64,000 bases of DNA, taken from NCBI RefSeq assembly GCF_937951745.1, contig NZ_CALFBQ010000010.1, forward strand, positions 1 to 64,000, written 5' to 3'. The position numbers were made by a program, and so were the translations under genes. The stretch is from an uncultured Chloroflexus sp. (GTDB taxonomy: Bacteria; Chloroflexota; Chloroflexia; Chloroflexales; Chloroflexaceae). Positions 1-64,000 of this stretch are shown here, one piece after another. Within the stretch, counting starts at the first letter, position 1. The number at the start of each line of letters is the position of its first letter. The notes beneath the pieces were generated by a model. The model made no database searches. It was not told the origin of the DNA and saw nothing but the letters and a program-made list of their open reading frames with translations.

Positions 1-428
1 GTCGTTACGACGCTTCGACAGGCCCAGCGTACCGCGCTCGTCCATGAATGGCGCGCGTTCGCCGGTTGGCACGCGATGAGGAGCGGTTGCCAAAACCCTT
101 GGCCGGAGTGCATGTGCTGGCCAGTGCGATCCTCATACGGAAGCGGTTTATTCCCGTTACGGTCGAACGTACATAACAGGCTCTAAAAAGGAAGCGGCAA
201 GAGGGGCGTCATCTCCCAAGGTGGCACGCACTAACGGGTAGGGAATGGGGAGAATGGCCCCTGCCTCAGCCCTCCTCCGAAGGGGGAGGGAGAAACTCCG
301 CCTCTGGCGAGGGAAGGTTGAGAGGGGCTAAAGGGGTATTGACCGATGAGCGAAACGACAGGCAAGCAGGTAGCAAGCATAGAGCCTACTACCTGCCAAA
401 TTATCAAACCCTAAGCGCCTTGGCGCAA
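1..428. other. Gap downstream of rplT, possible gene fragment at the edge
   Basis: No gene is firmly supported here. On the minus strand positions 81 to 1 form an open frame from a GTG codon that reads VPTGERAPFMDERGTL and runs off the window; it has no Shine-Dalgarno sequence, so it may be only a fragment. Around 245-320 there is a C/T-rich then G/A-rich stretch (CCTCCTCC, then GGGGGAGGG) resembling the CCCCTCTCC hairpins found elsewhere in this window. No convincing terminator for rplT was found. Confidence 0.3.
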
Positions 429-788
429 TTACGCCGTTGCAGCCGCCTGCGCCTGCGCCACAATGCGGGCAAAGGCCTGCGGATCGCGGACAGCCAGATC
501 AGCCAGCATCTTGCGGTCAATCACAATATTCGCCTGCTTGAGGCCATTGATAAGGCGGCTGTATGTCGTGCCGTTGAGGCGAGCAGCCGCGTTAATACGC
601 ATAATCCACAGCCGGCGGAAATCACGCTTGCGACGGCGGCGATCACGGTACGCATCGGCGAGCGCATGCATCACCGCTTCATGAGCAACCTTATAGTGGC
701 GGCTACGCGCGCCGCGATAGCCCTTCGCCTGCTTTAACAGCTTCTTGTGGCGCTTGCGCACCATTGTGCCACGCTTAACACGAGCCAT
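429..788 (-). CDS. rplT: 50S ribosomal protein L20
   Basis: This is bacterial ribosomal protein bL20, which binds 23S rRNA early in large-subunit assembly. The 119-residue product begins [16 protein letters not shown] and carries the family's basic N-terminal helix and the core [15 protein letters not shown]. The length matches the usual 117-120 residues. The start at 788 was chosen over an upstream in-frame ATG (827) because a GGAG sits 7 nt before it and the family begins at MAR. It is the last gene of infC-rpmI-rplT, about 165 bp after rpmI. In other bacteria L20 represses this operon by binding its mRNA; whether that happens here is unknown. Confidence 0.97.
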
Positions 789-953
789 AGTTATTCTCCT
801 TTTGGCGGATCGGTCAGGGGGTGGCAAACCGAACCCTGAACTTCATCCGCACTATACCTTAAATTACCGGTAACGTCACAGGCCAGCAAAAGCCCTGCGT
901 GCAGCGCAGGGCCACCGTTCGCGACAGGTATGAGTGACCCGCCGCTTGCTTGC

Positions 954-1160
954 TTACTCTAGACCGTAAGGCAGCGCGACTTGCAACAGGCGGCGATTAG
1001 CCGGCGAGGTAGGCTGATCTTTGCCCCACGCGCGCTGTGATCGACTCGGACGGTTGCGCTTGTTGCCGCGAATCCCTCTCTGCTGCAAAAACTTGCCAGA
1101 CGCAGTCACCTTAAAGCGCTTTTTCGCGCCCTTATGCGTCTTCATTTTTATCTTTGGCAT
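954..1160 (-). CDS. rpmI: 50S ribosomal protein L35
   Basis: This is ribosomal protein bL35, a small, very basic component of the 50S subunit. The 68-residue product begins MPKIKMKTHKGAKKRF, the family signature, and the length is normal (64-68). The start at 1160 is preceded by AAGGAG on the minus strand; an in-frame upstream start at 1193 would add 11 residues absent from the family. It lies 55 bp downstream of infC and upstream of rplT in the conserved order infC-rpmI-rplT, and is presumably cotranscribed from the promoter near 2104-2132. Confidence 0.97.
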   Translation of the reverse strand: MPKIKMKTHKGAKKRFKVTASGKFLQQRGIRGNKRNRPSRSQRAWGKDQPTSPANRRLLQVALPYGLE

Positions 1161-1215
1161 TGAACTACTCCTTGTGCCCGATCGAGTCGGCAAACACCGA
1201 CTAGTTCCGTATCAC

Positions 1216-1962
1216 TTAGCGCCGTCGCCGGCGTTCCTGCTCGTCATCGTAATCTTCGTCTTCGTCGTCATCGTAGTCTTCGTCCTCGTCGATGAGATCA
1301 TCGTCTTCGTCAATCTCATCCTCATCGACGAGGTCTTCTTCTTCGTTCGCCGGCGTAGCCACAGGAGCGGCCGGCGCTTGGGCTGACTGGTCGTTCGCAG
1401 CAGCTTGGCGCTGAGCGGCAGCCTTTTGCGCCTGCTGGGCCGCTTTCAGCACCTTCGCTGTTGGCGCCAACAACATCGAAAGGACGCGCCCTTCCATCAG
1501 CGGCTTTTGCTCAATGACGGCAATATCGCTCAGTTGCTCAGCAATCTCATCGAGCATCTTGCGCCCGATTTCCGGGTGGGCCATTTCGCGACCGCGGAAG
1601 CGCAAGTTAAACTTCACCTTATCGCCAGCCAGCAAAAAGCGCCTTGCCTGATTCGCCTTGACGGCGACATCGTGATCGTCGGTTTTCGGCATCAGCCGGA
1701 TCTGCTTCAATTCTGACTGCTTCTGATTGCGGCGTGCTTCCCGCTCTTTCTTGCTCTGCTCGTAGCGGAATTTGCCATAATCGAGCAGGCGGCATACCGG
1801 CGGAACCGCATTGGGCGCGACTTCGACTAGATCGTACCCCCGCTCTTCGGCCATAGCTAGCGCCTCGCGTAAGGGGACGATGCCGACTTGGGTGCCGTTT
1901 TCATCGATCAGGCGCACTTCACGGGCGCGAATGCGATTATTGATGCGAAACCGGTCTCTGAT
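1216..1962 (-). CDS. infC: Translation initiation factor IF-3, apparent ATC start
   Basis: IF-3 binds the 30S subunit and checks the start codon and initiator tRNA. The frame is open through RDRFRINNRIRAREV, the conserved IF-3 N-terminus, which lies upstream of the first ATG (1917). No in-frame ATG, GTG or TTG precedes that block at a useful distance, but an ATC at 1960-1962 is preceded by AAGGAG (1970-1975) with a 7-nt spacer, so the start is placed there (248 aa). Non-standard AUU-type starts of infC are known in other bacteria and serve autoregulation. The C-terminus carries an Ala/Gln-rich linker followed by an unusually long acidic tail of Asp/Glu ending in five Arg (roughly residues 205-248). 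Confidence 0.93.
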   Translation of the reverse strand: MRDRFRINNRIRAREVRLIDENGTQVGIVPLREALAMAEERGYDLVEVAPNAVPPVCRLLDYGKFRYEQSKKEREARRNQKQSELKQIRLMPKTDDHDVAVKANQARRFLLAGDKVKFNLRFRGREMAHPEIGRKMLDEIAEQLSDIAVIEQKPLMEGRVLSMLLAPTAKVLKAAQQAQKAAAQRQAAANDQSAQAPAAPVATPANEEEDLVDEDEIDEDDDLIDEDEDYDDDEDEDYDDEQERRRRR

Positions 1963-1969
1963 AGCGCAA

Positions 1970-1975
1970 CTCCTT
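1970..1975 (-). promoter_or_regulatory. Ribosome binding site of infC
   Basis: On the minus strand AAGGAG lies 7 nt upstream of the ATC codon at 1962-1960. It decides the unusual start because the next downstream ATG would leave out the conserved IF-3 N-terminal residues. Confidence 0.75.
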
Positions 1976-1985
1976 CGTCTTTCGA

Positions 1986-2035
1986 GCGGTGACGACTGCC
2001 TGCCGGAAGCGGGTTGCTGGGATGAGCGTCACCGT
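1986..2035 (-). promoter_or_regulatory. Structured leader of the infC-rpmI-rplT mRNA
   Basis: Perfectly complementary arms CGGTGACG (1987-1994) and CGTCACCG (2027-2034) enclose about 32 nt that can pair further. The structure lies within the roughly 135-nt leader between the promoter and the infC ribosome binding site. L20-binding leaders are known upstream of infC in other bacteria; an L20 role here is inferred from position only. Confidence 0.5.
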
Positions 2036-2103
2036 TAAGGCGAACCTTTTTATGCAGACGACAATAAGATATCGACGTGAACCTCTGCTCACATCAAGCC
2101 TGC

Positions 2104-2132
2104 ATTATACCAGTCTGTGTAGGGATCGTCAA
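2104..2132 (-). promoter_or_regulatory. Housekeeping promoter of infC-rpmI-rplT
   Basis: On the minus strand a -35 box TTGACG (2132-2127), a 17-bp spacer and a perfect -10 box TATAAT (2109-2104) form a near-consensus primary sigma factor promoter. Transcription would begin near 2097, giving a 5' leader of about 135 nt before the infC start. Confidence 0.8.
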
Positions 2133-2193
2133 ACGAATAGCCCCTTAAAAGCGTCTTTCTTTCATTTCCATAATAGCAAATGAGCTGGCCTGA

Positions 2194-2222
2194 TTGCGCC
2201 GCCTTCCGTTCTATGCTATCAT
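2194..2222 (+). promoter_or_regulatory. Probable promoter of the thi operon
   Basis: TTGCGC (2194-2199), a 17-bp spacer and TATCAT (2217-2222) preceded by TGC form an extended -10 promoter. It would start transcription a few bases before the TPP aptamer. Confidence 0.55.
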
Positions 2223-2239
2223 AGATCTAACAATTTGCA

Positions 2240-2346
2240 TGCCGGGGGAGCTTGGGAGAACCGAGCTGAGAGGGCACCTTTGGCTATTGCCACCGGTGCC
2301 GACCCTCTGAACCTGATCTGGGTGATGCCAGCGGAGGGAAGGGCAG
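2240..2346 (+). ncRNA. TPP riboswitch (THI element)
   Basis: The stretch contains the hallmark conserved segments of the thiamine pyrophosphate aptamer: CTGAGAGGG near 2264, ACCCTCTGAACCTGATCTGG at 2302-2321, then GATGCCAGCGGAGGGAAG. These are the P2/J and P4-P5 sensor regions. It directly precedes an intrinsic terminator and the thiamine salvage genes thiM, thiE and thiD. By family knowledge TPP binding favours the terminator, so high thiamine pyrophosphate should switch off the operon. Confidence 0.95.
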
Positions 2347-2386
2347 TGCGCAGTCCGACGCACGGTCTGCGTATATTGTAAACTCA

Positions 2387-2415
2387 CCGTCCTGCCGCGG
2401 CAGGGCGGTTTTTTT
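2387..2415 (+). terminator. Attenuator terminator of the TPP riboswitch
   Basis: CCGTCCTGC pairs with GCAGGGCGG around a CGCG loop and is followed by seven T residues (2409-2415). It lies between the aptamer and thiM, the expected place for the riboswitch expression platform. Confidence 0.9.
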
Positions 2416-2460
2416 GTCCCTGCGCGACGCTCATCCGTTTGCTGGCGCAAGGAGGCAACG

Positions 2461-3294
2461 ATGACTTTGAACGAACAGATCGCAGAGTTGCGGGAACGGG
2501 TGCGCCAGCAGCGCCCCCTGATTCACCACATCACCAATTTCGTAGTGATGAACGACACGGCTAATGTGACACTCCATATCGGCGGGTTGCCGGTGATGGC
2601 GCACGACCGTGAAGAGGTGGCCGAGATGGTGGCAATGGCCGGTGCGTTGGTGCTAAATGTGGGGACGTTGTCGCCTGATTGGATCGAAGCCATGCTGATC
2701 GCCGGCAAGCGGGCGAACGAGCTGGGTATCCCGATCGTGCTCGATCCGGTTGGCGCCGGGGCAACCTCGCTGCGCACGGCGAGCAATCGCCGCTTGCTTG
2801 AGGAATTGCGGGTCGCGGTGGTGCGCGGCAATTCAGGTGAAATCGGCGCGCTGGCCGGCATGGGTGGCGTGGTGAAAGGGGTTGAGGCGGTAGTTGAGGC
2901 CGATGATCCGGTGGCGGCGGCGCAGGCGCTGGCGCAACAGTATCAGACGGTGGTAGCGGTCACTGGGAAGCGCGATATTGTTACCGATGGCAGCCGGGTG
3001 TTGGCGATCGATAACGGTCACGAGTGGCTGAAGACGCTGACCGGCACTGGTTGTTCAGCGACGACCGTAATCGCGGCCTTTACGGCGGTCGAACGCGATT
3101 ATGTGCTGGCTGCCGCAGCTGGCTTGGCCTGTTTTGGGCTGGCGGCTGAGCTGGCCGCCCCGCAAGCGCATGGCCCAGCCAGTTTCAAGGTGGCCTTCTA
3201 CGATGCGATATACCACCTGTCGGCAGAACAGATTCGCGCTGGTGTGCGAGTGACCAGCTTGAGCGATGACCAGAGCATCGCAGTGGCGCGGTAG
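2461..3294 (+). CDS. thiM: Hydroxyethylthiazole kinase
   Basis: ThiM phosphorylates 4-methyl-5-(2-hydroxyethyl)thiazole, salvaging the thiazole half of thiamine. The 277-residue cytosolic protein has the ribokinase-like fold: substrate region PLIHHITNFVVMND (about 20-33), the segment LDPVGAGAT, VRGNSGEIGAL, and the C-terminal anion-hole and base motif LTGTGCSAT. The length is normal (about 265-280). A strong AAGGAGG lies just upstream of the ATG. It is the first gene after the TPP riboswitch and begins the salvage operon thiM-thiE-thiD. Confidence 0.96.
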   Translation: MTLNEQIAELRERVRQQRPLIHHITNFVVMNDTANVTLHIGGLPVMAHDREEVAEMVAMAGALVLNVGTLSPDWIEAMLIAGKRANELGIPIVLDPVGAGATSLRTASNRRLLEELRVAVVRGNSGEIGALAGMGGVVKGVEAVVEADDPVAAAQALAQQYQTVVAVTGKRDIVTDGSRVLAIDNGHEWLKTLTGTGCSATTVIAAFTAVERDYVLAAAAGLACFGLAAELAAPQAHGPASFKVAFYDAIYHLSAEQIRAGVRVTSLSDDQSIAVAR

Positions 3295-3322
3295 GGGGTG
3301 GCTGGGCGCATCGCACGATGGC

Positions 3323-3446
3323 GCATGCGGCAGGTTGATTGCCGCCTGTCATCCGGTGTGTTATGGAGTGCGGCAGGGTGACTGCCGTACTCCAAACAGC
3401 TCGCACTCATTGCATGATGGTGTGCGGCAGGTTGATTGCCGCCTGT
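3323..3446. repeat. Three short palindromes between thiM and thiE
   Basis: Three related inverted repeats lie in tandem: 3323-3349 and 3419-3446 (GCGGCAG-GTTGATT-GCCGCC type) and 3364-3394 (GGAGTGCGGCAG with arm CTGCCGTACTCC). They belong to the GAGTGCGGCAG hairpin family also found near 44.7 kb and 57.7 kb. In mRNA they would form stable stems between two genes of one operon. Confidence 0.8.
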
Positions 3447-3465
3447 TATACCGAATGTCTCATCT

Positions 3466-4128
3466 ATGCAAACAAAAACTCACATTGACTGGAGCCTCTA
3501 CGTCGTCACCGATGCTGGCTTGTCGCGGGGCCGGTCGCATCTGGCGGTGATCGAAGCGGCCATTGCTGGCGGTGCGACGGTGGTGCAGTATCGCGAAAAG
3601 GCGGCTGCTACCCGCCAGATGATTGCCGAGGCGCAGGCCTTGCGCGAACTGACCCGACGCGCTGGCGTGCCGTTGATCGTCAATGACCGGCTCGATGTGG
3701 CTTTGGCGATTGATGCCGATGGGGTGCATGTCGGCCAAAACGATATGCCGGCGGCGTTGGCCCGCCGCTTGATCGGCCCAGACAAGATCTTGGGAGTCTC
3801 GACAGCTAATCTGGCCGAAGCAATGCAGGCAGTGCAAGACGGCGCTGATTATCTGGGGGTGGGGCCGGTGTTGGCCACCCCAACCAAACCCGACGCTGCA
3901 CCGCCGATCGGGATGGATGGCCTACGTGAGATTTGTCGGCACGTGCCGATACCGGTCGTCGCGATTGGCGGGATCAATGCGACGAATGCTGCCGATGCTA
4001 TCGCCGCCGGCGCGCAAGGCATCGCCGTCGTGTCGGCGGTGGTCGCTGCCGAGGATGTAGCTACGGCGGCGCGACAGTTGCGCGCGCTTGTCGCTGCCGC
4101 TCGCGCCAATGCGCATAGAAAGGAGTAA
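3466..4128 (+). CDS. thiE: Thiamine-phosphate synthase
   Basis: ThiE joins HMP pyrophosphate and thiazole phosphate to give thiamine phosphate. The 220-residue TIM-barrel protein shows WSLYVVTDAGLS at the start, the QYREK motif (about residue 45), VNDRLDVALAIDADGVHVGQNDMP, the phosphate-binding loop LGVSTANLAEA, and YLGVGPVLATPTKPDA followed by VVAIGGI. The ATG at 3466 was chosen because an upstream in-frame ATG (3436) falls inside a palindromic repeat. Neither start has a clear Shine-Dalgarno sequence. The gene lies between thiM and thiD and is under the same TPP riboswitch. Confidence 0.95.
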   Translation: MQTKTHIDWSLYVVTDAGLSRGRSHLAVIEAAIAGGATVVQYREKAAATRQMIAEAQALRELTRRAGVPLIVNDRLDVALAIDADGVHVGQNDMPAALARRLIGPDKILGVSTANLAEAMQAVQDGADYLGVGPVLATPTKPDAAPPIGMDGLREICRHVPIPVVAIGGINATNAADAIAAGAQGIAVVSAVVAAEDVATAARQLRALVAAARANAHRKE

Positions 4129-4130
4129 CT

Positions 4131-4934
4131 ATGGCGCTGCCACGCTGTTTGACGATTGCCGGCTCTGATTCGGGTGGCGGAGCTGGTATTCAGGCCGATC
4201 TCAAGACCTTTGCTGCGCTAGGGGTGTATGGCATGAGTGCCCTCACCGCAGTGACGGCGCAGAATACGATCGGTGTGCAAGGTGTGATTGAATTGCCGGC
4301 AGCGTTTGTTGGCCAGCAGATCGATTCGGTGGTCAGCGATATTGGCGTAGATGCGGTTAAGACCGGGATGCTGGCTAATGCCGAAATCATCGCCGTGGTT
4401 GCTGAGAAAGCGCGCGCCTATCGGTGGCCCGCGCTGGTTATCGATCCGGTGATGGTCGCTAAGAGCGGCGATCCGCTTCTGCACCCAGAGGCACAGACGG
4501 CCTTGATCGAGCTGCTCTTGCCGCTGGCGACGATTGTCACTCCCAACTTGCCTGAAGCGCGTGCCTTGACCGGCATGGCGATCGAGGCAGTTGCTGAGAT
4601 GGAGCAGGCGGCGCAAGTGATCTATCGTATGGGGCCGCGCTGGGTGTTGGTCAAGGGTGGCCATTTACAAGGCGATAGCATTGATGTGCTCTATGATGGG
4701 GTGCAGTACCGCTATTTCACCTCACCCCGGATCGAAACCCGCCACACGCATGGCACTGGTTGTACGTTTGCATCGGCAATTGCGGCTGGCTTGGCGAAAG
4801 GGCTTGCCGTACCCGATGCCGTTCAAGCGGCTAAGGAATATATTACCTTGGCCTTGCGCCATGCGCCGGGTTTGGGCCATGGTCACGGGCCGGTGCATCA
4901 TTTTGCTGCGTGGTATGAGCAAACGTCGTTATAG
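4131..4934 (+). CDS. thiD: Hydroxymethylpyrimidine/phosphomethylpyrimidine kinase
   Basis: ThiD phosphorylates HMP twice to HMP pyrophosphate, the other substrate of ThiE. The 267-residue ribokinase-fold protein begins LTIAGSDSGGGAGIQADLKTF, the family signature, and contains VTAQNT, DPVMVAKSGDPLL, VTPNLPEA, VLVKGGH and the catalytic HGTGCTFASAIAA. AAAGGAG lies upstream of the ATG and the gap to thiE is 2 bp. With ThiM and ThiE it completes a thiamine salvage pathway; the de novo genes thiC and thiG are not in the window. Confidence 0.97.
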   Translation: MALPRCLTIAGSDSGGGAGIQADLKTFAALGVYGMSALTAVTAQNTIGVQGVIELPAAFVGQQIDSVVSDIGVDAVKTGMLANAEIIAVVAEKARAYRWPALVIDPVMVAKSGDPLLHPEAQTALIELLLPLATIVTPNLPEARALTGMAIEAVAEMEQAAQVIYRMGPRWVLVKGGHLQGDSIDVLYDGVQYRYFTSPRIETRHTHGTGCTFASAIAAGLAKGLAVPDAVQAAKEYITLALRHAPGLGHGHGPVHHFAAWYEQTSL

Positions 4935-4954
4935 CTGGTGATAAGGGTAATTCT

Positions 4955-4990
4955 GCCGAGGCGGCCACACTGGCTGTCTCGGCTCTTTTA
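4955..4990 (+). terminator. Terminator of the thi operon
   Basis: GCCGAG (4955-4960) pairs with CTCGGC (4978-4983), with an inner GGCCA/TGGC pairing, followed by TCTTTTAG. It lies 20 bp after the thiD stop codon. Confidence 0.75.
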
Positions 4991-5058
4991 GTTGACCAGT
5001 ATGGTACCCTTACCACGGATGAAAGCCAACAAGTATTTGAAGAGTAAGAACAATACCT

Positions 5059-5857
5059 ATGCGTGTGTGGAATAAAGTCATGGTCGTGAGCGGCGGCGGT
5101 AGCGGGATTGGGCGAGCTTTGATGTTGCATTTACTGGCGAAAGGGGTGCGTTTAGCGGCAGTTGATCTGAATCCGGCGTCGTTGCGCGCGACGATGCAAT
5201 TGGTGCGCAGGCCAGCCGGCTTTCAACCCGCGAGCTGAACCTTACCGATCGCGCCGCCATATCTGCTTTGCCGGCGCAAGTCGTGGCTGCCCACGGCGCA
5301 GTCGATGGTCTGATCAACAACGCCGGCATCGTTCAGCCATTTGTGCGCGTGCCTGATCTTGATGAGGCGACGATTGAACGGATCATGAATGTCAATTTCT
5401 ACGGCACCGTATGGATGACTAAAGCCTTTTTGCTCCACCTGCTAGCCCGGCCCGCAGCGCATATTGTGCATGTTTCGAGTATGGGCGTCTTTTGCCGGTG
5501 AGGGGACAAACCATCTACGGCGCAGCCAAAGCAGCGGTGAAGCTCTTTACTGAAGGACTGTATTCTGAACTACTGGCAACCAAAGTGCGGGTGACCGTCG
5601 TCTTTCCCGGCGCCGTCAGTACCAACATTACGGCGAATTCAGGCGTGAGCAGTTTGCCGCGCACCGATAAACAACCCGCCATCACGCCATTGCCTGTCGA
5701 GCGGGCAGCGCAGATCATCGTCGAGGGTATGGAGCGCAATCGGTTTCGAGGGCTGGTCGGCAATGATGCGACAATGATGGATCGACTCGACCGGCTCAAT
5801 CCGCAGTTTGCTGGGCGCCTGCTCTTTCGCCAAATAAAGAGCTTGCTGGCGCAATAG
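5059..5857 (+). pseudogene. Short-chain dehydrogenase/reductase, two frameshifts
   Basis: Read across three frames this is one Rossmann-fold SDR: the cofactor loop SGGGSGIGRA at the start in the first frame, LINNAGI and HVSSMG in the second, and YGAAKAAVKL (catalytic YxxxK) plus FPGAVSTNI in the third. The first frame stops at about 5236 and the second at 5501. The joins look like single missing bases, near 5203-5206 (a G) and near 5490-5494 (a T in a short T run). All catalytic residues survive, so decay is recent, or one or both indels are sequencing errors. It is convergent with the HTH regulator at 5882. Confidence 0.85.
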
Positions 5858-5881
5858 CAGTGGTGCTAACGACGCCGCTGC

Positions 5882-6439
5882 TCACACCTCGCTGTCAACC
5901 GGATGCTCAGTTTGCTTGTTAAGCAGTGGGTGCCCCATCACAAACAGTCGCCGCAATGTGCGGCCTGCTGTCGGTGAATGCTGCTCGAACTGGTGGAGGA
6001 GTTGGTAGATCGTTTCACAAAGGTGGTGAAATTCTTCATCGGTAGCCCAAAAGGTATGATCACGCGCCGCAATGGATTCGAGATTGGGTTGACCGTATTC
6101 GATCAGATAGCGGGCGAGATCTTGCGCAACAATTGCGCCATAGATGCTGATATGATCGGCTAGTTTCTGAATGCCTTCTGGCTGTTTGACAATGTCTGGA
6201 TCAATGCGTCCATCAATGGCAGCGAAGAAACGCTCTTCAATCCCGTTGACATGCCGGGTGGCGGCAACTTTGATAACTCCGGCGTCGAGCATCTTGTGAA
6301 TGTGGCGGTAGAGCGATGGGCGTGGCACATCGGGCAGTAAACGGCTCAGTTGGTTAATCGAATAGGGGCCACTGTACAAGGTTTGGAAGATGCGCATCCG
6401 TACTGGATGGTTAATAACATCGAATTTGTGCAGAATCAT
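5882..6439 (-). CDS. Winged-helix (ArsR-like HTH) transcriptional regulator
   Basis: The 185-residue protein has an N-terminal winged-helix domain (about 5-75): VINHPVRMRIFQTLY, then INQLSRLL and the recognition-helix region RPSLYRHIHKMLDAGVI, followed by the wing. This layout is typical of ArsR-like HTH regulators. The remaining 110 residues are helical with no recognised ligand or metal motif. GGAGT lies upstream of the ATG. It is convergent with the SDR pseudogene; its target is unknown. Confidence 0.8.
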   Translation of the reverse strand: MILHKFDVINHPVRMRIFQTLYSGPYSINQLSRLLPDVPRPSLYRHIHKMLDAGVIKVAATRHVNGIEERFFAAIDGRIDPDIVKQPEGIQKLADHISIYGAIVAQDLARYLIEYGQPNLESIAARDHTFWATDEEFHHLCETIYQLLHQFEQHSPTAGRTLRRLFVMGHPLLNKQTEHPVDSEV

Positions 6440-6729
6440 CGTCGACTCCTAACGCCATCAAATCTGAGATCGTTTGTTGATTATACCACTTCTTTCGGCG
6501 CAGGTAGCAATCGGTGATGACGAGGGTTGTTCTAGACGAGGCGAGCATCGTCTCGACCGCGTGGATCAATTACTTGCTCACCCAAGCGCTATCTTTTCGT
6601 GTGTTATCAACATGACATGCGGAAATCATTTACCAGAAAGAATACGACCCTTCCCGGCTATACCTTCGCATAGCCGGGAGGCAATAGTGAGATTGTTGCG
6701 GAACGTGGAGGTGCCGGTGGCAAGCGTGT
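6440..6729. other. Intergenic region without recognised content
   Basis: This gap separates the start of the HTH regulator from the end of the LamG lipoprotein gene (both minus). The segment CCCGGCTATACC-TTCGC-ATAGCCGGG near 6654-6680 is a palindrome that could terminate or insulate transcription. A small plus-strand open frame across the gap has no ribosome binding site and no recognisable product. Confidence 0.4.
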
Positions 6730-7758
6730 CTAACTGCGGATAATCATCGGCAGAAATGCTCGTGGGGTGAGCGGCGCGCTGCTACTAGCGAAGGGGGTGT
6801 CGGTCGACCAATGTTGCGCCGCGCCGCCAGTGCGCGGTTGCAATACGCCGGGACTTTGGTTGCCCGGCGTGCTATCGCCGATTGCTGTGCCGCTGCCTTC
6901 ATCAAAGCGGTAAAGGGCCACCGTGTTAGCGTCGACGGGGTGCGGTGCCGTGGGTCGGGCAAAATCGCCAGTATAACGCACGATATTCGATATCCGCACG
7001 TCATCGAGCAGGCCGTTGTAATAGCGACTGCCCGGATAGTCATGCTTTTCGGCGCCAAATACGAGGTAGGGGTCACTGTTGGGGTACGAGGTTGGGCGAT
7101 TGAGCCGATAATCAATCCGTCCGCTCGGCCCGTTTATCTGTGCGTCGAGCTGGCCGTCGACAAACAGCCGCACCTGCCCGCTATTGGCCCGGGTGACGGC
7201 AATGTGATGCCATACACCGTCGGTGACAGTGCGATTGCCCTTCAGTAATCGATCGTCGTTGCCGACACTAAAACCAACAACTAATTTACCGTCGCAAATG
7301 GCAATGCCATAATCACCGTAATCACCGTTGCCAAAGATGTCGCGGTCGATAATGATATTGCCGTAATACCATCCCTCGCAAGCCGGCGCCATATTATCGG
7401 CGGCATTGGCTTTCATCCAAAACTCTAGCGTCAGATCGCGGTCAACATTCACCGGGCGCGAACTGATACCGCTGCTGTTGATCGTTACGAGCGGGATCTT
7501 GATCCGGTCGAGATCATTGGTGCTGCTGCCGAAAAACCGAATGGAGGAGCCGCCGGCTGTGCTTGGCGTTGCGGTGGCGGACGTTGTGGCGAGAGAGCTA
7601 GGTACGGTTTGCACAAGGCTGCTAGTGGTAGTTAGGTCTGGGGTGATCGTGTCTGCCGGACCTTGGGCAAGCGTAGGTGATGGGATCGCGTTGCTTGCAC
7701 TACAACCAATGAGAACGCCAATCAGAATTACGATGCCTATTAGCCGATACGAGTGCAT
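6730..7758 (-). CDS. LamG-domain lipoprotein
   Basis: The 342-residue protein starts with a lipoprotein signal peptide whose lipobox is LIGC (about residue 19), then a Ser/Thr/Pro-rich linker (about 20-75). The rest is a LamG/concanavalin-A-like jelly roll: LTLEFWMKA, GVWHHIAVTR, VRLFVDGQL, GLLDDVRI and TVALYRFDEGSG are hallmark strands. Such proteins are exported, membrane-anchored and usually bind glycans, but no ligand can be assigned. AGGAGGGG precedes the ATG. Confidence 0.85.
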   Translation of the reverse strand: MHSYRLIGIVILIGVLIGCSASNAIPSPTLAQGPADTITPDLTTTSSLVQTVPSSLATTSATATPSTAGGSSIRFFGSSTNDLDRIKIPLVTINSSGISSRPVNVDRDLTLEFWMKANAADNMAPACEGWYYGNIIIDRDIFGNGDYGDYGIAICDGKLVVGFSVGNDDRLLKGNRTVTDGVWHHIAVTRANSGQVRLFVDGQLDAQINGPSGRIDYRLNRPTSYPNSDPYLVFGAEKHDYPGSRYYNGLLDDVRISNIVRYTGDFARPTAPHPVDANTVALYRFDEGSGTAIGDSTPGNQSPGVLQPRTGGAAQHWSTDTPFASSSAPLTPRAFLPMIIRS

Positions 7759-7959
7759 GTTCCCCTCCTTAATGGTATGGTGTGGAATGGTCTGGACAAG
7801 GCAGTGCCGAGCCTAGCCTCCCCGCAGCATATCCGCTCAGCGCGAATGAGGTTGGGCAAAGCAGTATCGCGCTGGATAGAGATAGCGTTGCGTTCATCGG
7901 GTGGTATAGAAGTGACATACCACATCGCGAGTGCATGATCAATAGCCGGAAGGTACCGG

Positions 7960-9258
7960 TTACGCTGTTGCGTGCGGGTGGGCGAGCATGATCTGTGCTG
8001 CGCGCCGGCCCAATTCGACGGCGTAGTTGGTGCCGCGATCCCACGGGTAGACTTGGCTCATGCTGGCCCAGTAAAGGCCGGGCAGGGGGGTGGCAATTGG
8101 CGGGATGTTGCGACTGTGATTGACCGGCACAATCGGTTGGGCGTAGGTTTCACGGTGCAGCCAGTAAGCACGCACCCATTCGCGGCGGAAGGCGGGGTTG
8201 ATCTGGCATAGCGCCGGCAAGAAGCGTTCGAGCAACGCTGCTGGCGTAAGCTGGAAATACTCGTGGTCAGGATCGAGATAGTCACCGCAGTAGATCAGGC
8301 GGTCGCCGCCGTAATATTCCGGTTCAATGAAGTTGGTGTGCTCAACCAGCGCCAAAAACGGGAATTCGTCTTTAGGCAGGTTGAGCCAATAGATGCCGTT
8401 GGTGAGCGGTTGGCGTAGAGCGATGGTCATTACCACTGCCCCCATCGAGCGCAACTGGCGCAGCTGGCCGAGGTAGCTGGCCGGCAGATGGGGCGCCAGT
8501 CGCGCCAGCAACCCCGGCGCGCCGGTAACGAGCAGCGCATCGTAATCGGTGGGAGGGTGATCGCCGGCAATCACTTGCCAACCCTTGTCAGTCTGTGTCA
8601 CAGCCCTCACCGGCGTTTGCAGCCATACGCGCACTCCGCGCTGCGTGCAGGCAGCGCACAACCCATTCGCGAATGCCTGAAAGCCGCCTTGGAAATATCC
8701 CAGCTTGAAGCTGCGCGCGCGCAGCCGTGCCCACAGCCACGCCATATTGACCTCATCGGCGTGGGGGCCGAATTTGCCTTCGAGCAGTGGGTGCCAAATC
8801 ACCCGCGCCACATTGTGCCCCGAATAGCGCTCAGTCCATGCGGTGGCCGTCACCTGTTCGAGCCGTTGCCAATTGCTGGTGATGAACTTGAGGTAGAAAG
8901 CGCTCATACCAAAGCGTAACCGGTCGAGGAAGGGCAAGCCGGGGAAGCGCAACACGGGCAGCACGCCATCGAGCGCATACCCGCGCCCGCGCCACCACTG
9001 CGCTGTCACCGGCGCGCGGAAAAAGAGCCGGTCACGCATTCCAATCTGGTTGGCTAGGTCGATAATCGCGTGATCGGTGGTGAAGATGTGATGGTAAAAC
9101 CGTTCGAGCGGCCATTGCCACGCCGGATCGCGAAACCCGCTGGCCAAGCCGCCTACCTGCTCACCGGCTTCATAGACTGTCACCGTATGGCTGTGCCCGG
9201 CGAGGTCATACGCGGCGCTCAGACCGGCAATGCCGGCGCCAACGATCGCAATCTTCAT
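7960..9258 (-). CDS. NAD(P)/FAD-dependent amine-oxidase-like oxidoreductase
   Basis: The 432-residue protein opens with a dinucleotide-binding loop KIAIVGAGIAGLSAAYDL and an FAD-binding YEAGEQVGGLASGF, the pattern of the amine oxidase/protoporphyrinogen oxidase/phytoene desaturase superfamily. The C-terminus has the second FAD motif GLYWASMSQVYPWDRG. The substrate is unknown. The start at 9258 overlaps the stop of the upstream membrane-protein gene by ATGA, so translation is probably coupled; an upstream in-frame start at 9402 would lie inside that gene. The pairing suggests a joint role in lipid or cell-envelope metabolism. Confidence 0.85.
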   Translation of the reverse strand: MKIAIVGAGIAGLSAAYDLAGHSHTVTVYEAGEQVGGLASGFRDPAWQWPLERFYHHIFTTDHAIIDLANQIGMRDRLFFRAPVTAQWWRGRGYALDGVLPVLRFPGLPFLDRLRFGMSAFYLKFITSNWQRLEQVTATAWTERYSGHNVARVIWHPLLEGKFGPHADEVNMAWLWARLRARSFKLGYFQGGFQAFANGLCAACTQRGVRVWLQTPVRAVTQTDKGWQVIAGDHPPTDYDALLVTGAPGLLARLAPHLPASYLGQLRQLRSMGAVVMTIALRQPLTNGIYWLNLPKDEFPFLALVEHTNFIEPEYYGGDRLIYCGDYLDPDHEYFQLTPAALLERFLPALCQINPAFRREWVRAYWLHRETYAQPIVPVNHSRNIPPIATPLPGLYWASMSQVYPWDRGTNYAVELGRRAAQIMLAHPHATA

Positions 9259-10295
9259 GGCAACACCTTCTGGGGGACGGAAGCATCTTCGGTGGTGAGC
9301 GTCGTAGCCTGTTCGCGCAAAGCCGCCGCCCGATCCATATCGCGCCACGTGAGGCTTTGGCGCAGCATATACCACGCGCCGAGCAACGTCACCGGCAACC
9401 ACAGCGCCACGTGCAGCACTAGCGTATAGCCAGCGGCCAGTGCATGGGCCACGCCAAACTGGGTCAAGATCGCGATGCCGGGTGCGTCGAAGGTGCCAAT
9501 ATACCCCGGTGTGGAAGGGATCGTTGTGAACAGATTCACTACTGCCGTCATCAGCATCAAGACCAGAAACGACACTTCAAACGGAAAAGCATGCATCACG
9601 AACCAATATTTGAGCGTTTCACCGAGCCAGATCAAGGTTGAGGTCAGCAGAATAACCAGCATTTCGCGCGGGCTGCGCAGCGATTGCAACCCCATAATAA
9701 ACCGGTCAAAGAGACCGTGGATGCGCGAGCGGAGGAATGGCGGCGCAAACCGGTCAACGGCGAGGGTATACAGTTGGCTCATGCGTTGCGGTCGGGCAGC
9801 TAAAGCGACAAATGCGACCAGCGCCACAATGAATAAGGCGCTGAACCCTATCACGAGGGTGCGAAAGGCAGTGGGCAGCGGCGCAAAGGGCAGCGTGATC
9901 GCCACAAAGAGCAGCATCACCAAACCGTCAAACAACCGCTCAAGCACCACTGTCGCCAACGAGGCGCTCATCGCGATGCCGCAGTTGTGGCGTAGCACGT
10001 AGCTGCGCAATACTTCACCGGCCCGCGCCGGATAAACATTGTTACCCATGTAGCCAATCACGACAATAGGGAAGAGCGTGCGCAACGGTACCGGCGTGAT
10101 ATGGTTGAGCATCGACTGCCAGCGCCACGCGCGCACCCAGACGGTAGCAAAATAGACGGCGACTCCCGGAAGCAGCCACCAATAATTCGCCTCGCGCAGC
10201 GCCTCCCAGAAATGGGCTAGATCGAGGCCATAGAGGGCAATCCCAAGGAAGATCGCACTAATAATCAGCCCAAGCCATAATTTCCAATACCGCAC
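9255..10295 (-). CDS. LPG_synthase_TM (YbhN/UPF0104) family membrane protein
   Basis: This 346-residue polytopic membrane protein has about eight hydrophobic segments and the family motifs WWLLPGVAVYF, GYMGNNVYPARAGEVLR (about 85-105) and a C-terminal GTFDAPGIAIL. It resembles the flippase-like transmembrane domain of lysylphosphatidylglycerol synthase, without the catalytic domain. These proteins are thought to move or modify lipids or lipid-linked sugars. It starts at a GTG with AAGGG upstream and overlaps the FAD oxidoreductase by 4 bp. Confidence 0.85.
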   Translation of the reverse strand: MRYWKLWLGLIISAIFLGIALYGLDLAHFWEALREANYWWLLPGVAVYFATVWVRAWRWQSMLNHITPVPLRTLFPIVVIGYMGNNVYPARAGEVLRSYVLRHNCGIAMSASLATVVLERLFDGLVMLLFVAITLPFAPLPTAFRTLVIGFSALFIVALVAFVALAARPQRMSQLYTLAVDRFAPPFLRSRIHGLFDRFIMGLQSLRSPREMLVILLTSTLIWLGETLKYWFVMHAFPFEVSFLVLMLMTAVVNLFTTIPSTPGYIGTFDAPGIAILTQFGVAHALAAGYTLVLHVALWLPVTLLGAWYMLRQSLTWRDMDRAAALREQATTLTTEDASVPQKVLP

Positions 10296-10408
10296 AAAGA
10301 TACCCTTATCAATATCAATGCTGTACGGGTATAGCGCTGCTGTGCCCTCAGGCTAAGCACAGCACCGCGCTGCCCTTCTCTGCATCTTACCCTTGCACTC
10401 TCAGCCTG

Positions 10409-11212
10409 TCAAAGCGGGAGCACGAGCAAGGCAAAAGGAAGGGGAACAAACGAGTCAACCCGCACGCCGCCGTCATCACTCTGTGCAATCAGGCCGGTAG
10501 AAGAGCCGCCGTCAAGGTTAACGGCAATCTCGATGTCAAGGTCAGCTCCGGCTAGAAAGTGCGACCATTCAGCGAGGCTAAACGTTGCGCCGGGGGCGAC
10601 GATCAAGAGCACATTCCCGACCCGATCGAGGGCAATCGCACTGCGACGGGCGCGTTGGCCGTTATCGTGAGTATAAGCGGCTTTGTTGCCCGGACGCACC
10701 AGCAGTGGCCAACCCTGAATGGCCTGCGCAAAAGACGTGCCGTCGTAGGGTTGGTCAGCAAGAGACCAGAGATGGGGTACGCCGGCGTCATCAATCGCAA
10801 ACATGCCGCCCTGATCGATGTAACTCTGACCAATGGCCCGTTGATCGCTGATCAACAGCGCCACCGGTTCGCCGTTCGCATCAAAAAAGCCGCCATTAAT
10901 TGCGGCGATAGCGCCGTATTGCGCTGCCCAAGCGCTGAGTGTACGCGGCGCCGCAGGATCATAGCCCACCACGAAGCGCACCTTAGCCGGATCGACGCGA
11001 ATTACTTGCACCGGCACGCCGGGTGTGTCTAAGCGACGCAATTCGATCCCGGCGGCCAGCGGGCGCCAGTCACCGGCAGACGCCGAGGGTGTTGCTGGCC
11101 GGGTTGGCATTAGGGTTGGCACGCCAGCCGGCACATTGTTGGGCAAGGAAGCGCCGGCGCAGGCGGTGAAGGCAAAGAGACCGGCGAATAACGCGCACAA
11201 TAACCGTAGCAT
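10409..11212 (-). CDS. Phosphodiester glycosidase (NAGPA-like) lipoprotein
   Basis: The 267-residue protein has a lipoprotein signal peptide with lipobox FTAC and a Pro/Thr-rich spacer. The body is the NAGPA/DUF2233 domain, known by AAINGGFFDANGEPVALLIS (about 105-125), a central GWPLLVR, and the C-terminal NLDGGSSTGL. In characterised relatives this fold hydrolyses GlcNAc phosphodiesters; the bacterial substrate is unknown and may be a wall or exopolysaccharide linkage. It follows a separate gap downstream of the LPG_synthase_TM gene. Confidence 0.88.
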   Translation of the reverse strand: MLRLLCALFAGLFAFTACAGASLPNNVPAGVPTLMPTRPATPSASAGDWRPLAAGIELRRLDTPGVPVQVIRVDPAKVRFVVGYDPAAPRTLSAWAAQYGAIAAINGGFFDANGEPVALLISDQRAIGQSYIDQGGMFAIDDAGVPHLWSLADQPYDGTSFAQAIQGWPLLVRPGNKAAYTHDNGQRARRSAIALDRVGNVLLIVAPGATFSLAEWSHFLAGADLDIEIAVNLDGGSSTGLIAQSDDGGVRVDSFVPLPFALLVLPL

Positions 11213-11260
11213 TACGCTCTTCCATAACGCGCCACGCCAAGCAATCGTGGCCGTGATCGC

Positions 11261-11728
11261 TCACCCCAACTGGTGATAGCCCGACCGGTAATACAACAGG
11301 GGTCGGCCTCCGAAGACACGCGCATCAACCACCTCACCTACGAAGATGGTGTGGTCGCCGCCGGGCAGGGCGCTGTGCAACCGGCACTCGATTTGGGCCA
11401 GCACGCCGTGCAAGAGTGGCAACCCGCGCGGCGAGAGGGTGTAGCTGTGCGGGGCAAATTTCTCGCTGTCGTGCATCGCAAAGCGGCGCGAGAGGTATTC
11501 TTGATCTTCGGCCAATATGTTCACCGCGAATTGGCCGGCAGCCGCGATCACATCGTGGCTGGTCGCCGCATGATCGACACAGATCAATACCAGTGGCGGG
11601 CGCAGCGATAACGAGGCGAATGAACTCACGGTCAAGCCGGCCAAGCGGCCTTCGTGGGCGGTTGTTACAACGGTCACCCCCGAAGCGAAATGACTCAGGG
11701 TTTGGCGAAAGAGTGATTCGTCGATCAT
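11261..11728 (-). CDS. Flavin reductase-like FMN-binding protein
   Basis: The 155-residue protein matches the flavin reductase split-barrel family: FRQTLSHFASGVTVVTT at the N-terminus, GLTVSSFASLSLRPPLVLICV, then SHDVI, FAVNILAEDQ and a C-terminal GGDHTIFVGEV. Such proteins bind FMN and reduce free flavin with NAD(P)H, often serving a monooxygenase. No monooxygenase is adjacent. It overlaps the upstream thioesterase gene by 4 bp (ATGA), so the two are probably translated together. Confidence 0.92.
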   Translation of the reverse strand: MIDESLFRQTLSHFASGVTVVTTAHEGRLAGLTVSSFASLSLRPPLVLICVDHAATSHDVIAAAGQFAVNILAEDQEYLSRRFAMHDSEKFAPHSYTLSPRGLPLLHGVLAQIECRLHSALPGGDHTIFVGEVVDARVFGGRPLLYYRSGYHQLG

Positions 11729-12228
11729 GGTCGTCCTGCATTGCGGCGGGCCGCGATCGCGGCGTGAATCTCGGCGCCAACGGCATGTTCGGCGCGGGCT
11801 TCATCGTCGAGCAAGAGCAGTTGCGGTACCGTCGGCGATGGCCCGCCTTCACGGTTAATCGCAACCATACTGAAATAGCCGGTTGTGCAGAGGCGGCGAT
11901 CGCCAATCAGGGGATGCTCAGCAAAGAGATGCACTCGCACAACCATCGAGCTGCGCCCGACATAGATCACCCGCGAAAAGGCTTCAACAATCTCGCCTTG
12001 CCCGATCGGGGTACGAAAATCGATCCGCTCGGTTGAGGCAGTAACAACCGGCAATCGGCAGAAACGTAAGGCAGCGATGGCAGCGGCTTTATCCATTAAC
12101 GCCATGACATCGCCGCCGAACATAGTACCGTAACCGTTAGTTTGGTGTGGCAGGATGATTTCGGCCATTCGTTCTTCGGCAGCCGGTTTGGCCGGACGGT
12201 TTTGAATCATGATGTCGTCCATAGTCAC
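11725..12228 (-). CDS. Acyl-CoA thioesterase, hotdog fold
   Basis: The 167-residue protein belongs to the YciA/BACH-like acyl-CoA hydrolases: NGYGTMFGGDVMALMDKAAAIAA holds the catalytic Asp and the hotdog helix, followed by VTASTERIDFRTPIGQGEIVEAFSRV and VGRSSMVVRVHLFAE. It releases free fatty acid and CoA from acyl-CoA in the cytosol. The start is uncertain: GTG at 12228 or the ATG at 12222, which has AGGTGA very close upstream. It overlaps the flavin reductase gene. Confidence 0.92.
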   Translation of the reverse strand: MTMDDIMIQNRPAKPAAEERMAEIILPHQTNGYGTMFGGDVMALMDKAAAIAALRFCRLPVVTASTERIDFRTPIGQGEIVEAFSRVIYVGRSSMVVRVHLFAEHPLIGDRRLCTTGYFSMVAINREGGPSPTVPQLLLLDDEARAEHAVGAEIHAAIAARRNAGRP

Positions 12229-12246
12229 CTGAACAGTAGGCAGATA

Positions 12247-12268
12247 ACGGCGCTCATCTGAGCGCCGT
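12247..12268 (-). terminator. Hairpin at the end of the nucleoside ABC operon
   Basis: ACGGCGCTCA and TGAGCGCCGT form a perfect 10-bp inverted repeat with a 2-nt centre. It lies about 90 bp after the permease stop codon and ahead of the thioesterase gene. There is no T run, so it may be a weak or factor-assisted terminator. Confidence 0.5.
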
Positions 12269-12355
12269 CGTTGGCGATAGAAGCAACGTGAAACTGGTGT
12301 GATGATGCAAATCCGTTAGCCCGATATGCTTATGCGTCTTGGCGTTACTGTACTG

Positions 12356-13495
12356 CTATCCGCCCCACCCCTTCGAGAGCTGAGTCTCTTCGCCGGGTTT
12401 GCGTTTGGGCAGGCGATAAATGAAACGGACAATCTGGTCGGCGGCGACGAACATAATGATCAGGGCTTGGACAATCTTGATCACATCGATCGACAGGCTA
12501 GCCCGCACCTGCATCAAGCGCGCGCCGGTGAGCAAGCCGCCCCACAGCAATCCCGAAAAGATGATCCCGACCGGATTCGCGCGGGCAAGCAGGGCGACGG
12601 CAATCGCGTCGAAGCCAAGACCGGAAAAGAAATCGGCGCTGAGCGAGCCACGCACTCCGCTCACTTCAATCGCACCGGCCACTCCAGCCAACCCGCCGGC
12701 AAACGCCATTGCCAGCACGATCGTGCGCGGCACGCTGATCCCGGCGTAGCGAGCGGCGTTGGGGTTGGTGCCGGCAGTGCGCATCTCGAAGCCGAGGGTC
12801 GTGCGGTAGAGCAGCCATGCGATCACGAAGACCAGCACGATTGCCAGTGGAATGCCGAGGTGCAGGATGGTTGAGCTACCCACCTGAAAGCCGGGCAAAC
12901 GGGCTGTTTCGGCGATCAGCCGCGATCGGGCGCCGGTCGTATCGGCAGGATCGCCGAGGATGTACGGCGTCTTACTGCGGATTAGCCAGTCGGTCATGCG
13001 CAATGCGATATAGTTGAGCATGATCGTATTAATCACCTCGTGGGCGCCGGTGCGTGCCTTGAGAAAGCCGGCAATCGCTGCCCATGCCGCGCCTCCGAGC
13101 GCGCCGGCGATTAGCGTAGCCGGGATGTGAAAGATAGCGGGCATTTGTAACGTAGTGCCAATCACGACCGCTGCGACAGCACCGGCGTACAGTTGCCCTT
13201 CCGCGCCGATGTTGAACAACCCGGCCTTAAAGGCGAGTGCTACCGCTAAGCCGCAGATGATAAACGGCGTTGAGCGCACCACAGTGTCGGCGATCGCGCG
13301 CGGCGAACCAAAAGCGCCTTCCCATAAGCCGATATACGCTGCTTGCCAATCGGCGCCGGTAATGCCAATGATAAATGCGCCAACGACCAGTGCGCTAAAA
13401 ACGGCTAGTATTGGCACGAGGATGCCCGACCAGCGTTCCCATACTTGGCGGAGCGCCGAGGGGTGAACCCCCGCTTCAGTGGCTGCTTGCGCCAT
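12356..13495 (-). CDS. ABC transporter permease, simple sugar/nucleoside type
   Basis: The 379-residue membrane protein has about nine to ten hydrophobic segments and the BPD_transp_2 pattern FKAGLFNIGAEGQLYAGA (about 88-105), GAHEVINTIMLNYIA and TAGTNPNAARYAGI, GFDAIAVALLARANPVGII. These match permeases of nucleoside importers of the NupP/YufP kind. GGGAG precedes the ATG. It follows the ATPase gene, and adenosine deaminase lies upstream of that, supporting nucleoside uptake. The usual second permease and the BMP binding protein are not in the window. Confidence 0.9.
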   Translation of the reverse strand: MAQAATEAGVHPSALRQVWERWSGILVPILAVFSALVVGAFIIGITGADWQAAYIGLWEGAFGSPRAIADTVVRSTPFIICGLAVALAFKAGLFNIGAEGQLYAGAVAAVVIGTTLQMPAIFHIPATLIAGALGGAAWAAIAGFLKARTGAHEVINTIMLNYIALRMTDWLIRSKTPYILGDPADTTGARSRLIAETARLPGFQVGSSTILHLGIPLAIVLVFVIAWLLYRTTLGFEMRTAGTNPNAARYAGISVPRTIVLAMAFAGGLAGVAGAIEVSGVRGSLSADFFSGLGFDAIAVALLARANPVGIIFSGLLWGGLLTGARLMQVRASLSIDVIKIVQALIIMFVAADQIVRFIYRLPKRKPGEETQLSKGWGG

Positions 13496-13937
13496 GCTCT
13501 TCTCCCTTATCGCTTGAATGTGATCGATATCTGATATATTAAATAGGCTATGAGTAGATCCCCTCTTTTGCCAAAGGTATCTTTAGTTTTTCTGATAGAA
13601 CTTCCTGCGTTTATCAAGACTATGTTCAGCGCATCGCTTCCGACCTTGCAGGGGATTGCGTCGTCTCGCTGCACTCGGCTCGCAATGACATAGAACAGGG
13701 GTGTGCTTTGATGCCAGTATGTCATTGCGAGGGCGCGGAGCACCCGCAGTAATCTCCTACTCTAGCGGAAGCCGAGCCGCTCAAGGCATTGCTCCCGCCC
13801 TTGCAGGGGATGGCGTCGTCTCGCTGCGCTCGGTTCGCGATGACAGGACGGGGAGCAGGGTATTCAGCTATCTTCTGCGCAAATGTAGGCTGTACCCTCC
13901 TGTGCTTACCCCTCGATGCGGCTCGCCAGCGCATGCA
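13496..13937. repeat. Two GTCATTGCGA-type repeat elements
   Basis: This 442-bp gap between the nucleoside permease and ATPase genes holds a half element at 13636-13689, ending CTCGCAATGAC, and a full one at about 13721-13844, starting GTCATTGCGAG and ending TTCGCGATGAC. Both contain CTTGCAGGGGAT and GTCGTCTCGCTGC. The ends form an inverted repeat, and there is no reading frame. This looks like a non-coding miniature element inserted inside an operon. Confidence 0.75.
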
Positions 13938-15503
13938 TTAAGCTTCCACCGGCACTGCGCGATCGATCTTCGCGCCGGCCATCAAGAGACCCAACTCTTC
14001 CCGCGAGAGTTCGCCGTTCTTGACCGTGGCCACAATCTGGCCGTGGTACATGACAGCAATCCGGTCAGCGAGCGATAAAATTTCATCAAGCTCGGCTGAG
14101 ACCAGCAACACGGCCACACCCTCGTCACGCTTTTTCACAATCTGGTTGTGAATGAACTCGATCGAACCGACATCGATGCCACGGGTTGGTTGCGAGGCAA
14201 TCAATAGTTTGAGCGGGCGGGTAAATTCGCGGGCGACGATCAGCTTCTGTTGGTTGCCGCCGCTCAGCGAACTGGCCGGCACGTGAATGCTCGGCGTGCG
14301 CACATCAAACTCGGTCACCAAGCGGGTGCAATGCTCGTTGATCGCCTGCTCGTCGCGCACGATCCCGCGGGCGAACGGCGGCAAGTAGTACAATTCCAGC
14401 ACCGAATTATCGGTGAGCGGATACGATGTCACCAACCCGTCACGCTGGCGGTCTTCGGGAATGTGGGCCACCCCTAATTCGCTAATCTGGCGCGGGGTCG
14501 CATTGCTGACATCAACGCCGGCGATCCGCACTATGCCGGCCTCGCTGGGGCGCAGGCCGGTCAGCGCCGCAACCAACTCGGTCTGGCCGTTACCTTGCAC
14601 ACCGGCGATGCCGAGAATCTCGCCGGCGCGCACCTCAAGATCAACGCCTTTGACGGCCAGCAACCGGCGATCGTCACGCACTTGCAAGCCCCGCACTTCA
14701 AGCACCGGTGCGCCGGGGCGGGCCGGTTGCTTCTCAACTTTCAAAATAACCTCGCGCCCGACCATCATTGCTGCTAGACTGGCTTCAGTTGCCTGATCGG
14801 GTGTTGTTTCACCCACCACCTTGCCGCTCCGCAGCACAATGATCCGGTCGGCTACCTCTAAGACTTCGCGCAGCTTATGGGTAATAAAGATGATCGAGGT
14901 GCCTTGCATGGTCAGCGTGCGCATCACCCGCACCAGATCGTCAGCCTCTTGCGGGGTCAGCACTGCGGTCGGCTCATCGAGGATCAGAATATCGGCGTTG
15001 CGGTAGAGGGCCTTGATAATTTCAACCCGCTGCTGCGCGCCGACGTCAAGATCGGCCACGAGCGCGTTGGGGTCAACCGGCAGGCCGTACTGCTCGGAAA
15101 TGGCGCGGATGCGTTCGGCAGCCTGTTTGCGGTTGAGGAAGGGGCCGTTGGTCACTTCGTTACCGAGAATGATATTCTCGGTCACGGTCATCACCGGCAC
15201 GAGCTGGAAATGCTGGTGAACCATGCCGATGCCGCGCGCAATCGACTCGTGCGGATTGCTGATGCGAATGGGTTCGCCCTTGACGAAGATCTCACCTTCG
15301 TCTTGATGATACAACCCGTAAAGGATATTCATCAGGGTGGATTTGCCAGCACCGTTCTCGCCGAGCAGCGCCAACACTTCACCCTTATGCAGTTTCAGCG
15401 ATACATTGTCATTAGCGACAACACCGGGAAAGCGTTTAGTGATACCGCGGGCTTCCAGCACAACCGGGCGGTCTGAGCCATTCTGCGTCACAGGCAACCT
15501 CAT
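13938..15503 (-). CDS. ABC transporter ATPase, nucleoside/sugar type, two ATP-binding domains
   Basis: The roughly 521-residue protein holds two tandem ABC domains. The first has Walker [10 protein letters not shown] (about 45), signature [10 protein letters not shown] and Walker [11 protein letters not shown]. The second has GVQGNGQTE in place of Walker A, LSGGNQQK and [12 protein letters not shown], as usual for the degenerate second half of this family. It drives import through the permease encoded downstream. ATG at 15503 is preferred over TTG at 15539 by family length; neither has a clear ribosome binding site. Confidence 0.92.
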
Positions 15504-15603
15504 TGGATACGTATTGCGCAAAATAGACGGGCATTGCAATCAACTGGCGCTGCCGGAGATATAGGGTATTGTAGCATATTCTGACCGTTTCGCCGGCAAC
15601 TGC

Positions 15604-16644
15604 CTATACTCCCAGCTCGGTGCGCAACTGGTGCAGGGATGATTCGATAGTGGCGCGCAAGGCTGCTCGTTCGGCAGGCGGCAAGAAGGTCGCTTGGGCA
15701 GCGGTGCGGGTGATGGCGCAGAAATCGGGAGCGGTAAACCCAAGGTGATGCGCGGTGCGGCGAAACTCCTCGGTGATAGTGGTCTCGAAGAAGGTGGGGT
15801 CATCGGAATTGATCGTCACCGGCACACCGGCATCGTAGAGTTGGCGCAGGGGGTGGTCTGGCCATGCGGCGATGGCTTTGGTGCGAATATTGCTGCTTGG
15901 GCAGATATCGAGCACAATCCCGCGCATAGCGAGAGCGGCCAACAGTGCCGGATCATCAATGCTGCGAATCCCGTGACCGATCCGGCTCACTTCCAACACA
16001 TCAATCGCGCCCCAAACGCTGGCTGGGCCGACCACCTCGCCGGCGTGAGCCATCACACCAAGACCGGCGGCACGGGCAGCGGCGAATAGTTCAATAAACT
16101 CTTCGGGTGGGTGGCCAATCTCGTTACCGCCGATCGACCAGCCAACCACACCAAGCGAACGGCAGGCGATAGCGGTTTCGAGGATGGGCCATGCAGCAGC
16201 GGCGCCGTATTGGCGACCATAATCGAGCACAAGCCCCACTCGTGGCCCGCCATGCTGGGCAGCGCGAGCAAAGCCGGCGGCAGCTCCGGCCAGCACCTCG
16301 TGCAAATCAACCCCGCGCCGCACGTGCTGCATCGGCGAAAGCATGACTTCGGCGTAGACAACGTGCTGTGCCGCCAGCTCCATCCCCAGCTCGAACGCGA
16401 GCAGCTCAAAATCCTCACCATGCACGATAGTCGCAGCCAGCGCCATAAATGTGCCCAAAAAAGCGTGAAAATCATCGTAATGAAAGAGGGCGGCCAATTC
16501 TTGCTCAGTGCGCACGGGCAGCGGAATACCGTTGCGTTGGCTCAGTTCTAGAAACGTGCGTGGCGCGACCGCACCTTCGAGGTGCAGGTGCAGCTCGATT
16601 TTAGGCATACGTTCGATAAAATCCGCGAGCGTCGGCGTGAGCAT
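15604..16644 (-). CDS. add: Adenosine deaminase
   Basis: This enzyme converts adenosine and deoxyadenosine to inosine and deoxyinosine. The 346-residue TIM-barrel protein shows zinc ligands in ELHLHLEGA (about 17-25), the GGNE region, VMAHAGE with the third zinc His and catalytic Glu, GHGIRS, and NSDDPTFF. AGAAAGGC lies before the ATG, and a TACAAT -10 box lies at 16682-16687. It sits directly upstream of the nucleoside ABC genes, so imported adenosine is likely its substrate. Confidence 0.94.
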   Translation of the reverse strand: MLTPTLADFIERMPKIELHLHLEGAVAPRTFLELSQRNGIPLPVRTEQELAALFHYDDFHAFLGTFMALAATIVHGEDFELLAFELGMELAAQHVVYAEVMLSPMQHVRRGVDLHEVLAGAAAGFARAAQHGGPRVGLVLDYGRQYGAAAAWPILETAIACRSLGVVGWSIGGNEIGHPPEEFIELFAAARAAGLGVMAHAGEVVGPASVWGAIDVLEVSRIGHGIRSIDDPALLAALAMRGIVLDICPSSNIRTKAIAAWPDHPLRQLYDAGVPVTINSDDPTFFETTITEEFRRTAHHLGFTAPDFCAITRTAAQATFLPPAERAALRATIESSLHQLRTELGV

Positions 16645-16889
16645 TGCCTTTCTCCCGCTCGTAGGAACGATGTTGAGTCGTATTGTAGCGGATGTTGCAG
16701 GGAATGGGTGCGAGGATACGAGGTCGCTGCGGGTCTCACGACCACGTTAGCGTGCGGGGGGAGAATCACGGTGGGATGAACCGGGGACCTGTGTATCCTG
16801 CTCTTATATGCCTCTGCGCACCCCACGCCACAGCGAGAGTGCGTAGAGGATTTAGAGCAAACCTTCAGCCGGATAACCGGGCCGTATCC

Positions 16890-17972
16890 TTAATTCGTGA
16901 TCCCGCTGGCGCGCAGCCGCTCGGCGTTGTCGTAGACGATCAGCGCCTCGATGATCTTGTCGAGTTCGCCGTTCAGCACCGCCGGTAGATTCGAGAAGTT
17001 TTGGCCAATACGGTGATCGGTAATCCGATCTTGAGGGAAGTTGTAGGTGCGGATCTTTTCGGCCCGTTCGCCGCTGCCGACCTGCGCAAGGCGCGAGGCG
17101 CCGATCTCGCGCTGCCGTTTCTCTTGTTCGCGGGCATAGAGGCGCGCGCGCAACACAGTCATCGCCCGTTCGCGGTTTTGGATCTGCGAGCGACCGTCTT
17201 GGCAGGTGACGACAATCTCTTCGGGGGTGCCAGACTTGTACACAATACGCACCGCCGAGTCGGTAGTATTGACGCCTTGCCCGCCATGGCCGGCACTGCG
17301 GAAGACATCGATGCGCAGGTCTTCCGGCTTGATCTCGATCTCGGCCTCTTCGACTTCGGGCAGCACAGCCACCGTTGCGGTCGAGGTGTGAATCCGGCCA
17401 CGGGCTTCGGTGGCGGGCACGCGCTGCACCCGATGGACGCCGCCCTCGTATTTTAATTTGCTGTACGCGCCTTCGCCGTGGATTTGGAAAATTACTTCCT
17501 TGATGCCGCCGATGCCGTTTTCGGTCAGGCTGTCAACTTCCACCTTCCAGCCCTTCGACTCGGCAAAGCGGGTGTACATGCGGAAGAGATCGGCGGCGAA
17601 GAGCGCCGCTTCATCACCGCCTTCGCCCTGCCGGATCTCCATAATCACATCTTTCGAGTCGTTGGGATCGCGCGGCAGCAGCAATAGCTTGAGTTGCTCT
17701 TCGAGTTCGGCCAGCCGTTTGCGCTGTGTCTCAAGTTCTTCTTGGGCCAACGCGCGCAATTCGGGATCGCTCTCGTCTAGCATTGCCTCGGCTTCATCAA
17801 TCGCGCGTACCGTCGCCTGATATTCCCGGTACGCAGCGACCACATCTTCCAATTCGCGCTGTTCGCGGGCATACTGCTGCAAGAGCGTGACGTTGGTCGC
17901 CACCTCAGGCTGGGCCATCAATTCGGTGAGTTCATCGTAGCGCGCGGCGACGGCAGCCAGTTTATCGAACAT
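16890..17972 (-). CDS. prfA: Peptide chain release factor 1
   Basis: RF1 reads UAA and UAG and triggers peptide release. The 360-residue protein has the stop-codon recognition motif PAT (residues 186-188), which marks RF1 rather than RF2, and the catalytic GGQ (230-232) in [15 protein letters not shown]. An N-terminal coiled-coil domain spans about residues 1-100. The length is normal. The ATG has no strong Shine-Dalgarno sequence. No prmC methyltransferase gene follows in the window. Confidence 0.97.
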
Positions 17973-18142
17973 AAGACATTATTCCATCTGGATGATATAT
18001 GTAGTTGCTGATCCGGTGTGCGGTGGCACAATTAGCCCTCGCCACGAATCAGAGTAATCGTTGTTGCTGCGAACGATGGCGGGCTAGCGCACTGTGCTGT
18101 GCGCCACCATCTTACCCAAATGCCCTTTCCACAAAGATAGTC

Positions 18143-18183
18143 GATGGCACAATGCGCAATAGCACATCGCGCATCGTGCCATC
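18143..18183 (-). terminator. Hairpin downstream of rpsU
   Basis: GATGGCACAATGCGC and GCGCATCGTGCCATC form a 15-bp stem with one mismatch around an 11-nt loop. It begins 14 bp after the rpsU stop codon. No strong T run follows, so it could be a terminator or an mRNA-end stabiliser. Confidence 0.55.
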
Positions 18184-18196
18184 AGATATGTTCATT

Positions 18197-18400
18197 CTAC
18201 AGGCCAAGCGAAGCAGCTTTGGCTAGCTTCTTGCGGCGGTTGCGCTCGGCGCGGCGGCGCTTCTCTTTGCGCTGCTCGCTCTTCGAGACGAAGTGCATCT
18301 TCTCGCGATAGGTCTTGGTGATCCGCTCGGCGACGACACCTTTATTGAAGCGGCGAATCAGTTGCTCAACGGTTTCGCCTTCACGACGTTCAACTCGCAT
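18197..18400 (-). CDS. rpsU: 30S ribosomal protein S21
   Basis: Ribosomal protein bS21 sits near the anti-Shine-Dalgarno end of 16S rRNA and helps initiation. The 67-residue product matches the family: VERREGETVEQLIRRFNKGV, then a highly basic KRRRAERNRRKK region. The start at 18400 is the only usable one because an in-frame TGA lies five codons upstream, yet there is no Shine-Dalgarno sequence before it. The promoter lies about 170 bp upstream, leaving a long leader with a strong anti-Shine-Dalgarno complement. Confidence 0.96.
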   Translation of the reverse strand: MRVERREGETVEQLIRRFNKGVVAERITKTYREKMHFVSKSEQRKEKRRRAERNRRKKLAKAASLGL

Positions 18401-18745
18401 AGCGCTGCTGGATCAGCGGCACGGCAACCGGTATCCGGCATAGAACCGTGGTTTGGCGGGGGGCGACGCCCGGCTCTACGGTCGTATCCGCGATCCTCCC
18501 TCATCACCTCCTTCGCAACAGATTTGGTGCGCCCCTGAGCAGCGGCAATGCCGTGATTCCTACACCGAAACAATAGTATACCGGATGGCCGGCGAATACG
18601 CAAACACTGAGGATGGCGAGGATGCTCCCACATCTTGGTAAGGTGGTTCCGGTGAGGGGCAGGAAACGCAGAGGTTGGGAACATGGCGTCTTTCTGCGTT
18701 CCGCTGCATCGTGACGGCTTCATCTAACCGGATACGATCTCCATT
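18401..18745 (-). promoter_or_regulatory. rpsU promoter and long leader
   Basis: This 345-bp gap holds, on the minus strand, TTGCGT (18603-18598), a 17-bp spacer and TATACT (18580-18575), then a leader of about 168 nt before rpsU. The leader contains GAAGGAGGTGAT (18514-18503), a 12-nt perfect complement to the 16S rRNA 3' end, followed by a second GGGAGG, neither suitably spaced from a start codon. Close to the start codon a stem CACGG/CCGTG with inner CCGG repeats occupies about 18418-18450. Regulation of S21 at translation is plausible but inferred. Confidence 0.55.
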
Positions 18746-20653
18746 CTATCCCCGGCGGCGCATGATAGCGCCGCCATACGCCGGTAGGATCACGTTTCCG
18801 GCGATAGTATCGGCAGTTTGTGTCGCCAATGCGACTTCCCAGTGGCCAGCCGGTAAGGGGATCGCGCCGGCTTGCGGCGCGTTGTTGAGCGCAACCAGCC
18901 ACGTTACGTCGTTGGCGGTACATGTATAGGCTACCTGACGGTTCTGGTCATCGATGTGGGTAAAGACGCGCTCGCCACGCCAGATAGCGGTCGTTGCTCG
19001 TCGCAGTGCGCCCAATTGACGGTAAAACTGCAACAGGTCGCGATCCTGATCGGCTCCCCATAGCATCGGCAAGCGTGACTCTTCGGGATGGCCGCTGCCG
19101 TCGGCATGGCGCACGTCGAGTCGTTGGCTCAGCCCAACTTCGGTGCCGTAATAGAGCACCGGCGGGTGCGGCAGCGTGTATTGGCAGAGGGCAGCCAGCC
19201 GCAACCGGCGGGTATCGCCGCGCGCGACCCATAAAAAACGATTCATATCGTGATTATCGAGGAAGCTGGGCAACACAAAACCGGGCGGAAAGTAGGAAAG
19301 GTGCCGGTTGAGAAAGATGGCGAACGTACTGGCGCTAATCTCATCAAAGGCGAAAAAGCGCCGGATGGCTTGCAAGAGCAGAAAGTCGAGACAACCGTCG
19401 AGCCGGCCAACATACGACCGCAATACCTCGGCAGTGTCAACCGCTTCGCCCAACAGCACGCAGTCGGTTTTGATGGCTCGCATCGCTGCGCGAAAGGCTG
19501 TCCAGAAATCGTGGGAAGGGCCGATCGTGTAGTCGAGCCGGTAGCCGTCAACCCCCTGTGCGAGCCAGTAGCGCGCTGCGTCGATCATAAATTGGCGTGC
19601 CGGCGGATAATCAAGGTCAAGCTGCGGGAGTTCGGCGACGCCAAAGAATGAAATATACTGGTCTGGATACCGCGTAAAGATGAACCAATCCCGTTCCGGG
19701 CCGGTTGGATCGGTAATAGCGCGCTTGAAGATCGGGTGCTGGCTTGAGAAGTGATTAGCGGTGTAGTCAAAGATGACTCGCATCCCGCGTTCGTGGGCGG
19801 CGGCGATCAGGGTCTGCACATCGGCCAATGTCCCCAGTCGCGGTTCGACGCTGTAGTAATCGGTGGCATTGTACCCGTGGTGCGACGGCGAGGGGAAGAG
19901 CGGCGAGAGCCAAATGGCGGTCGTGCCTAAGCTAGCAATGTAATCAAGATTAGCGGTAACGCCGGCCAGTGTACCGCCGTAGATGCCCATCGGCGTAGGC
20001 GGATTGGCAAATTGGCGATTGGGGCCGGGATGGAACCGGTCAATAAAGACGTGATAGATGACGGCTTCATCAAGCCATGCCGGGGCGCCTTCATCGCCAA
20101 CTCGGTAGGCGCAGGTGCGCGGGCGACGGAGGAAGGTCAAATTGAATTCGGCTCCCATTTCACGCAGGTAATGATCGCCGGGGCCGGGATGACCGAGCAC
20201 ACTGCCATCGCCTTCGGTCGCACCGATCACTTCGCTGTACCAGAGCGATCCCTCGCCTTTGCTCAGCCAAGCCTCGATCCGGTAGCGTACAACGGTGCCG
20301 GACGGGTGGGGTGGCAGATCGATTGCCCACTCTTCCATATAGCCCCACAGCAGTGTATCCCAGTGGCTGGCGAGGCGATGCCCATGCACCACGGTGCTCC
20401 CCGGCGCGGCTTGGCCGCGGCAGCCGGCCGGTTCGCTACCATCGGTCGTATAGTAGACGCTGACCCGATCGGCGGTGATTAACGGGCCGAGGGTGACGAA
20501 GAGCCGCACCGGTTCACCGGCTCGCGGCGCTGCCGGTTCCATACGGTAGCGGTGGGAAATACCGGCCATCTCGGCCCGCACATATCCTAGCCGCCGGCTA
20601 TCGGTGGCCATCGTGCCAAAAATGAAGTCGGCAGAGACGTGAATCTGTTCCAC
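18746..20653 (-). CDS. GH13 glycosidase, neopullulanase/cyclomaltodextrinase-like
   Basis: The 635-residue protein has no signal peptide. Residues about 30-170 form a beta-rich N-terminal domain as in neopullulanases, followed by a GH13 barrel with the four classic regions: DYTANH (296-301), GYRLDY with nucleophile D374, LLGEAV with acid/base E403, and FLDNHD with D469. It probably hydrolyses imported maltodextrins in the cytosol. GTG start at 20653 has AGGAT upstream. It ends the operon malE-malF-malG-amylase. Confidence 0.9.
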   Translation of the reverse strand: MEQIHVSADFIFGTMATDSRRLGYVRAEMAGISHRYRMEPAAPRAGEPVRLFVTLGPLITADRVSVYYTTDGSEPAGCRGQAAPGSTVVHGHRLASHWDTLLWGYMEEWAIDLPPHPSGTVVRYRIEAWLSKGEGSLWYSEVIGATEGDGSVLGHPGPGDHYLREMGAEFNLTFLRRPRTCAYRVGDEGAPAWLDEAVIYHVFIDRFHPGPNRQFANPPTPMGIYGGTLAGVTANLDYIASLGTTAIWLSPLFPSPSHHGYNATDYYSVEPRLGTLADVQTLIAAAHERGMRVIFDYTANHFSSQHPIFKRAITDPTGPERDWFIFTRYPDQYISFFGVAELPQLDLDYPPARQFMIDAARYWLAQGVDGYRLDYTIGPSHDFWTAFRAAMRAIKTDCVLLGEAVDTAEVLRSYVGRLDGCLDFLLLQAIRRFFAFDEISASTFAIFLNRHLSYFPPGFVLPSFLDNHDMNRFLWVARGDTRRLRLAALCQYTLPHPPVLYYGTEVGLSQRLDVRHADGSGHPEESRLPMLWGADQDRDLLQFYRQLGALRRATTAIWRGERVFTHIDDQNRQVAYTCTANDVTWLVALNNAPQAGAIPLPAGHWEVALATQTADTIAGNVILPAYGGAIMRRRG

Positions 20654-20720
20654 GGTGAACGATCCTTTGGGGATTACAATGGTGGTTGGAGCCGCACGGC
20701 TGTGCGGTTCGACAATACAA

Positions 20721-21818
20721 TTATCCCTTGACCCCGCCCAGTGTCAGGCCGCCGATAATATATCGCTGTAACAATAGGTAAACGATCGCTACCGGCAACG
20801 ACAACAAAATCGAAAAGGCGGCGAACCGCGACCAAGGGATCTGCCCGGCGTACTGGCCGGTCATATTGTAGAGCGACATCGCCAGCGTAAAATCTTTGGG
20901 ATCGGTCAGGAACTGCCACGATAAGAAGAACTCAGTCCAGCCGCCGGTAAAGCCAAGAAATCCGGTGACGGCCAGCGCCGGCGTTGCCAGCGGCAACACG
21001 ATCTGGAAGAAGACCTGATTCGGTGAGGCGCCATCAATAATCGCCGCCTCTTCCAGCTCTTTGGGAATCGTATCGAGGTAGCCCTTCAGGTTCCAGATCG
21101 CAAACGGCAACGCCCCCGACACCATTGCAATCCCGACGCCAAGCAGCGAATTGCGCAACACAAAGATCTCGCTGCGGGCCGGGGCGAGGCCGCCGTAGAT
21201 CAAACCTAGACTAATGACCAATCCCACTGCGCCGAAGAAATAGTTGCCCGGCCCAGCCGAGCCAAGCCGGATCGCCGGCACCACTGCGAACAGCGTGAGA
21301 CCAAGCAGCATCAGGCCAGCGAGAATGAGCACAATACTCATAATCGCACTACTGATCCGAATGCTGTTGAGCAACGCAAAGAGCGGCGCAATCGTCGCCA
21401 CGCTCGGCAAGACGGTGATTGCCAATACTGCAATCATCATAAACTGCCGGCCGGGGAACTTGAAGCGCGAAAAGGCATACGCCGCGCTGACGCCGATGAG
21501 AAGGGCAAAGGCCGATACCCCGCCGGCGAGGCGCAGGCTATTAAACGCCAGCTCGGCGAACGTCACCGGATTAGCGGTCGGGCGGTCAAGCACTTGCAAA
21601 TAAGCTTGTAGCGACGCGCCGGGTGGAATCAGGTTCAGCTCGGTTGGGCGCGAAATATTGCGCGGATCGAGCGACATGCTCACAATCCAAAGCACCGGAA
21701 AGAGCACAGTTGCAGCGATAAACAGGCAAATCGCTTGCAGCACCAATTGCTGCCACCACTTTAAGCGGCGGCCGGCGGCGGTGCTGCCTGAACGGCGCTG
21801 AGTAGTCACACTAGACAT
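20721..21818 (-). CDS. malG: Maltodextrin-type ABC transporter permease (MalG-like)
   Basis: This is one of two inner-membrane permeases of a carbohydrate importer. The 365-residue protein has an N-terminal transmembrane segment after a short cytosolic tail, further segments and the EAA loop KELEEAAIIDGASPNQVFFQIVLP in its usual place before the last helices. About 60 extra residues around 140-210 add hydrophobic segments compared with typical 280-residue MalG proteins. Its ATG overlaps the end of malF by 8 bp. The sugar specificity is inferred from the adjacent GH13 gene. Confidence 0.88.
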   Translation of the reverse strand: MSSVTTQRRSGSTAAGRRLKWWQQLVLQAICLFIAATVLFPVLWIVSMSLDPRNISRPTELNLIPPGASLQAYLQVLDRPTANPVTFAELAFNSLRLAGGVSAFALLIGVSAAYAFSRFKFPGRQFMMIAVLAITVLPSVATIAPLFALLNSIRISSAIMSIVLILAGLMLLGLTLFAVVPAIRLGSAGPGNYFFGAVGLVISLGLIYGGLAPARSEIFVLRNSLLGVGIAMVSGALPFAIWNLKGYLDTIPKELEEAAIIDGASPNQVFFQIVLPLATPALAVTGFLGFTGGWTEFFLSWQFLTDPKDFTLAMSLYNMTGQYAGQIPWSRFAAFSILLSLPVAIVYLLLQRYIIGGLTLGGVKG

Positions 21819-22890
21819 CGTAGCTCTCCGTGGCGCGCGAAATCTTGTTGGTAATTAAGAAAATCGGGATCAGCACCAGCGCAATAATGACCGAAAATGC
21901 GGCGGCAACGCCATAGAGCTGGTTGACATTGATCAACTTAAATGCCTGCGTCACCATAATCTCGGTGCGTCCCAGCGGCCCACCGCCACTCATAAAATAG
22001 ATCACGTGGAAGAGATTGAAGGTGGTGACAATGCCAACCATTGCCGCCGGCACCATCGCCGGGCGCAGCAGCGGTAGCGTAATCCGCCAGAACTGTTGCA
22101 TGCTGGTCGCGCCATCAATGCTGGCCGCCTCGTACATCTCTTTCGGAATCGATTGCAGCGCGCCGGTGGCGACGATGGTCATAAACGGCCAACCCAGCCA
22201 GATATTGGCAATCAGCATCGCATAATAGCTGAGCGGCAGGCCAATGCCGGGAATGGGGTCTTGGATCTGGTTGAACCAACGAATCTGTACCGGATCGAGG
22301 CCAAAAGGCGTAATGAAGAGATTGATCAATTGATTGATCGAACCGTACTGATCATCAAACATATTACGCCAGACTGTGGCGACCACGATATTCGGCAATA
22401 CCATCGGTAAAATATAAATTGCCCGATAGATTTTGCGCCCCCACAGCCCTTCCACGTTTAGCAAGACAGCAATAATAATGCCCAGCGCGACGTGAAACCC
22501 GACATTCGAGAAGGTCCACCACAAATTGAAGGCGAGCAAGCGCCAAAAATCAAAGTTACCGCCAAGGCGGGCAACAAATTGCGGGTTATTGGTGATAATA
22601 TCAAGATAGTTCTTAAAACCGACAAACTGAGCTGGCCGGTAATTGGGCGGGGTGGTGCCGCCGGGGCCGAACGGGTTCAGCGTTTGCTTCCCCTCTTCCT
22701 TAATCACTCCATAATCGGTGAAAGACATCCAAACTTGGAAAGCCAGCGGGTAAAAGGTGACGACCATCATAATCACCAGTGCTGGCAGCAGATAGATGAT
22801 CGGGGTGCGCAATTGTTTCCACCCCTCACGCAGAGCTGAACGTGGCGCTCGCGTCGTTGGTGAGGCCAGCTCTGGATTTGTGGTTGCCAT
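21811..22890 (-). CDS. malF: Maltodextrin-type ABC transporter permease (MalF-like)
   Basis: The 359-residue membrane protein is the first permease of the sugar importer. It shows IYLLPALVIMMVVTFYPLAF as the first helix and the EAA motif PKEMYEAASIDGATSMQQF near the C-terminus. ATG 22890 has GGAGG 7 nt upstream; the in-frame start at 22941 would begin inside the malE-malF hairpin. It lacks the large periplasmic domain of enterobacterial MalF, as usual outside that group. It overlaps malG by 8 bp. Confidence 0.9.
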   Translation of the reverse strand: MATTNPELASPTTRAPRSALREGWKQLRTPIIYLLPALVIMMVVTFYPLAFQVWMSFTDYGVIKEEGKQTLNPFGPGGTTPPNYRPAQFVGFKNYLDIITNNPQFVARLGGNFDFWRLLAFNLWWTFSNVGFHVALGIIIAVLLNVEGLWGRKIYRAIYILPMVLPNIVVATVWRNMFDDQYGSINQLINLFITPFGLDPVQIRWFNQIQDPIPGIGLPLSYYAMLIANIWLGWPFMTIVATGALQSIPKEMYEAASIDGATSMQQFWRITLPLLRPAMVPAAMVGIVTTFNLFHVIYFMSGGGPLGRTEIMVTQAFKLINVNQLYGVAAAFSVIIALVLIPIFLITNKISRATESYDV

Positions 22891-22940
22891 ACGGCTTCCT
22901 CCCCTGCGGTTGGAATGTGCAGATGTTGCGTATGATAACA

Positions 22941-22971
22941 CTGCCAGACCCTCCCCTTGAGGGTCTGGCAG
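22941..22971 (-). repeat. Strong hairpin between malE and malF
   Basis: CTGCCAGACCCTC and GAGGGTCTGGCAG form a perfect 13-bp stem with a 5-nt loop. It lies 14 bp after the malE stop and about 50 bp before malF, with no T run after it. In enteric bacteria a repeated palindrome at the same place stabilises malE mRNA; a similar role is inferred here. Confidence 0.8.
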
Positions 22972-22984
22972 GCGCTTGCGCGAC

Positions 22985-24223
22985 TTACTTGCCGTTGGCG
23001 GTATTCATCAATGCGCAGGCTTCGGTGATAGCAGCCTTGGGATCAGCGCCACCGTCGAGCACTTTGGTCATTGCGTCGCCGAACGGGCCCCAGTAGTTGT
23101 CGAGTTCGGGGATCTGTGGCCGCGGTACGCCGGTGGCCGACGCCTGCGCGAAGGCCTGCACCAGCGGATCGCTGATCTGCACCTTGGTGCTCACCGGCAC
23201 GTGGCCGGCTTCATCGACGTAGACCTTCATCGATTCGGGGCTGGTCAGGAACATTGCCAACGCAACCGCACCTGCTACATTCTGGCTGTTGATGCTGACA
23301 TAGAAGCCATCGACGCCGGTAAGCGGGCCGGCCGGCTTGGCGGCTCCCGGCATCGGAGCCACGCCGAGGTTGTCACCCAGCACGGCGCGGTAGTCACCCA
23401 GCACCCACGGGCCGTTGATAATCATGTCGGCCTTGCCGTCCTTGAACAGCGAGTCAGCTTGGCCGCCGTCGGTCGAGAAGGTGACAGTCGGTACTTCCTT
23501 CAGCGCCTTGAGGTAAGCGAACCACTCAGGGCCGCCAGCCTGATCGGCGATGCACTTGCCGTTGCTATCCATCAACTGGCCGCCAAACGCCTGCAACCAG
23601 CCAAAATTGTGGTAGGCATTCTGGTTGAGCACCAGCGTTTTGCCCTCCTTGACCAGCGCCAGCAGCTCGTCGGTGGTCGCCGGCGGGGTGGTGATCTTGC
23701 TCTTATTATAGTAGAGCGCTACTGCCTTAAACGACTCAGGGATGCCGTACAGCTTACCGTTGAGTGACATCCCGGCGACGCCGGTCGGTGTGATATCGGT
23801 CAACATGCTCTGATATTCACTCAGATCGGCTAGCACCCCGGCCCGGATCTGGCTGCCAAGGCTGTCATTCGGCGCAATGAACATATCGGGGCCGCCGCCC
23901 GATGAGACCTCGTTGTTGAACTTATTGAAAATCTGATCAAACGGGATCTGGAGCACGTTAATTGTGGCCTGCGGGTAAGCGGCGCGGGCGCGATCAATCA
24001 ACATGTTGATCGCCTTCTCTTCGGCGCTGCCGGTACCGTAGGCATGCCAGAGCGTGACGGTGCCGGTAACGGCCATACCGCCGGCGGCAGGTTGGGCGGG
24101 AGCAGTCGTGGCTTGAGCGGGAGCAGTCGTGGGTTGGGTGGCGGGAGCGGGTTGGCCGCAAGCGGCGAGGAGGGTGGCGAACAGGGCCAGCAATGCGAAC
24201 AGTGCAAACGACAGGCGCTTCAC
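22985..24223 (-). CDS. malE: Maltodextrin-type extracellular solute-binding lipoprotein (MalE-like)
   Basis: The 412-residue protein has a lipoprotein signal peptide ending LLAAC (about residue 22), a Pro/Ala/Thr-rich tether, and then a family 1 solute-binding fold starting TVTLWHAYGTGS, with FNKFNNEVSSGGGPDMFIAP and YGIPESFKAVALYYNKS. It captures a sugar outside the membrane for MalFG. The GTG at 24223 has GGAGA 5 nt upstream and gives a proper signal peptide. No cognate ATPase gene is nearby, so a shared MsmX-type ATPase is likely. Confidence 0.92.
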   Translation of the reverse strand: MKRLSFALFALLALFATLLAACGQPAPATQPTTAPAQATTAPAQPAAGGMAVTGTVTLWHAYGTGSAEEKAINMLIDRARAAYPQATINVLQIPFDQIFNKFNNEVSSGGGPDMFIAPNDSLGSQIRAGVLADLSEYQSMLTDITPTGVAGMSLNGKLYGIPESFKAVALYYNKSKITTPPATTDELLALVKEGKTLVLNQNAYHNFGWLQAFGGQLMDSNGKCIADQAGGPEWFAYLKALKEVPTVTFSTDGGQADSLFKDGKADMIINGPWVLGDYRAVLGDNLGVAPMPGAAKPAGPLTGVDGFYVSINSQNVAGAVALAMFLTSPESMKVYVDEAGHVPVSTKVQISDPLVQAFAQASATGVPRPQIPELDNYWGPFGDAMTKVLDGGADPKAAITEACALMNTANGK

Positions 24224-24303
24224 ACGTTTCTCCTTTGGCGGGGGCAGCAATGCCCGATAATCGGCAACTATACCATAACAACAATGATTATGATGGGTAC
24301 CAA

Positions 24304-24774
24304 TCAATCGCTATCGCTCGATATTGCACCTCCTTCTCTCCCGTGTTGCACGATGGTTAATTCGCGCCGGAGCTTGAGCAGCAAGCGGGTGAGCAACTCG
24401 CGCTCAGGTCCATCAAGCACAGCCCACCGTCGCGCGAGCGATTCGCTATGCGCAGCGCGCACCTTGGCTAAGTGGGCTCGGCCATGCGCCGTTAGCCCGA
24501 TCCGTTGCACGCGCCGATCACTCGGATCAGCGATGCGCTCGACTAAACCAAGAGAGCTGAGGCGGTCAATCAGACGGGTTGTGCTGCTTTTGTCAATCAA
24601 CAAATGGACGCTCAGATCTGACAGCCGCACGCCATGGTGTTCAGCTAGCAGCAGCAGCGCCGCATACTGGGTAGGGTTGAGCTGGAATTGGCGCAGCACA
24701 CGGCGGTCGCCATCATCCAGCAAGACGTAAACTTCTTGGATCATACGGTGCTGCTCGGTGCCGGATGGCGTCAT
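24304..24774 (-). CDS. MarR family transcriptional regulator
   Basis: The roughly 156-residue protein shows the MarR winged helix: QFQLNPTQYAALLLLAEHHGVRLSDLS, recognition helix region IDKSSTTRLIDRLSSLGLVERI, and the wing DPSDRRVQRIGLTAHG. The start is set at ATG 24774 (MTPSGTEQ); upstream in-frame codons fall in the promoter. It lies 80 bp upstream of malE on the same strand, so it may control the maltodextrin genes or itself. Several TTGT/ACAA inverted repeats sit just upstream. Confidence 0.88.
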   Translation of the reverse strand: MTPSGTEQHRMIQEVYVLLDDGDRRVLRQFQLNPTQYAALLLLAEHHGVRLSDLSVHLLIDKSSTTRLIDRLSSLGLVERIADPSDRRVQRIGLTAHGRAHLAKVRAAHSESLARRWAVLDGPERELLTRLLLKLRRELTIVQHGREGGAISSDSD

Positions 24775-24792
24775 AGACTTTCGGATAACTTC

Positions 24793-24864
24793 GTTGTCAA
24801 CAAAATAGTTGTATAAACAATTATTGTAGGTGGGATTATAGCAGATGCGACAAGTATTTGTCAA
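24793..24864 (-). promoter_or_regulatory. MarR-gene promoter with palindromic operator candidates
   Basis: On the minus strand TTGACA (24864-24859), an 18-bp spacer and TATAAT (24840-24835) form a near-consensus promoter. A palindrome GACAAGTATTTGTC (24849-24862) overlaps the -35 box. Downstream lie TTGT-CA-ACAA (24794-24803) and TTGT-ATAA-ACAA (24809-24820), around and after the transcription start. These fit sites for a MarR dimer and suggest autoregulation. Confidence 0.65.
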
Positions 24865-24945
24865 GAGGGGTCGTGTGCGACGTTGATCTCAAGAACAATG
24901 TATAATACGGTCAACTTCGGTGATAACGATTTGTGATGTATTAGT

Positions 24946-26502
24946 ATGGTAACCATCACCGTTCGCGATGTGGTGCGACTAGCGTTGCCGGAGGGCACTA
25001 CGGTCGTTGCCGGCGCTACCGGCTTGGGGCGTCAGGTCAGTTGGATTGCCACCCTCCGCGCTACGTTGCCGGCCTTTGCCGAACTTCGCGGTGGTGAACT
25101 CGCCTTGCTATCGGTTGAAGCGGCGCGTGCGCTCGATTCGCGGTTAACGTTAGCGGTGTTGGTGCGCCGCTTAGCACAGGCGCCGGTGCCAATTGCCGGC
25201 GTCGTTGCGCTGGGCGTGATCACACCCGAAGATCAGCAAGCGGCGGAAGAGGCCCGGCTGCCGTTGCTGCATCTGCCCGAGGGGGTCGATCTGCGTGAGG
25301 TCGAGCGTGAGATCACCCGCCTGATTACCGATTACGAAGCGCAGTTCGAGCGGCGGGCTGCCCAGCTCTACGATTTGCTTACCCAGCGTTCATTACAAGG
25401 TGGCGGGATTGGCGGCTTGCTCGATATTCTGCACGAGCGCACCGGTCAGAGTGTGGCATGTTATGCGCCGAATGGCGTGATCCGGGCACAACGCGGGCGC
25501 GGGCAGGCGCGACTGGCTTTGCAGGCGCTGCGTCCCTCTGGTCGTGGCGAAATGAATTTGCTCAACCAGCAAATCTGGGTCGAGCCGATTGGCAATAGTA
25601 GCGCACCAACCGGCTATGTCGCAATTGCCGGGGCGACGCTTGATCCGTGGGATCGCACGGCAGTGCAGCGTGGCGCGCTGGCATTAGCGCTCGAATTGGC
25701 CAAAGAACAAGCGGTGCAGGCTGCCGAAGAGCGGTTGCGCGGCGATTTTATTGCCAGTATTCTGGCTGGGCCGCCTGCCGATGTAGCCGCCGCGATCCAG
25801 CGTGGTCAGGAGCTGGGCTATACCCTTACGGCGCCTCATACGGCAGTGCTGGTGCATATTGATGATGCCAGCGCCGCGACGTTAGGCCGGGCCGCGGCCA
25901 ATATTCAGAATGAGCTGAAACGGCTGAATATCAATGCACCTATCTCGCGGCGCGAGAGCAATGTGCTCTGCATGGTGCCCTCGCCGACGGTCAGCCGGGC
26001 GCGTGAGGTGGCCGAGCAGTTGCGCGAACGTTTGTTGTTCGATCATCCGAATGTGGTGCTTGCCATTGGCTCGCCGGCAGCGCATCTTTCTGAGTGGCGG
26101 CGCACCCTCGAAGAGGCTGAACAGGCGTTGAGCCTTGGCCGCCAGATTTTTGGTAACGATCGCGTGCTCGCGTTCGGCGATCTGGGTGTCTACCGTTTGC
26201 TCATTCGCTTACGTGAGACGCCGGAGCTGTGGTCGTTCTACCGCGAGACGCTTGCTAGCCTCGCTGAGTATGATAAGCGCCAGCACGCCGATCTGATTAA
26301 GACGCTTGAAGCCTATTTTAACAACCTCGGTAATCTGCGCGCTACTTCCGAGGCGTTGCACGTTCACCGCAATACGTTGCTCTACCGTATCGAGCGGATT
26401 AAGGAGATTAGCGGGATGGATCTCGATAACGCCGAGGAGCATTTTGCGCTCTGGTTGGCCGTGCGCGCACACCGGATTCTCTCGACCTTGGAAGAGGGGT
26501 GA
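24946..26502 (+). CDS. PucR family transcriptional regulator
   Basis: The 518-residue protein has an N-terminal PucR domain (about 1-130, TVRDVVRLALPEGTTVVAG), a middle GAF/CdaR-like region and a C-terminal PucR helix-turn-helix: LIKTLEAYFNNLGNLRATSEALHVHRNTLLYRIERI, about residues 445-485. PucR-type proteins often govern purine or amino-acid use in response to metabolites. It is divergent from the MarR gene, with TATAAT at 24901. No obvious target is adjacent; the nucleoside genes at 12-17 kb are only a guess. Confidence 0.9.
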   Translation: MVTITVRDVVRLALPEGTTVVAGATGLGRQVSWIATLRATLPAFAELRGGELALLSVEAARALDSRLTLAVLVRRLAQAPVPIAGVVALGVITPEDQQAAEEARLPLLHLPEGVDLREVEREITRLITDYEAQFERRAAQLYDLLTQRSLQGGGIGGLLDILHERTGQSVACYAPNGVIRAQRGRGQARLALQALRPSGRGEMNLLNQQIWVEPIGNSSAPTGYVAIAGATLDPWDRTAVQRGALALALELAKEQAVQAAEERLRGDFIASILAGPPADVAAAIQRGQELGYTLTAPHTAVLVHIDDASAATLGRAAANIQNELKRLNINAPISRRESNVLCMVPSPTVSRAREVAEQLRERLLFDHPNVVLAIGSPAAHLSEWRRTLEEAEQALSLGRQIFGNDRVLAFGDLGVYRLLIRLRETPELWSFYRETLASLAEYDKRQHADLIKTLEAYFNNLGNLRATSEALHVHRNTLLYRIERIKEISGMDLDNAEEHFALWLAVRAHRILSTLEEG

Positions 26503-26583
26503 GCAAGCGGGCGAAGGGGTTTGCGAGTTGATCGTGAGCAATGTCAGTAAGCGCACACTGTACCTATTCCCCACTCCCTACTT

Positions 26584-28029
26584 TCACGGTGTGCGATCAC
26601 GTCCTAGGATGACCACGATCTCTGCCTCGCTATACACTCCCGCCGGTTGGCCAACGACCATCTCAGCGCCCAGCAGTTGGGCGAGCCGGCGGGCAGTAAA
26701 GGGGGCGTTACCGGCTTGATACACCACCGTGCGCGGATAGTCTCCCGGTGGCGCGTCGGCAGGGGCGAGGACCGTAAAGCCGTTGGCGCTCAGTTCTTCG
26801 CTGGTGCGGCGCGCTAGCCCTGCAACACTCGCCCCATTGAGCACCTGCACCCGCGCTCGTTCGCTCGCCTCTCCCGGCGGCGTCAGCCAGCGATTGACTA
26901 GCGCCGCCACGTTGTCGGCATCCCAGATCAGGTTGGTGCCGTTTTCACGCACAGCTACAGTGCCCGGCTCGATCCGGTAGCGGCCGATCAGCACCGGGTC
27001 GAGGTTGGCGGCCAAGCGTCCCATTGCCAGTAAGGTGTCGAAGTTGGCCAGTGGCAGGGTGGTTAGAACTGCTGGCGTATCGCCGGTTTGGGTAACGGCA
27101 TCGAGGATACGCGGCAGTAAGAGCATCCGCTCAAACCAGTTACGCTGCCGAATTTCACTAACAATCGCTTGCACGATTTGCTGTTGCCGTTCAGTGCGAC
27201 CAAAATCGCTGTCAGCGTGGCGTGTGCGGGCGTAGATCAAGGCGCGCGCGCCATCCATCCGTTGCGGGCCGGCTTCAAAGACGACTTGCATGACGCCGTA
27301 GTCAGGGGTGGGGTAGGCCTCGTCGACGATCCGGCGCGGCACCTCGATCGTAATCCCGCCAAGGGCATCGATTAATGCAGCAAAGCCGTCAAAATCGATC
27401 TGCACGACGTAATCGACCCGCATGCTACGTTGCTCAAAGTTGAGAAACTGGCTGACCGTGTCGGCGGCGAACGCCATCCCGCCCTGTTCCGCGCTTACGC
27501 CATCGCCGTAGAGTTCGGTTGCGTGATAATAGCCGTAAGCGTAGGCGGCGTTGATCTTGCTGGGGCCACGGTTAGGCAGATCAACTTGTGTATCGCGCGG
27601 GATCGAAAGCAGGTTGGCCCAGCCTCCTATGCCATCGAGCCTCACGAGTATTAATGTGTCGCTGCGTATCCCCTCTTCGGGACGATCACGCCGGATGTCA
27701 ACCCCAACAACCAAAATATTTGCGCCAAGCAATGGTGACGTAATGGCTGGCCCGCGTGGGTCGGCAACCACGATCCGTTGTGCCAGCCGGTGGATCTGCC
27801 AGTAGCCAAACCCGAGCGCCAGTGCAACGATTGCCAACATTCCTAGCGCGATCCAACCTAGTGACCATCGCCGCTTGGGTGTGACACGGCGCGGTGAGGT
27901 GCTTGGCGGTGGCAGCAAGCCTTGGCGAGAGTGTTTGTGCTCTATCCGGTGCATCACCAGCGTCGCGTCAGGGTAAGGCGAGCGGCTAGCCGGCGGGCGA
28001 GGCGGTTGGTTGGGTTGGTTATTCGACAT
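26584..28029 (-). CDS. LytR-CpsA-Psr (LCP) family protein with LytR_C domain
   Basis: LCP proteins transfer glycopolymers from undecaprenyl carriers to the cell wall. The 481-residue protein has a Pro-rich cytosolic N-terminus, one transmembrane helix (about 60-80), the LCP catalytic domain with RSDTLILVRLD, LLSIPRDTQVDLP and the Arg-rich YARTRHADSDFGRTERQQQIVQA, and a C-terminal LytR_C domain (VQVLNGASVAGLARRTSEEL). Start 28029 has GGAGT 7 nt upstream. It suggests wall-linked polymers in this organism. Confidence 0.93.
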   Translation of the reverse strand: MSNNQPNQPPRPPASRSPYPDATLVMHRIEHKHSRQGLLPPPSTSPRRVTPKRRWSLGWIALGMLAIVALALGFGYWQIHRLAQRIVVADPRGPAITSPLLGANILVVGVDIRRDRPEEGIRSDTLILVRLDGIGGWANLLSIPRDTQVDLPNRGPSKINAAYAYGYYHATELYGDGVSAEQGGMAFAADTVSQFLNFEQRSMRVDYVVQIDFDGFAALIDALGGITIEVPRRIVDEAYPTPDYGVMQVVFEAGPQRMDGARALIYARTRHADSDFGRTERQQQIVQAIVSEIRQRNWFERMLLLPRILDAVTQTGDTPAVLTTLPLANFDTLLAMGRLAANLDPVLIGRYRIEPGTVAVRENGTNLIWDADNVAALVNRWLTPPGEASERARVQVLNGASVAGLARRTSEELSANGFTVLAPADAPPGDYPRTVVYQAGNAPFTARRLAQLLGAEMVVGQPAGVYSEAEIVVILGRDRTP

Positions 28030-28231
28030 AAGTAAACTCCGCAATAGATGGGTTATGGGATCGCCGCGACGTTGCTGGGCTAAACGACTCGGATCTTGGT
28101 ATCCGCGAGCGCTCTAACTCTGCGTAATGTTCATCATCATACCGTATTGCTCCTGTGCTGTCATCAGACCGGAGTATAATGCTTAGGCAAGGATTATCAA
28201 TTGCACTCGCAATAGTTAGCTTAAGGAGCGA

Positions 28232-29137
28232 ATGATGGAAGTAGGACTGGTCGGTTTGGGCCGGATGGGCGCGAATATGGCGATTCGTTTGCGCCGCGGC
28301 GGCCACCGGGTGATTGTCTATAACCGCACTGTTGCCAAAGCGCGTGAATTGGCGGCTGAGCATGATCTGATCGCTGCGGAAGAGTTGGCCGATCTGGTGG
28401 CGATGCTTACCCCGCCGCGCGTCGTTTGGTTGATGTTGCCGGCTGGCGCTGCCACCGACGAGCATCTGGCCGCGCTGACACCACTGCTTGCGTCGGGTGA
28501 CATTGTGATCGATGGTGCCAACAATAATTATAAGGCGAGCATTGCCCACGCCGAGCAATTGGCGGCGCATGGGTTGCGGTTTCTCGATATTGGCGTCAGC
28601 GGCGGGATTTGGGGCTTACAGGTCGGCTACTGCATGATGGTCGGCGGCGACGAAGAGACGTTCCGCTACGTTGAACCGCTCTTGCAGACGCTGGCCCCGC
28701 CGGATGGCTATCTGCTCTGCGGGCCGCATGGGGCCGGTCATTTCGTCAAAATGATTCACAACGGCATCGAGTATGGCATGATGCAGGCCTATGCCGAAGG
28801 CTTTGAGATTTTGCGCCAGTCGCGCTACGATTTTGATCTGGCCAAGATTAGCCATCTCTGGAATCAGGGCAGTGTCGTGCGCTCGTGGTTGTTGGAATTG
28901 GCTGAGCGCGCGTTCAGTGATGATGCCAATCTGAGTAGCATCCGCGGTTATGTCGAAGATAGTGGTGAGGGACGGTGGACGGTGCAAGAGAGCATTGATC
29001 TCGCTGTGCCGGCGCCGATCATTACGCTCTCGTTGCAGATGCGCTTCCGCTCGCGCCAAGAAGACAGCTTTAGCGCCAAGGTGCTGGCCGCGCTGCGCCA
29101 ACAGTTCGGCGGTCACGCGGTTAAGAAGGCGGAGTAA
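28232..29137 (+). CDS. gnd: 6-phosphogluconate dehydrogenase, short decarboxylating type
   Basis: This enzyme oxidises 6-phosphogluconate to ribulose 5-phosphate and CO2. The 301-residue product is the short form: Rossmann loop GLVGLGRMGANMAIRLRRGG, the LMLPAG region, and the catalytic GPHGAGHFVKMIHNGIEYGMMQ with the conserved Lys and Asn. Long forms have about 470 residues. AAGGAG precedes the ATG, and TATAAT lies at 28175-28180. It is followed by zwf and opcA, giving the oxidative pentose phosphate branch. Confidence 0.95.
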   Translation: MMEVGLVGLGRMGANMAIRLRRGGHRVIVYNRTVAKARELAAEHDLIAAEELADLVAMLTPPRVVWLMLPAGAATDEHLAALTPLLASGDIVIDGANNNYKASIAHAEQLAAHGLRFLDIGVSGGIWGLQVGYCMMVGGDEETFRYVEPLLQTLAPPDGYLLCGPHGAGHFVKMIHNGIEYGMMQAYAEGFEILRQSRYDFDLAKISHLWNQGSVVRSWLLELAERAFSDDANLSSIRGYVEDSGEGRWTVQESIDLAVPAPIITLSLQMRFRSRQEDSFSAKVLAALRQQFGGHAVKKAE

Positions 29138-29286
29138 AGCCATATATATTGCAGAGGTCGCGGTAGACGCGGCGGGAAAGACAAGAGGATGGTGTTCGGC
29201 GCTGGGAGGTTGCCCTCCAGTAGTTCATCAAACATCTCTCGCCCTCTGCGATCTCTGAGGTCAAACATCAAGCACGGAGCGAGCAC

Positions 29287-30807
29287 ATGGCGACGCCTGT
29301 TTTGGATAATCCGCTGCGGGCCGGGTTGCGCATTGGCCGCACGCCCGAACCTTGCACGATGGTCATTTTCGGCGCTAGCGGCGATTTGACCAGCCGCAAA
29401 TTGGTGCCGGCACTCTACAATCTGGCCCGCGAGCGCCGCTTGCCCGGCGGTTTTTCAGTCGTCGGTTTCGCCCGCCGCGATTGGAGCGACGATTATTTTC
29501 GCGATCTGCTGCGCGAGGCGGTCAATGCTAATTCGCGTTCAGGGCCGGTTGATCCCGAATTATGGGCTAGCTTCGCCCAAGGGATTCAATACCATCGCGG
29601 CAGCTTTGACGACGCTGATGCCTACACCAGTTTGGCTGCGCGACTGGCGGTGATTGACGCTGAACGCGGCACGTCTGGCAATCGCGTCTTCTATCTAGCG
29701 ACGCCGCCCGAAGCCTATCCCACGATTGTTGCCCAGCTTGGCGCCCACGGCCTAGCTCACTCGAACGGATGGACGCGCATTATCATCGAGAAGCCGTTTG
29801 GTCATGATCTCGCTAGCGCGCAGGCCCTTAACACCGAGGTGTTGTCGGTCTTTCGCGAAGATCAAGTCTACCGCATCGATCACTATCTCGGTAAAGAGAC
29901 GGTGCAGAATATTTTGATCTTTCGCTTCGCTAACGGCATCTTCGAGCCGATTTGGAACCGGAGCCACATCGATCACGTGCAGATTACCGTTGCCGAAACC
30001 ATCGGGGTTGAGGATCGCGGAGGGTATTACGATACCTCCGGCGCGCTGCGCGACATGATCCAAAACCACTTGATGCAGTTGCTGTGTCTGGTAGCGATGG
30101 AACCGCCGTCGCTCTACGACGCCGATGCGGTGCGTGATGAGAAGGTCAAGGTGTTGCGCGCGGTGCGCCCGTTGTCGGTCAACGATACGGTGCGCGGCCA
30201 GTACGGGCCGGGCAGTGCCAATGGCTTGCCGGTGCGCGGCTACCGCGAAGAGAAGGGAGTATCGCCCACTTCGCAAACCGAGACCTACGTGGCGTTGAAG
30301 CTGTTTATTGACAATTGGCGCTGGGCCGGAGTGCCATTCTACCTACGCAGCGGCAAACGGTTACCGCGGCGGGTGAGCGAGATTGCAATTCAGTTCAAGG
30401 CGGCGCCGACGATGATCTTTGCCGATACGCCGCTCAACGACCTCGATCCGAACGTCTTGGCGATCAAGATCCAGCCTGATGAAGGGATTTCACTCAAATT
30501 CAGCTCGAAAACTCCCGGCCAGTCCCAGATCCGTCCAGTGACGATGGATTTTCGCTACGGCGCATCGTTTGGCGTCACTTCACCAGAAGCCTACGAGCGG
30601 CTGTTGCTCGATTGTATGCTGGGCGATGGTACCCTCTTTACCCGCCGTGACGAAGTTGAAACTAGTTGGGCGCTATTGACGCCGGTCTTGCAGGCTTGGG
30701 CTAAAGGCCCGCCGCAGCCGTTCCCCAATTATGAAGCCGGCAGTTGGGGGCCGGCGGCAGCCGATGAATATATCGCCCGCGATGGCCGGTCGTGGCGGCG
30801 ACTATAA
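29287..30807 (+). CDS. zwf: Glucose-6-phosphate 1-dehydrogenase
   Basis: G6PD makes 6-phosphogluconolactone and NADPH. The 506-residue protein has the coenzyme loop [19 protein letters not shown] (about 29-47), the substrate-binding [13 protein letters not shown] (about 195-207) and [16 protein letters not shown] lies upstream of the ATG. It is 149 bp after gnd and 12 bp before opcA, so all three are probably cotranscribed. No 6-phosphogluconolactonase gene is in the cluster. Confidence 0.97.
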
Positions 30808-30819
30808 GACGGAGATGGT

Positions 30820-31959
30820 ATGAGCGAAGGGGCAATCGATATCAATGCGATCGAGCGCGAATTGCGCCAGATGTGGCAAGAGCAAGCGACGCATCCTGAC
30901 GCTGGCGGGCAAGCGGTGATTCGGGCGTTGACGCTCAATCTGATTGTGCGCGCGCCTGATGATGATTGGGCCGAACAAGCCTTAGCGGTGGCGCCGGCAC
31001 TCACTGCGCAACATCCCAACCGTACCGTGATTGTGATTGACCGGCCCGGCCCGGCGACCGAGTTGCAAGCAAACGCACAGGCGCTTTGCACGCTGACTAA
31101 TGCTGGCCGCACGCAGGTCTGTGGTGAGCAAGTGACAATTAGTGCCTGCGGCGCGCCCGCTGGACAACTGGCCAGCCTCGTGTTGCCGCTGCTGGTGCCC
31201 GATTTGCCTGTGGTACTGTGGGCGCCCGGCCCGCAGCCCTTCGCCCAGCCGTTGGTACAACGGCTCTACCGGCTCTGCGACCGGCTCATCGTCGATTCGA
31301 CCACCTTTGCCGATCCGTTGCGAGAATTGGCCGAGTTGGCCGCTTTTGAACAGACAGCCAACGGAGCGCCGGCGGTGAGTGATTTGGGGTGGACACGCCT
31401 GACTCCGTGGCGTGAATTGACGGCCCAATTCTTTGATACTCGCCCCTTTTTGCCGCACTTGCACCGGATCGACGAGATCATAATCGAATACGCCGCCGGC
31501 AACCGTCCGAATCCGGTGGCAGCGCTGCTCTTTGTCGGCTGGTTGGCTAGTTGTTTGAAATGGACGCCGTTGGAAGATGCGGTGGGGATTGAGGGCGAAA
31601 CCATCCAAATCTACCTGCGACGACCAGCGGTGGGCGTGGGGCCGACGGCTATCCGGCTGGTGAGCGTGGCAATTCGGCCCGTCGATCTCGCCGGCGTTGA
31701 GGGGCTGGCCCGGTTGGTACTGCGGGCGGTGGATAATCAGCAGGCGGAGTTTGTTGTGAAATTGACGAGTGATGCCGGGCATGCTTGCACGCGAGCCACC
31801 ATCGCTGGCGCGCATCCGATCGAGCGCACGGCAACGATTGATCGGCCAGCGCTGGCCGACCTGCTCAGCAGCGAACTACGACTGCTCAGCCGCGACCGCA
31901 CCTTTGCCGCAGCGCTGCATGTGGCTGGAGGGCTGGCGCGACGTTTGGTGTTGCCATAG
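30820..31959 (+). CDS. opcA: Glucose-6-phosphate dehydrogenase assembly protein OpcA
   Basis: OpcA is known in cyanobacteria and actinobacteria as a factor that assembles or activates G6PD. The 379-residue protein has the expected layout: an N-terminal domain with LTLNLIV and HPNRTVIVI, a central PLLVPDLPVVLWAPG with a downstream DRLIVDSTTF, and LTPWRELTAQFFD. It follows zwf by 12 bp, as in those groups. Presence in this lineage implies similar redox control of the pentose phosphate entry. Confidence 0.9.
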   Translation: MSEGAIDINAIERELRQMWQEQATHPDAGGQAVIRALTLNLIVRAPDDDWAEQALAVAPALTAQHPNRTVIVIDRPGPATELQANAQALCTLTNAGRTQVCGEQVTISACGAPAGQLASLVLPLLVPDLPVVLWAPGPQPFAQPLVQRLYRLCDRLIVDSTTFADPLRELAELAAFEQTANGAPAVSDLGWTRLTPWRELTAQFFDTRPFLPHLHRIDEIIIEYAAGNRPNPVAALLFVGWLASCLKWTPLEDAVGIEGETIQIYLRRPAVGVGPTAIRLVSVAIRPVDLAGVEGLARLVLRAVDNQQAEFVVKLTSDAGHACTRATIAGAHPIERTATIDRPALADLLSSELRLLSRDRTFAAALHVAGGLARRLVLP

Positions 31960-32015
31960 CGGGAGATCCGCTATAATGCTTCACCAACCGTATGGATCAG
32001 ACAAGGATCGCGCTG

Positions 32016-32384
32016 ATGTTTCCGTTTCAAGAACTCTTCCTTAGCCCGCTCGGTGTTGGCATCATTATCTTGATGTTGTTGATTGAATGGCAGGCGATGG
32101 TGCAGATCAAATGGCAACCGCTCTTTCGCGCTTTGGGTGATGTGGTGGTTGCCAGTATTGTGTCATCAGTGGTGATTGTGCTGCTGGGCCAATTGCTGTT
32201 GGCGTTAGAAAACCCATTGTTTGTGATTGTCGGGGCATTTGTAGTGGCGGTGCTGGTGGAGGGTTTCGTGTTGATGCTGATCCGCAAACGCAAGGCTGCC
32301 CCTAGTTATATGGCGGCGCTGATTGCGAATGTGGTGTCGTTTATCTTTTTGCTGATCTTTTATTTGTCGTTTTTGGCGATGTAG
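32016..32384 (+). CDS. Small integral membrane protein, unknown
   Basis: The roughly 122-residue protein is almost entirely hydrophobic, with about four transmembrane segments (residues 6-25, 35-60, 65-85 and 98-120) separated by short charged stretches such as IRKRKAAP. It resembles no family I recognise. ATG 32016 has AAGGAT upstream; an in-frame start at 31992 is also possible. TATAAT at 31972-31977 suggests its own promoter, distinct from gnd-zwf-opcA. A terminator follows. Confidence 0.7.
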   Translation: MFPFQELFLSPLGVGIIILMLLIEWQAMVQIKWQPLFRALGDVVVASIVSSVVIVLLGQLLLALENPLFVIVGAFVVAVLVEGFVLMLIRKRKAAPSYMAALIANVVSFIFLLIFYLSFLAM

Positions 32385-32392
32385 CGGGGCGG

Positions 32393-32430
32393 CAAGGCCC
32401 TGCGGTGATCGGGCAGGGCCTTGTTCTCTT
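32393..32430 (+). terminator. Terminator after the small membrane protein gene
   Basis: CAAGGCCCTGC (32393-32403) pairs with GCAGGGCCTTG (32413-32423) around a 9-nt loop, followed by TTCTCTT. It lies just after the stop codon at 32384. Confidence 0.75.
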
Positions 32431-32573
32431 GTCATTGCGACAGTGCGGCAGCGCCCGAAGCAATCTCTCGCTTGGACGGGAAGAGTGACTGAGTGCATCT
32501 CTCCCGGGGGTGGCCAAGATTGCTTCGCCGTGCGGGGAATGTGCGGTATTGCCCCGCTGCGGCTCGCAATGAC
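32431..32573. repeat. GTCATTGCGA-ended repeat element, 143 bp
   Basis: The element begins GTCATTGCGA and ends TCGCAATGAC, perfect 10-bp inverted termini. It contains GAAGCAATCTC and GATTGCTTCG internally, so it can fold into a long imperfect hairpin. It has no coding capacity and resembles the elements at 13.7 kb and 45.8 kb. It lies between convergent genes. Confidence 0.8.
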
Positions 32574-32889
32574 AAGCGGGGAGTGGTGATGCCCCCATTT
32601 TAGCCTTCCCCCTGCGGGGAAAGGGAGTTGGACATTCCCCTTCTCTCGTGGGGTTACAGGGTTGACAGCACATTTGGTTCAGCTTCGGCCCGGCCCTGAA
32701 GGGCCGGACTATGTTGACAAAGCCTGCTGCGCAGGCTACTGGCCCTCACCCCCCCGGCCCCCTCTTCCACCTGACGGCGGGAGAGGGGGAGCCGCCTTGG
32801 TTGCGAGAGAGGCATCGTCGAGCGGAAAACAGAAACGCCCCTCTCCCGTGTTGCGGGAGAGGGGCTGGGGATCGGTTGTAAGCGTGATC
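32574..32889. repeat. Intergenic CCCCTCTCC-type hairpins downstream of secA
   Basis: The rest of this 505-bp gap carries C-rich and G-rich palindromes, including GGCCCGGCCC-TGAAG-GGGCCGG near 32690-32708. The strongest is CCCCTCTCCC (32849-32858) pairing with GGGAGAGGGG (about 32864-32873). On the minus strand the latter is followed by GTTTCTGTTTTCC and lies shortly after the secA stop codon, so it is a good candidate for the secA terminator. No gene was seen. Confidence 0.65.
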
Positions 32890-35874
<2,985 letters not shown>

Positions 35875-36073
35875 ATCAACTCCTTCATCATCCTGCCGGA
35901 ATGCGGACGCTTTGCGCTCAGCAGGGGACAAAATGGATTGTACGGACGACGCACTGCGTCGCCCCACTTCTCCAACTCATTATATCATTGCCGCCTCTTG
36001 CGGTGATGAGTTTGAGAGGGGTAGAGGGTATGCGTACACTAAGTAACGCACCTTGTTGCTCCACTCCTTCTAT

Positions 36074-38299
36074 TCATTTCATTATATCATTGCTACCCAT
36101 CTCGGCGATGACCTGCTCAAATACTGCGACCACCCGTGGATCGAAGTGGCTCCCAGCCTGTTCACGGATGTACGCTAGCGCCCGTTCACGCGACCACGCA
36201 GTCCGGTAGGGCCGGTCGCTGGTCAGAGCGTCATAGACATCGGCTACCGCGAAGATACGCGCAGCAAGTGGAATCTCCTCACCGCGCAGACCGCGCGGGT
36301 AACCGGTGCCGTCCCATTTTTCGTGGTGGCACCACGGAATATCAAGCGCAGGCGTGAGAAAGGCAATCGGACGTAAGAGTTCAACGGCGAGGGTGGGATG
36401 GGTGCGCATAATTGCCCACTCTTCATCGTTGAGTGGGCCGGGCTTGAGCAAGATCGCGTCGGGAATGCCCATCTTGCCGATGTCGTGTAACAGCGCGCCG
36501 CGGCGCACGTGCAGCAGCTCTTCCTCGCTGAAGCCCATGCGCGCAGCAATCCGCACCGTCAATTCGGTCACGCGGCGCGAATGACCTTCCGTCTCGCGGT
36601 CACGCAGATCGAGAGCGTGTGACCAGCCTTCAATCGTGGCATCGTAGGCTGCGCGCAGTTCGGTATTCGCCGCACGTAACTGATCGAACAGATCGGTGCG
36701 GTGCAGAGCATTAGCAGCTAATTCAGCAATGTCATTCAACAAATCGAGTTCGGCTTCACTCAACGGGGCGGCCCGCTTGAGCACCAATATGCCAACCAAG
36801 CGGTTTGCGGCCTGCAGTGGTACTCCGATGACCGTCTGTTCGGTTTCGTGAAGCAACCGCGTGACGTTGAGCGGCCCGTTGACGTTTCTGAACTGAGCAG
36901 CCAGCATTGCCAGAACGTCCGGCTGTTGTGCGAGTATCGCCAAACTGCTCAGCGCAAGATCAACGTGTAACCGCTCGCCATCTGGCCGTAACAGCGCGAT
37001 GCTTTCGGCTTGAAACACTTCGCACACTTGCCCAAGTAAAATCGGCGTCAATTCGGCCCAAGATTGCGCCCGGCGTAGGGCTGTCCCAATTGCCGCTAAA
37101 GTAGTGCGGCGCTGTTCGCGGGCTACTTGTTCGGAAATATCTTGCTTGATCGCGATAAAGTGGCTGATCACGCCGTCCTCATTCGCCACCGGCGTAATCG
37201 TCATCTCTTCGTGGTAGAGGCTGCCGTCTTTACGACGATTCATGAGACGGCCATGCCATGGCTTCCCCGCCAAAATCTGATCCCAGAGCGCCGCGTAAAA
37301 AGCCTGATCTTGCTTCCCTGAGCGCAAAAGGCGGGTTGACTGACCGATGGCTTCGGCTGCTTCATAGCCGGTAAGTGTGGTGAAGGCCGGATTGACCCAT
37401 TCGATAATCCCGTTGCGGTCAGCGATCATAATCGCGTTGGCGGCGTCGTTAAGGGCTTGAGCTTGCAGCCGGAGGCGCTCGTTTTGTTGGTGGAGTTGGG
37501 CGCGGTAGTGGGCGTTTTCCAACACAACTGGCAATTGGCTGAGAAAGCCTTCCCGTTTGATGATGTAATCGGCCACACCGAGCCGTAATGCTTGTAAGGG
37601 AAACTCCTCGTTGCCCGGCTGGGCCATCACAATGATCGGTTGAGTGAGCCGGCGAAATTGGAGCAGTTCTTTCACCAGATCGAGCATTGCTAAGCGTGGT
37701 TGCGCGCAGTCGATCAGCACCAGATCACCGGCAGAGTGGCCTCGGGCCAAATTGTGTAAAAACGCGCGCTGACCGCGCATCGGCACACAGTGCAGGTGGG
37801 GGGCGATGCGTTGCAGATAGTGGATCGTTGCTTCGCTGTCGGTCGCGCCGAATTCAATATAGGTGACGGTAATCGTCTGACTGCGCCGTGCTTGCTGGGA
37901 ATGAAAACGCTGGCACGCCTGTTCGATGATCGCGCCGATCCGGTCGAGATAGTCATCGCGCTTGATGACATAATCATCGGCGCCGGCTTTCAGTGCGCTA
38001 ATCACCATGTGATCGCCGCCCCCGCCTGTCAGGATAATCACTGCCAGCGGCAGATGGTGCGACCTCATGTAGGCGAGCAGATCGAGGCCATCGCCATCAC
38101 GGAGGTGTAAGTCGAGAATCACCCCGTCATAGGTTATCGCAGTTGTTGAGAGGTTGTTGAGATGGGCGTATGCAGCTTGATACGAATCGATGTGCGTGAT
38201 CTTGATCTTAGCATCGTGCAGCAGCATCGCGCGCCGGAAGAGATCGGCGTCAAAGGGATTATCTTCTATTAGCAACAAATGCAGGTGATGCGGTGGCAT
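36074..38299 (-). CDS. Response regulator with two REC-like domains, PAS, GAF and HD-GYP
   Basis: The 741-residue protein has a REC domain (about 5-125) with phosphoacceptor Asp in GVILDLHLRDGDG, a second REC-like domain (about 145-265), a PAS domain (about 290-410), a GAF domain (about 425-565), and an HD-GYP phosphodiesterase domain (about 575-735) with HDIGKMGIP and the signature HHEKWDGTGYPRG. HD-GYP domains degrade cyclic-di-GMP. ATG 38299 has GGAGAT upstream and overlaps the kinase gene by 41 bp. Confidence 0.92.
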   Translation of the reverse strand: MPPHHLHLLLIEDNPFDADLFRRAMLLHDAKIKITHIDSYQAAYAHLNNLSTTAITYDGVILDLHLRDGDGLDLLAYMRSHHLPLAVIILTGGGGDHMVISALKAGADDYVIKRDDYLDRIGAIIEQACQRFHSQQARRSQTITVTYIEFGATDSEATIHYLQRIAPHLHCVPMRGQRAFLHNLARGHSAGDLVLIDCAQPRLAMLDLVKELLQFRRLTQPIIVMAQPGNEEFPLQALRLGVADYIIKREGFLSQLPVVLENAHYRAQLHQQNERLRLQAQALNDAANAIMIADRNGIIEWVNPAFTTLTGYEAAEAIGQSTRLLRSGKQDQAFYAALWDQILAGKPWHGRLMNRRKDGSLYHEEMTITPVANEDGVISHFIAIKQDISEQVAREQRRTTLAAIGTALRRAQSWAELTPILLGQVCEVFQAESIALLRPDGERLHVDLALSSLAILAQQPDVLAMLAAQFRNVNGPLNVTRLLHETEQTVIGVPLQAANRLVGILVLKRAAPLSEAELDLLNDIAELAANALHRTDLFDQLRAANTELRAAYDATIEGWSHALDLRDRETEGHSRRVTELTVRIAARMGFSEEELLHVRRGALLHDIGKMGIPDAILLKPGPLNDEEWAIMRTHPTLAVELLRPIAFLTPALDIPWCHHEKWDGTGYPRGLRGEEIPLAARIFAVADVYDALTSDRPYRTAWSRERALAYIREQAGSHFDPRVVAVFEQVIAEMGSNDIMK

Positions 38300-39314
38300 T
38301 TGGGATCTCCAAATAGAAAATTGCGCCGGCACCGGGGCTGCTCTCGGCCCAGACCCGGCCACCCATGCGTTCAATCGCTTTTTGCACGATAGCTAAACCA
38401 ACTCCGGAACCGGGATACGCATCTTGGGGGTGCAAGCGTTGAAAAATGGCAAAAATTCGCTCGTGATGGCGCATGTCAAACCCGATCCCGTTATCTTTGA
38501 CCCATAATCGTACTGCATCGCCTACAGCTTCTGTGCCAATTGTCAGCCGTGGTTGAGGGATGGGGGCCGTAAATTTTAGCGCGTTGTCGATCAGGTTACG
38601 TAGCGCTAAAGTGATGCCGATCTCGTCGCCGCGCATCACCGGACAGCGAATATCCCGCTCGACAGTGACGCCGCGGGTCTCGATTTGATCAGTGTGAACG
38701 GCCAAAATCTCTTCGATGATGGATTCAAGGTTAATCTCAGCATATTCAAGCACTTTGCGCTCAATGTGGGTATAGGCAAGTAAATCGTCAATAAGCTGGT
38801 TTATTTGGGTTGTTGCAGTGCGAATACTGTTCAGGCATTGTTTGCCGTCATCGTCGAGCCGGTGAGCATGAAAGCGCAAGAGGAGTTGGCTATAGCCTTC
38901 AATGACGCGTAGCGGCGCTTTGAGGTCGTGCGAGATCATCGCGGTAAAGGTTTCAAGCTCTTGATTAATCTGGCTCAATTCGGCATTCGCAGCCTGCAAC
39001 GGCGCAGTATGTTCGGCAATGCGTTGCTCGAGCGAGGTATTGAGGGCGCGTAATTCATCGTTGACACGTTGGGATTGCTTGAGCGTGTTCCACCGTTCCC
39101 ATCCCAGCCAACCGGCCATTACTAACACAAATAACCAGCCTTTGGCCGTCTGCCAGCTGGTCAAGCTCTCTATGTCGCTGATAATAAACGCGAGGATCCG
39201 GTCAGAGAAGGCAATCCATGCTCCGCCGATAATCGTGTACCAAAACGCTAATCGCAGAGCACTTAGCGCCGGATCGGCGCTCTGCCAAATATGGCGCAGA
39301 TGTGCGAGCGACAT
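38259..39314 (-). CDS. Membrane sensor histidine kinase
   Basis: The roughly 351-residue protein has two transmembrane helices (about 20-45 and 55-75), a coiled-coil, a HisKA domain with the phosphorylated His in FTAMISHDLKAPLRVIEGY, and a HATPase_c domain with NLIDNALKF, VKDNGIGFD and GSGVGLAIVQK. It most likely phosphorylates the overlapping response regulator downstream. The start at 39314 is a choice; GTG at 39347 is possible. The short extracellular loop leaves the signal unknown. A TATGAT box preceded by TGC (39409-39401, minus) may be its promoter. Confidence 0.9.
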   Translation of the reverse strand: MSLAHLRHIWQSADPALSALRLAFWYTIIGGAWIAFSDRILAFIISDIESLTSWQTAKGWLFVLVMAGWLGWERWNTLKQSQRVNDELRALNTSLEQRIAEHTAPLQAANAELSQINQELETFTAMISHDLKAPLRVIEGYSQLLLRFHAHRLDDDGKQCLNSIRTATTQINQLIDDLLAYTHIERKVLEYAEINLESIIEEILAVHTDQIETRGVTVERDIRCPVMRGDEIGITLALRNLIDNALKFTAPIPQPRLTIGTEAVGDAVRLWVKDNGIGFDMRHHERIFAIFQRLHPQDAYPGSGVGLAIVQKAIERMGGRVWAESSPGAGAIFYLEIPNATASPAFVANRR

Positions 39315-39491
39315 AATCCCATCCTGCAATGCGTGTGCAGCAAGCACGTATAAGTTGAGTCATCGAACGGGGATGTGCTCCAACGAGAAGAGCTTAAATT
39401 ATCATAGCACATTGGATTACGTGATGCTATGCTACAATCGCGAGTGGTTGCGCAGCCTGCGCTAGTGTGACAGTATGGCGAAGGAGGCGGC

Positions 39492-40106
39492 ATGGCAAAG
39501 GCTGGAGTGCTTTATATTGGTGCCGATAATGGTCTGTACGTCTTCAGCGATCCGGGTGGCACGGGCCGTTGGCGCTTGTTACCTGATGTATCATTAGCCG
39601 GTGAACAAGTGATTGCATTGGTTGCCGCCGATTCGCTGAGTTTGGTGGTGGCAACGAAGCAGGCCTTTTTGCGCAGTGATGATGGTGGCCGGCAGTGGTA
39701 TGAGGCCGATGCCGAGGATCGGGCGTTGTTTCATTTTCTCGCCAGTGATCGCTTGCCGGTAGCAACCGTGCAGGGGATGGGGGTCTGGCGTAATGCCGAT
39801 GTGGGGTTGCCAGACGTTCGTTTGCTGGCGGTGTTGTCAGGGAAACAAGAGGTGTTGCTGGCAGCGGTCGCTGATGGCACGCGCGTTATGCGTAGCGAGG
39901 ATGGCGGCAAGACGTGGCAGGAAGTGACCGGTGCATGGCAAGGTGCGCTCAGCGCATTTGCACCGAGCACCTACCATATTGATGTGGTATGGGCCGGTAC
40001 CGATACCGGCCAGATTTGGCGCAGCGACGATCGCGGGCGCACATGGCAGCAGGTGGGCAGCATCCCGTCACCGGTGCGCTGTCTCGCCGCGGTGCGGGTG
40101 GCGTGA
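39492..40106 (+). CDS. BNR/Ycf48-like beta-propeller repeat protein
   Basis: The 204-residue protein is made of beta-propeller repeats, with Asp-box/BNR motifs SDDGGRQWY, SEDGGKTWQ and SDDRGRTWQ spaced regularly, resembling sialidase and Ycf48-like repeats. It has no signal peptide and is short for a full propeller. A partner-binding or assembly role is possible but not shown. AAGGAGG lies before the ATG, and an extended -10 TGCTACAAT at 39430-39438 suggests its own promoter. It is divergent from the kinase gene. Confidence 0.75.
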   Translation: MAKAGVLYIGADNGLYVFSDPGGTGRWRLLPDVSLAGEQVIALVAADSLSLVVATKQAFLRSDDGGRQWYEADAEDRALFHFLASDRLPVATVQGMGVWRNADVGLPDVRLLAVLSGKQEVLLAAVADGTRVMRSEDGGKTWQEVTGAWQGALSAFAPSTYHIDVVWAGTDTGQIWRSDDRGRTWQQVGSIPSPVRCLAAVRVA

Positions 40107-40113
40107 GGCCGGA

Positions 40114-41739
40114 TCATCCATAAAAATCCGTATACCCTTCACGATCAAGCCGGGCTAACATCTGTTCGAGCCGGGCTGCGCTGCGCAGGAGCCTTCCCTC
40201 ACAAAGCGCATGCAGCCCGCGCAGCGCCTGTCGGAAGCGTGGGGTGTCATCGCCGCGCAAGCGTGGCAAGAGGCGCTGGAGCATCTGCATGTCTAATGCC
40301 TCGAAGGCGCTCATGCTGCTGGCTTGTTCGATGAATCGAAGCGTTTCACCCAAAGCCCGATACCCCGCTGGTTTGCCTGCCGCTGCCATGTGGGTCTGGA
40401 TCGCTGCCAGCATCTGCCAAATCTGGTCGTCGATGGAGCCTTGATATACGGCGCGGAAGCGGTTGAGATCAACGCTCCCTAGTTCGAGCAGGTTGGCCCG
40501 ATCGAGCACTTTGTCGCTGAGCAGGAAGGTGCTTTCATCGACGTTGACGGTACCGATCAGGCGCAGGTTGGCCGGCAAGCGCAATGGGTTGCGCACCACC
40601 CCGCCGCTGGCCAGCGGCGTTTCGGCCAGCGGTGTGCCGAGATCGATCAGCCCCTCGGCAGTCTCCATCGCCGAGAGGATCGGCGCCAAATAGTATTCGG
40701 GCCGGGCCAGATTCATTTCGTCGAGGCAGACGATGTAGGTCTGATCAGGGTCGGCGGCGGCCTTGAGCACGTGGCGCAGAAATGCGGTCGGCTGGTAGAG
40801 ACCGGTGAGCGTGTTGTAGTAGCCGAGCAGATCGCGGGCGCTGTGCCAGTCGGGTTGCACCGCTACCAGCAGGTAGATGGGGTTTGTTTGGCCTTCATCT
40901 GCTCCAATCAACGCATCGGCGTACAACCGGGTGAGCCACGTCTTGCCGCTGCCGCTCGGCCCGGCCAGAATCACGAGGGGCCGCGCTTGCACCGCCAGAT
41001 GGAACGCTTCCAAAATACGTTCATCAATCACCATCCCCCGTCGGCGAATCGCAGCGGCGATCTGCGCGAATGGCGGCAATCCGGTGTGATAGCGTTCTGG
41101 CGCCTCGCGCAAGGTAGGGGTTGTCGCCAGCTCGATCTCGGCCAGTTCCATCAACGCTTCATTGAGCGGCAGCAATGTGCAGAGATCATCGATCAGCCGC
41201 TCGTCGGGCGGCAGATTGTCCCAAGGATAGACGAAGCCTGCCCACAGGTATTGGGCTTGCCGTTGCGCCAGATAGTGATCGACCCAGCGCATTTCCGGCG
41301 CGGGCGGGCGGCGACTGGCAAACCGCGCCTGCCCTTCCGTGCCGATCCGGTCGATCAGCTCTTCCCACAACGGGCGCGCTTCGCGCCACAGCCGGGCTAG
41401 TTGCGGTCGCCGCACTCCCCATAGTTGCAGACCCACCGTGACCGTGCGTTCAACCCCGCTCACCGTCAGCATAACGCCGGCCCCACGCGGTGGTCGGTCG
41501 AAAGCGAACCAGTAGTCTTCGATCGGATCGCGCCGGCCCTTGCCGCGATCAATCGCGCGCCGCGCCTTAAAACTCAACTCGTACAACGGCCATTGCCGGG
41601 GCAAGAGCGTTGCCGCCCGTTCAGACGCACGGTTGGCCAACGCCAGCATTTCGGGGTGCAACCAACGTTGCACCGCTTGCCAGCGCTCGCTCACGCCGGG
41701 TTGCAGCAAAGCTTGCAGCGCGGAAGGCGAAAATGGCAT
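40114..41739 (-). CDS. Orphan McrB-like AAA+ ATPase
   Basis: The 541-residue protein has an N-terminal domain of about 230 residues that I do not recognise, then an AAA+ domain close to the McrB/AAA_5 group: Walker A GPSGSGKT (260-267), the McrB-like AVQPDWHSARDLLGYYN (about 293-309), Walker B VCLDEMNLA (337-345) and sensor region IGTVNVDEST. In restriction systems McrB is a GTPase that works with the nuclease McrC. No McrC gene is here; the partner encoded upstream with a 1-bp overlap is a 221-residue unknown protein. Confidence 0.82.
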   Translation of the reverse strand: MPFSPSALQALLQPGVSERWQAVQRWLHPEMLALANRASERAATLLPRQWPLYELSFKARRAIDRGKGRRDPIEDYWFAFDRPPRGAGVMLTVSGVERTVTVGLQLWGVRRPQLARLWREARPLWEELIDRIGTEGQARFASRRPPAPEMRWVDHYLAQRQAQYLWAGFVYPWDNLPPDERLIDDLCTLLPLNEALMELAEIELATTPTLREAPERYHTGLPPFAQIAAAIRRRGMVIDERILEAFHLAVQARPLVILAGPSGSGKTWLTRLYADALIGADEGQTNPIYLLVAVQPDWHSARDLLGYYNTLTGLYQPTAFLRHVLKAAADPDQTYIVCLDEMNLARPEYYLAPILSAMETAEGLIDLGTPLAETPLASGGVVRNPLRLPANLRLIGTVNVDESTFLLSDKVLDRANLLELGSVDLNRFRAVYQGSIDDQIWQMLAAIQTHMAAAGKPAGYRALGETLRFIEQASSMSAFEALDMQMLQRLLPRLRGDDTPRFRQALRGLHALCEGRLLRSAARLEQMLARLDREGYTDFYG

Positions 41740-42404
41740 CAGGCAGTCGGTGGTCGCAAATAAAACTGTGGATCAAGCCCCGGCTCAGGATCGCTTGGCG
41801 TTGGCGGAAGGACTGTTGCTATCTGCGGAAGTATCTCGCGCAGCTCGCCGCTCATAGCCGCAATCACCTCTTCCACCGCCTCAGCCTGCAATCGTTCCAC
41901 CGGGAAGAGCCGGGTTACCGTTAATTGCGCCAGTGTCGGCGCCTGTTCACTGCTTAAGCGGAGGACGCCGTTGATCTCGAAGTTGTCCTCGATGTCAGCA
42001 CGGCGCGCAAAGAGATCGAGGATCTTGGCGGTTGCATGCTCAAAATCCGCCGCCTGCTGTTCGTCATCGCTCAGTGGCAGGAAGTAGGTCACATCAAACG
42101 CCATTGGGCTAGCGCGCTGCATCGTGCGCAGCCGCTCGGCAACAATCTGGTTGAGCGCATCAATGATTGGTTGGCCGTGCAGTGAGGCAATGGTCAGCTC
42201 CGCCGGCCAGTGGATGCTCACCACAGCGCGCAATGGCGGTTGCGCCCATGCGCCGGTTTTATCAGCATGCGGTGGCAAACAGGTCACGTGCAGGCTGCGC
42301 CCCAACGTGTGAACGTCAAGCAGTTCTTGGGTGTGAACAATGTTGATCTGGTGTTGCTCGAGGCTTTCGATCAACAGGGCAATCAATTGCTCGTAGGTGA
42401 GCAT
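41739..42404 (-). CDS. Unknown protein paired with McrB-like ATPase
   Basis: I recognise no family. The 221-residue acidic protein has no signal peptide or transmembrane segment. Its N-terminal half alternates strands and helices, with PPLRAVVSIHWPAELTIAS and an AFDVTYFLPL strand; the C-terminus is Pro-rich. Its TGA stop overlaps the McrB-like ATG by one base, so the two are probably produced together and may act together. GAGGA precedes the ATG. Confidence 0.75.
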   Translation of the reverse strand: MLTYEQLIALLIESLEQHQINIVHTQELLDVHTLGRSLHVTCLPPHADKTGAWAQPPLRAVVSIHWPAELTIASLHGQPIIDALNQIVAERLRTMQRASPMAFDVTYFLPLSDDEQQAADFEHATAKILDLFARRADIEDNFEINGVLRLSSEQAPTLAQLTVTRLFPVERLQAEAVEEVIAAMSGELREILPQIATVLPPTPSDPEPGLDPQFYLRPPTA

Positions 42405-42839
42405 AGGCCATCCTCTGGCGTAGGCAGATGGTACTGGTATGTGGGATTATACCACCGGTTATGTCGCCAGTTTGCGTTGGTTTGATTTCCATTGTGTGGA
42501 GCAGGAGATTGGTTCAGGCGCTGCGCGCCCTTGCACTGACAAAGAGAATGTCTCCTTCCCTTCTCTCCCCTCCGGGGAGAGGGCTGGAGCGAGGGGTGCG
42601 CTCTCCAGCGGGCGAGAGGGCATATATCGCGTACTGCGCATGGCGGGGGCGGAATTCATTCTACCCTCCTGATACAGCGCGCGCATTCCAAAGGAGGGAA
42701 TTGATTTCGCCCCATACCCCCTAACAGGGTAGGACAAGTTCCAAACTCGCTCTTAGCCATTCACCACTCCCCTTCATCCTTACCTCTTATCTCCTCTGGT
42801 ATAATACATCTTGCTGTGTAACCAACACCTGAAACCACA
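42405..42839 (+). promoter_or_regulatory. dnaX promoter and C/G-rich hairpins
   Basis: This 435-bp gap holds a palindrome CTCTCCCC (42563-42570) with GGGGAGAG (42574-42581), of the family also near 32.85 kb, then GCGCTCTCCAGCGGGCGAGAG. An extended -10 box TGGTATAAT (42797-42805) lies 35 bp upstream of dnaX and is a good promoter candidate without a recognisable -35 box. No gene was seen. Confidence 0.6.
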
Positions 42840-44603
42840 ATGGCAGTTCAATCACTCTACCGCAAATGGCGTTCCCAAACCTTTGCCGAACTGGTGGGGC
42901 AAGAGCATGTGGTGCAGACGCTGCGCAATGCGATTGCCGAAGACCGGGTCGGCCATGCCTATCTGTTTACCGGGCCGCGCGGTGTTGGGAAGACGACCAT
43001 GGCCCGTTTGTTGGCCAAGGCGGTGAACTGTCTCCATCCCGATCCCGCCGCTCGTCCATGCGGGACGTGCGAGATGTGTACGGCGATTGCCGAAGGCCGT
43101 GCCGTTGACGTGATCGAAATGGATGCTGCTTCCCATACGAGCGTCGAGGATGCACGCGAGATTATCGAGCGAGTGCAGTTTCGTCCCAGTGTCGCTCGCA
43201 TGAAGGTCTATATTATTGACGAGACCCACATGCTTTCGACGGCGGCGTTTAATGCGTTACTCAAGACCCTTGAGGAACCGCCTGATCATGCGCTGTTTAT
43301 TCTCGCCACCACTGAAGTGCATAAGGTGCCGGCGACGATTTTGTCGCGCTGCCAGCGCTTTACCTTCGTCCGCCATAGCGTGACCTCAATGGCGGCCCAC
43401 GTGCGCCGGATTGCCGCCGCTGAGGGGATTGCGCTGGCCGATGGCGCTCCCGAAGCGATTGCTCGTGCTGCGACCGGCAGTATGCGCGATGCACTCGGTA
43501 TTCTCGAACAGTTGGCTTCGTTCGTCGAGGGGCCGATCACGCTGCACCACGTGCAACGTCTGCTCGGTATGACTGCCGCTGCCGAGGTTGATGCCTTGAT
43601 CGCAGCCTTGCTTGCCGCTGACCTGACCGCCGCGCTGCGCGCGGTCAATGCGGTGGCGAATCAGGGCGCCGATCTGCGCCAGTTTGCTCGCGATCTGGTG
43701 GAACGGCTGCGCGCGGTGATGTTGCTTAAGGCTACCGGCGATCGCACGTTGCTCGATCTCGGCGACGATGAGGCGGCGCAGTTGGCGCAATGGGCGCAGC
43801 AGGCCGAGATGACAGCGCTCGTGCAGTGGGTTAAGCTGTTTAGCAATCTCGATTACCAGTTGCGCACGACGCCCTACGGCCATCTGCCGCTCGAAGTAGC
43901 CGTGGTTGAAGCGTTGCTCGCTCCCGCCCCTGCGGCCCAACCGGCGGCTCCGCGCCCGCAACCGGCCCGGCCTCAGCCGGCAACGCCAGTTGTCGCGCCC
44001 CGCTCGCAACCAGTTGTGCCCGCTGAACCGCCCCGCCCGTCGGTTGCCAGCCAACGAGCCCCTGCCGATTCGCCGCCGGTTGCACCATCGCCGCCATCTG
44101 AACCGGCTATGCCCGCGCCCGCACCTGTCGCCGACCCGCCGCCTCCGCCGCCGGCAGCGTGGGTAGCGGCCCAACAGGCTCGCCCGCCGGCTGATCCGGC
44201 AGTCGCTCGCGCCGCTGATGCCGAGCTGTCCTTGCTCGAACAACTCGAAGCAACGTGGGAAGACTTTAAGCGCGATGTCCGCCCGCGCAGTCCGACCGTG
44301 CAGGCGTTGCTCAATAGCGCCCGCCCCTATGATGTCGAAGGGAATACTATTGTCTTGCTGGTGTCGTCTTCATTTCATAAAGAGCGGCTGGAAGAGCCGA
44401 AAAATCGGGCGATCATCGAAGAGGTGCTGCGCCGCCGGTTAGGCAAGGTCTATGCTGTCCGCTGCACGATTGAAGGAAAATCGGTCGAACCTACCGATCT
44501 CCGTGGCAAGATCCGCGAGGCGCGCAAAGACGAATTGGTGCGCGCTGCCCTGAACATCTTTGATGCCCAGATCGTGGATATTGAGCCGCTCGAACCAGAA
44601 TGA
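42840..44603 (+). CDS. dnaX: DNA polymerase III gamma/tau subunit
   Basis: DnaX is the clamp-loader motor and holds the replisome together. The 587-residue protein has Walker A GPRGVGKTT (45-53), zinc-binding cysteines C64, C74, C77 and C80, Walker B IIDETHML and sensor SRCQRF. A long Pro/Ala-rich linker spans about 360-470. No A-rich slippery sequence was seen, so a shorter gamma form by frameshift is not supported. It starts a recombination cluster: dnaX-ybaB-recR. Confidence 0.95.
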   Translation: MAVQSLYRKWRSQTFAELVGQEHVVQTLRNAIAEDRVGHAYLFTGPRGVGKTTMARLLAKAVNCLHPDPAARPCGTCEMCTAIAEGRAVDVIEMDAASHTSVEDAREIIERVQFRPSVARMKVYIIDETHMLSTAAFNALLKTLEEPPDHALFILATTEVHKVPATILSRCQRFTFVRHSVTSMAAHVRRIAAAEGIALADGAPEAIARAATGSMRDALGILEQLASFVEGPITLHHVQRLLGMTAAAEVDALIAALLAADLTAALRAVNAVANQGADLRQFARDLVERLRAVMLLKATGDRTLLDLGDDEAAQLAQWAQQAEMTALVQWVKLFSNLDYQLRTTPYGHLPLEVAVVEALLAPAPAAQPAAPRPQPARPQPATPVVAPRSQPVVPAEPPRPSVASQRAPADSPPVAPSPPSEPAMPAPAPVADPPPPPPAAWVAAQQARPPADPAVARAADAELSLLEQLEATWEDFKRDVRPRSPTVQALLNSARPYDVEGNTIVLLVSSSFHKERLEEPKNRAIIEEVLRRRLGKVYAVRCTIEGKSVEPTDLRGKIREARKDELVRAALNIFDAQIVDIEPLEPE

Positions 44604-44859
44604 TTGCTGTACAAGCGGCACGCAGTATGGTACCCTGTGTAGAAGGAGTGTGTCGTTCTGCGCAGTGTCGTTTTGTGATTGGATTGTCTGAGTGCGACAC
44701 AGGTATAGAGTGCAGCAGTGAAACTGCCGCATTCCAACCTTGCCAACGGGTCGTGATGCGGTCGTTGTAGCATAAAAGTCATGGCGTGTAGCAGTTTAAT
44801 TGCTGCACGCCACATCCGAGCTTAAACTTTTTCACCCGCTTATGAAAGGAGCAAATGCT
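44604..44859. repeat. Two GAGTGCGGCAG-type palindromes before ybaB
   Basis: GAGTGCAGCAG with CTGCCGCATTCC (44708-44735) and TGGCGTGTAGCA with TGCTGCACGCCA (44782-44812) are two hairpins of the same family as those between thiM and thiE and at 57.7 kb. They occupy the gap between dnaX and ybaB. Confidence 0.75.
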
Positions 44860-45162
44860 ATGAATCAACGCCAACTGATGCAGATGGCTCAGCAAATGCA
44901 GCGCCAGATGCAGAAGGTGCAGGAAGAATTGGCCGCTACGATTGTTGAGGGCACTGCCGGCGGTGGTATGATTACGGTTAAGATGAATGGCCACCGCGAG
45001 GTGCAGTCAATCACGATTTCGCCAGAAGTTGTTGATCCGAATGATGTTGACATGTTGCAAGACCTGTTGCTCGTTGCTATTAACGATGCTTCGCGCAAAG
45101 CGCAGCAGTTGGCCGAAGAGCGAATGCAACCGCTTACCGGCGGTCTCAAGGGGTTGTTCTAA
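44860..45162 (+). CDS. ybaB: YbaB/EbfC family nucleoid-associated protein
   Basis: The 100-residue protein matches the YbaB/EbfC family: MQRQMQKVQEELAATIVEG, then GGGMITVKMNGHREVQSITI and VDPNDVDMLQDLLLVAINDA. Such dimers bind DNA and are usually encoded between dnaX and recR, as here. AAAGGAG lies before the ATG; an upstream in-frame start at 44800 would fall inside a palindrome. recR follows after 17 bp. Confidence 0.95.
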   Translation: MNQRQLMQMAQQMQRQMQKVQEELAATIVEGTAGGGMITVKMNGHREVQSITISPEVVDPNDVDMLQDLLLVAINDASRKAQQLAEERMQPLTGGLKGLF

Positions 45163-45179
45163 GCCGTTGCGGGGAAGGT

Positions 45180-45797
45180 ATGGCCGTCCATCCAGAACAA
45201 ACAGTGATCGCCGCGCCGGTTGCACGCTTGATCGAAGAGTTTGCCAAACTGCCCGGTATCGGCCCCAAGACTGCCTCGCGCTTGACCTTCTTCCTGCTGC
45301 GCGCTGAGCCGAAGCAAGCGCAGGCGCTGGCACAGGCCATCCTCGATGTCAAAGAGCAGGTAGGGTATTGCCGGCGCTGCTTCAACATAACGGTTGGCGA
45401 GCTATGCCCGATCTGTCGCGATCCCAGCCGCGATCAGACCAAGATTTGCGTGGTCGAGGAGCCGCTCGATGTGCTGGCGATCGAGCGCACCGGCGCGTAT
45501 CGTGGTCTGTACCACGTCCTGCACGGCCATATCGCTCCGCTTGAGGGCATCTATCGCGAGGATCTCAAGATTGATGAGTTGGTGGCCCGCGTGCGCAGCG
45601 AGCCGGTCAACGAAGTGATTCTCGCTACCAATCCCAATACCGAGGGTGAAGCAACCGCTTTCTTGCTGTTGCGCGATCTGGCCCCGCTCGGTGTGCGGGT
45701 GACGCGCCCGGCCCGTGGTTTGCCTACCGGTGGCGATCTCGAATGGGCCGATCCCGAAACGCTTGGTTCGGCGCTTGAGGGCCGGCGGGAGTTGTAG
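45180..45797 (+). CDS. recR: Recombination mediator RecR
   Basis: RecR works with RecO and RecF in loading RecA at gaps. The 205-residue protein begins with the helix-hairpin-helix LIEEFAKLPGIGPKTASRL, then a four-Cys zinc finger CRRCFNITVGELCPIC, and a Toprim domain with CVVEEPLDVLAIERT, YHVLHGHIAPLEGI and ATNPNTEGEATAFLL. The length is typical (about 200). ATG is preceded by GGGAAGG. Confidence 0.97.
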   Translation: MAVHPEQTVIAAPVARLIEEFAKLPGIGPKTASRLTFFLLRAEPKQAQALAQAILDVKEQVGYCRRCFNITVGELCPICRDPSRDQTKICVVEEPLDVLAIERTGAYRGLYHVLHGHIAPLEGIYREDLKIDELVARVRSEPVNEVILATNPNTEGEATAFLLLRDLAPLGVRVTRPARGLPTGGDLEWADPETLGSALEGRREL

Positions 45798-46088
45798 GAC
45801 TATTGGGGTGTGGCGAAGCAGTAACCGATGTCATTGTGAGCCGCTGGCGGCGAAGCAATCCCCCGCAAGCACGGGACGAATTCCGCTGATGAGGACGGTT
45901 TGCGCCTAAACCGGTGATGGCTTGAGAGCTGCGCCCCCACGTAAGGTCAACCGGTGACCGATGTCATTGCGAGTCGCTGGCGGCGGATCAATTTCCCGCG
46001 CTAGCAGATGAAATCACTCGTAGCGATAGTCCAACCGATGAAACGACCGCTCTATGCAACCGCTTCGCAATAACCTAATAACAATGTC
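45798..46088. repeat. Degenerate GTCATTGCGA-type elements
   Basis: This 291-bp gap holds two diverged copies of the GTCATTGCGAG family: one from about 45830 (TCATTGTGAGCCGCTGGCGG, then GAAGCAATCCC) and one from 45963 (GTCATTGCGAGTCGCTGGCGG, then ATCAATTTCCC). A CGCTTCGCAATAAC at about 46061-46074 may be the matching right end. No gene was seen. Confidence 0.6.
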
Positions 46089-46460
46089 ATGAACCTCACC
46101 ACGATTCTCAACGAAACGATCGCCGGCGTTAAAGGCGCCCAATTTGCTGGCATCGTTGGCACTGATGGCCTCAGCGTGGCGATAGCCTACCATCCCGCTG
46201 CCGTTGAACTCGATCTTGATGTCGAGCTGGCCGAACTCGAATTGGCCGAGCTGACCTCGCGGGCGACGGCGGCTGCCGACCGGATTGGTGCTGGTTATGT
46301 GCGCGATCTAGTGATCGAAACCGATGCCCTGCTGATGGTAGCGACCCAGATTATACCCGGCTATTACGGTGTGCTCGGCGTGCTCAGCGAGATTGCCAAT
46401 CTGGGCAAGGCCCGGTTTGCGCTCCAAGCCATGATCGAGCGGGTGCGCACCGAGTTGTGA
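46089..46460 (+). CDS. Roadblock/LC7 domain protein
   Basis: The 123-residue protein is a stand-alone Roadblock/LC7 domain (helix-strand-strand-helix-strand-strand-helix), with FAGIVGTDGLSVAI near the start and LLMVATQIIPGYYGVLGVL in the middle. Such bacterial proteins often regulate small Ras-like GTPases, for example MglB with MglA, but no GTPase gene is next to it. It follows recR across a repeat-filled gap. Confidence 0.8.
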   Translation: MNLTTILNETIAGVKGAQFAGIVGTDGLSVAIAYHPAAVELDLDVELAELELAELTSRATAAADRIGAGYVRDLVIETDALLMVATQIIPGYYGVLGVLSEIANLGKARFALQAMIERVRTEL

Positions 46461-46488
46461 ACCGATTGCGCACCCTTTGCTTCCCACC

Positions 46489-46929
46489 CTAGTTGCCAAT
46501 CTCTTTTTGCGTCTCTTGGTGGCGATGCTGCGCCATAACGTCGCTTGGCACCAGCACCATCTCGGTGTAGATGTGGTCAAGCGTCGCCGGCGCTTGCTCG
46601 CACAACCCGCAATGCACCGCTGAGGGCTGGATAATGGTACTGCGCGTCGCTGTGAGCCAGCGGAATCGCTCGTAAATCGGTAGTTCCCCAATCGGCCCCG
46701 CCGCCCTGCCGCCGGCGCAGACTAGCTCAAAGGCGGCTAATTGCTCGCGCACCGGCTCAAGATCGAGACTCGGCCAGAGCGCGGCAATCCGCCCCTCGTC
46801 AAGTTGCGCGCGCATGCCGAGAAAGCGTTGTTGCCGGCAGAGCAACACCACTCCGATGTTGATCTGTTCGCCCCGCTCGACGCGCGGCACCAACCGCAAC
46901 AGAGCATACTCAAAGGCGCTCGCGGGCAT
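46489..46929 (-). CDS. DUF3037 domain protein
   Basis: The 146-residue protein matches DUF3037: FEYALLRLVPRVERGEQINIGVVLLC followed by a cysteine-containing C-terminal region with RSTIIQPSAVHCGLC. The function is unknown. The start at 46929 overlaps the upstream HipA-like gene by 20 bp; a longer frame would lie inside that gene. DUF3037 proteins are commonly encoded with HipA-like kinases, suggesting they act as a pair. Confidence 0.85.
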   Translation of the reverse strand: MPASAFEYALLRLVPRVERGEQINIGVVLLCRQQRFLGMRAQLDEGRIAALWPSLDLEPVREQLAAFELVCAGGRAAGPIGELPIYERFRWLTATRSTIIQPSAVHCGLCEQAPATLDHIYTEMVLVPSDVMAQHRHQETQKEIGN

Positions 46930-47686
46930 CGATGGCCTCCTGTACGAATGCGCGCGGCGCTGCCAGACGCAAACTGAGGTATTCGATATACGCCGCCCGA
47001 TGCGCTTCAACTGAGGGGAAGCGCGGATCGGCGAGCCATTCATCCGGCACCTTCGCCACAATCTCCCACAGCAGTTCGCGGGTAATCTGCCGCGCCAGCG
47101 CTTCGTCAACCGCCGCTAATTTGGTTGCCGCTGGCAGCAGTACGTGTTCGCGGATCTGGCTGAACGGCGCGCGCGCCCGGCTTCGATAATCTTGCCACGT
47201 GTAATGCATATACAACGCCGCGCCGTGGTCGATCAGAAACAGCCGCCGGTGCCACCAGAGCAAGTTGGTATTGCGCGGTGTCCGATCGACGTTGGTGATA
47301 AAAGCATCAAACCAGACGATCAACGAGGCTAATTCGTGGTCAAGGGTGCGAGTAGCAACGGGATCGAAGGCTAGCGCGCCGGGCAAGAAGTCAACCGCCA
47401 GATTCAGCCCCGCGCTGGCGGTCACCAAATCCTGTATTTCGCCGTCGGGTTCGTTGCGCCCCAGTGCCGGATCAACCTCGATCAGCACCAATTCCGGCGC
47501 CGGCAAGCCGAGCGCACGGGCCAGTTCGCCGCAAATCAGTTCGGCGACCAACACCTTTGGCCCCTGCCCCGCGCCGCGAAACTTGACCACGTATAAGCCG
47601 TCGTCGTCAGCTTCAACTATCGCCGGCAGCGAGCCGCCTTCGCGCAGCGGCGCAACATAACGGGTGGCAGTCACTCTCCGTAACAT
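46910..47686 (-). CDS. HipA-like kinase-fold protein
   Basis: The 258-residue protein resembles HipA-family Ser/Thr kinases: YVVKFRGAGQGPKVLVAEL holds the ATP-binding Lys, NVDRTPRNTNLLWW a catalytic loop and FLIDHGAAL a metal-binding Asp. It lacks the HipB-type antitoxin partner and is much shorter than HipA (about 440). It overlaps the amylase gene by one base (TAATG) and the DUF3037 gene by 20 bp. The substrate is unknown. Confidence 0.82.
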   Translation of the reverse strand: MLRRVTATRYVAPLREGGSLPAIVEADDDGLYVVKFRGAGQGPKVLVAELICGELARALGLPAPELVLIEVDPALGRNEPDGEIQDLVTASAGLNLAVDFLPGALAFDPVATRTLDHELASLIVWFDAFITNVDRTPRNTNLLWWHRRLFLIDHGAALYMHYTWQDYRSRARAPFSQIREHVLLPAATKLAAVDEALARQITRELLWEIVAKVPDEWLADPRFPSVEAHRAAYIEYLSLRLAAPRAFVQEAIDARERL

Positions 47687-49452
47687 TAACGCTCCACCTT
47701 CAAGATATAGCCCGTCTGGGCCGGGATTTCGGTGAACGGTTGGTATTCAACGATCGCGCCATTGCTAATGGTCAACGGCGCCGGCGGGGCCGGCGGCATG
47801 CCGTACAGTGACACGAGCTGATAGGTGCCATCCGGCAAGTCGCTCTCGCTCAACGAAAGCGTGAACGGCTCGGTTGGAATGGCATCGAAATTGATGATCA
47901 CCATGACTATATCATCACCGCTGCGCCGGATGTAGGCGGCAATGTCGTCGCCTTTGGCCTGTAACGGGATAAAGTCGCCGGTTGCTAACGCAGGGGTGTT
48001 GATGTGCAAGTGGATCAGTTGCCGGTACGTATTGAGCAGCGAATCCGGGTCTTCGTCTTGCAGCATCACATTTTTCGATGGGTAATCGAGCTGCGGCATT
48101 TGCCACGGGAAGCCGCTAGTGAAGCCGCCAAACTCCTCTTTCGTCCATTGCATTGGCGTGCGGATGCGCTCATCGGGTTTGACACCGAGCATACCGATCT
48201 CTTCCCCATAATAGATAAACGGTAATCCCGGCATGGTCAACAATGCCAGCGCCGCTAGCTTTGCCTTGGCAACGTCGTTACCGAGTACCGACATGACCCG
48301 GTTTTGGTCGTGATTCGTCAAGAATGGCGCCCACCGTTGGTATGGCAGTTTGGTGTAGGCGTCTTGGGCGGCTTGCATAAAGAGCCGCGCCAGCCCGGTA
48401 TTGGCTGCACCAACGATCTGCTTGGCGACTTCAAACTCGAAATAGTAGTCAAGCTGGTCAGGGTAATACGGCGCGAGGGTGCGCGGGTTGCCGTTGTATA
48501 CCTCACCGACCGTGAATGTGCCCGGCAGCTCGCGATCGAGGAAGCGGCGAAACTCGCGCAGCCATGCAAACGTCTCGTCAGTGTCTTCTTGCAGGGTGGA
48601 GTACTCGATCAGATGCTTGATTGCGTCGAGCCGGAAGCCGGCTACACCCATCTCTTCGACCCAGAAGCGAGCAATCTTATAGGCTTCCGCAGTCACCGCC
48701 GGGTTGCGAAAATTGAGATCAGGCATCCCGCCCCAGAAGACGCCGTAGTAGTATTCGTCACGAATCGGCGATTTGTGCCAGACGACATTGTTGCCGAACG
48801 GGCCGCGAAAACCGGGATCAATCGCCGACCAGAGGTACCAGTCGCGGTAGGGCGAATTGGGGTCGCGCAATGCCTCTTGGAACCACGGGTGGTGGGTGCT
48901 GGTATGGTTTAGCACGAGATCGATAATGATCTTGATTCCACGTTTATTGGCCTCTGCGACCAAGCGCTTAAAATCTTCGTTGGTGCCGTAGTCTTTTTCG
49001 ACGGTGTAATAATCAATTGTATCGTAACCGTGATAGCTGGCTGCCTCGGCTACCGGCATCAGCCAGATGCAGTTGACACCCAAATCGCGCGTTGTTGTCG
49101 GATCACCGTCGTTCAGATAATCTAGCTTGGCGATGATCCCATTCATATCACCAATTCCATCACCATCACTATCGTAAAACGAACGTACAAATACCTCGTA
49201 ACAGACTGCGCCGTCCCACCAGCCAGCTTGGAGTGGGAACGGCGTTGCAGTGGGGCCGGGGGTAATGCGGGGCGGCAGGGTGGGCAACCGCGGGTCACGG
49301 GTTGGCGTGGGTGGACGCACATTAGTTGGCGTGGTCGCGACGGTGGGTGTGTCAGAAGGCGGAGTGGCTGCCGGTAGACTACACGCTGGGAAGAGAGTTA
49401 TGACCAACAAGAAGAACAATAATCGGTGCATAGAGAACCATTTTCTCATCAA
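47686..49452 (-). CDS. Secreted GH13 alpha-amylase family lipoprotein
   Basis: The 588-residue protein has a lipoprotein signal peptide with lipobox FPAC, a Thr/Pro-rich tether (about 25-70) and a GH13 barrel with the four regions DLVLNH, GFRLDAIKH (nucleophile Asp), TVGEVYN (acid/base Glu) and LTNHDQNR, then a beta-sandwich. QAGWWDGAVCYEVFVRSFYD is typical of oligo-1,6-glucosidase/alpha-amylase relatives. It probably cuts starch-like glucans outside the cell, feeding the MalEFG importer. The exact start among three nearby ATGs is uncertain. Confidence 0.9.
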   Translation of the reverse strand: MMRKWFSMHRLLFFLLVITLFPACSLPAATPPSDTPTVATTPTNVRPPTPTRDPRLPTLPPRITPGPTATPFPLQAGWWDGAVCYEVFVRSFYDSDGDGIGDMNGIIAKLDYLNDGDPTTTRDLGVNCIWLMPVAEAASYHGYDTIDYYTVEKDYGTNEDFKRLVAEANKRGIKIIIDLVLNHTSTHHPWFQEALRDPNSPYRDWYLWSAIDPGFRGPFGNNVVWHKSPIRDEYYYGVFWGGMPDLNFRNPAVTAEAYKIARFWVEEMGVAGFRLDAIKHLIEYSTLQEDTDETFAWLREFRRFLDRELPGTFTVGEVYNGNPRTLAPYYPDQLDYYFEFEVAKQIVGAANTGLARLFMQAAQDAYTKLPYQRWAPFLTNHDQNRVMSVLGNDVAKAKLAALALLTMPGLPFIYYGEEIGMLGVKPDERIRTPMQWTKEEFGGFTSGFPWQMPQLDYPSKNVMLQDEDPDSLLNTYRQLIHLHINTPALATGDFIPLQAKGDDIAAYIRRSGDDIVMVIINFDAIPTEPFTLSLSESDLPDGTYQLVSLYGMPPAPPAPLTISNGAIVEYQPFTEIPAQTGYILKVER

Positions 49453-49525
49453 TTAGTTTCATCTAGCGGCATTATAGCAAATCTTTCACTGTGAAGGCGT
49501 GACGGAGGCAAAGGCGCAAGGGGAT

Positions 49526-49622
49526 GGTAACGCAAAGGCGCAAAGGGGATGAGATGGAATGCTCCCAAGTACGCTTGTACCTTCTCCAAAAACCCTTCGC
49601 GGCCTTACGTCTTTGCGTTACC
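49526..49622. mobile_element. 97-bp MITE-like element with 12-bp inverted ends
   Basis: GGTAACGCAAAG (49526-49537) and CTTTGCGTTACC (49611-49622) are perfect inverted repeats enclosing a non-coding, partly self-complementary core. A direct repeat of about 19 bp, CAAAGGCGCAA(A)GGGGATG, occurs at 49508 and 49532, partly outside the element. The right end provides the last codons and TAA stop of the uracil-DNA-glycosylase-like gene. Confidence 0.75.
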
Positions 49623-50277
49623 TAGCAGCACAAATGTGTCGCAACCCCTCGGCAAACTGACGCGCGCCGCCTTGGGCCGGATGGCGCACGGCACAATGCG
49701 CAATCCCAAGCTGCGCCAACGCTTGGCTCGCGATCCGCCCCATAGCTACCACCGGGCAGCCGGCAAAGAGCGTGCAGGCGCGGGCCAACAATGGCAAACC
49801 AAGCGCAAGCTCGCTCTGGCGCGGGGTGCGGTTGCTCTGCGGCTTACCGGCTTGGTGCGGGTGTAGCGGGAAGGCGTTCCATCCCACCGCAAACCGGTTA
49901 AGCGCCGCGAGTTCACGGTAAACGATCGTCGCGGTCTGTTCCCGTGAAATTCGCCCATCGTTCGTTGCCAACCGGAAGCCGCGTGCTGCGCCAAACTGGC
50001 CGGGAGGATCAACGCCATCGAGTAATATCTGTTCGCTAGTAAAGGGCACCCCCGTGCGGCGCGCGCCGTTATAGCCGGGGGCTTCGCCAATCAATATCAG
50101 ATCAGGGCCGCGTTCATACGCTAAGCGTAATGCTAATTCGAGATTCGCCCGCCTGATCGCATGACCGCACCGTTGCTCATCGTTGTCCGCCTCCCACGCA
50201 TACATATTGACGGTATTGGCCGGTGCTTTCAGTGTCGCGAGATCTGCAACCAATTCTGCAATGATGTCACGCTCCAC
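49618..50277 (-). CDS. Uracil-DNA glycosylase-like protein
   Basis: The 219-residue protein shows the UDG-superfamily pattern: LILIGEAPGYNGARRTGVPFTS (about 61-82) as motif A with the uracil-recognition region, and a C-terminal RHPAQGGARQF at the place of the HPSP-type motif. This predicts excision of uracil from DNA, but the residues are not those of classical Ung (family 1). It starts at GTG 50277 after GGAGGG. Its last codon and stop come from the repeat element at 49526-49622. Confidence 0.78.
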   Translation of the reverse strand: MERDIIAELVADLATLKAPANTVNMYAWEADNDEQRCGHAIRRANLELALRLAYERGPDLILIGEAPGYNGARRTGVPFTSEQILLDGVDPPGQFGAARGFRLATNDGRISREQTATIVYRELAALNRFAVGWNAFPLHPHQAGKPQSNRTPRQSELALGLPLLARACTLFAGCPVVAMGRIASQALAQLGIAHCAVRHPAQGGARQFAEGLRHICAAR

Positions 50278-50297
50278 TTTCCCTCCTTGTACAGATA

Positions 50298-50336
50298 TTT
50301 GACATATTTGTCAAACTTGGTTGCATCATTTGACAA
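50298..50336. promoter_or_regulatory. Palindromic operator candidate between divergent genes
   Basis: TTTGACA and TGTCAAA form a perfect 7-bp inverted repeat with a TATT centre (50298-50315), followed by another TTTGACA at 50329-50335. It lies between the divergent UDG-like and alpha/beta hydrolase genes. It resembles the GACAAGTATTTGTC palindrome near the MarR gene. Confidence 0.55.
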
Positions 50337-50386
50337 CATTCTGTAACTGCTTGGGATTATAGTGGATACAGCGAAGGAGGTTTGCC

Positions 50387-51271
50387 ATGTCAACGTCGCC
50401 GACACTCTGGGAAATTGAAAGTCCGCTTGGGCCGGTCGCGTTTCGGGTTTCTGGTCAGGGACGCCCCCTGATCTTTTTGCATGGATGGGGCGGTTCGAGC
50501 CGCTATTGGCAAGCTGCGCCAGCTTTTTTGCCCAACCGGCGGTTGATTGCGATCGATCTACCCGGATGTGGAGCTTCGCCAGCGCCGATCGAGCCGGTGA
50601 CGTTAGCATCGTATGCACGCACAGTGCTAGCGGTTGCCGATGCGCTCGATATTGACCGGTTTGCGCTGGTAGGCCATTCACTTGGCGCAGCGATAGCGTT
50701 GGCGGTTGCCGATTTTGCCTGCGAACGGGTCGAGCGATTAGGACTGATCAGCTTTGGCTTCAGCGCCAGTCTCTACGAGGATAGTCTGGTCACGATTGCT
50801 GGGGCGCAGTGGCAAGTAGCGGCGGCATACTGGCGACCGTGGCTGATTTGGTGGCGGCCATGGTGGGGTGTGACCCAGCAATGGCGGCAGGCGTGGTGGA
50901 CAATGCCGCCCACGCCTGATCTGCTAGCCCGCCCGATGGTGCGTCGCCCGCTCGATAGTTCATTGTTAGCGCAAGGCATTGCCGATCTCGTCGCGATGGA
51001 TCCGCTGGTCGCCATGGAAGCGGCGGCGATTATGGGCCATCCCCAACTCAAGCGCGCCGTGCAACGGCCATTGCCGCCGGTGTTGTTAATCAGCGGGCGC
51101 CATGATCCGGTCTTTCCACCAATCAATGTCAAATCGCTAAGCCGTTACTTACCGGATGCGCAGGTCTATTTCATTCCTGATTGCGGTCATGTACCAATGG
51201 TTGAAGAACCTGCGGCGTGCTATCACGCAATTGCGCGCTTTCTCGATAGAGAAAACGATTATTCGTCGTAG
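50387..51271 (+). CDS. Alpha/beta hydrolase
   Basis: The 294-residue protein has the alpha/beta hydrolase fold: oxyanion region LIFLHGWGGSSRYW (about 28-41), nucleophile elbow GHSLGAA (Ser about 104), acid Asp in ISGRHDPVFP and catalytic His in DCGHVPMVEEP. A Trp-rich cap region (about 145-175: WRPWLIWWRPWWG) may shape the substrate pocket. Specificity is unknown. AAGGAGG precedes the ATG. Confidence 0.9.
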   Translation: MSTSPTLWEIESPLGPVAFRVSGQGRPLIFLHGWGGSSRYWQAAPAFLPNRRLIAIDLPGCGASPAPIEPVTLASYARTVLAVADALDIDRFALVGHSLGAAIALAVADFACERVERLGLISFGFSASLYEDSLVTIAGAQWQVAAAYWRPWLIWWRPWWGVTQQWRQAWWTMPPTPDLLARPMVRRPLDSSLLAQGIADLVAMDPLVAMEAAAIMGHPQLKRAVQRPLPPVLLISGRHDPVFPPINVKSLSRYLPDAQVYFIPDCGHVPMVEEPAACYHAIARFLDRENDYSS

Positions 51272-51353
51272 TGTTTACAGTGTCAATGATAGAGTGTAAA
51301 GAATACTTCGCCGCATAAAAGGCGCAAACTTTCTGTTCTCTCTTGCCAGCGTA

Positions 51354-51362
51354 TGCTATAAT
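51354..51362 (+). promoter_or_regulatory. Extended -10 promoter before the Tad cluster
   Basis: TGCTATAAT is an extended -10 box ending 57 bp upstream of the cpaB-like gene. No good -35 box is seen at the right distance, as allowed for this promoter class. Confidence 0.6.
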
Positions 51363-51419
51363 GGGCAAGGCAATGCGCGAAGCTAACCGGCTTCGCTCTG
51401 AACAGGAAGGTTGCCTTCT

Positions 51420-52454
51420 ATGCAGCGTGGCGCATTACTGTTTCTACTCATCGGCCTCATCGTCATTATTGGTGGGTTGGCGGCTTTCTTGCTCTTGCGC
51501 GGAGGAGCGGGACGTACCACTACCTCAACAACGCCGGAAATTCCGCCGACGCCAACAACAGTGCCGTTAGTACCCGTGGTGCAGGCGCTGGTGGATCTTG
51601 ATGCTAATACCTTGATCAACGATCCGGCGCTGCTCGATGTGGTACAGGTGCCTATCACCGAATTTGACGAAAAGAACGAATTTAGCAACATTAATGATGT
51701 CCTCGGGAAGTTGCTTGTCAATCCGGTCGTGGCTCGCCAATCGATCCGGCGCGATAATGTACGCGATCCCGGCCTTTCGCAACGGATCCCGACTGCCGAA
51801 CCCGGCCAACCACGGGTGAAAGCGTACCCCATCTTAGTTGACAGCTTATCAGGCGTGGCCGATCAGGTGACAATCAACGATTTTGTTGATATTATTGCCA
51901 CTTTTCCGGTTGATCGCCAAATTATTCGTCCCAGACCTGTGCAAGTGATAACCGTTAATGAGGTTGACCAACTTGTCCGTGAATATCAATACGGCGAAAC
52001 CCAAACCTTCTTCACCACAAAGACTATCATCCAGCGCGCACAGGTGCTCCAGATTGTGCGTCCGGCAACCCCACCGCCTGTTGAAGGTGAAAGAACCGGT
52101 GAAACTGGTACTCCGACAACTGGTGGCCCACCAGCAGTTGATGCTTCCGGTCAACCGATTGGTTCCGCCGGTAGTAGTACGGGTTCAAGCACGTTAACCG
52201 AGGGAACATGGGTCATTGTGCTGGCATTGACCGATCAAGAAATTGAGTTGATCGAGTTCGCGAAGCAGAGCAGTGCCCGGATTGTGCTGGCGTTGCGGGG
52301 CGCCAATGATGATACCGTTGAAACAACGAGTGGTGTGACTATTGATCTCTTGGTGCGCGAGTTTGGTCTGCCATTACCGCAACCGTTGCCACCGCGTGTT
52401 TACGGCGAGGCCGAAGTGTTTACGCCCCAACCAACGCCAACTCCGCGTCCATGA
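51420..52454 (+). CDS. cpaB: Flp pilus assembly protein CpaB-like (SAF domain)
   Basis: The 344-residue protein has an N-terminal transmembrane helix (about 5-28), a Thr/Pro-rich linker and a SAF-like beta-clip region (about 55-200), the layout of CpaB/RcpC proteins of Tad systems. A Gly/Ser/Thr-rich insert occupies about 220-260. It begins the cpaB-cpaE-cpaF-tadB-tadC run. ATG 51420 has AGGAAGG 9 nt upstream; TTG at 51411 is too close to it. Confidence 0.82.
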   Translation: MQRGALLFLLIGLIVIIGGLAAFLLLRGGAGRTTTSTTPEIPPTPTTVPLVPVVQALVDLDANTLINDPALLDVVQVPITEFDEKNEFSNINDVLGKLLVNPVVARQSIRRDNVRDPGLSQRIPTAEPGQPRVKAYPILVDSLSGVADQVTINDFVDIIATFPVDRQIIRPRPVQVITVNEVDQLVREYQYGETQTFFTTKTIIQRAQVLQIVRPATPPPVEGERTGETGTPTTGGPPAVDASGQPIGSAGSSTGSSTLTEGTWVIVLALTDQEIELIEFAKQSSARIVLALRGANDDTVETTSGVTIDLLVREFGLPLPQPLPPRVYGEAEVFTPQPTPTPRP

Positions 52455-52591
52455 GTTATTCCATTAGTGCCGGCTCTAGGGTAAAATGACAATATGCAGT
52501 ACGCCCAATCATAGCCAATGCGTTATCGCAAGTGTGTGCGTCCGTTGCCACTACTAATAGTACAATAGTACAAGGTCTGAGGAGCTAAGGC

Positions 52592-53857
52592 ATGAGTGAA
52601 GCCGAAAAGATTCGAGTCATGATCGTTGATGATGTGATCGACACGCGCGATCAGCTCGAGAAGTTGCTCTTCTTTGAAAAAGATATCGAAGTTGTTGCGA
52701 AAGCGAGCAATGGGCGCGAAGCGATTGCGTTTGCTCGCCACTATCGCCCGCAAGTCATTTTGATGGATATTAATATGCCCGATATGGATGGGATTGCCGC
52801 TACCGAGGCGATCCTTACCCAAGATCCGGGCATCCAAGTCATCATCATGAGCGTGCAGGGCGAGACCGATTACATCCGGCGGGCGATGTTGGCCGGTGCG
52901 CGCGAGTTTCTAATTAAGCCGATTAGTGCCGATGATCTCTATCGTTCCATCCGGCATGTTGCCAAACTGGCGGCGATGCGTCCGGTGGTAGCAGTTGCCG
53001 GCGGCGCAGCGGCTGGCGTGGCAGCGGATGGAAAACCTTCGGTTGAGGGCCAGATCTTCGCCGTGTTTAGCCCGAAAGGTGGGGTAGGCGTTTCGTCGAT
53101 TGCCGCTAATTTGGCGATCGCGATCAGGCAGCAAACGAATAAAAAGGTTGCCCTCGTTGACGGGAATGTGATCTTCGGTGATCTGAGCGTTATTCTCAAT
53201 CTGCGCGCTGATAAGACGATCGTTGATATCGCGTCGCGGATCGAAGGTCTCGATCGCGATCTGCTCAACGATGTGATGGCGACCCATCCCACTCAAGTAA
53301 AGGTACTGCTGGCCCCGCCCGATCCGCAACGGGGCGAGATAGTGACGGCTGACCATATCCGCGCTATTCTTGAGGTGTTGCGACAAGAGTACGATTATGT
53401 CGTAGTTGATACGCCAGCCTCGTTTCAAGACCGCTCATTGGCCGTGCTAGATTTGGCCCAGCGTATCGTGACGCTGATGACGCTCGAGATGCACTGCCTC
53501 CGCAATGTTAAGCTCTTCCTTGAAGTGGCTGATCTGCTGAACTATCCTGCCGAGAAGGTGACGTTGGTCTTGAACAAGGCGACCAATCGCACCGGGATTC
53601 GGGCTGATGAGGTAGAAAAACACTTACAACGCAAGTTGGCATTGCAGATTGGCGATGCAGCGCAGGAAATGACACTGGCGATCAATCAGGGGGCGCCAAT
53701 CGTGATGGCGAAACCGAACCATCAAGTGGCGAAAGATATCATGAATCTGGTGCGAGAATTGGTCGCGAAAGCGAATAAAGAGGCGACAGCCAAGAGTAGT
53801 GCGAAGTCGCGCAGTTTGTTCGGCAGTTTGTTCGGCGGTCTGATTCCCCGTCGCTAA
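52592..53857 (+). CDS. cpaE: TadZ/CpaE-like receiver plus ParA-type ATPase
   Basis: TadZ/CpaE localises the Tad machine to the cell pole. The 421-residue protein has a receiver domain (about 8-125) with the phosphoacceptor in VILMDINMPDMDG and Lys in FLIKPIS, then a ParA/MinD-type domain. The deviant Walker A reads SPKGGVGVSS: the first Lys is kept, but the usual GKT/GKS is GVSS, so hydrolysis may be weak or absent. Switch region VVVDTP and the fold are intact. GAGGAG lies before the ATG. Confidence 0.92.
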   Translation: MSEAEKIRVMIVDDVIDTRDQLEKLLFFEKDIEVVAKASNGREAIAFARHYRPQVILMDINMPDMDGIAATEAILTQDPGIQVIIMSVQGETDYIRRAMLAGAREFLIKPISADDLYRSIRHVAKLAAMRPVVAVAGGAAAGVAADGKPSVEGQIFAVFSPKGGVGVSSIAANLAIAIRQQTNKKVALVDGNVIFGDLSVILNLRADKTIVDIASRIEGLDRDLLNDVMATHPTQVKVLLAPPDPQRGEIVTADHIRAILEVLRQEYDYVVVDTPASFQDRSLAVLDLAQRIVTLMTLEMHCLRNVKLFLEVADLLNYPAEKVTLVLNKATNRTGIRADEVEKHLQRKLALQIGDAAQEMTLAINQGAPIVMAKPNHQVAKDIMNLVRELVAKANKEATAKSSAKSRSLFGSLFGGLIPRR

Positions 53858-53908
53858 TGCGCGTGGCATTGACCGGTGTTTGCGGTACCAATAAGGGAGG
53901 TGAGCGCG

Positions 53909-55303
53909 ATGTCGTTGCTGAAGCGAATTGGTGGGAACGTCCCTACACCGGTCGAACCGGCGGCGTCGCGTGCGCCGATCCGGCCTGAAACAACCAGCCG
54001 GTTGCCGGCGGTTGGTGCGCCAAGTATGGATGAGACGTTCCGTGAGCTGCGTTCTCGCGTGCAGGATCGCCTGATCAATGAACTGAATCCGCAGCTTGAT
54101 CTGAACAATTCGGCCAAAGTGCGCAAACAGGTCGAAGAGATTTTTAACGCGATTCTCGATAGCGAGAGTATCGTATTGTCGCGTGCCGAGCGCCAGCGTC
54201 TGTTTGAGAGCATTACGGCTGATATCATCGGCTTGGGGCCGATCGAGCCGTTGCTGGCTGATGAAGATGTCAGTGAGATTATGGTCAACGGCCCAAAACA
54301 GGTCTACATCGAAAAGAAGGGCAAGTTGATCAAGACCGATATTACCTTCGCCGATGATGACCATGTGATGCGGATTATCGATCGAATCGTTGCGCCGCTG
54401 GGCCGGCGCGTTGATGAGTCATCGCCGATGGTCGATGCCCGTCTCAAAGATGGATCGCGTGTGAACGTGGTGATCCGCCCCTTGGCGTTGAATGGGCCAA
54501 CGATCACAATCCGTAAGTTCCGCAAAGATAAGCTGACGGTGCAAGATTTGGTGCGCTTTGGCTCGATGTCGCAAGATATGGCCGATTTTCTGGCAGCATG
54601 CGTCAAAGCGCGTCTGAATATTGTGGTGGCTGGTGGTACCGGTTCGGGCAAGACGACATTGCTCAATGTGCTATCGTCGTTCATTCCAGAAGACGAGCGA
54701 ATTATTACCGTCGAAAACGCTGCCGAGTTGCAATTGCGCCAAGATCACGTTGTGACCCTTGAATCACGTCCGCCAAATGTCGAAGGCAAAGGCGAGGTTA
54801 CGATCCGTGATCTGGTGATTAACTGTCTCCGTATGCGCCCCGAACGGATTATTGTCGGTGAGTGCCGCGGCGGTGAGACGCTTGATATGTTGCAGGCGAT
54901 GAATACCGGCCACGATGGTTCGATGACGACAATCCACGCCAATACGCCGCGTGATGCCATCAGTCGTATTGAAACGATGTGTTTGATGGCAGGTATGGAT
55001 CTGCCCGCGCGTGCGATTCGTGAGCAAATTGCTTCCGCTATTCACGTCTTCGTCCAGCAGTCGCGGTTGAAAGACGGCTCGCGCAAAGTGACCCAAATTA
55101 CCGAGGTTGCAGGAATGGAAGGCGACGTGGTTGTCTTGCAGGATATTTTCGTCTTTGAACAGACCGGTATTGATGAGAAGGGCAAGATCGTGGGCCAATT
55201 GCGCCCCACAGGGGTGCGACCGCGGTTCCTCGAGAAGTTCGAGGCGCTTAACATCTTCTTGCCGCCAACCATCTTTGGTTCGTCGGAGCGTTTCAGCTTC
55301 TAA
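53909..55303 (+). CDS. cpaF: Tad/Flp secretion ATPase CpaF (TadA)
   Basis: This is the hexameric secretion ATPase that powers pilus assembly. The 464-residue protein has the CpaF N-terminal region, [18 protein letters not shown], Walker [10 protein letters not shown], the Asp box [11 protein letters not shown], Walker [12 protein letters not shown] and the His-box [24 protein letters not shown] 53909 has GGAGGTGA upstream. It lies between cpaE and tadB, as in typical tad clusters. Confidence 0.96.
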
Positions 55304-55345
55304 GCATACCGCCCACCGCCGGCGCTAGAGGGAGGCGTCGATCCT

Positions 55346-56344
55346 ATGGATGTCTTGTTATCACCGGAGATAATGCCGGTTACGTTAGGTATATTAGGTC
55401 TTTTGCTGATCGTGCTGCTGGCCGTGGTGGTGGCGTTGATGCGGCAGTCGGCCACGGTTGATGTGGCGCAGCGCCTTGAGACGCATGTCGGCGGCAAAGC
55501 GCAAGAACGGCCTAATGAGCCGGTTGCGCGCCAAGCGATCGAGCGCATTGATGCAGTTGTTTCACGCAGCAAGCGGGGCAGCTCGATCAAGAACGAGCTG
55601 GCACGCGCCGACCTGAAACTGACCGTGGCCGAGTTTATTGGTCTGAAGTTGGGTGCGGCCCTGCTCGGCGTGGTGTTTGGCTTTATTCTTGGCCGGGCTA
55701 ATTTTCTCGCCCAAGTGGTGGCTGCTCTCGTGTTTGCGGTCATTTTTTCCTTTCTGCCCGACTTATATGTGAATCTTCGTGCCGCCCAGCGTGTGAAAGC
55801 CTTTAATAACCAATTGGGCGATGTAATTACAATGATGGCTAATGCGCTGCGCGGCGGTTATAGCTTCTTGCAGACGCTCGATATGGTCTCGCGTGAGGCG
55901 CCAGCTCCCGCTTCGGTCGAGTTTCGTCGGGTGGTGCAAGAAGTTGGTCTCGGTCGCTCAACCGAGGAGGCGTTGCAGAACCTGCTCCGGCGCGTTCCCT
56001 CTGATGACCTCGATCTCTTGATTACTGCCGTCAGTATTCAAATGGAGGTTGGTGGGAATCTGGCCCAAGTTCTTGATACGATCGGTCATACGATCCGTGA
56101 GCGTGTGCGGATCAAGGGTGAGATTTCCACCCTCACTGCGCAAGGCCGGATTTCGTCGTGGATTATTACCGGTCTGCCGATTGGCTTGGCGATGTTCATT
56201 ACGGTCGTGAATCCTAGTTACATGGCCCCCCTGTTCACGATCGGGATGCCGCCGCAGGCATGGTGCTGTATGCCGGTAACGTCGTTGGTGATGATCGCAA
56301 TGGGATATTTTGCGATCCAGAAAATTATCGATATCGAAGTGTGA
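55346..56344 (+). CDS. tadB: Tad secretion inner-membrane protein TadB
   Basis: TadB and TadC form the membrane platform of the Tad system. The 332-residue protein has an N-terminal transmembrane helix, then two hydrophobic segments near 95-140, and a GspF/T2SSF domain with FNNQLGDVITMMANALRGGYSFLQTLDMVSREAP, then two C-terminal helices. It follows cpaF by 42 bp and precedes tadC by 9 bp. Confidence 0.92.
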   Translation: MDVLLSPEIMPVTLGILGLLLIVLLAVVVALMRQSATVDVAQRLETHVGGKAQERPNEPVARQAIERIDAVVSRSKRGSSIKNELARADLKLTVAEFIGLKLGAALLGVVFGFILGRANFLAQVVAALVFAVIFSFLPDLYVNLRAAQRVKAFNNQLGDVITMMANALRGGYSFLQTLDMVSREAPAPASVEFRRVVQEVGLGRSTEEALQNLLRRVPSDDLDLLITAVSIQMEVGGNLAQVLDTIGHTIRERVRIKGEISTLTAQGRISSWIITGLPIGLAMFITVVNPSYMAPLFTIGMPPQAWCCMPVTSLVMIAMGYFAIQKIIDIEV

Positions 56345-56353
56345 GGTGCGGCC

Positions 56354-57289
56354 ATGACCGATATATTGATTATCGGCGGAATTGTGATAGTTGGCGCTGC
56401 GCTTATCCTGATTGCAGTTCGGCAGATGAATCAGTCGCGAGCGATTAGCGAACGGCTGGATCAGTGTACTGACGTGTCGTTGTCGCTCGAAGAGCTTGAG
56501 TTACAGCAGCCGTTTCGCGAACGCGTACTTGTCCCGATGTTTCGTGCTCTGCTGAATACGCTTGGCCGGTTTGGCCTTAAGCAGAATCAGGAACGGTTGC
56601 GGATGAACCTGCAATTGGCCGGCAATCCCGGTAATATCTCACCCAATATGTTCATTGGCTTGCGCATGGCGCTGGCAATTGTGTTGATGGTGTTGATTGG
56701 GGTCTTGGTGATGGGCCGCCTGCCGTTGATGCAGGCTTTGATGGGGACGTTTATCGCAGCGGCGATCGGGTATATTTTACCCGGTATCTGGCTCGACCGG
56801 AAGATCAGAGAGCGCAAGAAGAATATTCTGAAGGCGCTGCCTGATGCGCTCGACCTGCTGTGCATCAGCGTCGAAGCTGGGTTGGCATTTGATTTGGCCT
56901 TGCAGCGGGTAGCGCAGAAGTGGGATAACGAATTGTCGCGCGAATTCCAGCGTGTACTGCAAGATATTCGTCTTGGTCGCACCCGCCGTGAAGCCCTGCG
57001 TGATCTGGCTGCCCGCACCGGTGTTGATGATGTGCAGACCTTCGTCTCGGCAGTGATCCAAGCCGATCAATTAGGTGTGTCGATGTCGAAGATTCTACGC
57101 ATTCAGTCTGATCAGTTGCGGGTGCGCCGGCGCCAGCGTGCAGAAGAGGCAGCCCAGAAGGCACCAGTGAAGATGTTGATTCCGATGGTATTTTTGATCT
57201 TCCCCGCACTGTTCGTTGTGATCCTCGGCCCGGCCGTACCACGAATTATGTGGGCCTTGGGAGTGATGAATAGCGGGATGGGTAATTAG
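56354..57289 (+). CDS. tadC: Tad secretion inner-membrane protein TadC
   Basis: The 311-residue protein is the second platform subunit: an N-terminal helix, two central helices (about 95-140), and the T2SSF domain with ILKALPDALDLLCISVEAGLAFDLALQRVAQKW and TFVSAVIQADQLGVSMSKILR, then a C-terminal helix. It lies 9 bp after tadB. No pilin (Flp), TadE/F or secretin gene is in the window. Confidence 0.93.
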   Translation: MTDILIIGGIVIVGAALILIAVRQMNQSRAISERLDQCTDVSLSLEELELQQPFRERVLVPMFRALLNTLGRFGLKQNQERLRMNLQLAGNPGNISPNMFIGLRMALAIVLMVLIGVLVMGRLPLMQALMGTFIAAAIGYILPGIWLDRKIRERKKNILKALPDALDLLCISVEAGLAFDLALQRVAQKWDNELSREFQRVLQDIRLGRTRREALRDLAARTGVDDVQTFVSAVIQADQLGVSMSKILRIQSDQLRVRRRQRAEEAAQKAPVKMLIPMVFLIFPALFVVILGPAVPRIMWALGVMNSGMGN

Positions 57290-57295
57290 GCGGTG

Positions 57296-57649
57296 ATGGT
57301 GCAGATCGTGAATCAATCTCGGCACGCTGTCCTTGCCCGCCAATGCGAAGTGGCGCGCACCTTTTTGAGCCGTGGCCGTGGTTTGCTCGGACGATCATCA
57401 TTGCCAGAAGGCGGTGGATTGTTGATTGAGCCGTGCAGCAGCATTCATATGCTCTTCATGCGGTTTCCAATCGATGCCATTTTCGTTGATCGGCAAGGGC
57501 AGGTGGTCGCACTCTACCCGTCATTGCCGCCATGGCGGCTTTACGCTGGCCATCGCCGCGCGCGCTATGTGCTTGAGCTGCCGGCTGGGGTGATTGCTGC
57601 AACCCAAACCGCCATCGGTGATCAGATTGTGGTGCAGCCGGCAGAATGA
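57296..57649 (+). CDS. DUF192 family protein
   Basis: The 117-residue protein matches DUF192: a start with a typical strand region, ARTFLSRGRGLLGRSSLPEGGGLLIEPCSSIHMLFMRFPIDAIFVD, and a C-terminal LELPAGVIAATQTAIGDQI. Its function is unknown. Unlike many relatives it has no signal peptide here. It follows tadC by 6 bp, so it is cotranscribed with the Tad genes. Either GTG 57293 or ATG 57296 can start it. Confidence 0.88.
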   Translation: MVQIVNQSRHAVLARQCEVARTFLSRGRGLLGRSSLPEGGGLLIEPCSSIHMLFMRFPIDAIFVDRQGQVVALYPSLPPWRLYAGHRRARYVLELPAGVIAATQTAIGDQIVVQPAE

Positions 57650-57746
57650 AGGTTCTGCTGCTATAGCACAGGGTGGGTGTCTAGACGACCAATGCTGTGG
57701 CGGGGAACATGACCCTACTCGTTTGGACGGGCCTCTCTCGTTTATG

Positions 57747-57773
57747 GAGTGCGGCAGTACAACTGCCGCACTC
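57747..57773. repeat. GAGTGCGGCAG palindrome
   Basis: GAGTGCGGCAG and CTGCCGCACTC form a perfect 11-bp stem with a 5-nt loop in the gap between DUF192 and the GT-C-like gene. It is the best-preserved copy of the hairpin family in this window. Confidence 0.8.
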
Positions 57774-57850
57774 TGCATATTCCAAATTCTGGCTTTGCTC
57801 ATGATGATCGGTTGCTGGTATAGCGAAGTTAGCTCATTTGAACGTCGCCA

Positions 57851-59833
57851 ATGAACGATTCCCAAGCTTATTCGCGCTGGCTGGCGTTGCTGCTGGGTAT
57901 CGCTTTTATTGCACTCTACCTGCTCACATTAACCAAGGTGCATACCTACGATGCCCTCTCGTACATCCTCGACGTTGATCGCAAGCCATGGCCAGAGTTG
58001 TTTCATCCCCATCACCTCCTCTACGGTCCGCTGGGGGCGTTGATCCGGTGGCTGGCAACCGGTTTGGGTTGGCAGGGTAGCGCCGAGCTGTGGCTGCAAG
58101 TAGTGAATGCTCTCGCCGGCGCGGTCGGCGTGGTGCTGATCTTTTTGCTGGGGCGCGCTGTGACTGGTTCGATGATGGCCGCTCTAGCGGCGGCGTTGAG
58201 CGTTGGCTGGAGTTATGCCTACTGGTATTACGCGGTTGAGGTAGAGGTCTACACCCTTGCTGCGGTTGCCCTGACCGTTGCGCTGTGGCTACTAGCCGCT
58301 ATTGCGCGCCAGCCACGCTGGCAGACGGCCTTTTGGTTAGGGGTAGCGCATGGGGTAGCGGTGCTGGGTCACCAGACCAATGCTTTATTAGTGGTTCCGG
58401 CGCTGGTGACGCTTAGGTTGGCAGTGAGTAATGACCGTGACCGCCTACGCTTGAACATAGCCTATCTGCTGCCGCTGGGATGCGTGGTGGGTGGCGCGTA
58501 TCTGGGGGTGGTGCTCGGTGTGAGCGGGATGCGCCGTTGGGATGAGGTGTGGGCATGGTTGACCGGTTATGCCCGCACCGGGTTTTGGGGGGGCGCGATT
58601 GATGGCGCGAAATTGGTCGGTTTGGGGAAAGGTTGGAGTGAGACGCTGGCTATGAACGGCGGTGCGATCGTCGGTGTGTTGGCCTGCACGCTGCTGCTAG
58701 CTGGGTGGCGTGGGATTGCCCGGTTGCCGCGCTCGTTGCTGGCTGGATTGCTGAGCTGGCTGCTGGTGTATGGCTTGTTCTTCCTCTGGTGGGAACCGGA
58801 TAATATCGAGTTCTGGATCGCTAGCCTGCCGCCGTTAGCGGTGCTGTTCAGTGCAGCGTTAGCTACCCGCCATCCGCTCGATCGTTGGCGCGCAGGGCTG
58901 GCAGGTGTCGCCGGTATTGCTCTGGCGGTGGTGTTGTTTGCGCTCAATCTGCCGGCGATCGTGGAACGGGGTGATGCCAAGCGGGATTTGCAACGCCGGA
59001 TTGCAGCAGCCCTAGCTGAGCTTAGCCAACCCGGTGATCTGATCATTGTGCCCGATGGCGTGCTCGAGCTTTATCTACCCCATTACTGGGGTCGTGATAC
59101 CGTCTATGGCCTCAATCAGGCGATGATTGCGAGCGGCGGCGATTGGCCGGCGGCTTGCTCTCTGATCCAACAACGGATCGAGACCACCTTGGCCAGTGGT
59201 TATGCGGTGCTGATTGCCGATGAAGCACAGCGTCCGGCGCCTGCCCCACCCGGCCAACCGCCAACACCGGCTGAGCGATTTGGCTTGACCGCTGAGCATG
59301 TAGCAGCCTGCTACGACCCACTGCAGGCTAAGTTGCGACCGGTGGCGTTGGCCGCCGATCTGCCGTCGTATCGCATGATCCCGCGTGCGAATGCGTTATT
59401 GTGGGCAGATGGCTGGGATTTTCGCGCCGGACGTTGGGGTTGGCGCGCCACCGGAGTAGTGGCTGAAGCAATGACCGCTGCCGGTTGGCAATTGACGCCG
59501 GCATTCGATCCGGCGCTGATCAGTCCGCCGTTGCTGTTCTCGCTGGCTGATGTAACGGCGATAGAGGTGCGCTTAGCAACGACAACCAATGCGCGCGATG
59601 CCCAACTCTTTCTCCTTGATCCAGCCGGCCAGACCAGCGAAGCATATTCAATCCGCTTTACCATCACGCAGGGGAATACGGTAGCTACTTACCGGCTTGA
59701 TGTAACCGCCTTGGCTGATCGGCTTGATCTCGTGGGTGGGTTGCGCTTCGATCCGGTCAGCGCCGGTGATGGCGGAACGGTGATCGTAGAGTCAATCCGA
59801 CTCGTGCGGCGACCGGTAGGAGGCGGTCAATGA
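57851..59833 (+). CDS. Polytopic GT-C-like membrane protein
   Basis: The 660-residue protein has about ten transmembrane helices in its first 380 residues, and LTKVHTYDALSYILDVDRKPWPELFHPHHLLYGP in the first extracytoplasmic loop, resembling DUF2723/GT-C glycosyltransferases, where an Asp in this loop is catalytic. The C-terminal 280 residues form a soluble extracytoplasmic domain with no recognised motif. It may use lipid-linked sugars on a protein or glycan. It is convergent with spoIIM. Confidence 0.65.
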   Translation: MNDSQAYSRWLALLLGIAFIALYLLTLTKVHTYDALSYILDVDRKPWPELFHPHHLLYGPLGALIRWLATGLGWQGSAELWLQVVNALAGAVGVVLIFLLGRAVTGSMMAALAAALSVGWSYAYWYYAVEVEVYTLAAVALTVALWLLAAIARQPRWQTAFWLGVAHGVAVLGHQTNALLVVPALVTLRLAVSNDRDRLRLNIAYLLPLGCVVGGAYLGVVLGVSGMRRWDEVWAWLTGYARTGFWGGAIDGAKLVGLGKGWSETLAMNGGAIVGVLACTLLLAGWRGIARLPRSLLAGLLSWLLVYGLFFLWWEPDNIEFWIASLPPLAVLFSAALATRHPLDRWRAGLAGVAGIALAVVLFALNLPAIVERGDAKRDLQRRIAAALAELSQPGDLIIVPDGVLELYLPHYWGRDTVYGLNQAMIASGGDWPAACSLIQQRIETTLASGYAVLIADEAQRPAPAPPGQPPTPAERFGLTAEHVAACYDPLQAKLRPVALAADLPSYRMIPRANALLWADGWDFRAGRWGWRATGVVAEAMTAAGWQLTPAFDPALISPPLLFSLADVTAIEVRLATTTNARDAQLFLLDPAGQTSEAYSIRFTITQGNTVATYRLDVTALADRLDLVGGLRFDPVSAGDGGTVIVESIRLVRRPVGGGQ

Positions 59834-59870
59834 CGGGTACCCTCTTATCACCTTCTTGGCGCGTTGCTGC

Positions 59871-60830
59871 CTATTCCTTATCTTGACCGCTCAGTAGGAG
59901 ATATGCGTAGAGGATGGCGCCTGAACTGATCGAGACGAACAGTTTCAGAGCAAGAGGGAAAGTAGTGGGTGAAATAAAGGCTTCGATCAGACCGGCAACG
60001 ACCAAGATCAAGGCGCAACCGATCAGTAACACCACGGCGCGCCGGGCGGCCACGACTAAGGCACCACGCCGGCTCAGGGTGCCGGGCCGGAGTATTGCCC
60101 AACCCAATTGTAGACCGGCGCCGCCGGCGATAAAAATGGCGCTGAATTCGAGGGTGGCATGCGCGGCGACAAAGCCCCAGAGGTTAGCTGCAAAATCGAA
60201 GCGTTGGGCAATGCCGGCAATTGTCCCCAACAACAAACCGTTCATAAGTAACACGTAGAGGGTATACAGTCCTAATGTAACCCCGCCGGCAAACGCTCTG
60301 ATCGCCACTGTGATATTGTTGGTCATTATCTCGGCTGAAGCGGCGGCGGGGCCTTCGTTGATCCGCAACCACCACTCTTCACCGTTGCGAATCTGATTGA
60401 CGATGAAATCAACGCCGGGCACGAAGGCTTCGCTCAAGGCGGGATCGCGGAAAGCGGCGATAAATGAGGCGATAGCCGGTAACAGAAACACCAGCGCCGC
60501 GGTCAACGTCATCGGCCACGTGGCGCGGAAGGTGTGCGGCAAGGTGTAGCGGAAGAACGTGATCACCCGATTGGGTTCGGCGGCGCTGTAGCGGTAGATC
60601 ACCCCGTGAGTGCGAGTCACGAGCTGGTTGAGATAATGGGTAAGGGTATGATCGGGATAATCGCGGCGGGCAATGGCGAGATCGGTGCAGACTTGCCGGT
60701 ACAGTTGGCCCAGCTCGCGCAATTCGTCTGCCGGTAATTGGCTGATCCCGCCGTTAGCGAGTGTGATCAGCTCCTCAAGGCGTTGCCATGCCCTATGACG
60801 TTGGCGAATCTGGTGTTCAGGCGTAGTCAT
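59871..60830 (-). CDS. Stage II sporulation protein M-like membrane protein
   Basis: The 319-residue protein matches the SpoIIM/DUF95 family: a cytosolic helical N-terminus (about 1-115), then about six transmembrane helices, with LPHTFRATWPMTLTAALVF, NNITVAIRAFAGGVTLGLY and AHATLEFSAIFIAGGAGLQLGWA. SpoIIM takes part in septal remodelling in endospore formers; family members occur widely in non-sporulating bacteria. It overlaps ipk by 4 bp (ATGA). Nothing indicates sporulation here. Confidence 0.88.
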   Translation of the reverse strand: MTTPEHQIRQRHRAWQRLEELITLANGGISQLPADELRELGQLYRQVCTDLAIARRDYPDHTLTHYLNQLVTRTHGVIYRYSAAEPNRVITFFRYTLPHTFRATWPMTLTAALVFLLPAIASFIAAFRDPALSEAFVPGVDFIVNQIRNGEEWWLRINEGPAAASAEIMTNNITVAIRAFAGGVTLGLYTLYVLLMNGLLLGTIAGIAQRFDFAANLWGFVAAHATLEFSAIFIAGGAGLQLGWAILRPGTLSRRGALVVAARRAVVLLIGCALILVVAGLIEAFISPTTFPLALKLFVSISSGAILYAYLLLSGQDKE

Positions 60831-61633
60831 TGCCGAATACATGTGCCACTGGCGAGCGGTTGGCCAAGCAATGCCGCGGTCAACAAGGCGGGTTGCGGCC
60901 CGATGAGGTAGACTTCTAGGCCGGGCACGGTCTCGACCAAACGCCACATCACCTCAAGCTTGCTCCGCATACCGCCGGTAACATCGGCGGCACGCGATTC
61001 GCCGGCACCAGACAACACCTGCCCAATATTGGTACGATTGATCAACGGAATCGGCTGGGCCGACGGGTCACGGTGCGGATCGGCGGTGTAGACTGCTGCT
61101 TCGCCGACCAGCACGATCCGGCGCGGTTGCAGCGGGCTATGCAGCGCCAGAAAGCTCAGGAGTGCTTCAGTTGAGATGATAGCGGTGCCTTGAGCCGTAT
61201 CAAAGGCGACATCACCGTGAATGACCGGTACCAACCGGCGCTTGAGCGCCTCGTTGATCGGCGTAGTTTCCCAATCGGTAATCTGGCCATTAGTGCTGAG
61301 CAGTGAAGCTGAAGGTTGCAAGCTGACTGCCGGCACGCCAGCGGCAAGCAAGGCGTCAACCACGATCCGGTTAAGACGCAGCGCCGCAGCAGCAGTAAGG
61401 GCAAAGCCGGTATGGTCAGCATCGAGCGGCGTCCCGCGATGGACGCCGTAGCGTGCCGCGTAGTGGTGACCAAACGAGCCGCTGCCATGGCCGAGCACTA
61501 ACGCTAGCGCCGGATCGGCAGCGCGCGCCGCTGCCACTGCACCGGCCAGCGCCTCGATCACGGGCAAATCAGCCGCTTCACGCCCAGCCTTATCGGTAAT
61601 GACCGAACCGCCAAATTTGACGAAGGTATACAC
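60827..61633 (-). CDS. Isopentenyl phosphate kinase
   Basis: IPK phosphorylates isopentenyl phosphate to isopentenyl diphosphate in the alternative mevalonate route. The 268-residue amino-acid-kinase fold protein has FVKFGGSVIT, the substrate loop GHGSGSFGHH (47-56) with the His that marks IPK, and VIHGDVAFD. GTG 61633 was chosen because it gives the family-like MYTFVKFGGS start, 5 bp after the ubiA stop. The pathway context (isoprenoids) matches the neighbouring prenyltransferase. IPK is known in archaea and Chloroflexi. Confidence 0.9.
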   Translation of the reverse strand: MYTFVKFGGSVITDKAGREAADLPVIEALAGAVAAARAADPALALVLGHGSGSFGHHYAARYGVHRGTPLDADHTGFALTAAAALRLNRIVVDALLAAGVPAVSLQPSASLLSTNGQITDWETTPINEALKRRLVPVIHGDVAFDTAQGTAIISTEALLSFLALHSPLQPRRIVLVGEAAVYTADPHRDPSAQPIPLINRTNIGQVLSGAGESRAADVTGGMRSKLEVMWRLVETVPGLEVYLIGPQPALLTAALLGQPLASGTCIRQ

Positions 61634-61638
61634 GGCAT

Positions 61639-62592
61639 TTACGACGGAAAAATGATCAAAACACCTAAAACGGTCAAACCCCACAAGATAATGCTCAGCG
61701 CCAGCGGACGATCTTGCAATACTAATTCTTCGGGCGCGCCGCCGCCATCGCATTGATAGATCAGGTACAGATAGCGGAAAATGGCATAGACCACAAACGG
61801 GATCGTGATCATCAGCATTGGAAACGGCTCTTGGGGCGCAACCGGCGCCGAGAAGGCCGTCATACTGTACGCCATCACGATGCTAGCGGTAACGATCGCC
61901 TGCATCTGATCGAGCAAGGGGATCGAGTACTCTGCGAGGATGCGCCGGTGGTTGCCGGCTCCGCCTTCAAGCAGTTTCAACTCATGGCGGCGTTTGCCGA
62001 TGCCAAGGAAGAGCGCCAACAACCCCATACAGACGATCAGCCACGGTGTGATCACAACATCGATCACCGCTGCGCCGGCGACGGCGCGCAAGATAAAACC
62101 AGCGGCAATAATGAGAATATCGAAGATTACGATATTCTTGAGCCAATAGCTGTAGAGGAACCCTTGCACCACTACGTAGATGGCCAGCACCAGCGCAAAG
62201 TCGAGATCACCGTCCAACCAGACTGCAAATGGAAAGACTGAAACGATCAAAATCGCTGCGGTTACGGCTGCGACAGTGGGGCTAAGTAACCCAGCAGCTA
62301 ACGGACGATGCCGTTTTTTCGGATGCGCCCGATCTTTCTCAATATCAACCAGATCATTGATCAGATAGATAGCACTAGCTGCCATGCTAAATGCAACAAA
62401 CGCCCCGATCACACGCAGGAGTTCGAGCGGTTCATAATACCAGAGACGACCTTCAGAAAAGGCGATTGCAGCAAAGACGAAAACATTTTTGATCCATTGC
62501 CGCGGGCGCATAGTGCGCACGAGCGCGTGCAACGAACGGGCGCTGAGTGGCGCGGCGCGTTCGATTGATTGGGTTCTGGGAAGATTGTTCAT
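61639..62592 (-). CDS. UbiA family prenyltransferase, DPPR-synthase-like
   Basis: The 317-residue membrane protein has about nine transmembrane segments and the UbiA Asp-rich motifs: NDLVDIEKDRAHPKKRHRPLAAG and DILIIAAGFILRAVAGA, with RPRQWIKNVFVFA at the N-terminus. This set is typical of decaprenyl-phosphate phosphoribosyltransferase and its relatives, which make a lipid-linked pentose donor; a different substrate cannot be ruled out. It heads the ubiA-ipk-spoIIM operon. Confidence 0.88.
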   Translation of the reverse strand: MNNLPRTQSIERAAPLSARSLHALVRTMRPRQWIKNVFVFAAIAFSEGRLWYYEPLELLRVIGAFVAFSMAASAIYLINDLVDIEKDRAHPKKRHRPLAAGLLSPTVAAVTAAILIVSVFPFAVWLDGDLDFALVLAIYVVVQGFLYSYWLKNIVIFDILIIAAGFILRAVAGAAVIDVVITPWLIVCMGLLALFLGIGKRRHELKLLEGGAGNHRRILAEYSIPLLDQMQAIVTASIVMAYSMTAFSAPVAPQEPFPMLMITIPFVVYAIFRYLYLIYQCDGGGAPEELVLQDRPLALSIILWGLTVLGVLIIFPS

Positions 62593-62806
62593 GCCTGCCT
62601 GTCAATGCCTTGGTACGATTCACTTGTCTTGATTGTACTCGACAGGGGCGACAATCGTCAACGAAAGCATGAGTAGGTTGATAGTATGCGTAATGCGGAA
62701 TGATGAATGAGCATCTTAATCTTTCACTGCGAGTTTTGGCTTGGTTCAGCGGGTTATGGGTCTTCTCCCTATCTCCCTGATCCCAAATGCCTATTCCCGG
62801 TCGTGG

Positions 62807-62835
62807 TTGCCCGCGCCTCTACATTCGTGTACAAT
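62807..62835 (+). promoter_or_regulatory. Promoter of rdgB
   Basis: TTGCCC (62807-62812), a 17-bp spacer and TACAAT (62830-62835) form a plausible housekeeping promoter. Transcription would start near 62842, which argues for the ATG at 62876 as rdgB start rather than the upstream ATG at 62834. Confidence 0.55.
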
Positions 62836-62875
62836 GGCTGCCAGCTTTATCGTAGGCATCCCGACAAAAAACGTT

Positions 62876-63475
62876 ATGCACGAACTGCTGATCGCTACCC
62901 ACAATCCGGGCAAATTGCGTGAATTTGCCGCGATCTTCGCCGATCTCAACCTGCGCCTTTATTCATTGGCCGATCTCGGAATCACGATGGTGTTGGCGGA
63001 GACTGGGCAAACTTTTGCCGAGAATGCACGACTGAAGGCCGAGGGGTACTGCGCGCTCAGCGGGTTGCCAACCTTGGCCGATGATAGCGGTTTAGAAGTA
63101 GCGGCGCTAGGTGGCGCGCCGGGGGTGCATTCGGCTCGGTACGGCGGCGTGAGTGGCCCGGCGCAGTTACAATACCTGCTCGACCAGATGCGTGATGTGC
63201 CGTGGCATCAACGACTGGCCCGCTTTGTATGCGTGATTGCGCTGGCGCATCCCAATCGTCCGACAGAACTGGTTGAAGGCACATTGCCCGGCGTGATCGA
63301 ATTTGCCCCGCGCGGCAGCGGTGGGTTTGGCTATGACCCGCTCTTCTACGTGCTTGATGAAGATGCAACGCTGGCCGAGCTGAGCGCCGAGCGCAAAAAT
63401 CAGATTAGCCATCGGGCGCAGGCAGCCCGGGCAGCGCGGGAGGTGTTGGCGCGCTGGCTGCATGCATCACTATAG
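62876..63475 (+). CDS. rdgB: XTP/dITP diphosphatase (RdgB/Ham1)
   Basis: RdgB hydrolyses dITP, XTP and related non-canonical nucleotides to keep them out of DNA and RNA. The 199-residue protein has LLIATHNPGKLREF at the start, FAENARLKAEGYCALSGLPTLADDSGLEV, and the C-terminal GGFGYDPLFY and KNQISHRAQA. The length fits the family (about 195-205). The promoter position supports the ATG at 62876. The MBL-fold gene follows after 84 bp. Confidence 0.96.
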   Translation: MHELLIATHNPGKLREFAAIFADLNLRLYSLADLGITMVLAETGQTFAENARLKAEGYCALSGLPTLADDSGLEVAALGGAPGVHSARYGGVSGPAQLQYLLDQMRDVPWHQRLARFVCVIALAHPNRPTELVEGTLPGVIEFAPRGSGGFGYDPLFYVLDEDATLAELSAERKNQISHRAQAARAAREVLARWLHASL

Positions 63476-63559
63476 TACGACCCTTCACTGCCCAGCGGAG
63501 GAAAGGATGAGGGTGATGCTGCCGGCGCATCGGCTTGAGAAAGCGGTTTGGAGGATTGT

Positions 63560-64000
63560 GTGTTCGTCGCGTCGTTAGCTTCAGGCAGCGCCGGCAATGC
63601 GCTGTTGATGCAAGCGGGTGATGAGGCGTTGCTAATCGATGCCGGTATCTCGCTGCGCTCACTCGAACGATTGCTTGCCGATCGTGGCGTTGTTCCTACC
63701 CAAGTGCGCGTAGTGCTGTTGACCCACGAGCACGACGATCATGCCCTGAGCGCAGTGGCGTTTGCGCGCCGGTATGGCATTCCGTTAGTAGCCAATGCGC
63801 CGACATTGGCGGCGCTCGGTGAAACAGCGACGGCGGCGCCAATCGCGGCTTTGCCCGTTGGTGAACGGGGCGCCATCGGCGCATTTAGCGTCGAGAGTTT
63901 TCGCGTCCCGCACGATGCTGCCGATCCGGTTGGATATCGTATACAGGCGGCAGGGGTGACGGTTGCGGTAGCCATTGACTTGGGCAGTTGGGATGCGACG
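63560..64000 (+). CDS. YycJ/WalJ-like MBL-fold hydrolase, cut by window edge
   Basis: The first 147 residues are present. They show the metallo-beta-lactamase fold: ASLASGSAGNALLM at the start, LLIDAGIS, and the metal motif LTHEHDDH (H56, H58, D60, H61), then VPHDAADPVGYRI, typical of YycJ-type nucleases or phosphodiesterases. GTG 63560 has GGAGG 5 nt upstream. The gene runs off the right end. It follows rdgB in the same direction. Confidence 0.9.
   Translation, partial: MFVASLASGSAGNALLMQAGDEALLIDAGISLRSLERLLADRGVVPTQVRVVLLTHEHDDHALSAVAFARRYGIPLVANAPTLAALGETATAAPIAALPVGERGAIGAFSVESFRVPHDAADPVGYRIQAAGVTVAVAIDLGSWDAT

Follow-up and report, generated by a model that had tools for sequence, protein, structure and literature searches.

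The AAA+ ATPase gene described here, from a Chloroflexus near C. islandicus, probably encodes the motor of an McrBC-like machine, with the gene for the nuclease subunit lying far away in the genome. The gene lies in a window of 64,000 nucleotides, by which we mean the whole stretch of DNA that was analysed, beside a second gene for a protein of 221 aa. We infer that the ATPase and the nuclease act together from the adjacency of their relatives' genes, their shared presence and loss across genomes, and their matching architecture.

A previous, sequence-only reading of this DNA had described two ORFs with a one-base overlap, the first encoding an McrB-type AAA+ protein with an extra N-terminal domain of about 230 aa. 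Our analyses bear out each of these points. The products are 541 and 221 aa long and the ORFs overlap in the sequence TGATG, all the quoted motifs are present, the protein matches McrB-family models, and the extra domain is confirmed (Table 1). A domain search returned AAA_5, the best sequence match among solved structures is E. coli McrB (E 3.5e-4), and the PADLOC model PDC-M26A matches the ATPase with an E-value of 1.2e-47. The NTPase motifs, including the NxD signature, vary hardly at all among 28 orthologues from Chloroflexales. According to Bell et al. (PMC11090510), the NxD form marks one branch of the McrB GTPases, and the ATPase can be assigned by its motifs to the McrB GTPase family with this form of the signature.

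Table 1. Features of the ATPase gene and its neighbour, in window coordinates
Feature	Positions	Strand	Evidence
McrB-family AAA+ NTPase, 541 aa	40114..41739	-	McrB-family matches; single-copy orthologue in 58/61 Chloroflexales genomes
Walker A GPSGSGKT, residues 260-267	40939..40962	-	read in ATPase sequence; orthologue alignment
PDWHSARDLLGYYN segment, residues 296-309	40813..40854	-	read in ATPase sequence; orthologue alignment
Walker B VCLDEMNLA, residues 337-345	40705..40731	-	read in ATPase sequence; orthologue alignment
NxD signature N399-V-D401 within GTVNVDES (shortened McrB NxxD motif)	40537..40545	-	alignment
N-terminal domain, residues 1-235, predicted DUF1054/YktB fold; McrB DNA-binding-domain structures next	41035..41739	-	AlphaFold2 model and structure matches
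221-aa neighbour, predicted YbjN / type III secretion chaperone-like fold	41739..42404	-	ORF; structure model; conserved tail

Among close species, dN/dS is 0.07-0.08 for the ATPase gene and 0.11-0.13 for the 221-aa gene, in a comparison that leaves out the ATPase rows of genomes G003 and G004 and the 221-aa row of G003. These low ratios, together with the nearly invariant motifs, indicate that neither ORF arose by chance. The closest named holder of the ATPase is C. islandicus, at 95% identity. The genome itself has no second close ATPase of the McrB type; another of its AAA_5 proteins, of similar length (L174), was set aside because the McrB signature is absent on reading.

The N-terminal domain of the ATPase was modelled with AlphaFold2 from 26 sequences, at a pLDDT of 90.8, as a globular alpha/beta fold. 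Its best structure matches are two DUF1054/YktB proteins, 2a8e (Z 16.1 over 181 residues, rmsd 3.1) and 3mqz (Z 14.0 over 178 residues, rmsd 3.7), with the next rows at 6.6; eleven entries for the DNA-binding N-domain of E. coli McrB follow this pair, at Z 6.2-6.6. Because the DUF1054/YktB match stands well above background and extends over most of the domain, we assign the modelled domain to this fold. Sequence matches to DUF1054 (PF06335) are weak (5 of 26 members, best E 0.013), and profile comparison revealed no sequence likeness to an MrcB_N segment, so that the likeness to McrB's own DNA-binding domain, at Z of about 6.5, is one of predicted fold. At the matching position, the PDC-M26 relatives L035 and L037 carry an MrcB_N domain recognisable by sequence, whereas the Chloroflexales domain is DUF1054-like. 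The domain was not found in the phage collection. By its position and fold, it may be the part of the ATPase that reads DNA.

The sequence-only reading had further reported that McrC was absent, and had suggested that the effector could be a different one. The first claim holds for the surroundings of the ATPase, as no mcrC-type gene adjoins it at the locus, and classical McrC (PF10117) is missing from the whole genome. At the genome level it fails, since a homologue of the PF09823/PF04411 type is encoded on another contig. This is the single DUF2357/PD-(D/E)XK protein of the genome (G000 contig C46, about 4.2-5.76 kb), outside the window. A search with PF04411 across this genome and its relatives returned one gene in nearly all of them, on another contig or far off, and a profile built from the Chloroflexales nucleases raised the count to 53 of 61 genomes.

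PF04411 (PDDEXK_7) was recognised in all 31 aligned nucleases and PF09823 (DUF2357) in 27 of the 31. The glutamate of LYExWC (motif I) and the PD residues are invariant, and D-A-K-Y-R is near-invariant. These residues correspond to motifs I-III of the PD-(D/E)XK family (PMC1913061), and by sequence the active site is intact. Bell et al. counted the combination of DUF2357 and PF04411 as McrC (PMC11090510), and on these domain assignments the protein classifies as an McrC-family homologue of the PF09823/PF04411 type. It also aligns with the nuclease that adjoins the Fuchsiella ATPase over 426 columns (hhalign E 9e-18), covering the beta domain and DUF2357. The McrC partner expected of McrBC, DUF2357 joined to PD-(D/E)XK, would thus be supplied in Chloroflexales by an unlinked single-copy gene. 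A corA-like gene found upstream of the nuclease in Chloroflexus was rejected as a part of the system, as it is not conserved across the order.

The ATPase orthologue is single and full-length wherever the assembly allows, and is 50-64% identical between genera of Chloroflexales. In 301 Chloroflexota genomes, full-length orthologues are confined to this order; elsewhere the AAA half alone aligns. The gene trees of the ATPase and the nuclease keep Chloroflexales together and largely follow its families, the nuclease tree, which leaves out G026, recovering the order plus families f2, f3 and f4. Inheritance of both genes, as judged from these trees, is largely vertical. The sequence-only reading had asked about conservation of the ATPase and its 221-aa neighbour as a pair across Chloroflexota: the ATPase is conserved throughout the order Chloroflexales, but the 221-aa gene has moved or been lost in parts.

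The two putative subunits are widely separated. In McrBC systems mcrB and mcrC are neighbours, typically in one operon, an arrangement not seen in Chloroflexales: in five complete genomes (G002, G004, G006, G042, G053) the ATPase and nuclease genes lie 0.4 to 2.7 Mb apart, and the nearest pair seen, in G045, is separated by about 52 kb on one contig. No ATPase homologue (E below 0.01) was found in the stretch around the nuclease at 40 Chloroflexales loci, and the ATPase loci read in the order likewise have no nuclease gene close to the ATPase. Neither gene has fixed neighbours across the order. In some families gyrB, purB and a membrane-protein gene are repeatedly found next to the ATPase; they were considered as candidate components and dismissed as housekeeping neighbours. 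In the window, a short BNR/Sortilin-like beta-propeller gene (39492-40106) converges on the ATPase gene, and a similar gene is present there in several related genomes.

A reading with the same parts but a different role for the machine, to which we give considerable weight though short of preferring it, is that the split pair has been domesticated and acts mainly on DNA of the cell itself, perhaps to remove aberrant or modified DNA, rather than in defence against phages. The near-universal, single-copy and largely vertical occurrence of both genes across four families is in keeping with such housekeeping, as are the dispersed subunits with no fixed neighbours and the purifying selection on both genes. 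There is also a precedent in the McrB-family protein PcdA of Staphylococcus aureus, which has been recruited to cell division (PMC10602043). However, the motor motifs and the nuclease active site are intact, as they would be in a restriction enzyme, and no housekeeping gene is consistently linked. The nuclease's rate of evolution is moreover roughly three times that of the ATPase (dN/dS 0.19-0.26 against 0.07-0.08 among close species), which suits an arms race no less well. Fixation across the order leans towards a constitutive role, while the faster evolution of the nuclease leans towards defence. The more specific proposal, that the machine was split in the ancestor of Chloroflexales and became fixed as essential or near-essential genome maintenance, no longer a mobile defence, we consider possible but rather doubtful.

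Our preferred reading, a McrBC-like motor with a distant nuclease, gains further from the joint distribution of the two genes. The suggestion of a different effector is not supported: the DUF2357-PDDEXK_7 gene is present in 53 of the 58 Chloroflexales genomes with the ATPase and in none of the three without it (G014, G039, G058). The wider sample of 301 Chloroflexota genomes contains the ATPase type (E below 1e-20) in 39, PF04411 in 39, and both in 38. These counts are not independent among related genomes, and we claim no p-value for them. An mcrC gene conserved at another locus and invariably accompanying the ATPase had been named as an outcome contrary to the sequence-only reading; the pairing that we found comes very close to this, falling short in the exceptions within those counts. 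The nuclease was not detected in five genomes with the ATPase (G001, G023, G029, G030, G056); most of these are fragmented or incomplete assemblies, although the completeness of G029 and G056 is put at 95-99%. Joint loss of both genes is firm in one case, genus g21, and possible in a second, G014, which is 81% complete.

Nearly all core genes of one order co-occur. Both genes are nearly universal in Chloroflexales, so that their co-occurrence there carries little independent information, and the ATPase and the nuclease might be core genes of unrelated function that appear together through the shared ancestry of the order. We regard this as improbable, given that the two families are adjacent at every one of the 15 loci examined outside the order, that both genes are absent together from genus g21 and G014, and that the genome offers no other close ATPase of the McrB type.

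Two further arrangements were observed in passing. In family f24 (L091:794-9060; L092, L093, L095), the McrB/nuclease pair adjoins two helicases, a DpdE/DrmD-like one of the SNF2 type and a DruE-like one with DUF1998, surroundings that possibly represent a larger defence locus. In another lineage of the same class (L089:6463-10500), a McrB homologue of 1345 aa adjoins its nuclease, and its AAA domain is preceded by EVE and HARE-HTH domains.

Searches with the 221-aa protein gave no match among Pfam, NCBIfam and PADLOC models or PDB sequences. Its structure model (pLDDT 80) gave top Z-scores of 7-9, near background, with a coherent group of YbjN-like and type III secretion chaperone chains; the predicted fold is similar to theirs, but no sequence similarity was found, and the protein has its own C-terminal tail, Y-[LF]-[RK]-P-P-[TA]-A, near-invariant in Chloroflexales. 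A relationship to the N-terminal domain of the ATPase was rejected, profile comparison showing no similarity. Its family is present in 45 of 61 Chloroflexales relatives. Many Chloroflexales from two families, and a single member of another, have the gene beside the ATPase. It is unlinked from the ATPase in G012/G034 and most of family f3, and it is absent from all of family f4 and from genera g10, g15, g16 and g18, where the ATPase is kept and the nuclease mostly kept. We found no ATPase residues specific to genomes carrying the 221-aa gene, nor was the gene found in the plasmid collection. Outside Chloroflexales, profile searches picked up the family in 43 of the sampled Chloroflexota genomes, where it has no constant neighbours. 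Across Chloroflexota, relatives of the protein (L175-L194; e.g. L175:7455-8201, L187:7435-8232) share a conserved Cys/His cluster, C-x-FFH...CPH, which by its residues looks metal-binding; the cluster is missing in Chloroflexus and its own family, and the PPTA tail was seen in Chloroflexales alone.

The proposal of the sequence-only reading that the ATPase and the 221-aa protein form a specific two-gene unit, with an effector unrelated to McrC, has the one-base overlap, the frequent adjacency and the conserved tail in its favour, but is very unlikely and largely refuted by the unlinked nuclease, as most of the outside genomes with the 221-aa family have neither ATPase nor nuclease, the gene is unlinked or missing in several Chloroflexales that keep both, and the McrC homologue tracks the ATPase far better. 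The 221-aa protein thus belongs to an independent, wider family and is at most an accessory factor.

Among known systems, PADLOC PDC-M26 (PDC-M26A, McrB-like, and PDC-M26B, a DUF2357-nuclease; Fuchsiella L035 and relatives L037 and L039) has the same domain order in both subunits, and the L035 nuclease matched PDC-M26B in the PADLOC scan of relatives. In PDC-M26 the two genes are adjacent, whereas in Chloroflexales they are unlinked and core to the order. E. coli McrBC likewise combines an AAA+ motor bearing an N-terminal DNA-reading domain with a nuclease composed of a DUF2357-type arm and PD-(D/E)XK (PMC7680126, PMC11090510); it differs in its NxxD signature, PF10117 nuclease and operon, where Chloroflexales have NxD, a COG1700/PF04411 nuclease and no operon. 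CoCoNuTs and other McrBC of the NxD branch share the GTPase signature with the Chloroflexales ATPase (PMC11090510). Unlike CoCoNuTs, this ATPase has no coiled-coil fusion, and no HEPN or other RNase gene lies at the locus. Membership of this group was rejected on the globular alpha/beta model of the N-terminal domain and the lack of a recurrent RNase gene at the locus; in addition, many CoCoNuT McrC homologues are inactive, whereas the Chloroflexales nuclease has an intact active site. PcdA resembles the Chloroflexales ATPase as a chromosomal McrB-family gene outside a restriction operon, but has EVE domains and acts with FtsZ (PMC10602043), while Chloroflexales genomes retain an McrC nuclease with its active-site residues.

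By analogy with McrBC, the ATPase and the nuclease would form a complex that uses GTP and cuts DNA. Six ATPase subunits may assemble into a ring through their AAA+ domains, with the DUF1054/McrB-N-like N-terminal domains reading DNA, possibly at a modified base. The nuclease, encoded elsewhere, would dock into the ring by its DUF2357 part and stimulate NTP, probably GTP, hydrolysis, and translocation or ring rotation could then trigger the PD-(D/E)XK domain to cut DNA. The McrBC-type genes may have separated before Chloroflexales diversified, and would since have been inherited largely vertically as single-copy core genes.

We found no paper describing a split McrBC-like pair in Chloroflexus in the open-access literature. 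The main census of McrBC systems was filtered on gene neighbourhoods (PMC11090510); split systems could therefore have escaped it, with their ATPases recorded as orphans. Our analysis also corrects the reading of the 221-aa gene, since its family extends far beyond McrB. An order that keeps both halves of such a machine as dispersed single-copy core genes offers a natural setting in which to test whether restriction machinery has turned to housekeeping.
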